Origin: an uncultured Bacteroidota bacterium
Lineage (GTDB): Bacteria > Bacteroidota > Bacteroidia > Chitinophagales > Chitinophagaceae
DNA: 32,752 nt
Assembly: GCA_903904855.1 (NCBI GenBank)
Contig: CAIVEH010000245.1
Coordinates: 1-32,752, forward strand
Reading direction: 5' to 3'
In this document: positions 1 to 32,752 of the stretch, one piece after another
Numbering within the stretch: the stretch's first letter is position 1
Layout of the letters: each line of letters begins with the position of its first letter
Program-made: the position numbers and the translations under genes
Notes under the pieces: generated by a model
The model's database searches: none
Told to the model about the DNA's origin: nothing
The model's input: the letters and a program-made list of their open reading frames with translations, nothing else

Positions 1-235
1 AGTAAGATGGTGTACTTTATTTAATCAACATCACTAAGTTAGTCATCAATTTAAGTTTGAGCTACTTACTACCATTATATTTACCTGAAAGTTGCCTAAC
101 CGCCTGTTGTATATTTAATTGTTAAATATGATTAGCCGAATTATATAATACTCTTTCATAATTGTGTAAATCTTTAAAGCTATCAGGATGCCACCTTTAC
201 ATCGTGATTATTCTATCGCAATACAAACAGCAATT

Positions 236-940
236 ATGAACAAACAGATTATGTATTTACTGGCAACCGCAGCTATCTTCAGCAGCATTCAGGGTATGTC
301 TCAGACGGGTACAACTCATCATAAAATATCAAAACCTATTCCGGCGGGTTGCCCTACAGTGTCGCCTGTGCACCGGCACAGAAAGCCGGTAGTACCTGAA
401 GAAGAAACAATAGTATTTAACAGCCACTCTACATCGGCAGTTGTAGAGTTCAGAAAAGGGAAAATATATGTAAATGACAGCGAGGTAGCCAAAGTGAAGC
501 ATTGCGGCTATGACGATTATTCTGTAAGAGTGAATTACATTGCTCCTCCGGCACCTGTAGGCATAGAGAAAATCAATGCTTTTTCAGGTACGAATACAGG
601 TAAACCATTGCTGGGTGTTGTTACCTGCAACAGCTGTCAGGAAGGCGCTACCATAGAGGAAGTTATACCCTGCAGCCCTGCCGATAAAGCCGGCCTGTAT
701 GAAGGAGATGTTATCATAAAGATCAACGGGCACGAGATAAACAATAAGTCTGATCTTGCTGAAGCAATTGCAGGTTATAAACCAGGAGATGATGTAACTG
801 TAGCCTACAGGCGTTGCGGTATGACTCATACCGCCAGTGCAGAACTAGGTGATAAAGAAAAAGTAGAAAACAGTGATTGTGCCAATAGGGATACCTATTC
901 AGAATGTGGTGGTTGCTATGCCATGAAATGGGGGCGGTAA
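236..940 (+). CDS. Secreted Cys-rich PDZ-domain protein
   Basis: The predicted product is 234 residues. An in-frame ATG at 188 would add 16 residues before the signal peptide, so I chose the ATG at 236, which starts directly with MNKQIMYLLATAAIFSS and a likely cleavage site near GMSQ. Residues about 124-204 form a PDZ domain: a PLLGV carboxylate-binding-loop region, the IEEVIPCSPADKAGLYEGD segment typical of HtrA/CtpA-type PDZ domains, and IKINGHEI. No protease domain is attached, so a peptide-binding or scaffolding role in the periplasm or at the surface is inferred. The protein has an unusual number of cysteines, including CNSC in the PDZ domain and a C-terminal tail (215-234) with three Cys ending in KWGR. 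It stands alone on the plus strand and ends before a bidirectional terminator. Specific function unknown. Confidence 0.85.
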   Translation: MNKQIMYLLATAAIFSSIQGMSQTGTTHHKISKPIPAGCPTVSPVHRHRKPVVPEEETIVFNSHSTSAVVEFRKGKIYVNDSEVAKVKHCGYDDYSVRVNYIAPPAPVGIEKINAFSGTNTGKPLLGVVTCNSCQEGATIEEVIPCSPADKAGLYEGDVIIKINGHEINNKSDLAEAIAGYKPGDDVTVAYRRCGMTHTASAELGDKEKVENSDCANRDTYSECGGCYAMKWGR

Positions 941-993
941 TAATTTAATTTGGGCCATAGAGGTACTTGGAAACTTTCCCCCTGAACTGAAAT

Positions 994-1031
994 AAAAATC
1001 CCCTGTTACAATCTGGTAGCAGGGGATTTTT
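994..1031. terminator. Bidirectional rho-independent terminator
   Basis: AAAAATCCCCTG (994-1005) pairs perfectly with CAGGGGATTTTT (1020-1031). The stem extends inward through 1006-1009 with 1016-1019 (one G-T wobble), giving about 16 bp and a six-base loop (1010-1015). A run of T follows the GC core on both strands, so it can terminate the PDZ gene from the left and htpG from the right. Confidence 0.9.
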
Positions 1032-1049
1032 AAATCAAACTATTTTCAA

Positions 1050-3026
1050 CTAAATAAGCTGTATGCTTCTGTTTACAAACTCTGTCAAATCAGCGCCGGT
1101 AAGCATTCCCTGCGATAACAAAGCAAGATCAAATGCCTGTTTTGCGAGTTTCATTTGTGCTTCTTCGCCTTCTGTATTCAGTATGCGGCTTACCAGTTTA
1201 TGGTTGCCGTTAATGGCCACATTGTAGTTGTCGGGCATCATGCCATAGAAGCTCATTCCGCCACCACCCAGCTTGGCCATGTCTTTCATGCGGCGCATAA
1301 ATTCGTCCATGGTTACGGTTACAGGCTGCTCGTCAATGCCCAAGCCTTCCACCGATACTTTCATATCCTTGCGGTTGATGGCTTTTTCGAAGATTGCTTT
1401 CACCTTGTTGGTTTCATCGGTTGTAAGTACAGATTCTATTTTTTCTTCCTTGTCAATGAGCTTATCCACCACATCTGCATCTACACGCTTGATCTGGGTT
1501 TTCTCCAGCTTCATTTCCAGCTTCTGAATATAGTGGCTGTCGAGCGGTGAGTTCATCAGCAGCACATCATAGCCTTTTTTATTGGCCGACTGTATAAATG
1601 AATCCTGCTTTTCGGGTTCTGTACAATAAATGTATACCACTTTGCCATCCTTATCTGTCTGTAGCGGGGCTACTTTATCTTTATATTCAGTAAGTGTAAA
1701 GTACTCTTTTTTGGTATTGGTGAGTAAGGCAAAATCTACTGCTTTTTCATAAAACTTCTCATCGCTGATCATGCCATATTTCACAAACAGTCCGATATCG
1801 GTCCATTTTTCTTCATAGCCCTTACGGTCGTTTTTAAATAGCTCTGCAAGTTTATCAGCCACTTTGCGGGTTATGTAGCTGTTGATCTTTTTTACATTAC
1901 TATCGGCCTGCAGGAAGCTGCGCGATACATTCAGCGGAATATCGGGTGAGTCAATAACACCATGCAGCAGCATCAGAAATTCTGGCACAATATCTTTTAC
2001 TTCATCAGTAATGAATACCTGCCTTGAGAACAGCTTGATTTTATTGCGCTGTAGTTCTATATCATTCTTCACCTTAGGGAAGTAAAGAACACCTGTAAGA
2101 TTGAACGGATAGTCTACATTCAGGTGAATCCAGAACAGCGGCTGTTCGCTCATTGGGTAAAGCTCCCTGTAGAAAGACAGATAATCTTCATCTTTCAGTT
2201 CTGCAGGCGCCTTGGTCCAGATAGGGGTTGTATTATTAATGATATTGGGAACTTCAATTTGTTCAGGCTTTTTTTCTTCTTTTTTTGTTTCTTCCTTTTC
2301 CTCCTGGCCTTCTTCTGCAGCCTTATCAGTTGTTTCTTCTTCAACTATTTCTGCCTCATCAAAGCTTTCATCTTCAGCTTCATCTGCCGATTTATACTCT
2401 GTCTTGGTGCCAAACTGGATGGGTATTGGCAGGAATTTGCAGTACTTCTCCAATATGCCTTCCAGCTTGTATTTATCCAGAAACTCTTCTGAATCCGGGT
2501 TGATATGGAGTATAATATCGGTGCCTCTTTCGGTACGGCTGCCATCGGCAATTTCGAATTGGGTGCTGCCGTCGCAGGTCCAATGGGCAGCAGTTGCACC
2601 GTCCTGGAAGCTGAGAGATTGAATCTCTACCTGGTCGGCAACCATGAAAGCAGAGTAAAAACCTAAACCGAATTTACCAATCAGTTCATTAGCATCTTTA
2701 GAATCCTTGAATTTCTCCACAAATTCCTCCGCGCCCGAAAAGGCTATCTGGTTAATGTACTTCTTGATCTCCTCTGCGGTCATTCCAAGACCATTATCTG
2801 ATACAGTGATAGTCTTTTTGTCAGCATCAAATGCAATGGAAACTTTAGGATCGCCAAGGCTGCCATTGTATTGACCAAGGGCCGCCAGCCTCTTAATTTT
2901 CTGCACAGCATCAACTGCATTCGAAACGAGTTCTCTCAGGAATATCTCGTTATCAGAATAAAGGAATTTTTTAATAATCGGGAAGATGTTCTCCGTGTGA
3001 ATGGAAATGTTGCCTTTTTCCTGCAT
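1050..3026 (-). CDS. htpG: Molecular chaperone HtpG (Hsp90 family)
   Basis: This 658-residue protein is a full-length bacterial Hsp90, an ATP-driven cytoplasmic chaperone dimer. The N-terminal GHKL ATPase domain shows RELVSNAVDA (31-40, catalytic Glu and Mg-binding Asn), DNGLGM (77-82) and GKFGLGFYSAF (117-127). The middle domain carries PLNVSRSFLQ (364-373), whose Arg369 matches the ATP-contacting Arg of the family. The C-terminal dimerisation domain ends with NRSIQLI. Residues about 213-257 are a Glu/Lys-rich linker between the N and middle domains, longer than in E. coli HtpG and recalling eukaryotic Hsp90; this accounts for the length above about 625 residues. The gene is monocistronic by appearance, with a terminator downstream and a repeat-containing upstream region at 3085-3097. 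Confidence 0.98.
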   Translation of the reverse strand: MQEKGNISIHTENIFPIIKKFLYSDNEIFLRELVSNAVDAVQKIKRLAALGQYNGSLGDPKVSIAFDADKKTITVSDNGLGMTAEEIKKYINQIAFSGAEEFVEKFKDSKDANELIGKFGLGFYSAFMVADQVEIQSLSFQDGATAAHWTCDGSTQFEIADGSRTERGTDIILHINPDSEEFLDKYKLEGILEKYCKFLPIPIQFGTKTEYKSADEAEDESFDEAEIVEEETTDKAAEEGQEEKEETKKEEKKPEQIEVPNIINNTTPIWTKAPAELKDEDYLSFYRELYPMSEQPLFWIHLNVDYPFNLTGVLYFPKVKNDIELQRNKIKLFSRQVFITDEVKDIVPEFLMLLHGVIDSPDIPLNVSRSFLQADSNVKKINSYITRKVADKLAELFKNDRKGYEEKWTDIGLFVKYGMISDEKFYEKAVDFALLTNTKKEYFTLTEYKDKVAPLQTDKDGKVVYIYCTEPEKQDSFIQSANKKGYDVLLMNSPLDSHYIQKLEMKLEKTQIKRVDADVVDKLIDKEEKIESVLTTDETNKVKAIFEKAINRKDMKVSVEGLGIDEQPVTVTMDEFMRRMKDMAKLGGGGMSFYGMMPDNYNVAINGNHKLVSRILNTEGEEAQMKLAKQAFDLALLSQGMLTGADLTEFVNRSIQLI

Positions 3027-3070
3027 AATATATTATGTTTCGTTTAATCATTACCTATCAATCTGCATTC

Positions 3071-3101
3071 CAAACTGATTTGATTGACAAAATGACAGAA
3101 A
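3071..3101 (-). promoter_or_regulatory. Candidate htpG promoter/operator with TGTCA direct repeat
   Basis: On the minus strand TGTCA-TTT-TGTCA (plus coordinates 3085-3097) is a perfect five-base direct repeat about 59 bases upstream of the htpG start. It lies between a weak -33-like TTTC (3098-3101) and a -7-like TCAGTTTG (3071-3078), which are 19 bases apart as in the Bacteroidota consensus. A heat-shock control element is an inference from position only. Confidence 0.3.
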
Positions 3102-3183
3102 ATGAGTAGCGCTAAACGGTCGAGACTGTCAGGGTTATTCATATATTGTTTGGGTAATAGGGTTATATGTTATTCAAAACCTG

Positions 3184-3720
3184 TTATCCTTGCCTCAGCC
3201 ATTGCTTCATTTTGGGAAAAGTAAATTCATCAGGCAATTGAGCAGACTTTAATTCTCTGGTCATACCCAACCACTGAAGAATAGGAACGCCAAGAATGGA
3301 GCCTCCCTCATTGCATTCTGTGAATGCCTTAATCAGATTTCCTGAACCTTCTTTATATCCGCCAGAATGAAAAAGGATTTCATCGTCTATTTGCAGATGT
3401 ACTTTTGCAGCCCACGACCAGGCTATTGCTGACATCTCCGCTGCACCAGAAATTAGATCTCCGGACAGATTTTCAGAGCCATTTGCCAGTGACCTGTCGA
3501 TAGGTAGCAAAACAGCCAGGTGCCCGGCCTCATGCAAGAGATCACCGGGATAGGTTAGCTGTTCCGGATCATAAATAATAGATCCATACTTTATTTCCAC
3601 ACCTGGCAAAAAAGTATCTTCAGGAACCTGTTCTTGCCTGCATTCAATACCAATCTCATTAATGAACCCGGATATTTTTTTGATCAGTTCAATATTTGTT
3701 ACTTTAGCATATAACTCCAT
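3184..3720 (-). CDS. HEAGH-motif putative zincin-like protein
   Basis: This 178-residue protein has no signal peptide and is expected to be cytoplasmic. LLHEAGHLAVL (61-71) contains HExxH, the zinc-binding and catalytic motif of zincin metallopeptidases, and GAAEMSAIAW (92-101) supplies Glu95, 28 residues after the motif, as a possible third ligand in gluzincin style. The arrangement resembles IrrE/ImmA-like or other minimal metallopeptidase folds, but I cannot assign a named family. The C-terminal part contains a conserved-looking ILGVPILQWLGM segment. It lies upstream of htpG on the same strand with a 157-bp gap, and divergent from the SDR gene. On the minus strand TAAATTTG (3747-3754) is an exact -7 match 26 bases before the start codon, without a clear -33. 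Peptidase activity is an inference. Confidence 0.75.
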   Translation of the reverse strand: MELYAKVTNIELIKKISGFINEIGIECRQEQVPEDTFLPGVEIKYGSIIYDPEQLTYPGDLLHEAGHLAVLLPIDRSLANGSENLSGDLISGAAEMSAIAWSWAAKVHLQIDDEILFHSGGYKEGSGNLIKAFTECNEGGSILGVPILQWLGMTRELKSAQLPDEFTFPKMKQWLRQG

Positions 3721-3846
3721 GACTCCGTACTTTGTTTGAAAAATGACAAATTTAATGCAATGAACTGGAAGCGTTACCCCGTTTTATTTGTGTTATGATT
3801 TTAATAAAATGCTGATTTTTCAAGGCACTCCCTAACAAGTTATCAT

Positions 3847-3876
3847 TTTACTACCAATAACTTAGCAGTAAATTTA
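3847..3876 (+). promoter_or_regulatory. Candidate promoter for the SDR/ligase pair
   Basis: TTTA (3847-3850), an 18-base spacer and TAAATTTA (3869-3876) approximate the Bacteroidota -33/-7 consensus with one mismatch in each box, ending 28 bases before the SDR start codon. Confidence 0.3.
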
Positions 3877-3904
3877 CTTTTCACTGCTCCATGGCCTAAG
3901 ATGT

Positions 3905-4768
3905 ATGGCTTATAAATACAGTTTTACTGAGTTGTTACTGTTCCCTCCTCTTGGGCTGAATGAGTACAGGCTTAAAGAAAGATTGCTGGGAAAAACAGTA
4001 TTGATTACCGGGGCAAGCTTTGGTATAGGTGAGAGCCTTGCATATAAACTTGCGGCAGCGGGCACTCATCTTTTACTTGTAGCCAGAACGGAAGAAAAGT
4101 TACACGAGGTAAAAACAAGGATAGAAAATGCGGGAGGTAAGGCAACAGTTTTCGTAACAGACATATCGAAGCCGGATGAGGTAAAGGATTTAATTGATAG
4201 CCTTAACCGGATACCGGGGGGAGTGGATATTCTAGTTAATAATGCTGGAAAATCTATCAGGCGGTCAATTATGGAGTCGCTGGACAGACCGCATGATTTT
4301 AGCCGTACCATGGCTATAAATTACTCAGGGCCGGTACAATTGTTGCTTGCACTTATTCCGGTACTTGTGAAAAACAAGGGGCAGATCATCAATGTTTCCA
4401 CGGTATCTGTACTGCTGGCGCCAACCCCTAAATGGGCAGCTTATCAGGCTTCCAAATCAGCATTTGATCAGTGGTTCAGGTGTGTTTCGCCCGAACTGAA
4501 TGCCAGGGAGGTAGCCACAACTTCAATATACCTGCCGCTGGTAAGGACCCGGATGATAGCACCCACATCTGAATACAACAATATGCCCGCAATGGATCCG
4601 GACCATGTTGCAAAGGTCATTTGCAAATCTGTTATTTCAAGAAAGAGAAAATATGTACCCTGGTGGTTGTTCTCCGGTCAGCTAGGATCGCTATTATTTA
4701 GAGGTATATGGGAATCCTTGAATACCCGTTTACTGAGACGAAAATCAGATTATGCTCAACGCTCTTAA
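3905..4768 (+). CDS. SDR family NAD(P)-dependent oxidoreductase
   Basis: This 287-residue classical short-chain dehydrogenase/reductase has the Rossmann nucleotide-binding motif TGASFGIG (35-42), NNAG (112-115), a Ser/Thr cluster INVSTVS (162-168) and the catalytic YQASK (Tyr180, Lys184). The Ser-Tyr spacing is one residue off the usual pattern, so the catalytic Ser could be Ser165 or Ser168. A leading segment of about 27 residues and a C-terminal WWLFSGQLGSLLFRGIWESL segment are additions that could associate with membranes or a partner. Its last 17 bases overlap the start of the acyl ligase gene, which implies co-transcription, probable translational coupling and a shared substrate, perhaps a lipid or other acyl compound. 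Substrate unknown. The ATG at 3901 is in another frame. Confidence 0.92.
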   Translation: MAYKYSFTELLLFPPLGLNEYRLKERLLGKTVLITGASFGIGESLAYKLAAAGTHLLLVARTEEKLHEVKTRIENAGGKATVFVTDISKPDEVKDLIDSLNRIPGGVDILVNNAGKSIRRSIMESLDRPHDFSRTMAINYSGPVQLLLALIPVLVKNKGQIINVSTVSVLLAPTPKWAAYQASKSAFDQWFRCVSPELNAREVATTSIYLPLVRTRMIAPTSEYNNMPAMDPDHVAKVICKSVISRKRKYVPWWLFSGQLGSLLFRGIWESLNTRLLRRKSDYAQRS

Positions 4769-6281
4769 GAAACTATATAAAATCAAGTTGCTCAGCCTGA
4801 AGGGTATATTCCTTCTTTTGCATTCTGTTTTCAAAGGGGGTATAAACCTGATGGCACTATTGCGGTATGCGGCCAAAAGATTCCCTGGCAACATAGCAGT
4901 ATCTGATAACAACGGGGATATTACTTATACGGATTTACTTGCCCAATCTGAACAACTAACCATTTTACTGGCTGAACAATACCAGGTAGCCCGAGGGAAA
5001 AAGATTGCATTAATGTGCCGGAATCATGCATCATTGGTGCGATCTGTATTTGCTGTATCCCAGACCGGCGCTGATTTGTACCTGCTGAATGTGGAAATGA
5101 GCCTCGCCCAATTCAACACGTTTTGCGGCAGGCATTCGTTTGACCTGGTGATCTATGATGAAGAGGTCTCAGCGCTGATCAGGGAATCGCCATTAAAAGC
5201 TAAATTGATTGTCTCATATAGCCAAGGCCTTTTGTCTGTTGATAGTATGGCGAAATCGGGTGGGGGAGGCAACAGCAAAATAGCCAGGGTCCGTTCTGGC
5301 AAAATTACTGTTCTTACTGGTGGCACTACGGGTGAATTCAAGACAGCCGCGCGTAAAGCATCAATGGTCAATTTCCTGGATCCTTTTCTAGACCTGGTTA
5401 TTAAGCTTAACCTGGAAAGCGTTAAATCCGTTTACATTGCCACACCCGTTTACCATGGGTTTGGAATTGCTTCATTATTTATGGGGATGATGCTGGGCAC
5501 CAGACTCTACCTGCTGCCCCGGTTTGAAAAGCAAAAGGCGTGTGAACTGATCCGTAATAACAGAATTGAATCGGTTACCCTTGTGCCTCTTATGCTGCAC
5601 AGAATGATGGAATATGATCCGGAAGCATTGAGCTCTCTTACCTGTATCATATCCGGCGGGGCAATGCTTGATGCCAAACTGGTAAGGAAAACAACATCGC
5701 GGCTGGGCAACATTCTGTTTAACCTGTATGGCACTTCGGAGGCCGGGGTCTCTGTGATGGCAACACCTGCTGACCTGGTATATGATAATAGCACATTGGG
5801 AAAGGCGATAAAGGGTGTAACTATAAATTTGCTGGATAAGGATAATATTGAGGTGGCGGATGGAACACCAGGACGGATTTGCATCAGGAGCAAGTGGAGT
5901 GTAAGGCCTGATGGTGACAGCTGGATTGAAACTGGTGACCTTGGATACAGGGACAGGGCAGGTTACTATTTTCTATGTGGCAAGACTGACGATATGATTG
6001 TTTCGGGTGGAGAAAATGTTTATCCCGTGGAACTGGAGCGGGTACTGCTACAGCATGAGCATATAAAACATGCCGCAGTGATAGGAATAAGCGATGTGGA
6101 GTTTGGGCAGCGACTGAAAGCGTTTGTGGTTCCTGCCGGTGATTGTGTTATCCCTGCTGAAGAGCTGAAGCAATGGCTGAGTATACGGGTTGCCAGGTAC
6201 CAGATGCCAAGGGAAATTGAGTATATGGATGAACTGCCTTTTACTTCGTTGGGGAAGCCGGATAAGAAGAGATTGGTTTGA
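4752..6281 (+). CDS. AMP-forming acyl-CoA synthetase/ligase (ANL superfamily)
   Basis: This 509-residue enzyme should activate a carboxylic acid as an acyl-adenylate and transfer it to CoA or another acceptor. Visible ANL motifs are the P-loop LTGGTTGEFK (178-187), YGTSEAG (316-322), TGDLG (384-388), the hinge region with GGENVYPVELE (409-419), and C-terminal Lys492 in LGKPDKK, the usual adenylation lysine. The P-loop is atypical: Phe186 occupies the position before Lys that is usually Pro or small. The first 35 residues (KLLSLKGIFLLLHSVFKGG) are hydrophobic and basic, possibly a membrane-contacting extension. It overlaps the SDR gene by 17 bases, so the two likely work in one short pathway. 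Fatty-acid or aryl specificity cannot be read from the sequence. Its stop lies 21 bases from that of the convergent lipoprotein gene. Confidence 0.93.
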   Translation: MLNALKKLYKIKLLSLKGIFLLLHSVFKGGINLMALLRYAAKRFPGNIAVSDNNGDITYTDLLAQSEQLTILLAEQYQVARGKKIALMCRNHASLVRSVFAVSQTGADLYLLNVEMSLAQFNTFCGRHSFDLVIYDEEVSALIRESPLKAKLIVSYSQGLLSVDSMAKSGGGGNSKIARVRSGKITVLTGGTTGEFKTAARKASMVNFLDPFLDLVIKLNLESVKSVYIATPVYHGFGIASLFMGMMLGTRLYLLPRFEKQKACELIRNNRIESVTLVPLMLHRMMEYDPEALSSLTCIISGGAMLDAKLVRKTTSRLGNILFNLYGTSEAGVSVMATPADLVYDNSTLGKAIKGVTINLLDKDNIEVADGTPGRICIRSKWSVRPDGDSWIETGDLGYRDRAGYYFLCGKTDDMIVSGGENVYPVELERVLLQHEHIKHAAVIGISDVEFGQRLKAFVVPAGDCVIPAEELKQWLSIRVARYQMPREIEYMDELPFTSLGKPDKKRLV

Positions 6282-6302
6282 TTAAACGTGGATTTATTCT
6301 TT

Positions 6303-6833
6303 TTAATCGAACGAATAAGCAGATACATTATGGTATTTGTGGAAGGAGATGGTTTCTTTGGGGTCGTAGCTGTCGGGGTTATTCATTTTGTATTTGAGGT
6401 ATTTCCATAGCTCGGATGTGGAGGTGGTATAGGGGAGTTTGCCGGCTTTGAATCCGGCCAGGGTAAACTCTACATTGCTGATTTTGCGAAATTCGTAGAT
6501 GAAGTAACCTTCATCGGTGCCATCGTCGGCAATATTGTTGATGCAGGCAAATGTTTTACCGCCGAGGTTGCTCATAATTACTTTGTGCGGCGTGAGATAA
6601 TTGGGGTTGCCATTGCTGTCAATATCGTAAATGGTGAGGTTGCCTTTCTTCAGGTCGCGCTCCACTAGCCAGGCTTTTTCAGGTTTGCCGAGTTCGTTTT
6701 CTTCGTGCCAGCGGCCGCGAAGCCATGGCTGCACTTCATAGCTACCCTGATCGACCGGAATTTTGATAAGCAGCGGACAACCGGTAAGGGGTAGCAGGAA
6801 CAGTACCAAACAATAAATTGCCAGCTTTTTCAT
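6303..6833 (-). CDS. Hypothetical lipoprotein (family also found at 30485 and 31071)
   Basis: The 176-residue product begins with a lipoprotein signal peptide, and LPLTGC gives a lipobox with Cys19 as the lipidated residue. The mature part opens with LRGRWHEE, continues with short beta-rich segments (AWLVERD, NLTIYDID, FACINN, GYFIYEFRKI) and ends with NNPDSYDPKETISFHKY. The same order of an L-G-x-W motif, a beta-rich core and a C-terminal NNPxxY motif occurs in the proteins at 30485-31009 and 31071-31562, so the three look like diverged paralogues. The core size is reminiscent of lipocalin-like lipoproteins, but I cannot name a family. It converges with the acyl ligase gene 21 bases away with no visible terminator. 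Function unknown. Confidence 0.85.
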   Translation of the reverse strand: MKKLAIYCLVLFLLPLTGCPLLIKIPVDQGSYEVQPWLRGRWHEENELGKPEKAWLVERDLKKGNLTIYDIDSNGNPNYLTPHKVIMSNLGGKTFACINNIADDGTDEGYFIYEFRKISNVEFTLAGFKAGKLPYTTSTSELWKYLKYKMNNPDSYDPKETISFHKYHNVSAYSFD

Positions 6834-6852
6834 CGAGGAGCGTATTTAAGAA

Positions 6853-6883
6853 TAAAAGTAATCAGGATTTTCGGGAATTTCAA
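6853..6883 (-). promoter_or_regulatory. Candidate promoter for the lipoprotein gene
   Basis: On the minus strand ATTG (plus 6880-6883), a 19-base spacer and TACTTTTA (plus 6853-6860) match the -33/-7 consensus with one mismatch each and the exact consensus spacing. The start codon follows about 20 bases downstream. Confidence 0.35.
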
Positions 6884-7111
6884 TTATTATTGCCGGAACA
6901 ATGGCTATGGCGGAGTTGCCCCTGTATGCAGAGATTAAACCAATTGACCTGCTTATAGACAATACTTAACACAGCTTAAATTGATACTATGAAATTTAAC
7001 TACAAAGCTCATAAAGTAAAACACAAAGTACACAATATTTTATGTCATGAAAGGAAGGGTCCAAAGTTTATTTCTTGATAGAATCAATTTTTTTGGCTTT
7101 ACGTATTTAAT

Positions 7112-7543
7112 ATGGAAAACGAAAACAATACACCAGGCCCGAAGGAAATAGTGGATATAATGACTGCCCGCGATGGGTTCTCGAAATGGCTTGGTCTTGT
7201 GATTGATGAGGTTGGGTTGGGGTATTGCAGGTTGCACTTTACTGTGCGCAGGGAAATGCTGAACGGGTTTGCGAGTATTCATGGGGGTGTGCTGTTTTCG
7301 GCATCTGATTCGGCTTTTGCATTTGCCGGAAATTCGCACGGAAGGATTACTGTGGCGCTCGATGTTTCGATATCCTTTACGCGGCCTGCCAGTGAGGGGG
7401 ATGTGCTGACTGTGGAGGCTAAGGAAATATACCTGGGTAATAAAACCGGGGTTTATGATATACGCACTACCAATGAGGCAGGGGAACTGGTGGCTGTATT
7501 CAAAGGTACTGCCTACCGGACATCAGCTCTGGTTAATAAATGA
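7112..7543 (+). CDS. paaI: PaaI-family hotdog acyl-CoA thioesterase
   Basis: This 143-residue single hotdog-fold protein is predicted to hydrolyse acyl-CoA or aryl-CoA thioesters in the cytoplasm. The signature NGFASIHGGVLFSASDSAFA (51-70) contains the HGG motif and the Asp of the active-site helix, close to PaaI, followed by AFAGNSHG. The strand sequence ALDVSISFTRPASEGDVLTV is also typical. The length fits PaaI (about 140). Other paa genes are absent nearby, so a role in phenylacetate degradation is not supported by context; a general thioesterase that releases trapped CoA is equally likely. The stop codon (7541-7543) directly abuts the stop codon of convergent bshB1. Confidence 0.88.
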   Translation: MENENNTPGPKEIVDIMTARDGFSKWLGLVIDEVGLGYCRLHFTVRREMLNGFASIHGGVLFSASDSAFAFAGNSHGRITVALDVSISFTRPASEGDVLTVEAKEIYLGNKTGVYDIRTTNEAGELVAVFKGTAYRTSALVNK

Positions 7544-8275
7544 TTATGGTATCAGTGGCAACAAAATATCGTCCAGGCTACTGATGCCGGGAATGTTTTC
7601 TGAAACGAATCCCTCGCCATACTTTACTCCTATGCGCTTTCCGTTAAACCCATCTTTGTGAATAATGTTGTCGATAAATCCTTCGGTGGCAATATAGGAT
7701 AGTGGTTCGGTTGAGTCAGGATTGTAGAACTGGCTGCTGTAGCATTTTATGGCCTGTAGCTTCTTGTCGAAAGTGTCGGAAATATCGACTATAAAATTGG
7801 GTTCTGCATGTCTGTCCTGCAAATAGTGGAAAACGCGTTTTGGGCGCCATGCTTCCTGAGGCTTGCCTTCCCAGGTAGTTTCTATTTTGCGCAGTCCGGA
7901 ATAGAAGCAGGCGTCAGAGATTAAGCGCCCGCCCCGGCTATGGTCAGGATGTCGGTCGGCAATGGCATTGGCTAAAACAATTTCGGGTTTGTAATGGCGT
8001 ATGTAGGTAATTATCATTCGCTGGTGCGCCTCATCATTACGGAAAAAGCCATCAGCCATTTTTAAGTTATGACGTACTTTAATTCCCATAACTTCGCCTG
8101 CTGCCTTAGCTTCTTTGTACCTGTTCTCTACTGTGCCGCGTGTGCTCAGCTCGCTTTCGCTCAGGTCGATAACACCGGTTGCCTGACCAGCAAGTGCATG
8201 TTTTATGAGAGTGCCGGCGCAACTTAATTCTACATCATCGGGATGGGCAGCAATGGCTAAAATATGTAGTTTCAT
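7544..8275 (-). CDS. bshB1: Bacillithiol biosynthesis deacetylase BshB1
   Basis: The 243-residue protein belongs to the PIG-L/LmbE zinc deacetylases. AHPDDVEL (10-17) supplies the first zinc ligands and the catalytic Asp, and DRHPDHSRGG (107-116) supplies the HPDH ligand motif. IDLSESELSTRGTVENR and the conserved YSSQFYNP segment match the BshB1 type, which removes acetate from N-acetylglucosaminyl-malate to give GlcN-malate, the second step of bacillithiol synthesis. Length agrees with the family. No bshA or bshC is in the window. The NHL-repeat gene begins upstream on the same strand with a 50-bp gap and no obvious promoter between them, so read-through is possible. The gene converges on the paaI-like gene with no spacer. 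Confidence 0.95.
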   Translation of the reverse strand: MKLHILAIAAHPDDVELSCAGTLIKHALAGQATGVIDLSESELSTRGTVENRYKEAKAAGEVMGIKVRHNLKMADGFFRNDEAHQRMIITYIRHYKPEIVLANAIADRHPDHSRGGRLISDACFYSGLRKIETTWEGKPQEAWRPKRVFHYLQDRHAEPNFIVDISDTFDKKLQAIKCYSSQFYNPDSTEPLSYIATEGFIDNIIHKDGFNGKRIGVKYGEGFVSENIPGISSLDDILLPLIP

Positions 8276-8325
8276 GAAATCGAATGAAAGTGGTAAAACA
8301 TAACCTTACTCAGATAAACCTAAGA

Positions 8326-9687
8326 TTACCTGATAAATAATTTTGAGTTAACTACTCCATGGGCTGTAAATGCCGATAGAATGTATATACCTGGCGGTGC
8401 GTCGATATCGAGAGTTAACTGCAGGTTTGTAGCAACAGAGAATTCTTTTATTTTTTGTCCGGCGATGTTACTGAAAGTCAATTGAACCGGTTCATCAAAT
8501 TCAGATCTGATATTTACAGTAAATTGTCCCTCGCCTGGATTGGGAAATATTTTAACCCCAACCGGATCAACTATCGGAGAAGGAGTGCCTAATGTGGTGC
8601 TTGCATAGCGCAGGCGGTTATTCCCTTTATCGCAAATATAGACACCACCTGCAGAGTTAATTGCAAGGCCCTGGGGGAAATAAATTTTAGCTGATTTAGC
8701 GGGTCCGTTATCGCCGCCATAACCCTGAATACCATTTCCGGCAAATGTAGTAATGACATTAGTTACTGCATTTATTTTGCGTATGCGTGCATTTGCAAAG
8801 TCGGAAAAGTAAATATTACCTGCAGGATCGCAGGCAATGCCTGTAGGTTCAAAAATATTTGCATTGGTGGCCATGCCGCTGTCGCCGGAATAGCCAGGAT
8901 AAGCGATGCCTGCTATTGTGCTGATATTGCCAGAGAGGTCTACCTTACGTATGCGGCTGTTTTTATAATCTGCGATATACAATATACCCGTTGAATCGAC
9001 AGCCATATCCTGTGGTGCATTAAGCAAGGCTGAACCAGCAGGGCCGCCATCTCCTCCAAAACCAGCGGTGCCATTGCCGGCTATTGTGCTTATGTTGCCG
9101 GACAGATCCACTTTTCTGATTGCATTATTTCCGGCATCGGCTATGTACACATTACCTGCAAGATCGACTTTTACCCTGGTGGGGCTATCGAGCTGTGCTG
9201 CTGCTGCTGCTGCGCCGTCGCCTGTGTAACCCACTGTTCCATTACCCGCAAAAGTAGATATCACACCAGCAGTGTTTACTTTACGGATACGGCTGTTTTT
9301 CCGGTCGGCGATGTACATATTACCGGCAGTATCTAAAGCAACTCCTGATGGATAGTTGAGCCAGGCAGCTGAAGCCGGGCCGCCATCACCGCCAAAGCCA
9401 CCTTCACCAGTACCCCACTCAAATCCTGATCCAACGACAGTATGAATTATGCCATTACCATCAATCTTGCGAATTACATTATTGATCGCGTCTGCAATAA
9501 AAATATGGCCTGTTTCATCGAGGGCAATAGCTTCGGGCCAATGCATCTGACAATGTATAGCAAGTCCACCATCGCCAGCGTAGCCTTCAGTTGTAATTCC
9601 AGAAACAGTTATAATTACCTGCGCCTGCACCCTGAATGAAAAGCTAAAAGAAACTAGAAGACAAAATAAAAAAGCACGTATTTTCAT
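8326..9687 (-). CDS. Secreted NHL-repeat beta-propeller protein with T9SS sorting domain
   Basis: The 453-residue product starts with a signal peptide (MKIRAFLFCLLVSFSFSFRV, cleavage near VQAQ). It then has six NHL repeats of about 56 residues, each with a GYxGDGG-like loop, a P.G.A.D..GN.YIAD core and NxRIRK. Six repeats fit a closed six-bladed propeller. Residues 376-453 form a T9SS type A sorting domain: IFPNPGEGQF, the TFSNIAGQKI motif and a final KLFIR. Export through the outer membrane by T9SS and surface anchoring or release are inferred from that domain. It is one of four consecutive minus-strand T9SS cargo genes. NHL propellers usually bind proteins, glycans or ligands; the target here is unknown. 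A weak promoter-like TACCTTTA lies at 9729-9736, about 42 bases upstream. Confidence 0.95.
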   Translation of the reverse strand: MKIRAFLFCLLVSFSFSFRVQAQVIITVSGITTEGYAGDGGLAIHCQMHWPEAIALDETGHIFIADAINNVIRKIDGNGIIHTVVGSGFEWGTGEGGFGGDGGPASAAWLNYPSGVALDTAGNMYIADRKNSRIRKVNTAGVISTFAGNGTVGYTGDGAAAAAAQLDSPTRVKVDLAGNVYIADAGNNAIRKVDLSGNISTIAGNGTAGFGGDGGPAGSALLNAPQDMAVDSTGILYIADYKNSRIRKVDLSGNISTIAGIAYPGYSGDSGMATNANIFEPTGIACDPAGNIYFSDFANARIRKINAVTNVITTFAGNGIQGYGGDNGPAKSAKIYFPQGLAINSAGGVYICDKGNNRLRYASTTLGTPSPIVDPVGVKIFPNPGEGQFTVNIRSEFDEPVQLTFSNIAGQKIKEFSVATNLQLTLDIDAPPGIYILSAFTAHGVVNSKLFIR

Positions 9688-9762
9688 AACTAACAGTTAA
9701 TAAATTATTATTAAGAGGTTTCCCGCTTTAAAGGTATGGAAAGATAACGAATATTATTACAA

Positions 9763-9819
9763 CACCATCAGGTAAAGTAATTGAATTTCTATTGAAATCA
9801 ATTACTTTACCTGATGGTG
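9763..9819. repeat. 22-bp perfect inverted repeat hairpin
   Basis: The arm 9763-9784 (beginning CACCATCAGG) is the exact reverse complement of 9798-9819. Between them TTTC (9786-9789) can pair with GAAA (9794-9797), leaving one bulged base and a TATT tetraloop. The element lies between two minus-strand T9SS genes, just after the stop of the upstream one. It has no T-run on either strand, so it is not a canonical terminator. It might be a transcript-stabilising hairpin, a protein-binding palindrome or a small mobile repeat. Confidence 0.8.
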
Positions 9820-9841
9820 AGATCTAAGAAAATCAGGCATT

Positions 9842-11464
9842 TTACTGCTTAACAAACTTCCTCACTTCGCTGTTATTTATTTTGAGGCAGTAAATACCTG
9901 GTTTTAAGTCTGCAACATTTATTTGCACCTGATCACTACCATACTCCCCGGTGAAAACTGGCTGACCTGTGATATTGGAAATGGTAACCATGGAGATTTT
10001 ATTAGCTGAACTAATATTTATTATACCAGTAGCAGGATTAGGGAAAACAGAAAAATGACCTTCATTACTGATTTGCGGAACACCCGCTGTTTCATCAATA
10101 AATTTTATAGTAAAAGCATTTCCGGTACCATTGTAAGGAATTAGCTTTACTGAATCAATATTAGATACCGGTCCACCAAACATGCCGGCAAGATATACAT
10201 TCCCCATACCGTCTGGAGCAATAGAATATCCCACTCCGCCATTATCAGCATTACATCCTTTAAACCACATTTCATCGCCATATGTATTATATTTTGTAAG
10301 GAAGAAACCTTGGGTAGTCATGGTAGAAGCGCCGAAAAAAGTAGAAGAACCATAGTTCCATCCAGTTATATAAACATCGCCGTTTCTGTCTGTTGCTATC
10401 CCATTTGAATTTACACCGGAGGTGCTTTCTATACAATTAGCCCATTGTACAGAACCAGATTGGCTAAATTTGGCCAGATAGCTACTTTGTCTATACGAAG
10501 GGTTATAGAGTATATATACTCCAAATATAAGCATGTGAGATTGGAAATTTCCTGTTACATACAGATTCCCATAAATGTCGGTAACCATGTCTTCCACCTC
10601 AGTCATCTGAGAATGGCCTGTATCTCCAATTATTTTAGCGGATTCAGCTGTACCTGAAGTATTGAATTTCAGAATGAATGACTCGCCATTTGATATTGTT
10701 AATGAAATACTTCCAAAAGCTATAATACCACGATAATAATTTGCTGAGATATATAAATTCCCTGCCTGGTCTACTGCCATTTTAGTTTTAATTCGTAATG
10801 GGTTCCCACTACTGATACCGCTCTGACTTATAGCCCATATATTTGCTCCATTTGTGTCGAATTTGGCTGCAAAAATGTTTGTCTTCGAGCCCGTATTGGT
10901 AAGGTTTGTACTATTGAAAGTCAAACTACTGTCATAGTACCCTGCAATATAAATATGACCTGATGCATCTGTGCCAATACCGGCCACAACACTCTTCCCC
11001 TGGTAGTTTTTTGCCCATATCGTATTGCCATCTTCGTCGAACTTTGCTATATAAATATCATCACCTCCCTGATTGGTTAAAGTGAAGCTGCCAAAGGTGA
11101 GAGATGAACCAGTAAAGTTGCCTGTCAGATACAAGTATCCTGCTTTGTCAATGGTTATTCCATCTACACTGGCGTTATTATCACCTCCGAAATTTTTAGC
11201 CCATAACACTGTGCCAGAGGAATTGTATTTTACCAGATAAATATTCTGGTAATAATTAGTATTTGACAAAATGGTAGTATCAAAATAATCATATGGACTA
11301 TTGAATGTACCTGCTGTATAAATATTGCCGGCAGCATCAGTAATAACTGAATTATTACTAACAGTATTCTGCCCATTTCCCTGCTTTGCCCAGGCACATT
11401 GCTGCGCATAACCAACCGATAAATTCAGTAATAAAATGAATGTTGAAATAATTGTCTTTTTCAT
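9842..11464 (-). CDS. Secreted SBBP-type beta-propeller protein with T9SS sorting domain
   Basis: I chose the ATG at 11464 because MKKTIISTFILLLNLSVGYAQ is a clean signal peptide; an in-frame ATG at 11485 would add seven residues. The 540-residue product contains seven repeats of about 60 residues with the pattern GN.YxxGxF, an F/Y...TLT strand, then A/KF...G...WAK, typical of SBBP beta-propeller repeats, and seven units suggest a seven-bladed propeller. The last 72 residues are a T9SS type A sorting domain (VFPNPATGIINI, ISNITGQPV, GIYCLKI, FVKQ). Secretion to the cell surface is inferred from this domain. It neighbours the NHL propeller gene on the same strand but shares no repeat sequence with it, and the inverted repeat 9763-9819 separates the two. 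Binding target unknown. Confidence 0.93.
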   Translation of the reverse strand: MKKTIISTFILLLNLSVGYAQQCAWAKQGNGQNTVSNNSVITDAAGNIYTAGTFNSPYDYFDTTILSNTNYYQNIYLVKYNSSGTVLWAKNFGGDNNASVDGITIDKAGYLYLTGNFTGSSLTFGSFTLTNQGGDDIYIAKFDEDGNTIWAKNYQGKSVVAGIGTDASGHIYIAGYYDSSLTFNSTNLTNTGSKTNIFAAKFDTNGANIWAISQSGISSGNPLRIKTKMAVDQAGNLYISANYYRGIIAFGSISLTISNGESFILKFNTSGTAESAKIIGDTGHSQMTEVEDMVTDIYGNLYVTGNFQSHMLIFGVYILYNPSYRQSSYLAKFSQSGSVQWANCIESTSGVNSNGIATDRNGDVYITGWNYGSSTFFGASTMTTQGFFLTKYNTYGDEMWFKGCNADNGGVGYSIAPDGMGNVYLAGMFGGPVSNIDSVKLIPYNGTGNAFTIKFIDETAGVPQISNEGHFSVFPNPATGIINISSANKISMVTISNITGQPVFTGEYGSDQVQINVADLKPGIYCLKINNSEVRKFVKQ

Positions 11465-11639
11465 AAGAATAGATTTGGAATTCATGCCATTGGTAACAAT
11501 AACAGAAATTCAGGTGAAGATTTGATTATCACCTTTATAGACGAAAAAAACGCACTGAATCTTGGGTAGGGGAATGAATATTTTTTAGCAATGCCTGAGG
11601 TATACTGATACTTTGTAAACGGGCAGCCATAATCGGTTC

Positions 11640-13229
11640 TTAGTGCATTATTGCAATTTTCTCTTTTTGAATGATCCCAGTTTCATCCTGAATGACAACT
11701 ATATAAAGGCCACCAATCCATTCAGTGGTGTTGATGGAACAGGCAGTCTGAAACACAGTATTGGTGCGGAATACAGTCTTGCCGGTTATATCATAAACCG
11801 ATATTTTAATTTCGGAGTTTAATGGTTTATTGCTTGCAAGGCCAATATAACCTGATGCTGGATTGGGCGAAATGGTGAGACGGTTTTTATCAATCAATTT
11901 GGTAATGCCCACATTGTGCGGTTTCATTGCACTTACAAATGTGCCACAGGTATCCGGGCCTTTTTTATAAAAAGTATAACCCTGCTGTTGCTGTATACCG
12001 GATGAGGCATTGAAGTTGGATTTGCCGGTTAAACCATACCCGACACTATAGGTGTTTGACGTATAGGATGCACGGTACACTGTACCATCGTAACCAAACC
12101 CGGTGGCTTTATAATCCTGATCAATAACGTAGGCGGCTGGGCTGTCGCATAGTCCACTGAAAGGAACATTTTTGGGGAAATAATGAAATAGATATCCTGC
12201 GGTTGATTCTTCGGGCATGGTGAGTAAACTAATAAGGTGACTCGTATCTCCGTAGCCACTGTAGGAGCCGTTTGCCCTTGTGGTATCCCAGATGGTAGTA
12301 GGGTAGGTGGTATTCAGATTTATTGCCATGGTATGCTCAGGTCCCGAATAACCAACTGTTGTTGCGCCAGTAGTTTTATTGGACACTGAATCTAAAGTAT
12401 ACAGGTGGTAATAATAAGGGACAGTGATACTGGTTGCAACAAAATGGTTTTCATAAACATCGCCAACTGCAAAATCATAGATCTGAAATTTTGTTGGGTT
12501 ATAAAAACTAAAGAGTCTGAAAATAGAATTGACCGTATCAGGTGCATTGTCCATACAACCCAGGTCGCAGGTGCCAAGGTTGCCCAGTACCACATCAAGG
12601 TAGTAGTCTATAAAACGGATATTACGGTAGTAGTGAGGTGATACATAGGAAATCGTATCAGGGCGGTGGTAAGGGAATGTATACAAATCAAAGACCTGGA
12701 CAAAGCCATGATTTTTGCTTAGCCATATCTGGAAATTATTTACCGGATCATTTGGGTATGAATAGAAAATGCTGTCGCAGAATATGGATATTTTTTTAAT
12801 CGAATCAAGCACTCCCATTACGGTCATTGTATCTACTGCGGTTACAGTGGCTGTATAATTAAAATGGGAAGTATCGTTATAAAATATCCAACTGGCGCCA
12901 AGGGTTGCCTGTGTTTTAATGATTACAGTATCCCAAAGGTTATCGAACAGATAAGTTCCATCGGCATGACGAATCACTTTGCCCCCCAGCCAGCTACCGC
13001 CCAGGAAACTGTGGGAGGTGCCAATAAGGTAGTTACTGATCCGCTGTGTTTTGTAAGGATAATAAATTACATCGGTACCACTTGTCACTGTTGAGTCTAT
13101 TCTGATACCGCGTACATAGTTTTTACCATTCATGAAATAGTTCTTTACGGCTGGTTGCAGGCAGTTGTAATTCTGGGCTGATAATTGTATACTTAAACAC
13201 AGAACAAACAGAAACAGAAAGCTTTTCAT
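11640..13229 (-). CDS. T9SS-secreted protein of unknown function, tandem paralogue 1
   Basis: This 529-residue protein has a signal peptide (MKSFLFLFVLCLSIQLSAQ), a long N-terminal domain starting NYNCLQPAVKNYFMNG, and a T9SS type A sorting domain at 450-529 (ISPNPASGYIGL, VYDITGKTVF, GLYIVV). It is a clear paralogue of the upstream gene at 13245-14828: both share YVRGIRIDS, VIYYPY, GGSWLG, GFVQVFDLYTFPYHRPDT, a CDLGC/CDLC pair, a PEES-GY segment and CDSP. The 15-bp gap between the two indicates one operon and a tandem duplication. No catalytic motif or named domain was recognised. The Trp- and Tyr-rich, beta-rich composition suits an extracellular binding or structural role, which is only an inference. 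Confidence 0.9.
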   Translation of the reverse strand: MKSFLFLFVLCLSIQLSAQNYNCLQPAVKNYFMNGKNYVRGIRIDSTVTSGTDVIYYPYKTQRISNYLIGTSHSFLGGSWLGGKVIRHADGTYLFDNLWDTVIIKTQATLGASWIFYNDTSHFNYTATVTAVDTMTVMGVLDSIKKISIFCDSIFYSYPNDPVNNFQIWLSKNHGFVQVFDLYTFPYHRPDTISYVSPHYYRNIRFIDYYLDVVLGNLGTCDLGCMDNAPDTVNSIFRLFSFYNPTKFQIYDFAVGDVYENHFVATSITVPYYYHLYTLDSVSNKTTGATTVGYSGPEHTMAINLNTTYPTTIWDTTRANGSYSGYGDTSHLISLLTMPEESTAGYLFHYFPKNVPFSGLCDSPAAYVIDQDYKATGFGYDGTVYRASYTSNTYSVGYGLTGKSNFNASSGIQQQQGYTFYKKGPDTCGTFVSAMKPHNVGITKLIDKNRLTISPNPASGYIGLASNKPLNSEIKISVYDITGKTVFRTNTVFQTACSINTTEWIGGLYIVVIQDETGIIQKEKIAIMH

Positions 13230-13244
13230 GAATAAAGTATTTTG

Positions 13245-14828
13245 TTAATGATTAATGATTATTTTTTTCTTTCCTGAAATACCATAATCGTTTTGACAGA
13301 TTACTATATACAAACCTGATAGCCAGGTTTTAATATCTATAACCAGGTTGTTTGGCGTTAACGGTTCTGACCTGAAAACACAATTGCCAACTTCGTTATA
13401 GACAAAAATAAAAGGATGTGAACTTATTGAGCAGCCTGCCGATACATTGAGGTAATCAGTAGCAGGGTTCGGTGATATTATTATTTCATTTGTTTTTAAG
13501 TTTTCCGGAACAGAGGTATGGTATGGATCAATATTAGCCGGCGAACCACAAGGGATTGAATCTTTAATGATGTAATTGTAGTTTTCAAACTGTTGGGTGC
13601 CATAAGCTATACTTAATACATGAGCAGATTTACCATACCCTATACTATACACTGTGGAGTCGATTGATGGTACAATAGTAATCCCATTATATGCAAAACC
13701 CAGTATCGAAAGAAATGAATAAGACTCAGGGCTATCGCATGAAATATCAGGAAAAATTAAGTGGGGATGGTAATACAGAATATAACCTCCAACACTTTCT
13801 TCAGGCATTCTGAATCTGTCTATGAGGTGGCTGGTATCAGCCGGTATAGAAATTGGGGCAGAGGTATAAGTAGTGTCATGTGATATGGGTGTATGCGAGA
13901 AATCAGTTATGGCATTCATTCGATGCATTGAGCCAGTGTAGGTTACATTGTCGGCTGTTAAGGTTTTTGTCATTATTGAATCAAAGGAGTAGGTATCGGC
14001 CATAACAGAACCGCCGATTGAGTAGGTATTTGAGTGCCATTCGTAAATATCGCCTGCAGCAAAATTATTTAATTCCATTTGTGTTGGGTTATGTAGCTCA
14101 AAAACATGAAATAATGAATTTATGCTATCAGGTGCATTAACGCGGAGGCAAAGATCACAACTTCCCAGATTATTCAATAATGCATCAAGATAGAAATCGA
14201 TTTGGCTTATTAAAAGTCTGTCAGGCGGGTGAAATGAAAATGTATCAGGCCGGTGATATGGGAAAGTGTATAGATCGAATACTTGTACAAAGCCCGAATT
14301 CTTGCTTAGTATTATTTCGAAATTGTTGACCGGATCAGCCGTATAAGGAACACCACCTGTACTATCAGCTTTAATTGTTATTTTCTTGACTGAGTCAATG
14401 ATGCCTGAAATGGACATGGTATCCTCGGCGGTTACTGTAGCAGTGTAATAGATATTGAATGTATCGTTGAAAAAGATCCAAGAATCTCCTGTATGAGCCT
14501 GTGTTTTTATGGTTATTGTATCCCAAATATTATCAAACAGGAAAGTTCCATCAGCTTTTTTGATTATCTTTTTGCCAAGCCAGCTACCACCAGTGGAATC
14601 TAATGTCGGTACACCTGTGATATAATTACTTTTTCTTATGGTTTGGTAAGGATAATAAATCACATCTGAGCCACTTGTTGTTGTAGAATCAATCCGGATT
14701 CCACGAACATAGCCATTGCCATTTATGAAATATTTCTTATCCGAGGGTTGAAAACAATTATAATTCTGAGTATGGGCTGTGTAAGTGCAAAACAAAAGAA
14801 TGATAAGTAGCGATTTTTGCATTGGCAT
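13245..14828 (-). CDS. T9SS-secreted protein of unknown function, tandem paralogue 2
   Basis: This is the promoter-proximal member of the tandem pair. Two starts are possible: ATG at 14828 (MPMQKSLL, 527 residues) or ATG at 14822 (MQKSLLIILLFCTYTAH); both keep the signal peptide, cleaved near HTQ. The N-terminal domain begins NYNCFQPSDKKYFING and follows paralogue 1 throughout, including YVRGIRIDSTTTSGSDVIYY and GFVQVFDLYTFPYHRPDT. The sorting domain at 448-527 has ISPNPATDYLNV, GLYIVIC and a basic end KKKIIINH. Its stop codon lies 15 bp before the start of paralogue 1. The middle regions differ more than the N-terminal parts, suggesting diverged ligand or partner specificity. Function unknown. 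Confidence 0.9.
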   Translation of the reverse strand: MPMQKSLLIILLFCTYTAHTQNYNCFQPSDKKYFINGNGYVRGIRIDSTTTSGSDVIYYPYQTIRKSNYITGVPTLDSTGGSWLGKKIIKKADGTFLFDNIWDTITIKTQAHTGDSWIFFNDTFNIYYTATVTAEDTMSISGIIDSVKKITIKADSTGGVPYTADPVNNFEIILSKNSGFVQVFDLYTFPYHRPDTFSFHPPDRLLISQIDFYLDALLNNLGSCDLCLRVNAPDSINSLFHVFELHNPTQMELNNFAAGDIYEWHSNTYSIGGSVMADTYSFDSIMTKTLTADNVTYTGSMHRMNAITDFSHTPISHDTTYTSAPISIPADTSHLIDRFRMPEESVGGYILYYHPHLIFPDISCDSPESYSFLSILGFAYNGITIVPSIDSTVYSIGYGKSAHVLSIAYGTQQFENYNYIIKDSIPCGSPANIDPYHTSVPENLKTNEIIISPNPATDYLNVSAGCSISSHPFIFVYNEVGNCVFRSEPLTPNNLVIDIKTWLSGLYIVICQNDYGISGKKKIIINH

Positions 14829-15101
14829 TTTTTTATAAAATTAATACTATATGGTGTGGTGTTTTAATTTCAATGGAAGATTATCTTTTCAAGGTTATTT
14901 CATGAAATAAATATGTATTTTGGCATGTCCGGTTTTCTGGTTTGCATTTAAATCCACAAAATGTATGCCAGATTTTCGATCTTGTGAAAATAATATTCAA
15001 ATATATGGCAGCAATTAGTTTTCAGGAATTCAATATTGATTTTTGTATCAAATAGGTAGTTCGCGCAATTTTTTTTAATTTCACGCCCCAAGTTGAATAT
15101 T

Positions 15102-15764
15102 ATGCATCAAATAGTAGATTTATTAAAGACGTTGCTTGCTGACCCTGATAAACTCATGACTTTTATTACCACTCATGGCGGGCTATATGTGGTTATGTTT
15201 ATCATCTTTGCTGAGACAGGATTGTTTGTAGGCTTTTTTCTGCCCGGTGATTCTTTGCTATTTATTACCGGCATTATTATAGCCAATTCACCAGCTCCGT
15301 TTGGCAATGAAATTTTGAATCTTATCTGGTGGATATCTCTTATAAGTGTATCGGCAATAGCTGGCAATATGGTCGGTTATTGGTTTGGGAGAGAATCGGG
15401 CCATTTGTGGTTTGAAAGAAGAGATACCTGGCTATTCAAACAAAAGCACCTGAAGCAGGCGCACGATTTTTATGAAAAAAAGGGGAACCTTGCTATTATA
15501 CTCGGCAGGTTCTTGCCAATAGTGCGGACTTTTGCACCGCTTGTGGCCGGAATAGTGGATATGACCAAGAAGAAATTTATCTCCTTCAGCATCATAGGCG
15601 CATTTGCATGGGTAACCAGTATGGTAATGACCGGCTTTCTGTTGGGACATAATGCATTTGTAAAACATAATATTGATAAAATTGTTATCGTGATTATTTT
15701 GGTAACTACATTACCTGTAATATTTAAAATGATATTTGGTAAGAATAAGACAACTGCCGCCTGA
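15102..15764 (+). CDS. DedA family membrane protein
   Basis: The first ATG is at 15102; a TTG three codons upstream (15093) is less likely. The 220-residue integral membrane protein shows the DedA/SNARE-associated (VTT) pattern: AETGLFVGFFLPGDSLLF (37-54), with the conserved Glu38 and the GFFLPGD re-entrant region, then GRFLPIVRTFAPLVAG (135-150), with the paired Arg residues, followed by two C-terminal membrane segments. DedA proteins are inner-membrane, proton-motive-force-dependent proteins; several are undecaprenyl-phosphate or phospholipid flippases. The MFS transporter gene starts 26 bp downstream, so the two are probably co-transcribed. The upstream neighbour is divergent with a 273-bp gap, in which I see no confident promoter. 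Confidence 0.95.
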   Translation: MHQIVDLLKTLLADPDKLMTFITTHGGLYVVMFIIFAETGLFVGFFLPGDSLLFITGIIIANSPAPFGNEILNLIWWISLISVSAIAGNMVGYWFGRESGHLWFERRDTWLFKQKHLKQAHDFYEKKGNLAIILGRFLPIVRTFAPLVAGIVDMTKKKFISFSIIGAFAWVTSMVMTGFLLGHNAFVKHNIDKIVIVIILVTTLPVIFKMIFGKNKTTAA

Positions 15765-15790
15765 AGTGCCAACCAATAATCCACAATAAT

Positions 15791-17017
15791 ATGGATCAGA
15801 AAAAAGCAATAGGTTTACTGAGCATCCCGGTCATTGTAGCTGCTTTGGGTTATTTTGTGGATATCTATGACCTATTGCTTTTCAGTATCATCAGGGTGAA
15901 AAGCCTAAAGGGAATTGGTCTTACCGATGCATTGTGCGACACTGAGGGCAAATTTATCATTAGTCTTCAGATGTACGGACTACTTCTTGGCGGCATCTTG
16001 TGGGGAGTACTAGGCGATAAGAAAGGAAGGTTAAGCGTACTTTTTGGTAGTATAGTGCTTTATTCACTAGCCAATTTCGCCAATGGTTTTGTACAAACTG
16101 TAAATCAATATGCCCTTGCCCGGTTTATTGCCGGTATAGGTTTGGCTGGAGAGTTAGGGGCAGGTATCACACTTGTTAGTGAATTGGTAACCAAGGAGGC
16201 GAGGGGTAAGGCCACATCAATAGTAGCAGGGGTTGGGCTTACCGGCGCAATTGCTGCCTACTTTGTAGCCCATTCGTTCGACTGGCGTATTTGCTATTAT
16301 GTTGGAGGCGGTCTGGGTTTATGTCTTTTGCTAATGAGAGTAAGTGTATTTGAGTCGGGTATGTTCGAAAATATGCACGAAACCATTCAGAAAGGGAATT
16401 TCTTAATGTTTTTCAACAACAGAAGGCGGTTTAAAACTTATATGCTTGCTATTCTTATTGGTCTACCCACATGGTATGTAATAGGTATATTGATTACTTT
16501 TTCGAAAGAATTTGCCAAAAATTTCGGCTTTCCAGAAAATGATCCGGTAGATGCAGGTAAGGCGGTGATGCTGGCCTATATCACCATTTCGTTTGGCGGC
16601 CTGCTGGCAGGGTTTATGAGCAATTGGCTGAAAAGCCGTAAAAAGGCGCTTTATATATTTTATTCTATAACTATAGTAAGTATTGCCCTGTTTTTCTTTC
16701 AGAAAGGGGGGAACTCCACTACCATGTATATTATATGTATGGCCATGGGATTTGGCACCGGGTTCTGGTCTCTTTTTGTAACAATGGCAGCCGAGCATTT
16801 TGGCACCAACCTCAGGGCTACTGCTGCAACTACAGTTCCCAATATGGTACGTGGATCATTACCAATTTTGATCTTGCTTTTTAATGGCCTTAAACCTGGT
16901 TGGGGTTATATCAATGCAGCAGCTATTACGGGCATTGTGGTAATGGCCATCAGTACTGTTTCTGTTTTTATGACTACCGAAACTTTCGGTAAGGACCTGA
17001 ATTTCATTGAGGAATAG
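15791..17017 (+). CDS. MFS transporter
   Basis: This 408-residue protein has about 12 hydrophobic segments split by a central loop (FNNRRRFKTY), the usual two six-helix halves of the major facilitator superfamily. The loop between helices 2 and 3 carries motif A, GGILWGVLGDKKGR (67-80). Helix 1 contains YFVDIYDLLLF with Asp24 and Asp27, recalling metabolite:proton symporters such as the aromatic-acid or sugar families, and ARFIAGIGLAGELGAG fits the helix 4-5 region. Substrate cannot be assigned. It follows the DedA gene closely, and its stop lies 293 bp before the giant surface protein gene. No convincing terminator is visible after it, so some read-through into the following region cannot be excluded. 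Confidence 0.94.
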   Translation: MDQKKAIGLLSIPVIVAALGYFVDIYDLLLFSIIRVKSLKGIGLTDALCDTEGKFIISLQMYGLLLGGILWGVLGDKKGRLSVLFGSIVLYSLANFANGFVQTVNQYALARFIAGIGLAGELGAGITLVSELVTKEARGKATSIVAGVGLTGAIAAYFVAHSFDWRICYYVGGGLGLCLLLMRVSVFESGMFENMHETIQKGNFLMFFNNRRRFKTYMLAILIGLPTWYVIGILITFSKEFAKNFGFPENDPVDAGKAVMLAYITISFGGLLAGFMSNWLKSRKKALYIFYSITIVSIALFFFQKGGNSTTMYIICMAMGFGTGFWSLFVTMAAEHFGTNLRATAATTVPNMVRGSLPILILLFNGLKPGWGYINAAAITGIVVMAISTVSVFMTTETFGKDLNFIEE

Positions 17018-17165
17018 GCAGGTATTTATTTCTGTTTTCTTTATAAATTAATTCTAAGTAGCACCCATCTGTCTTTCAATTATAATTTTTTCGTTCCCAG
17101 ATAAACATATGTCTTTAGCGCATGTGAAATGGGGACAATTATTCGCCTATTTATTTCCTCTATAT

Positions 17166-17197
17166 TTTGTTTTTTTTGGAATAAAGCATTATGTTTA
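17166..17197 (+). promoter_or_regulatory. Candidate promoter for the giant surface protein gene
   Basis: TTTG (17166-17169), a 20-base spacer and TATGTTTA (17190-17197) match the Bacteroidota -33/-7 consensus with one mismatch. It would give a 5' leader of about 105 bases. The rest of the 17018-17310 gap is AT-rich and holds no gene I can support. Confidence 0.4.
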
Positions 17198-17310
17198 CAA
17201 TTCATATTGTTAGCGTGCCGCATACTGCTTTGCCGGGATGCTTATATTATGCTATTTAAAATATTTAATTTAGTTGATTTCCGAGTTATTTTTAAAATAA
17301 ACAACAGATT

Positions 17311-20300
17311 ATGAGATCAGGAAAACTTTACCTACAAATGAGAAATTGCAAGACCTATCTGAATCCAAACCGCCTAGTCAGGACCTTTCTTTTTTTAAGT
17401 ATTTTGTTGGTAAGCACTTCTGCATATGCCTTGCCCGGCCCATCCTTCACAGGTGGTGCATCACAAAGTTTGTCGGTATGCCAGGCTTCCGGTGCCAATT
17501 CAATTAACTCCTTATTGCAGATAACAGATCCGAATGTCGGTTTTACATTAACTTGGACTGTTACATCGGCCCCTACTCATGGAAGTATTGTTTCCGGAGG
17601 TACACAGTTGTCTACCGGAGGAGTTGTAACCCCTTCCGGATTTACTTATTCACCTACGCCCGGATATGGTGGTGCGGATGCCTTTACTGTCCAAATTTCT
17701 GATGGTTTCACCACGGCTTCTACAGTTATTAATGTTACCATTAGCCCAACTACGCTCAACACGGGTACTGCCAGTGTTTGTACCGGATCTACTACACTTT
17801 TAATTAATTCAACTGGTGGAGGTACATGGAGCAGCGCCACCCCTTCTGTAGCAAATGTTGGTACCGGCGGTATTGTAACAGGTTATTCTACAGGTACTGC
17901 TACAATATCTTATACTGTGGCTGGTTGTGCAGCTACAACTGCTGTTACTGTTAATCAAACCCCAACCGGTATCAGTGGTACCTTCAGTGCGTGCGTGGGC
18001 GGTTCAACTACTTTAACCAATGGCTATGCCGGTGGTACATGGACTAGTAGTGCTCCAGCTGTTGCTACAATTAATGCAGCATCAGGTCTGGTAAATGCTC
18101 TTACTCCTGGTACAACTACAATTACTTATAGTTTACCCGGCGGATGTACCGCTACTGCAACCTTTACTGTAAATGCAAATCCTGTAGCAATAGGCGGCCC
18201 ATCAAGCGTATGTATCGGACAAACTATAACTTCAACTGATGCAACATCGGGTGGGGTATGGAGCAGCAGCGCACCTACAATTGCCTCAATCTGGTCGGGA
18301 TCAGGGCTGATAACCGGATTGACAGCAGGTACTACCAATATAACTTATACTCTTGGAACAGGGTGCTATACCAGTAGCCCGGTAGTGGTAAATCCATTAC
18401 CAGCTTCTTTTGCAGGTACAAACTCGGTTTGCGTTGGTGTAGGTACAACTTTAGTCACGGCTACAGGTGGCGGTACATGGAGCAGCAGCTCACCTGTTGC
18501 AACTGTGACTGGTGTAGGTGGAACCGGCACTGTGACCGGGGTATCAGCCGGGGTATTGACAATTACTTATACTATTACTGCAACCGGATGTTATCTTACT
18601 ACACCTTTTACGGTTAATCCAAATCCGGCTGCTATTGCCGGACCTTCAGCTGTATGTGCCGGTTTAACAATCAGTCTGACCAATGCTACTACTGGTGGTG
18701 TGTGGACCAGCAGTACCGGAGCGGCGACGGTAGGTGCAGGAACAGGTGTTGTAACAGGTGTATCATCAGGAGCTCCTAACTTAATATATACATTACCTAC
18801 CGGATGCTTTGCAACAACAGCTGTGGTTGTGAACGCTACACCAGCTACCATAGATGGTGGTCCGATTCCAACAATATGTCCCGGAACTACTACTACCCTG
18901 ACCGATGCTACAGGAGCAGGCACCTGGGTGAGCAATAATACTGCAGTTGCAACTGTTAATGCAGCTACAGGTTTAGCTACAGGTGTTGCGGCTGGTAATT
19001 CTACTATTACGTTTACTTTAACGGCTACAGGATGTATAACAACATCAGTACTTACAGTTAATCCTAATCCGGCAGCAATTACCGGTACAGCAGTTGTTTG
19101 CCAGGGATTAAATACTACCCTGGCTTCAGGCTCGGGTGGTGGTACCTGGACCAGTCTGTCTCCCGCAAATGGTTCGGTTGTTTCAACAACAGGAGTAGTA
19201 ACCGGAGTTACCGGCAGTACTACAGCTACCATTGTTTATACCTTACCAACGGGATGCCTGACTTCAGTTATTGTTACGGTAAATCCCTTACCTGCATCAA
19301 TCGTTGGCTCTAACAATGTTTGTGTTGGTCTGACGACGCCTCTTACTGATGGTACAGGAGTTTCAACCTGGACAAGCAGTAATACTGCTATGGCTACAGT
19401 AGGTGCCGGTACAGGTATCGTTACCGGTGTTTCTGCAGGATCTATCAATATTACTTTTACCAATCCGGCAAATGGATGTATAGCCCTGTTGCCGTTTACC
19501 GTGAATCCAACACCGGCAGCAATAACTGGATCAAATAATGTATGCGTTGGATCTAACAGTGCACTTTCTGATGCTACTGGCGGTGGTACATGGAGTGTTG
19601 TGGCCGGAACAGGTGCAGCTACTATTTCCATTTCTGGTGTTGTTTCAGGAATTACTGCAGGAACCGTTAGTATAACCTATACTTTACCGGCAGGTTGCGT
19701 TGCAGCCATGCCATTTACGGTTAATCCTACTCCTCCAACACCTTCAGGTTCTTCTACTGTTTGTACAGGATTGACAACTATTTTGACTGATGGAACTGCC
19801 GGCGGTACCTGGACCAGTAGCAGCCCTACAAAGGCATCCGTATCCGGCGCTACTATAACCGGAGTATCAGCAGGTACCGCTAATATTACTTATACTACTT
19901 CGCCAGGAAGTTGTTTTGCAATTTGGCCAATGACAGTTAATCCTACTCCATCAGCAAATACAGGTACTGCTGTTGTTTGTATGGGTTCTAATACTACTCT
20001 TGCCAATAGCACAGCAGGTGGTACATGGAGCAGTGTTACACCAACGGTAGGGACTGTTTCTACAACTGGTGTTGTATCAGGTATTGCATCTGGAAATACT
20101 GTAATTTCTTATACCTTGTCAACAGGTTGTTTTGCAAATACTACGGTTACAGTAAATACTACTCCAACGGCAATAACCGGAGGCGCATCTACAGTATGTA
20201 CCGGAGCTACTCTTGCCTTAACAAGTTCTGGAGGTATTACCTGGAGCAGCAGCAATACTTCATTGGCTACTGTAAATTCAAGTGGTGTTGTAACCGGAGT

Positions 20301-23300
20301 TGCTACAGGTACTCCAACAATCTCCTATACTATAGGATCCTGCTTTGTTACATACCCGATTACTGTTAACCAGACTCCTCCAAATATTGTGGGCAGCGGG
20401 CTTCTTTGTACCGGACTTACAACTACACTTACAGATGGAATAGGCGGTGGTACATGGGCAAGCAGTAATCCGGCAGCGGCAACCATTAATGCTGCCACAG
20501 GAGCTATTACAGCAGTAGCCGTTGGAAATTCAAATATCAATTATACATTACCTGCAGGTTGTACAACACTTCTGGTGGTTACAGTAAATATTCAGCCAGG
20601 GACAATCAGTGGCAGCTCTACTTTATGTACCGGGGCTACAACTACCTTAATTGATGGAACACCTGGTGGTACCTGGACCAGCAGTAATCCGGCTGTTGCG
20701 ACAATCAATTCCGGTTTAGGTCTGGTAACAGGTGTTACTGCAGGAAATGTTACCATGACTTACACTATGACAGGAAATTGTACTGTTACTTTCCCTATGA
20801 CCATTAACCTTACTCCGGCAGCTATTACCGGTACAGCTGTGGTATGCGTGGGCAGCACTACTTTATTAAGTGATGCTACTGTAGGTGGCACATGGAGCAG
20901 CAGTAATACCGCAATGGCAACAATCGGTTCGGCAACCGGAATAATGACAGGCGTTAGTGCAGGCAACCCCACAATAGTTTATACCTATCCCGGTGGTTGT
21001 ACAGCTACTATTACTGCAACAGTTAATCCTCAGCCAAATGTTTATGCTGTTACCGGTGGCGGAGCTTATTGCTCAGGCGGCGCAGGAGTAGCGATAGGGC
21101 TGAGTGGGGGGGATCCCGCGATCAACTATCAATTATTTTTAGGTACTGCAACTTCAGGCGGTGTTGCTACTTTCACTGGAACTCCTGTGACTTTCGGTAA
21201 CAGGACTACTGCAGGTACTTATACTGCAGTAGCTACTGTTGTTGCTACAGGCTGTTCAATAAGTATGTCGGGCAGTACTTCAATAACTATTAATCCAAAT
21301 CCGTTTGCATTTGCTGTTACTGGTGGTGGCAGCTATTGTTCAGGCACCTCATCTACTGTACACGTTGGCCTAAGCGGTTCAGCTGGATTCGGAGCAATTT
21401 ATACATTATTATTAGGTGGAGTTTCAACAGGTATTACAACAGCAAGTACCGGAGCAATCCTTGATTTCGGTATTCAATCTACACCGGGTACATATACGGT
21501 ATCGGGTGTGTATACTGCAACAGGATGTACCACTACAATGACTGGCAGTGCAATTATAGCTGTTAATCCGTTGCCAACTGTTTATACAGTTACTACACCA
21601 GGTGGTACAAGTTATTGTGCTGGTGGAGCAGGATTGCATATTGGCCTTAATTCATCAGATGTTGGGTACAGCTATCAGTTATACCTTGGGGGTTCTACAT
21701 CCGGAACTGCATTGGCAGGTACCGGTGGTTCTCTTGACTTTGGTTTGAGAACTACTGGTGGTACTTATACTGTCCTGGCTACAAATAACACAACCGGTTG
21801 CAGTGTACTTATGAGTGGTGCACCGGTAATTACGGTTAACCCTTTACCAACTTTATTCTCAGTTACTGCACCAGGCGGAACAGGTTATTGCGCTGGTGGT
21901 ACAGGAGTATCTATTGTACTGAGCGGGTCAACAGTAGGTGTTAATTACCAGCTTTATTTAAATGGTGTTTCTACTGGTGGATCTGGATTATTTGCAGGCA
22001 CAGGCACAGCTTTAACTATGTCTTCAACTGCCACAGCAGGAGTTTATACTGTAGTAGCTACAAATGGTACAACAGGCTGCACTCAATTGATGAGTGGCAG
22101 CGTTACCGTTGTATCGAATGCACTACCAACAGCCTATAATGTTACAGGTGGCGGATCTTATTGTTCTGGCGGTGCAGGTGTACATATATTTTTAAACAAT
22201 TCGCAGATTGGTGTTTCTTACCAGTTATATAATACTTTCGGAATAGTTCCCGGGGCCCTTGTTACAGGTACCGGAGGAATACTTGATTTGGGTGCACAGA
22301 CTGTTGCCAGTACTTATACAGTTGTTGCTACTAATATTACTACCGGTTGTACCAACAATATGACCGGCAGCCAGATAATAGTTATTAATGCATTGCCCAA
22401 TGTATATCCAATGTCGGCCAGCGGGGCTTTCTGCTTTGGTGGCGCCGGATGGGATGTTCAGTTAGGTGGTTCAGATCCTGGTATCAGTTACCAGCTTTAT
22501 GTCGGTGCAACTGTAGTTGGCGCTCCAATAATCGGAGGTGGCGGTGGTGGGCCAGTTGATTATGGCAATCAGTTTTTGGGAGGTACCTATACTGTTAAGG
22601 CCACCAATACTGGTAACGGTTGTTCCGTTTTCATGACTGGCAGTACTATTGTAACAGTGAATCCGTTACCAACATTATTTAATGTAAATGGAGGTGGCAG
22701 TTTTTGTGCCGGAGGTACAGGGGTTAATGTTGGTTTAAGTGGTTCACAGGCAACAGTCAACTACCAGTTATATAATGGTGCAGGACTAGTTGGCGGTACC
22801 ACACCCGGTTCTGGTACTGGAATTGGATTTGGTCTGCAGACTGCTGCAGGCTCTTATTATGTAATTGCAACCAGCGGTGCAGGTTGTATCAATAATATGA
22901 CTGGTTCAGTAATCGTTAACACCAATCCTTTACCTAGTGCTTATGGTGTCACTGGTGGTGCAGCCTATTGCGCAGGTGGTTCTGGTACGCATATAGGTCT
23001 TGCCAGTTCAGATATTGGCATCAATTACCAGTTATATATTGGTGGCGTAACTTCAGGTACTGCTTTGGCAGGTACTGGTGGTGCTCTTGATTTTGGTTTA
23101 TTGGCTCCTCTGGGAGTTTATAGTGTTTCTGCTACGAATCCTGTTACCGGTTGTCAGAATGGTATGACCGGAACAGTTACAGTAGCCACTAATCCTCTGC
23201 CAACTGTTTATACAGTAAGTGGTGGCGGCGCTTATTGCGCAGGCGGAACAGGAACAGTAGTTAATTTAGGTAATTCCGATCCTACTGCCAGTTATCAATT

Positions 23301-26300
23301 ATACAGGGGTACTATCGCGGTTGGTCTGGCTGTTGCAGGTTCTGCTATTCCAGGTACTTTAAGTATGGGATCTCAAACTGTAGCTGGTACTTATACCGTA
23401 GTTGCAAGAAATCCGATTACCGGTTGTACTTCAAACATGACAGGCAGTGCAACTGTTTCTATCACTCCATTGCCTAATGTATATACAGTTACTGGCGGCG
23501 GTGGTTATTGTCCGGGCGGTTCTGGTGTTAATGTTGGCCTGAGCGGATCAGATGCTACAGTAAGCTATACTATATACAGAGGTGTTGTTGCAGTTCCTCC
23601 GGCTGTTATTGGTTCAGGAACTCCGTTTAATTTCGGTTTAGAAACTAATGGTAATTATACTGTTATTGCTACCAATCCGGTTACTACATGTTCTGTAAAT
23701 ATGTTAAGCAGCGCAACAGTAGTTTTAAATACGGTTCCCGGTCTATTTACTATAAGTGCAGGTGGTCATTATTGTGCAGGTGGAACAGGGGTTAATATTT
23801 CGCTTGGCGGCTCGGCTGTGGGCGTAAATTATCAGTTAATGCTGGGTGGGGTTTCTGTTGGCATGCCTGTTGTGGGTACATCCTTGCCTGTAGGATTTGG
23901 TTTGCAAACTACAGCAGGTACTTATACAGTTGTTGCAACCAACGCAATTACCGGTTGCAGTTCTACAATGACAGGATCAGCTTCAGTGGTTATTGATCCA
24001 CTCCCTGCTGCACAGTTTGTAACAGGCGGTGGTAGTTATTGCCCTGGTGGTAGTGGAGTTAATGTTGGCCTTTTATTCTCAGCTTTAGGTACAAATTACA
24101 TGTTATATAATGGCAGTACGCCTGTATCCGGATCAATAGCCGGTATTGGTGCTGCGCTTCCATTTGGATTACAGACAACACTTGGTGTTTATACTGTAAA
24201 GGCAACTTTACCAACCGGTTGTACAAGTACTATGGCCGGCAGCGCCACTGTTGGAATTTATGCATTACCCACACCTTATAATGTATCAGGTGGTGGTAGT
24301 TATTGTGCCGGTGGTACTGGCCTGCCGGTATCACTTACCGGATCAGACATCAATACCAATTACCAGTTATTTAATGATGATACTGCTATTGGTGGCATAC
24401 ATTCAGGTACAGGCGGTGCAATTAACTTCGGTTTGCAGACAGCGGGTGGCGCTTATATGGTTGTTGCTACAAGCACAACAACGACCTGCGTTGATACTAT
24501 GTATGATACAGCCTCAATAATTGTTAATTCATTACCGATTTCTCAGACTGTGACTGGCGGCGGAAGTTACTGCCCTGGTGGCACTGGAGTTAATATTTCT
24601 CTTGGTGGTTCTGAACCAGGTGTGAACTACCAATTATATAATGGTACTTCTACAGTTGGCAGTCCTGTACCCGGTACAGGATTGGGTCTCAATTTCGGTT
24701 TATTTACCAGTACCGGTATTTATACTATCAAGGCTACCAATACTGCAACTTTATGTGCAAGTAATATGGCTGGCAATGATACCATCAGTTTGTATCCGTT
24801 ACCTGCAATTTATAATGTAACCGGTGGCGGTGGTTATTGCGCTGGCGGTGCTGGTTCGGTATTAGGTTTAAATCATTCTCAGACCGGAGTTGTTTACCAG
24901 TTATATCGTGGCACTACTATGGTGGGCTTACCAGATACGGGTACCGGCGCTGCAATCACTTTTGGATCGCAGACAGTAGCAGGAATCTATACAGTGGTGG
25001 CTACCAACCTGGCTTCAGGATGTACCAATAATATGTCGGGAAGTGCAACTGTAGTTGTTAATACACTGCCTTACACTTATAATATGACAGGCGGTGGTGG
25101 TTATTGTGCAGGTGGTACCGGAGTTCATATTGGTCTTAGTGGTTCAGCTATCGGAATCAATTACCAGTTAATGAGTGGTGGTTCTTCAGTTGGCAGTATC
25201 GTATCAGGTACTGGCTTACCACTTGATTTAAACTGGCATACTATATCTGGTACTTATAAGGTTCTTGCAACTAACAGTTCAACCGGCTGTCAGAGTTATA
25301 TGATGGATAGCGTGGCAGTAATTATTAATCCTCTTCCAACCTTGTATACTGTATCTGGCAGCAGTTCAAGCTACTGTACAGGTGGCACAGGTGTTACTGT
25401 TTATCTCAGCCATTCTGACTCTGGTGTAATTTATCAGTTGTACAGAGGTACAACCCCAATCGGCGTTTCAATTGCCGGCACAGGTTCTACCGCTCTGGAT
25501 TTTGGAGCTCAAACAGTTGCAGGTACTTATACCATTTTAGCTACCAATGCGTCTACCGGTTGTAAACAAACTATGACTGGCAGCGCTTCATTTACTATTA
25601 CGGCGTTACCTCCTGCTTATTCAGTTATTGGAGGTGGCAGTTATTGTGCAGGTGGTACCGGTGTTACTGTAGGATTGGCTGGTTCTAATGTTGGAGTTAG
25701 TTATCAATTGTTCAAAAGCAGTTTGCCGGTAGGCACACCTGTTTATGGCACAGGTGCACCTGTAACATTGGGTACTGAAACAACTCCTGGCGTTTATTCA
25801 GTAGTTGCTACAAGTACAACAACAGGTTGCAGCAACAATATGGCAGGTAGTGCTACAGTTAGCATTAATCCGCTTCCTGATGTATTTACAGTAAGTGGAG
25901 GAGGAGCATATTGTACAGGTAGTACAGGTGTAAATATTTCATTAAGTGGGTCAGTTACCGGTATTAATTACCAGTTGTCGCTCTCTACTTTGCCTTATGG
26001 AGGTGTTAAGCCAGGAACCGGCTTGCCATTGTCATTCGGACCAATGACTACAGCAGGTACTTATACAATTACTGCTTTGAATACTTCTACAGGTTGTGTA
26101 AATAATATGGGTGGTTCAGCAACAGTTGTTGTTAATCCGCTTCCTATGGCATTCCCTGTAACCGGCGGCGGTAATTATTGCCCTGGTGGCGCCGGTGTTT
26201 CTGTAGGACTTTACGGTTCAGTACCTGGTGTTAAGTACCAGTTGTTTAATGGAACCTCAGTTTCAGGCAGTCCGATGTACGGTACAGGCCTGCCAATTAA

Positions 26301-27774
26301 TTTCGGTCTGAGAACTGCATCAGGAAGTTATACAGTAGTAGCAACCGATACAGCAACTGGTTGCACAATGAATATGACAGGTGTTGTTAGTGTTGGTACA
26401 AATCCGTTACCAGTTGTTTATAATGTTACAGGTGGTGGCAGCTATTGTGCTGGTGGTACCGGAGTAAATATCGGGCTTGATGGTTCGAACACAGGAATTA
26501 CTTATCAGCTGATTGCAGCCGGCGGTTCAACAGTTGGTGTAGCTTATGGCACTGGTTCGCTTGTGAATTTCGGTAACCAGACTACTCTTACAGCCTATAC
26601 AGTATTGGCAACAAATGCCATTACTACATGTAGTGTAAATATGGCAGGAAGTGTATCTGTTTCAGTAAATCCGCTGGTTACACCAACGGTTGCGATCTCA
26701 ACATCAAATGGCGATACAGCATGTGCTGGCCTTGCAGCTACTTTCACTGCTTCAATCACAGACGGTGGAACTGCTCCGGTTTATTTGTGGAAGGTAAATG
26801 GTTCACCTGCCGGAACAGACAGTACTATCAGTTATGTTCCATCTACAGGCGATGTGGTTACTGTTATGCTTACCAGCAATGCCGTATGTGCAACTCCAGA
26901 TACAGCAAGCAGCACAATGACTATGTACATTATTCCTCAGGAAATACCTGATGTATCAATAGCCTCCGCTTCTGGTAATGTGGTTTGCCGTGGCACAACT
27001 GTAGTTTATACTGCGACTCCGGTTAATGGTGGCTATGCTCCTTCTTATACCTGGAAAAAGAATGGTACAGTAATTACTGGTGCAAGTAGTGCGGTATTCA
27101 GTTATGCACCTGGTAACGGCGATATTATTTCCTGCAACCTTTCCAGCAATTATCAGTGCAGGCTTGCCAACACTGTAATGAGTAATACTATTTCTATGGA
27201 AGTAGATACGCCGATAACACCTCAGGTGACAATTACTGTTAGCCCACTTAATTATATTGCAACAGGTGAGTTGGTAACATTTACAGCCGCAATTGGTAAT
27301 GCTGTTGTAGCGCCAGCTTATCAGTGGTATGTAAATGGTCATGGTGTTCCGGGAGCGACATATGCTACCTATTCAGATAACACATTTACCAACGGACAGA
27401 CTATTAAATGTATCGTAACATCTGGTGGCGGATGCGGAGGAACTACAGGTACATCCAATTCTATTTTGATGCATGTATCCAATGTAGGTGTTCAACCGGT
27501 AACCGCAGGCGTTGCAGATATCCAGTTGGTACCTAATCCGAATAAAGGTGCATTTGTAATAAAGGGCACAATGGGATCCGCAATTGACCAGGAAGTGAAT
27601 GTAGAAATTACCAACATGCTTGGTCAGGTAGTATTTACCAACAAGACAACAGCTATGAACGGTAATATTGATGAGAAGATACAACTCAATACTATACCTG
27701 CAAATGGAATGTATATTGTGAACCTGAGAACAAATTCAGAAAACAAAGTGTTCCATATGGTTATTGAGCAATAA
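17311..27774 (+). CDS. Giant repeat-rich T9SS surface protein (adhesin-like)
   Basis: The product is 3,487 residues. A signal peptide lies within residues 1-40 (core RTFLFLSILLVSTSAYA); an internal ATG at 17338 is an alternative start. Residues about 41-146 form an Ig-like domain (SPTPGYGGADAFTVQISDG). Residues 147-1240 are 15 Big_2-like repeats of about 73 residues, 1241-3121 are 21 repeats of about 90 residues, 3122-3391 are three PKD/Ig-like domains, and 3392-3487 is a T9SS type A sorting domain (LVPNPNKGAFVI, ITNMLGQVVF, GMYIVNL). The two arrays contain two Cys per unit, suggesting one disulfide per domain after export. No enzyme domain is visible, so a long fibrous adhesin or cell-surface filament is the natural inference, by analogy with very large T9SS adhesins such as SprB. 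The open frame runs unbroken for 10.4 kb and ends at a strong terminator. Confidence 0.95.
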   Translation: MRSGKLYLQMRNCKTYLNPNRLVRTFLFLSILLVSTSAYALPGPSFTGGASQSLSVCQASGANSINSLLQITDPNVGFTLTWTVTSAPTHGSIVSGGTQLSTGGVVTPSGFTYSPTPGYGGADAFTVQISDGFTTASTVINVTISPTTLNTGTASVCTGSTTLLINSTGGGTWSSATPSVANVGTGGIVTGYSTGTATISYTVAGCAATTAVTVNQTPTGISGTFSACVGGSTTLTNGYAGGTWTSSAPAVATINAASGLVNALTPGTTTITYSLPGGCTATATFTVNANPVAIGGPSSVCIGQTITSTDATSGGVWSSSAPTIASIWSGSGLITGLTAGTTNITYTLGTGCYTSSPVVVNPLPASFAGTNSVCVGVGTTLVTATGGGTWSSSSPVATVTGVGGTGTVTGVSAGVLTITYTITATGCYLTTPFTVNPNPAAIAGPSAVCAGLTISLTNATTGGVWTSSTGAATVGAGTGVVTGVSSGAPNLIYTLPTGCFATTAVVVNATPATIDGGPIPTICPGTTTTLTDATGAGTWVSNNTAVATVNAATGLATGVAAGNSTITFTLTATGCITTSVLTVNPNPAAITGTAVVCQGLNTTLASGSGGGTWTSLSPANGSVVSTTGVVTGVTGSTTATIVYTLPTGCLTSVIVTVNPLPASIVGSNNVCVGLTTPLTDGTGVSTWTSSNTAMATVGAGTGIVTGVSAGSINITFTNPANGCIALLPFTVNPTPAAITGSNNVCVGSNSALSDATGGGTWSVVAGTGAATISISGVVSGITAGTVSITYTLPAGCVAAMPFTVNPTPPTPSGSSTVCTGLTTILTDGTAGGTWTSSSPTKASVSGATITGVSAGTANITYTTSPGSCFAIWPMTVNPTPSANTGTAVVCMGSNTTLANSTAGGTWSSVTPTVGTVSTTGVVSGIASGNTVISYTLSTGCFANTTVTVNTTPTAITGGASTVCTGATLALTSSGGITWSSSNTSLATVNSSGVVTGVATGTPTISYTIGSCFVTYPITVNQTPPNIVGSGLLCTGLTTTLTDGIGGGTWASSNPAAATINAATGAITAVAVGNSNINYTLPAGCTTLLVVTVNIQPGTISGSSTLCTGATTTLIDGTPGGTWTSSNPAVATINSGLGLVTGVTAGNVTMTYTMTGNCTVTFPMTINLTPAAITGTAVVCVGSTTLLSDATVGGTWSSSNTAMATIGSATGIMTGVSAGNPTIVYTYPGGCTATITATVNPQPNVYAVTGGGAYCSGGAGVAIGLSGGDPAINYQLFLGTATSGGVATFTGTPVTFGNRTTAGTYTAVATVVATGCSISMSGSTSITINPNPFAFAVTGGGSYCSGTSSTVHVGLSGSAGFGAIYTLLLGGVSTGITTASTGAILDFGIQSTPGTYTVSGVYTATGCTTTMTGSAIIAVNPLPTVYTVTTPGGTSYCAGGAGLHIGLNSSDVGYSYQLYLGGSTSGTALAGTGGSLDFGLRTTGGTYTVLATNNTTGCSVLMSGAPVITVNPLPTLFSVTAPGGTGYCAGGTGVSIVLSGSTVGVNYQLYLNGVSTGGSGLFAGTGTALTMSSTATAGVYTVVATNGTTGCTQLMSGSVTVVSNALPTAYNVTGGGSYCSGGAGVHIFLNNSQIGVSYQLYNTFGIVPGALVTGTGGILDLGAQTVASTYTVVATNITTGCTNNMTGSQIIVINALPNVYPMSASGAFCFGGAGWDVQLGGSDPGISYQLYVGATVVGAPIIGGGGGGPVDYGNQFLGGTYTVKATNTGNGCSVFMTGSTIVTVNPLPTLFNVNGGGSFCAGGTGVNVGLSGSQATVNYQLYNGAGLVGGTTPGSGTGIGFGLQTAAGSYYVIATSGAGCINNMTGSVIVNTNPLPSAYGVTGGAAYCAGGSGTHIGLASSDIGINYQLYIGGVTSGTALAGTGGALDFGLLAPLGVYSVSATNPVTGCQNGMTGTVTVATNPLPTVYTVSGGGAYCAGGTGTVVNLGNSDPTASYQLYRGTIAVGLAVAGSAIPGTLSMGSQTVAGTYTVVARNPITGCTSNMTGSATVSITPLPNVYTVTGGGGYCPGGSGVNVGLSGSDATVSYTIYRGVVAVPPAVIGSGTPFNFGLETNGNYTVIATNPVTTCSVNMLSSATVVLNTVPGLFTISAGGHYCAGGTGVNISLGGSAVGVNYQLMLGGVSVGMPVVGTSLPVGFGLQTTAGTYTVVATNAITGCSSTMTGSASVVIDPLPAAQFVTGGGSYCPGGSGVNVGLLFSALGTNYMLYNGSTPVSGSIAGIGAALPFGLQTTLGVYTVKATLPTGCTSTMAGSATVGIYALPTPYNVSGGGSYCAGGTGLPVSLTGSDINTNYQLFNDDTAIGGIHSGTGGAINFGLQTAGGAYMVVATSTTTTCVDTMYDTASIIVNSLPISQTVTGGGSYCPGGTGVNISLGGSEPGVNYQLYNGTSTVGSPVPGTGLGLNFGLFTSTGIYTIKATNTATLCASNMAGNDTISLYPLPAIYNVTGGGGYCAGGAGSVLGLNHSQTGVVYQLYRGTTMVGLPDTGTGAAITFGSQTVAGIYTVVATNLASGCTNNMSGSATVVVNTLPYTYNMTGGGGYCAGGTGVHIGLSGSAIGINYQLMSGGSSVGSIVSGTGLPLDLNWHTISGTYKVLATNSSTGCQSYMMDSVAVIINPLPTLYTVSGSSSSYCTGGTGVTVYLSHSDSGVIYQLYRGTTPIGVSIAGTGSTALDFGAQTVAGTYTILATNASTGCKQTMTGSASFTITALPPAYSVIGGGSYCAGGTGVTVGLAGSNVGVSYQLFKSSLPVGTPVYGTGAPVTLGTETTPGVYSVVATSTTTGCSNNMAGSATVSINPLPDVFTVSGGGAYCTGSTGVNISLSGSVTGINYQLSLSTLPYGGVKPGTGLPLSFGPMTTAGTYTITALNTSTGCVNNMGGSATVVVNPLPMAFPVTGGGNYCPGGAGVSVGLYGSVPGVKYQLFNGTSVSGSPMYGTGLPINFGLRTASGSYTVVATDTATGCTMNMTGVVSVGTNPLPVVYNVTGGGSYCAGGTGVNIGLDGSNTGITYQLIAAGGSTVGVAYGTGSLVNFGNQTTLTAYTVLATNAITTCSVNMAGSVSVSVNPLVTPTVAISTSNGDTACAGLAATFTASITDGGTAPVYLWKVNGSPAGTDSTISYVPSTGDVVTVMLTSNAVCATPDTASSTMTMYIIPQEIPDVSIASASGNVVCRGTTVVYTATPVNGGYAPSYTWKKNGTVITGASSAVFSYAPGNGDIISCNLSSNYQCRLANTVMSNTISMEVDTPITPQVTITVSPLNYIATGELVTFTAAIGNAVVAPAYQWYVNGHGVPGATYATYSDNTFTNGQTIKCIVTSGGGCGGTTGTSNSILMHVSNVGVQPVTAGVADIQLVPNPNKGAFVIKGTMGSAIDQEVNVEITNMLGQVVFTNKTTAMNGNIDEKIQLNTIPANGMYIVNLRTNSENKVFHMVIEQ
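17749..21030 (+). repeat. 15 tandem Big_2-like (bacterial Ig-like) repeats
   Basis: I count 15 units of about 73 residues (about 219 bases). The pattern is P..I.G...VC.G....L.......GTW.SS.P..A....TG.VTGV.AG...I.YTLP.GC......VNP. Every unit has one Trp (GTW or a variant) and two Cys. Across about 1,094 residues I find one Lys and no Arg, Glu or His. The units are diverged at DNA level, so this is not a simple recent amplification. Confidence 0.9.
21031..26673 (+). repeat. 21 tandem repeats of about 90 residues, family not recognised
   Basis: I count 21 units averaging 89.6 residues (about 269 bases). Shared positions are a leading LP.VY.V.GGG, then YCAGGTGV..GLSGS..GV.YQLY, a variable loop, GTG..L.FG.QT..GTYTV.ATN..TGC, and .NM.GSA.V..NP. 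Two Cys (YC and GC) are kept in all 21 units. Repeats of this look occur in environmental Bacteroidota surface proteins, but I know no named domain. Start and end phases were chosen at the LP/QP dipeptide. Confidence 0.9.
26674..27480 (+). repeat. Three PKD/Ig-like domains before the sorting domain
   Basis: Three units of 90 residues share (T/D)V.I....G....G....TA.........Y.WKVNG......... followed by a strand with DxVT or GQTIKC and a Cys. They resemble the Ig-like spacer domains that often precede T9SS sorting domains and may act as a stalk near the attachment point. Confidence 0.8.
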
Positions 27775-27796
27775 GCTTAATTCATTTCCTTTACAA

Positions 27797-27834
27797 AGTT
27801 GTGCCACACTTTAAAAGTGTGGCACAACTATTTT
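27797..27834 (+). terminator. Rho-independent terminator of the giant gene
   Basis: AGTTGTGCCACACT (27797-27810) pairs perfectly over 14 bp with AGTGTGGCACAACT (27816-27829) around a five-base loop, followed by ATTTT. It starts 22 bases after the stop codon. The rest of the gap to 28011 shows no gene. Confidence 0.9.
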
Positions 27835-28011
27835 AGATCAGGTAGCTGAGGTGTTTCACCATTATTATTTACTTTCTTTAAAATCGAAGATAACCCGAAT
27901 CATAAGTAGAATACATCCTGGACCCGAAATCGGAAAGTCGTCAACTTTTTATCTATAAATGGTTATTGATAAACCTAGAGTATTTTTATGATGGGATGGA
28001 AAACAGTGAAC

Positions 28012-29049
28012 TCAATAGCAGCCACATTTCCTTATTTCCTCCTTCAATCTTTTCTGCCATTCCTCCTGTTTGTCGTTAATGGTACCGTGATTGGTTTCTT
28101 TATCATATAAATTTTCTTCCCTTTCAGTACTGGCTTCATTTTGCTTCTGTAGTTCATCAAGCAGCTTCTCATAATTTTCTTTGGTCAGTTTTGCTGCCTT
28201 GATATCATTGAGAAGTTTGCAGGCATACAGTGCTGTTATATCAAAATGGGTTTGTTCATGAGCCAGCACTCGCTGTTTCTGACTCGTTTTTCTGAACCAT
28301 GATTCACTTATCTTGAAATAGGGTGAAATGGTTACATCTGCTACCAACTGACTATTCTGTGCTTCGCTACTGTATCTGAAACCTATGCCGCTCACAGTTG
28401 CTGCCGCTTCAGATGGATTACTGCCATATGGTCCCTGAAAATCGCTGACCTGCAAAGGTCTTTGTGAGGAGTAAATGATCAGGTCTGGCTTTTCAGATGT
28501 TCGAGCTAAACTGGCATTTACCTTAACTTCAGATATTAAGGGTATCCGGCCTTTATTATTTATCCACCACTCATCAAATTGTTTGAAATCATTTACCAGC
28601 GACTTCTTTACTATAGTAGAAAGATAGCTGGCAGGATCTGAACTTGTCCGGGCATTGGCAGTTCCAGTGAATTCAACAAGAACCATATCTCCGGCATAAA
28701 ATGCAAGCTTCATTTCAGTATTGATCTTCCACTGTCCGTTTCTCTTGTTTACTTCGCAATATAGTTTTGTAATGTGGAGTACTATTGGCTGCTCCTTTTT
28801 ATTCTGCTTTATATTTTTGGCAATAAATAATCTGAAGTTGTTTGCTGCGCCGTTTTTCATCTCAAGTTGATCACCGTTCATCCGACCAGCGAATTCCCCT
28901 TTCTCCTGGTCATTGATTACATTGCTGATATAAAAGTGCTTTGGCGAATAGCTGATTTTTTCATTTTTCAGCTCAAAAGTTTTTTTATGCTGGGCATAAA
29001 CAGCAGGCTGAATTAAAAGCAGAGATAAAACTAAGAGAGGTAGCCTCAT
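28012..29049 (-). CDS. Secreted DUF922-like putative zinc-dependent protein
   Basis: I chose the ATG at 29049, giving 345 residues, because MRLPLLVLSLLLIQPAVYAQ is a good signal peptide and the longer form would start at a TTG (29076) that sits inside an exact -7 box. The C-terminal half has QRPLQVSDFQGPYGS and a GIGFRY segment, then VLAHEQTHFDITALYACKLL with HEQTH, an HExxH zinc motif. This order fits the DUF922 type of secreted proteins with a predicted metallopeptidase-like site. Lys/Glu-rich helices and a final KCGCY follow. Proteolytic activity is inferred only from the motif. It lies convergent to the giant surface protein gene, so it could act on surface or periplasmic proteins, but no partner is evident. 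Confidence 0.85.
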   Translation of the reverse strand: MRLPLLVLSLLLIQPAVYAQHKKTFELKNEKISYSPKHFYISNVINDQEKGEFAGRMNGDQLEMKNGAANNFRLFIAKNIKQNKKEQPIVLHITKLYCEVNKRNGQWKINTEMKLAFYAGDMVLVEFTGTANARTSSDPASYLSTIVKKSLVNDFKQFDEWWINNKGRIPLISEVKVNASLARTSEKPDLIIYSSQRPLQVSDFQGPYGSNPSEAAATVSGIGFRYSSEAQNSQLVADVTISPYFKISESWFRKTSQKQRVLAHEQTHFDITALYACKLLNDIKAAKLTKENYEKLLDELQKQNEASTEREENLYDKETNHGTINDKQEEWQKRLKEEIRKCGCY

Positions 29050-29073
29050 AATTTTTGTTGTTTCATTAATAAT

Positions 29074-29081
29074 CAAAGTTA
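29074..29081 (-). promoter_or_regulatory. -7 promoter element upstream of the DUF922-like gene
   Basis: TAACTTTG on the minus strand is an exact TAnnTTTG match, 24 bases upstream of the ATG at 29049. No clear TTTG lies at the expected -33 position. It overlaps the alternative TTG start at 29076 and so argues against that start. Confidence 0.4.
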
Positions 29082-29169
29082 AGTGGCGGCAGGAACCAGT
29101 CTTGTTAATTTTTCGAACAGCAATGCATTATTATCATCGCAACAATCCATAACTTTAGGTATTGATTGT

Positions 29170-29246
29170 GAATTTGGGATTTGGGATTTGGATTTTGGAA
29201 TTTGTAGTTTAGACTTACGACTTAATACTTACGACTAACGACTTTA
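29170..29246 (+). repeat. Degenerate 11-unit heptamer array in the thiolase leader
   Basis: Reading from 29170 in steps of seven, eleven consecutive heptamers fit (G/T)(A/G)NT(T/A)NN without slippage. Units 1-5 are GGATTTG-like, unit 6 is TAGTTTA, and units 7-11 are GACTTAC-like. The array ends at 29246, three bases before the start codon. TTTG recurs every seven bases, and TTTG (29180-29183) with a 21-base spacer before TAGTTTAG (29205-29212) makes a plausible promoter inside the array. Confidence 0.75.
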
Positions 29247-29249
29247 AAA

Positions 29250-30425
29250 ATGCAAACAGCATACATTATAGCCGGTTTCCGCACAGCGGTAGGCAAATCA
29301 AAACGTGGAGGATTACGTTTTTACAGGCCAGATGATCTGGCTGTGGATGTAATTAAAGGATTGCTGGCGAGTTTGCCCCAGTTAGATATTAGGCTGGTAG
29401 ATGATGTAATTGTGGGTAATGCTGTACCCGAAGCAGAGCAAGGATTGCAGGTTGGCAGGGTTATTGCCAACAGGGCAATAGGTGAGTGGGCTGCTGGCAT
29501 TACTATCAACAGGTACTGTGGTTCAGGCCTTGATGCTATTGCAACAGCTACAGCTAAAATACAAAGCGGTATGGCTGATTGTATAATAGCAGGTGGTACT
29601 GAAAGCATGAGCCTTGTGCCAACAGCTGGCTGGCGCACCATGCCGAATTACGAATTTGCTAAAGCTAATGGCGACTATTATCTGAGCATGGGCCTAACTG
29701 CCGAAGAGGTAGCTAAAGACTATAAAATAACCCGCGAAGACCAGGATGCCTTTTCAATGCGTTCTCATCAGCGTGCGATTAATGCTATTAAGGAAGGTTA
29801 TTTTAAAGAAGGAATATTGCCTATCAAAGTGAAGGAAGTTTACCTTAATGAAAAGAACAAGAGAGCAGAACGAGAAACTATAGTTGATACTGATGAAGGG
29901 CCGCGTGCAGATACCTCATTGGCTGCATTGGCTAAATTACCAGCTGTATTTGCTCAGGGTGGTTCGGTAACTGCCGGCAATTCTTCTCAGACATCGGATG
30001 GCGCTGCTTTTACTATTGTTATGAGTGAACGGCTGATGAAACAACTGGAGTTGCAACCCATTGGCAGGCTGGTAAATTGCGCCTGCGAAGGTGTAGATCC
30101 CCGCATAATGGGTATCGGGCCAATCAAAGCAATACCTAAAGTACTGAAGCAGGCAGGCATGAACCTGGATGATATAGACCTGATAGAACTGAATGAAGCA
30201 TTTGCCTCACAGTCGCTGGCAGTTATACGTACTCTAGGATTGAATGAAGATAAGGTGAACATCAATGGGGGGGCTATTTCTTTAGGCCACCCACTGGGTT
30301 GTACCGGTGCAAAACTAACTATTCAAATACTCGGCGATCTGAAACGGCTGAATAAAAAATACGGTATAATCTCCGCCTGTATCGGCGGCGGGCAGGGTAT
30401 TGCAGGTATTATTGAGCGATATTGA
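29250..30425 (+). CDS. Acetyl-CoA C-acyltransferase (thiolase family)
   Basis: The 391-residue enzyme is a full-length thiolase. Cys90 in NRYCGSGLDAI is the acyl-accepting nucleophile, NEAF (315-318) gives the oxyanion Asn, His347 lies in GGAISLGHPLGCTGAK and Cys377 in CIGGGQG. The MGIGP segment (287-291) is common in degradative beta-ketothiolases (FadA type), so the likely role is the final step of fatty acid beta-oxidation; reversible acetoacetyl-CoA thiolase activity is the alternative. The gene stands alone, without the usual hydroxyacyl-CoA dehydrogenase partner, and is preceded by the heptamer array. It converges on the small secreted-protein gene at 30485 with a 59-bp gap and only weak hairpins. 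Confidence 0.95.
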   Translation: MQTAYIIAGFRTAVGKSKRGGLRFYRPDDLAVDVIKGLLASLPQLDIRLVDDVIVGNAVPEAEQGLQVGRVIANRAIGEWAAGITINRYCGSGLDAIATATAKIQSGMADCIIAGGTESMSLVPTAGWRTMPNYEFAKANGDYYLSMGLTAEEVAKDYKITREDQDAFSMRSHQRAINAIKEGYFKEGILPIKVKEVYLNEKNKRAERETIVDTDEGPRADTSLAALAKLPAVFAQGGSVTAGNSSQTSDGAAFTIVMSERLMKQLELQPIGRLVNCACEGVDPRIMGIGPIKAIPKVLKQAGMNLDDIDLIELNEAFASQSLAVIRTLGLNEDKVNINGGAISLGHPLGCTGAKLTIQILGDLKRLNKKYGIISACIGGGQGIAGIIERY

Positions 30426-30484
30426 GTTTGTTTTTATTTGGCTGGAGCAAAATATTTGCACACAATATGGCTAAGTGTGATGTA

Positions 30485-31009
30485 CTATTTCCCAAAGCTA
30501 TTGAACTCAAATTTTTTCTTCAAATGCAGGTCTTTTCCATAAAAGGAAGGGTTATTGATATTTGCGCCAATTAACTCTCTCAATTCTTTTACATCCTTTA
30601 CATCCTTCAGTCTTTTGTCTGTGGCCAGATTGGCGGTAATATTCCAACTGCCTTTTCCTATGCTATTCAGTTTCAGAAATACCCATCCCGGATATTCTCT
30701 GTCCCAATTGGAAATGGCGAGATATTTAGTGTTATTAACTTCAATCATGAAAGCTTCTTCATGTTCCAGTCCCCTGTTATCTCCACCCCGGTTCATATAC
30801 GTAACGGAATACCTGTAATCATCGGCTTTTTCAACAATTAAATAATCGTGTGAATTGGTATCCTCAGCCATCTCCCAGATACCCTGCATATGGTCATCAA
30901 TCCGAACTTTTTCCTTGTTATCAATTGTTATTTTACAGGCATTGGTTATACCTGATGACCAGAAATCTGGCGCATAGGCCAGTAAAATTAAATAGAGGAA
31001 GCTTTTCAT
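30485..31009 (-). CDS. Hypothetical secreted protein, paralogue of 6303 and 31071
   Basis: The 174-residue protein has an N-terminal hydrophobic segment (MKSFLYLILLAYAPDFW) with a possible Cys in ITNAC, but no standard lipobox, so it may be periplasmic or atypically lipidated. It shares a layout with its neighbour: MQGIWEMAEDTN in place of LGKWREKEK, a central EAFMIEVNNTKYLAISN matching DAFLSDVNNVKFLNVLY, GWVFLKL, and a C-terminal NINNPSFYGKDLHLKK. It lies 61 bp downstream of 31071-31562 on the same strand, probably in one transcript. Function unknown. Confidence 0.85.
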   Translation of the reverse strand: MKSFLYLILLAYAPDFWSSGITNACKITIDNKEKVRIDDHMQGIWEMAEDTNSHDYLIVEKADDYRYSVTYMNRGGDNRGLEHEEAFMIEVNNTKYLAISNWDREYPGWVFLKLNSIGKGSWNITANLATDKRLKDVKDVKELRELIGANINNPSFYGKDLHLKKKFEFNSFGK

Positions 31010-31070
31010 AATTTTTCTGTTTAGTCTATTTTAATGTTCGTCGATATTCTGTCTATAACCTGCACCTGCG

Positions 31071-31562
31071 TCACTTCACTTTTTCAAAATGAATGGTATC
31101 GCTGTAAAATGCTGGGTTGTTCAGATTCTCCCTCACTCTTTCTCTTACAGCAGCGCTGCTGCTCACATATTTCATCATACTGTCGGAGACAGCAGCGGCA
31201 GTGGTCTGGTTGCCAGAGCTATTTATATCAAGTAACCTGATAAACAAATATCCATTCGCCGAATCATCTTTATACAGTACATTCAGAAACTTTACGTTGT
31301 TTACATCCGATAAAAAGGCGTCATATTTAAGTGTGCGTTTCATTCCATATTCCTTCATTGTAACCAGGTAACTGGTCTCACTTTTTTTAGTCAAAGTATA
31401 TAGGTCGCTCTTCTCTTTTTTCTCCTTTTCTCTCCACTTGCCTAGCAGGCGTGTATCATTTTTGATTACCGGATGATCATCAATCGGGTATTTCGATAAA
31501 TCGCATCCTGTCAATACTGCCAGAAAGGCTATCAATAAATTGAACTTGAGAAAGTTTTTCAT
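31071..31562 (-). CDS. Hypothetical lipoprotein, paralogue of 30485 and 6303
   Basis: The 163-residue product carries a lipoprotein signal peptide with lipobox VLTGC (Cys20). The mature part contains LLGKWREKEKKEKSD, a beta-rich core (SYLVTMKEYG, DAFLSDVNNVKFLNV, GYLFIRLLDI), a helical stretch with VRERVRENL, and NNPAFYSDTIHFEKVK at the end. The order of these motifs equals that of the two relatives in the window. Outer-membrane anchoring facing the periplasm or the surface is inferred from the lipobox. It is the first gene of a two-gene unit. Function unknown. Confidence 0.87.
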   Translation of the reverse strand: MKNFLKFNLLIAFLAVLTGCDLSKYPIDDHPVIKNDTRLLGKWREKEKKEKSDLYTLTKKSETSYLVTMKEYGMKRTLKYDAFLSDVNNVKFLNVLYKDDSANGYLFIRLLDINSSGNQTTAAAVSDSMMKYVSSSAAVRERVRENLNNPAFYSDTIHFEKVK

Positions 31563-31716
31563 CTTAGTATAAAATTAATGGTATTATTTATATCCGGTAA
31601 TATTTTCAGGAAATTTATAGATTCTTTAATGCTAATTATGTGAAGTTTACTCAAGATTTTACCATCAGTTATGATAGGTTGCATTGATGACCTTATCAAT
31701 TAAGTTTTAAGAAACC

Positions 31717-31751
31717 ATTGAATCAGTTATTCTTGAATTCCCTTAATTTTG
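31717..31751 (+). promoter_or_regulatory. Candidate promoter for the Fe-S carrier gene
   Basis: TAATTTTG (31744-31751) is an exact TAnnTTTG match, preceded by ATTG (31717-31720) with a 23-base spacer. An AAGGA sequence (31758-31762) lies six bases before the start codon, the best Shine-Dalgarno-like site I noticed in the window. Confidence 0.4.
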
Positions 31752-31768
31752 CATAAAAAGGATAAGAC

Positions 31769-32113
31769 ATGGAAACAGCAGTAAGCACACCGGTAAAACT
31801 GACAGATAGCGCAATTGCAGAAGTGAAAAGGCTGATGAGTGAGCCTGGTTTTGAATCTGGCCTAAACCTTAGGTTGGGTGTAAAAGGCGGTGGCTGTTCT
31901 GGTATGACTTATGTTCTGGGATTTGATAAACAGGAGGCCGATGATGAAGCTTTTGAAATAGATGGTGTTCCGGTAGTTATGAAAAATTCTCATGGCATGT
32001 ATCTTTTTGGTATGACAGTTGATTTCTCAGATGGGCTAAATGCTCGGGGTTTTGTATTCAACAACCCTAATGCCAGTACTACCTGTGGCTGCGGCAGTTC
32101 TTTTGGGGTTTAA
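31769..32113 (+). CDS. IscA/ErpA (HesB) family iron-sulfur cluster carrier
   Basis: The 114-residue cytoplasmic protein has the A-type carrier signature: GGGCSGMTY with Cys43, and C-terminal TTCGCGS with Cys106 and Cys108, the three residues that bind Fe or an Fe-S cluster for transfer to apoproteins. VDFSDGLNARGFVFNNPNA fits the family's conserved C-terminal region, and the length is typical. The short extension METAVSTPV precedes the conserved LTDSAI. Other isc or suf genes are not in the window, so assignment to IscA, ErpA or SufA is not possible. It is followed by a 221-bp gap before a YfhO-like gene. Confidence 0.95.
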   Translation: METAVSTPVKLTDSAIAEVKRLMSEPGFESGLNLRLGVKGGGCSGMTYVLGFDKQEADDEAFEIDGVPVVMKNSHGMYLFGMTVDFSDGLNARGFVFNNPNASTTCGCGSSFGV

Positions 32114-32263
32114 TGGAAGTTTCACTCTCGTTATTTTTGATGAATACTGTTACATTTTTTGAGATTTTTTTGAGAAATATCCTCTTTTTTCAATCTGGAT
32201 TCCGCTGGATTTTTATGCCCTGATATAAGTTCAGCCAAGAATTAACGCCAATTAACCTGCTCC

Positions 32264-32296
32264 TTTAGGAAAATAGGCTTGCAGTGTCTATTTTTG
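32264..32296 (+). promoter_or_regulatory. Candidate promoter for the YfhO-like gene
   Basis: TATTTTTG (32289-32296) is an exact TAnnTTTG match. TTTA (32264-32267) lies upstream with a 21-base spacer. The start codon follows 38 bases after the -7 element. Confidence 0.4.
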
Positions 32297-32334
32297 GATT
32301 CAGGTATTGGCCTTTTCATTCCAAAAGACTCCTT

Positions 32335-32752
32335 ATGCAGATTGATTTTAAGAAATTTAGGATAGATATCCTTATTATTGTTTGTTTCGCTATAGTATCA
32401 CTGGTCTATTGTTTGCCCCAGTTGCAGGGCAAAAAACTCAACCAGTCCGATAATATTCACTGGCAAGGTATGGCCCGCGAGGGTATGGCTTATCACGACA
32501 GCACCGGCAAAGATGTTTTGTGGTCGAACAGTATGTTCAGTGGTATGCCGACTTATACCCATTATATAGGCGCTGCGAATACAAATTATCCGAGTTTTGT
32601 TCAAACATTACTGGAGACAATGGGTAAACCAGCCTATTTCTTTTTTATTGCCATGATATGCTTCTACCTGCTTACTTCTGTATTAAAGGTGAATAAATGG
32701 GTAGGGGCAATAGGGGCGTTTGCTTATGCCTTCTCATCGTATAATGCTATTA
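32335..32752 (+). CDS. YfhO-like membrane protein, N-terminal part (truncated by window end)
   Basis: An open frame from the ATG at 32335 runs off the window after 139 codons, so the gene is incomplete. It starts MQIDFKKFRIDILIIVCFAI with a first membrane helix at about 11-28, then LPQLQGKKLNQSDNIHWQGM, a soluble segment with DVLWSNSMFSGMPTY, and further hydrophobic segments (AYFFFIAMICFYLLTSVL and WVGAIGAFAYAFSSY). This layout fits the large YfhO-type membrane proteins of Bacteroidota, which resemble GT-C glycosyltransferases and have been linked to cell-envelope glycan modification. The role here is inferred from family resemblance only. Confidence 0.8.
   Translation, partial: MQIDFKKFRIDILIIVCFAIVSLVYCLPQLQGKKLNQSDNIHWQGMAREGMAYHDSTGKDVLWSNSMFSGMPTYTHYIGAANTNYPSFVQTLLETMGKPAYFFFIAMICFYLLTSVLKVNKWVGAIGAFAYAFSSYNAI

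Follow-up and report, generated by a model that had tools for sequence, protein, structure and literature searches.

Two related bacterial species carry the same giant rod protein gene at the same chromosomal place with completely different domains at the predicted outer tip of the protein, a pattern suggestive of a constant stalk on which the tip is replaced so as to alter the cell's contacts. The gene lies in a stretch of 32,752 nucleotides (hereafter the window), which is one whole contig (C245) in a 5.6-Mb draft genome of 271 contigs from a freshwater bacterium. The Bacteroidota have numerous giant surface proteins that have received little study, and adhesins built of tandem repeats are commonly regarded as fast-changing. 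The present case, with 36 units in register between species and the tip replaced at the same locus, amounts to a natural experiment on the binding partners of the heads, and the proposition that the head sets the partner becomes testable with two recombinant domains. A search of the open-licence literature in PubMed Central returned no T9SS rod that is kept unit for unit while its head is exchanged at the same locus; conservation of the rod with exchange of the head at one locus is undescribed in the literature found, and the protein is a variant of known giant Ig-rod proteins.

The preliminary description of this DNA had read the gene as one uninterrupted frame of 3,487 residues, with an N-terminal Ig-like domain, 15 Big_2 units, 21 units of another kind, three Ig/PKD-like domains, and a sorting domain, and this layout is confirmed by the open reading frame, by cutting at the cysteine pairs, and by Pfam, which assigns the N-terminal domain to Big_9 (Table 1). 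Array A matches Big_2 (PF02368) by profile and by fold, with 13 stretches and 161 bits in Pfam, and Ig_7 matches nine stretches of the protein below its cut-off (23.9 vs. 27.3 bits). The three domains preceding the sorting domain likewise fall below Pfam cut-offs in the window protein alone (Ig_3, 28.5 vs. 30; PKD_3, 16.6 vs. 26.3), and together with the sorting domain they align as a single 364-residue module (C-module) in 20 family members. The units of array A (17746–21033) also match the Pfam model of Ig-like domain 16 of NUP210, a nuclear-pore protein domain (90 bits, eight stretches).

Table 1. Features of the rod protein gene and its flank, in window coordinates.
Feature	Position	Strand	Evidence
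Gene of giant T9SS type A rod protein, whole, 3,487 aa	17311..27774	+	Open frame, no stop; Pfam and TIGR04183
Upstream stretch: end of MFS gene, intergenic DNA, first 8 codons	16980..17335	+	blastn, 73% DNA identity with ortholog L090
N-terminal hydrophobic stretch, putative Sec signal peptide (residues 1–44)	17311..17442	+	By-eye reading of translation
Exchanged stretch	17336..17772	+	No DNA alignment to the corresponding 854 bases of L090
Head, Big_9-type Ig/cadherin-like domain (residues 45–145)	17443..17745	+	PF17963, 27.3 bits vs. cut-off 23.6
Array A, 15 Big_2 units (residues 146–1241), two cysteines each, 10 charged residues in total	17746..21033	+	Cysteine-pair cutting
A/B array junction (A14-A15-B1-B2), structure-modelled	20572..21546	+	pLDDT 91.9, pTM 0.69
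Array B, 21 Ig-like units (residues 1242–3123), two cysteines each	21034..26679	+	Cysteine-pair cutting
Unit B17, fifth from proximal end of array B, SS replacing usual GG before YC	25339..25608	+	Unit comparison
C-terminal 364-aa module, three Ig/PKD-like domains and sorting domain, common to family	26680..27771	+	Alignment
T9SS type A sorting domain (residues 3408–3484)	27532..27762	+	PF18962, 33.0 vs. 27 bits; TIGR04183, 33.5 vs. 23 bits

Unit borders were set by the invariant cysteine pairs, which number 15 in array A (spaced 48–53 residues) and 21 in array B (spaced 60–63 residues), giving unit lengths of 70–75 residues (n = 15) and 88–93 residues (n = 21), respectively. Mean protein identity between units is 47% in A and 48% in B, with DNA identity of about 55% (best pair, 64%) and no trend by distance along the array. 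The arrays had been described as homogeneous, which holds for their fold and not for their sequence. The array pattern is not due to chance, given this level of identity and the presence of both cysteines in all 36 units, and collapse of repeats during short-read assembly is unlikely, since the units differ so much in DNA, Tandem Repeats Finder called no array within the gene, and the count of 15 and 21 units recurs in a second species. Charged residues are scarce, with 10 among the 1,097 residues of A and 46 among the 1,881 of B, compared with 12.4–15.2% in four other T9SS cargo genes on the same contig; the median for 56 family rods is 2.5%. In the family set, 1,071 A units out of 1,154 and 1,404 B units out of 1,440 have exactly two cysteines, and the pair in each unit is probably joined by a disulfide.

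The rod is conserved unit by unit. An ortholog in a second genome (L090 in G046; 3,632 residues) has 15 A and 21 B units, equal to the window count, and every window unit finds its best match in the L090 unit of the same number (15/15 A, 21/21 B), with mean identities along the diagonal of 0.77 and 0.79. The protein of locus L091 (G049; 3,688 residues) has 16 A and 21 B units; the B units are in register for 18 of 21 and the A units, offset by one, for 12 of 15, implying an extra A unit on the distal side. Register is weaker in remoter relatives, being found for 6/21 B and 9/15 A units in L074/L108 (G011; 3,718 residues, 15 A and 21 B units) and for 4/21 B and 8/15 A units in L124 (G047:C135; 4,661 residues, 16 A and 21 B units). 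Two doubts raised in the preliminary description, over a gene broken in relatives and a defective sorting domain, are answered by a frame that is intact in four relatives (21 B units and 15 or 16 A units) and by conservation of the sorting domain across the family.

A tree of C-terminal modules (105 rows, one protein shorter than 350 residues being left out) groups the window protein with L090 (100/99) and L091 (100/100), in a topology with an unresolved backbone, in which 27 of 102 inner branches are open and the bootstrap is not settled. Neighbouring genes are conserved on both sides of the locus in G046 and on the upstream side only in G049, and no shared neighbours were found in G047, G011, or G024 within the stretches taken. 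The window also holds a row of four consecutive genes for T9SS cargo, each with a type A sorting domain (8326–14828, reverse strand; an NHL propeller, an SBBP propeller, and two proteins of 527–529 residues without other domains), which G046 retains minus one gene. Compared with L090, the rod has a dN/dS of 0.114 (dS 1.23) and three neighbouring genes have values of 0.024–0.076, all of them rough at a dS of 1.2–3.0; the rod is under purifying selection, far below neutral, and is less constrained than these three neighbours.

The head is a different matter. The alignment of the window with L090 that begins in the MFS gene stops at codon 8, past which 437 window bases stand opposite 854 L090 bases without alignment, also in a comparison of the whole loci, and past the head it resumes for 10,102 columns at 74.5% identity (window 17773–27835). 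The L090 head belongs to the class ALK_LTK_GRD (69.4 bits vs. 24.5), and the heads of L091 and L074 are Big_9, the class of the window (phmmer, Pfam), from which we infer that Big_9 is probably the older head and that of L090 the changed one. In L091, about 140 residues without a Pfam match precede the Big_9 head (locus positions 29–570), and this added stretch has only one relative among the frames compared. FG-GAP repeats lie at the cut end of locus L124.

Head and rod also part company elsewhere in the family. Among 20 distinct nearest-rod pairs with rod identity of at least 55%, the tip class differs in five, a stretch has been added in one, and the class agrees in 14. The five differing pairs include L096/L106, which may reflect divergence (the glycine-rich L106 head scores 37 bits on a custom profile and has no Pfam match), and two L060 genes that are tandem paralogs of one genome. 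Conversely, heads are closer than rods in at least three of 153 pairs, L121/L133 (79 vs. 60%), L111/L133 (72 vs. 52%), and L111/L121 (70 vs. 51%), as expected from heads moving between rods; these sequence values suggest either recent transfer or stronger constraint on the head. The 63 heads sorted by class bear known extracellular domains and include 25 ALK_LTK_GRD, 15 GEVED, seven Ig_7, six Big_9, four PKD, and three P-domain heads; in the tip classification, trimming left two of 64 heads too short to be placed. The GRD head is predicted to fold like the ligand-binding regions of ALK/LTK and like phage fibre tips; the single L090 head gave no match in a search of the PDB, and ALK/LTK was reached with the 25-head profile.

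By its sequence, the window protein belongs to a family of giant rods found across the genus (Flavipsychrobacter-type Chitinophagaceae), which share the last 364 residues. The preliminary description had missed that the gene is one of dozens and that the rod stays constant while the head varies. Its own genome yields at least 65 C-module matches among those listed, with 29 loci above 100 bits, and 39 of the 40 genomes searched, its own included, have a match. Each of 24 genomes of the same genus has at least 21 to 52 C-module matches (50 candidates scored), and at a threshold of E 1e-50 six genus genomes have 7, 14, 24, 8, 23, and 22 matches, all candidates being scored in five of them and the best 150 of 182 in the sixth. 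Module-bearing relatives include Flavipsychrobacter, Taibaiella, Chitinophagaceae, Sphingobacteriales, and Bacteroidetes MAGs. Of the 2,299 candidates scored in a protein database search with the C-module, 347 are Bacteroidota-type relatives; many of these are giants, and long Ig rods as such are therefore common. No experimental work on any family member was found.

The loci compared were 20 from the own genome and 20 from relatives, 77 further ones, eight neighbourhood stretches, and 20 later ones that were not used in forming ideas. Removal of identical copies, solely by an identical last 150 residues, left 132 module-bearing proteins, among which near-identical copies may remain; 95 are complete at the 5′ end, with a median length of 2,730 and a maximum of 5,681 residues. 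Tree and head analyses used 106 proteins, leaving out 11 of the first set with low C-module scores inside very long chains, and the set of 132 was reached by recovering those 11 and adding the 20 new loci. The first set was picked by likeness to the window C-terminus, and the counts favour that subfamily.

Several observations stand beside these counts. The own genome (G000) has at least 150 matches to type A sorting domains, with the best 150 of 306 candidates scored, and 35 to CHU_C (type B), 32 of them above the cut-off, indicating a very large T9SS repertoire. Its contig C258 carries three tandem family genes (L060, 2504–16103) with short A stretches and unlike heads, namely Kelch, M4 metallopeptidase, and a third without an assigned class. 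The longest frame seen, of 11,279 residues, encloses a family member at G044:C10:111839-112915. In G047, an in-frame stop splits a family gene (L094, 2528–11230) into A4-B14 and B7 with the C-module, and 14 and 7 make 21 B units.

The numbering of units is also retained over greater distances. When distantly related 20-unit B arrays are compared after removal of unit averages, identity is highest at offset 0 (90% positive among 155 distant pairs), and when 21-unit arrays are compared with 20-unit arrays, it is highest at an offset of exactly one unit. Much of this positional signal is carried by the first, last, and 16th B units. In the unit that is 16th of 20, which corresponds to B17 of the window, the GG before YC is lost in most arrays; among 50 arrays with 19 to 37 units, 30 have the GG-loss unit fifth from the cell-proximal end, and GG is lost in only 24 of 1,036 other units. 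A rule that this marker is always fifth from the base proved too strong, in view of the 30 of 50 and of the later independent loci L192 and L193, where it stands at nine. A rule that B arrays always have 20 or 21 units was also abandoned, since the longest B run varies among the 95 complete proteins: it is 20 in 25, 21 in seven, 12 in nine, 1 in 22, 0 in eight, and 2 in eight, and elsewhere 3, 5, 7, 9, 11, 19, 25, 26, or 33, but never 13–18. In one architecture class, four complete genes have the identical base B2-A11-B20 beneath distal A arrays of 22, 22, 20, and 11 units. The shared positions of B units and the constant base with a varying distal A array imply that a single ancestral array gave rise to the arrays as wholes, with change mainly on the distal side. 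The constancy of base length may stem from selection on length or from a lack of recombination between diverged units.

Taken together, these data make it probable that the gene encodes one of a set of giant surface fibres that occur throughout the genus, exported by the T9SS and anchored by the C-terminal module, with a stalk of A and B units and a binding N-terminal tip, in which the stalk is kept and the tip is replaced by cassette exchange. The order of domains, the family, the orthology of single units, synteny, the exchange of the head, and the predicted fold of the exchanged head are read from sequence; export, orientation, disulfides, reach, tip binding, and adhesion are inferences. 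The protein would leave the cell through the T9SS and be held by its C-terminal module; the genome encodes a translocon (SprA, TIGR04189, 2408.1 bits vs. 200, in an open frame of 2,632 residues), and the hydrophobic stretch seen by eye at the N-terminus is read as a Sec signal. With the sorting domain at the C-terminus, array B would form the base of the rod and the head its tip. The earlier proposal, in which two arrays are joined into a T9SS surface rod with the 21-unit one nearer the cell, agrees with the C-terminal sorting domain of type A, the genomic SprA, and a length that varies mainly on the N-terminal side; its suggestion of mechanically distinct segments gained no support. Arrays B and A would make a slender stalk with hardly any charge, about 40 domains long and with a putative disulfide per unit, reaching very roughly 150 nm if each domain is assumed to span 4 nm. 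At its far tip the N-terminal domain would bind a partner. The stalk would be kept unit for unit, with length changing mainly at the distal end, and exchange of the N-terminal cassette between the gene start and the first A unit would give the same stalk a new partner. The weakest link of the tip-binding reading is the window's own Big_9 head, by sequence a plain Ig/cadherin-like domain with a putative binding role. A bolder version can be put forward only tentatively and is rather doubtful, namely a genus-wide system of interchangeable tips, in which a length-fixed, charge-free Ig rod serves as chassis, heads, many with the ALK/LTK fold, are swapped as cassettes to retarget the cell like phage fibre tips, and the ALK/LTK module is an old microbial adhesion domain.

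The rods might instead form a structural coat or spacer fibre, with heads that are interchangeable since they are unimportant. The near absence of charge in the rods would suit such a role (10 of 1,097 residues in A; family median, 2.5%), as would the dozens of family copies per genome with their many Ig-like domains and the S-layer proteins among the fold matches. Nevertheless, the heads consist not of degenerate sequence but of folded and conserved domains that fall into recurring extracellular classes, their class is kept in 14 of the 20 nearest-rod pairs, and at least three pairs show stronger conservation of the head than of the rod, so this explanation appears unlikely.

A second alternative takes the protein to be a close functional relative of GhpA of Aureispira sp. 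CCB-QB1 (PDB 9flp and others; 5,898 residues), with a multi-chain hooked filament whose grip on prey begins predation (ixotrophy). GhpA is likewise a giant T9SS-secreted stalk of Ig-like domains, and it is the best solved match both by a sequence profile of the A/B junction and by Foldseek E-value, at a distant 17–22% identity; a PDB search with the single window protein returned only a Big_2 glucanase, LigB, a Big_2 domain, and intimin, and GhpA was reached with the junction profile. GhpA forms heptamers, according to the available part of its description (PMC11205867). Its partner system is a T6SS, the sheath family of which (VipB, PF05943) was found in none of the 35 genomes of the window genus, in a search that matched only E. 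coli among 14 controls and may miss a divergent sheath. With no T6SS sheath found in those genomes and a likeness known here from sequence and predicted fold, the window protein cannot be called a grappling hook, and close functional kinship with GhpA is distinctly unlikely.

It is highly unlikely that the protein serves gliding as an adhesin that travels over the surface in the manner of SprB, as the preliminary description had entertained, and that proposal is set aside. The genome does encode a T9SS and a GldJ-like frame, which matches in two pieces (269 and 64 bits), but the GldJ match is below the cut-off of 458.2 and the same search matches in two control genomes. SprB of Flavobacterium johnsoniae is also a very large T9SS-exported surface adhesin, export being predicted for the window protein, and in the portion of the source at hand it is given a type B sorting domain and a route through SprF (PMC10202324). 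The sorting domain of the window protein, in contrast, is of type A, the protein has no CHU_C (PF13585) match up to E 1, and there is no member of the PorP/SprF family, the usual neighbour of type B cargo, among 20 neighbouring frames (Pfam, E 0.001). A role as a minor gliding adhesin resembling RemA may also be considered.

That the head difference is an assembly chimera of family members in one draft genome is barely credible. The draft state of both genomes and the size of the family speak for it, but a 171-base query across the head/rod junction of the window found no long exact repeat elsewhere in its genome (best other match, 57 bases at 81%), neighbours are syntenic on both sides in G046, L091 and L074 carry the head class of the window on the same type of rod, and the window protein is represented in a protein database by two member sequences on four contigs, which may include this contig.

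The preferred reading, a conserved T9SS stalk with an exchanged tip, has parallels in several known systems. The giant adhesin of Mobiluncus mulieris has 51 Ig-like domains, is covalently pinned, and bears an N-terminal adhesion region (PMC10619420, in the part available); it differs in being Gram-positive and cross-linked by ester and isopeptide bonds, and the same part describes no exchange of heads. Surface proteins of the T9SS organism P. gingivalis, such as Kgp, are diversified by domain rearrangement and allelic exchange, as stated in the accessible sections of PMC5266723; these are enzymes with adhesin domains and others, and those sections do not describe a giant rod that stays constant while its N-terminal head is exchanged. 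The mosaic adhesive trimer (MAT) fibres of Bdellovibrio are alike in combining a conserved fibre with an exchanged tip, as in the window and L090. The excerpted account of these fibres (PMC10769870) reports one pair with 75% identity in the fibre and the tip exchanged, a repertoire of fibres with varied tips in each genome, trimeric β-fibres, and C-terminal tips. The window protein, with Ig-like units, an N-terminal head, and a C-terminal sorting domain, shares no architecture with them, and the likeness is one of working rather than descent. Finally, the glycine-rich ligand-binding domain of ALK/LTK, the Pam3 fibre, and the Bxb1 tail tip have the fold predicted for the L090 head and for about two fifths of the family heads, unlike the window's own head, which is Big_9. 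A ligand-binding fold of ALK/LTK that is common to phage fibre tips would thereby be placed at the end of T9SS stalks.
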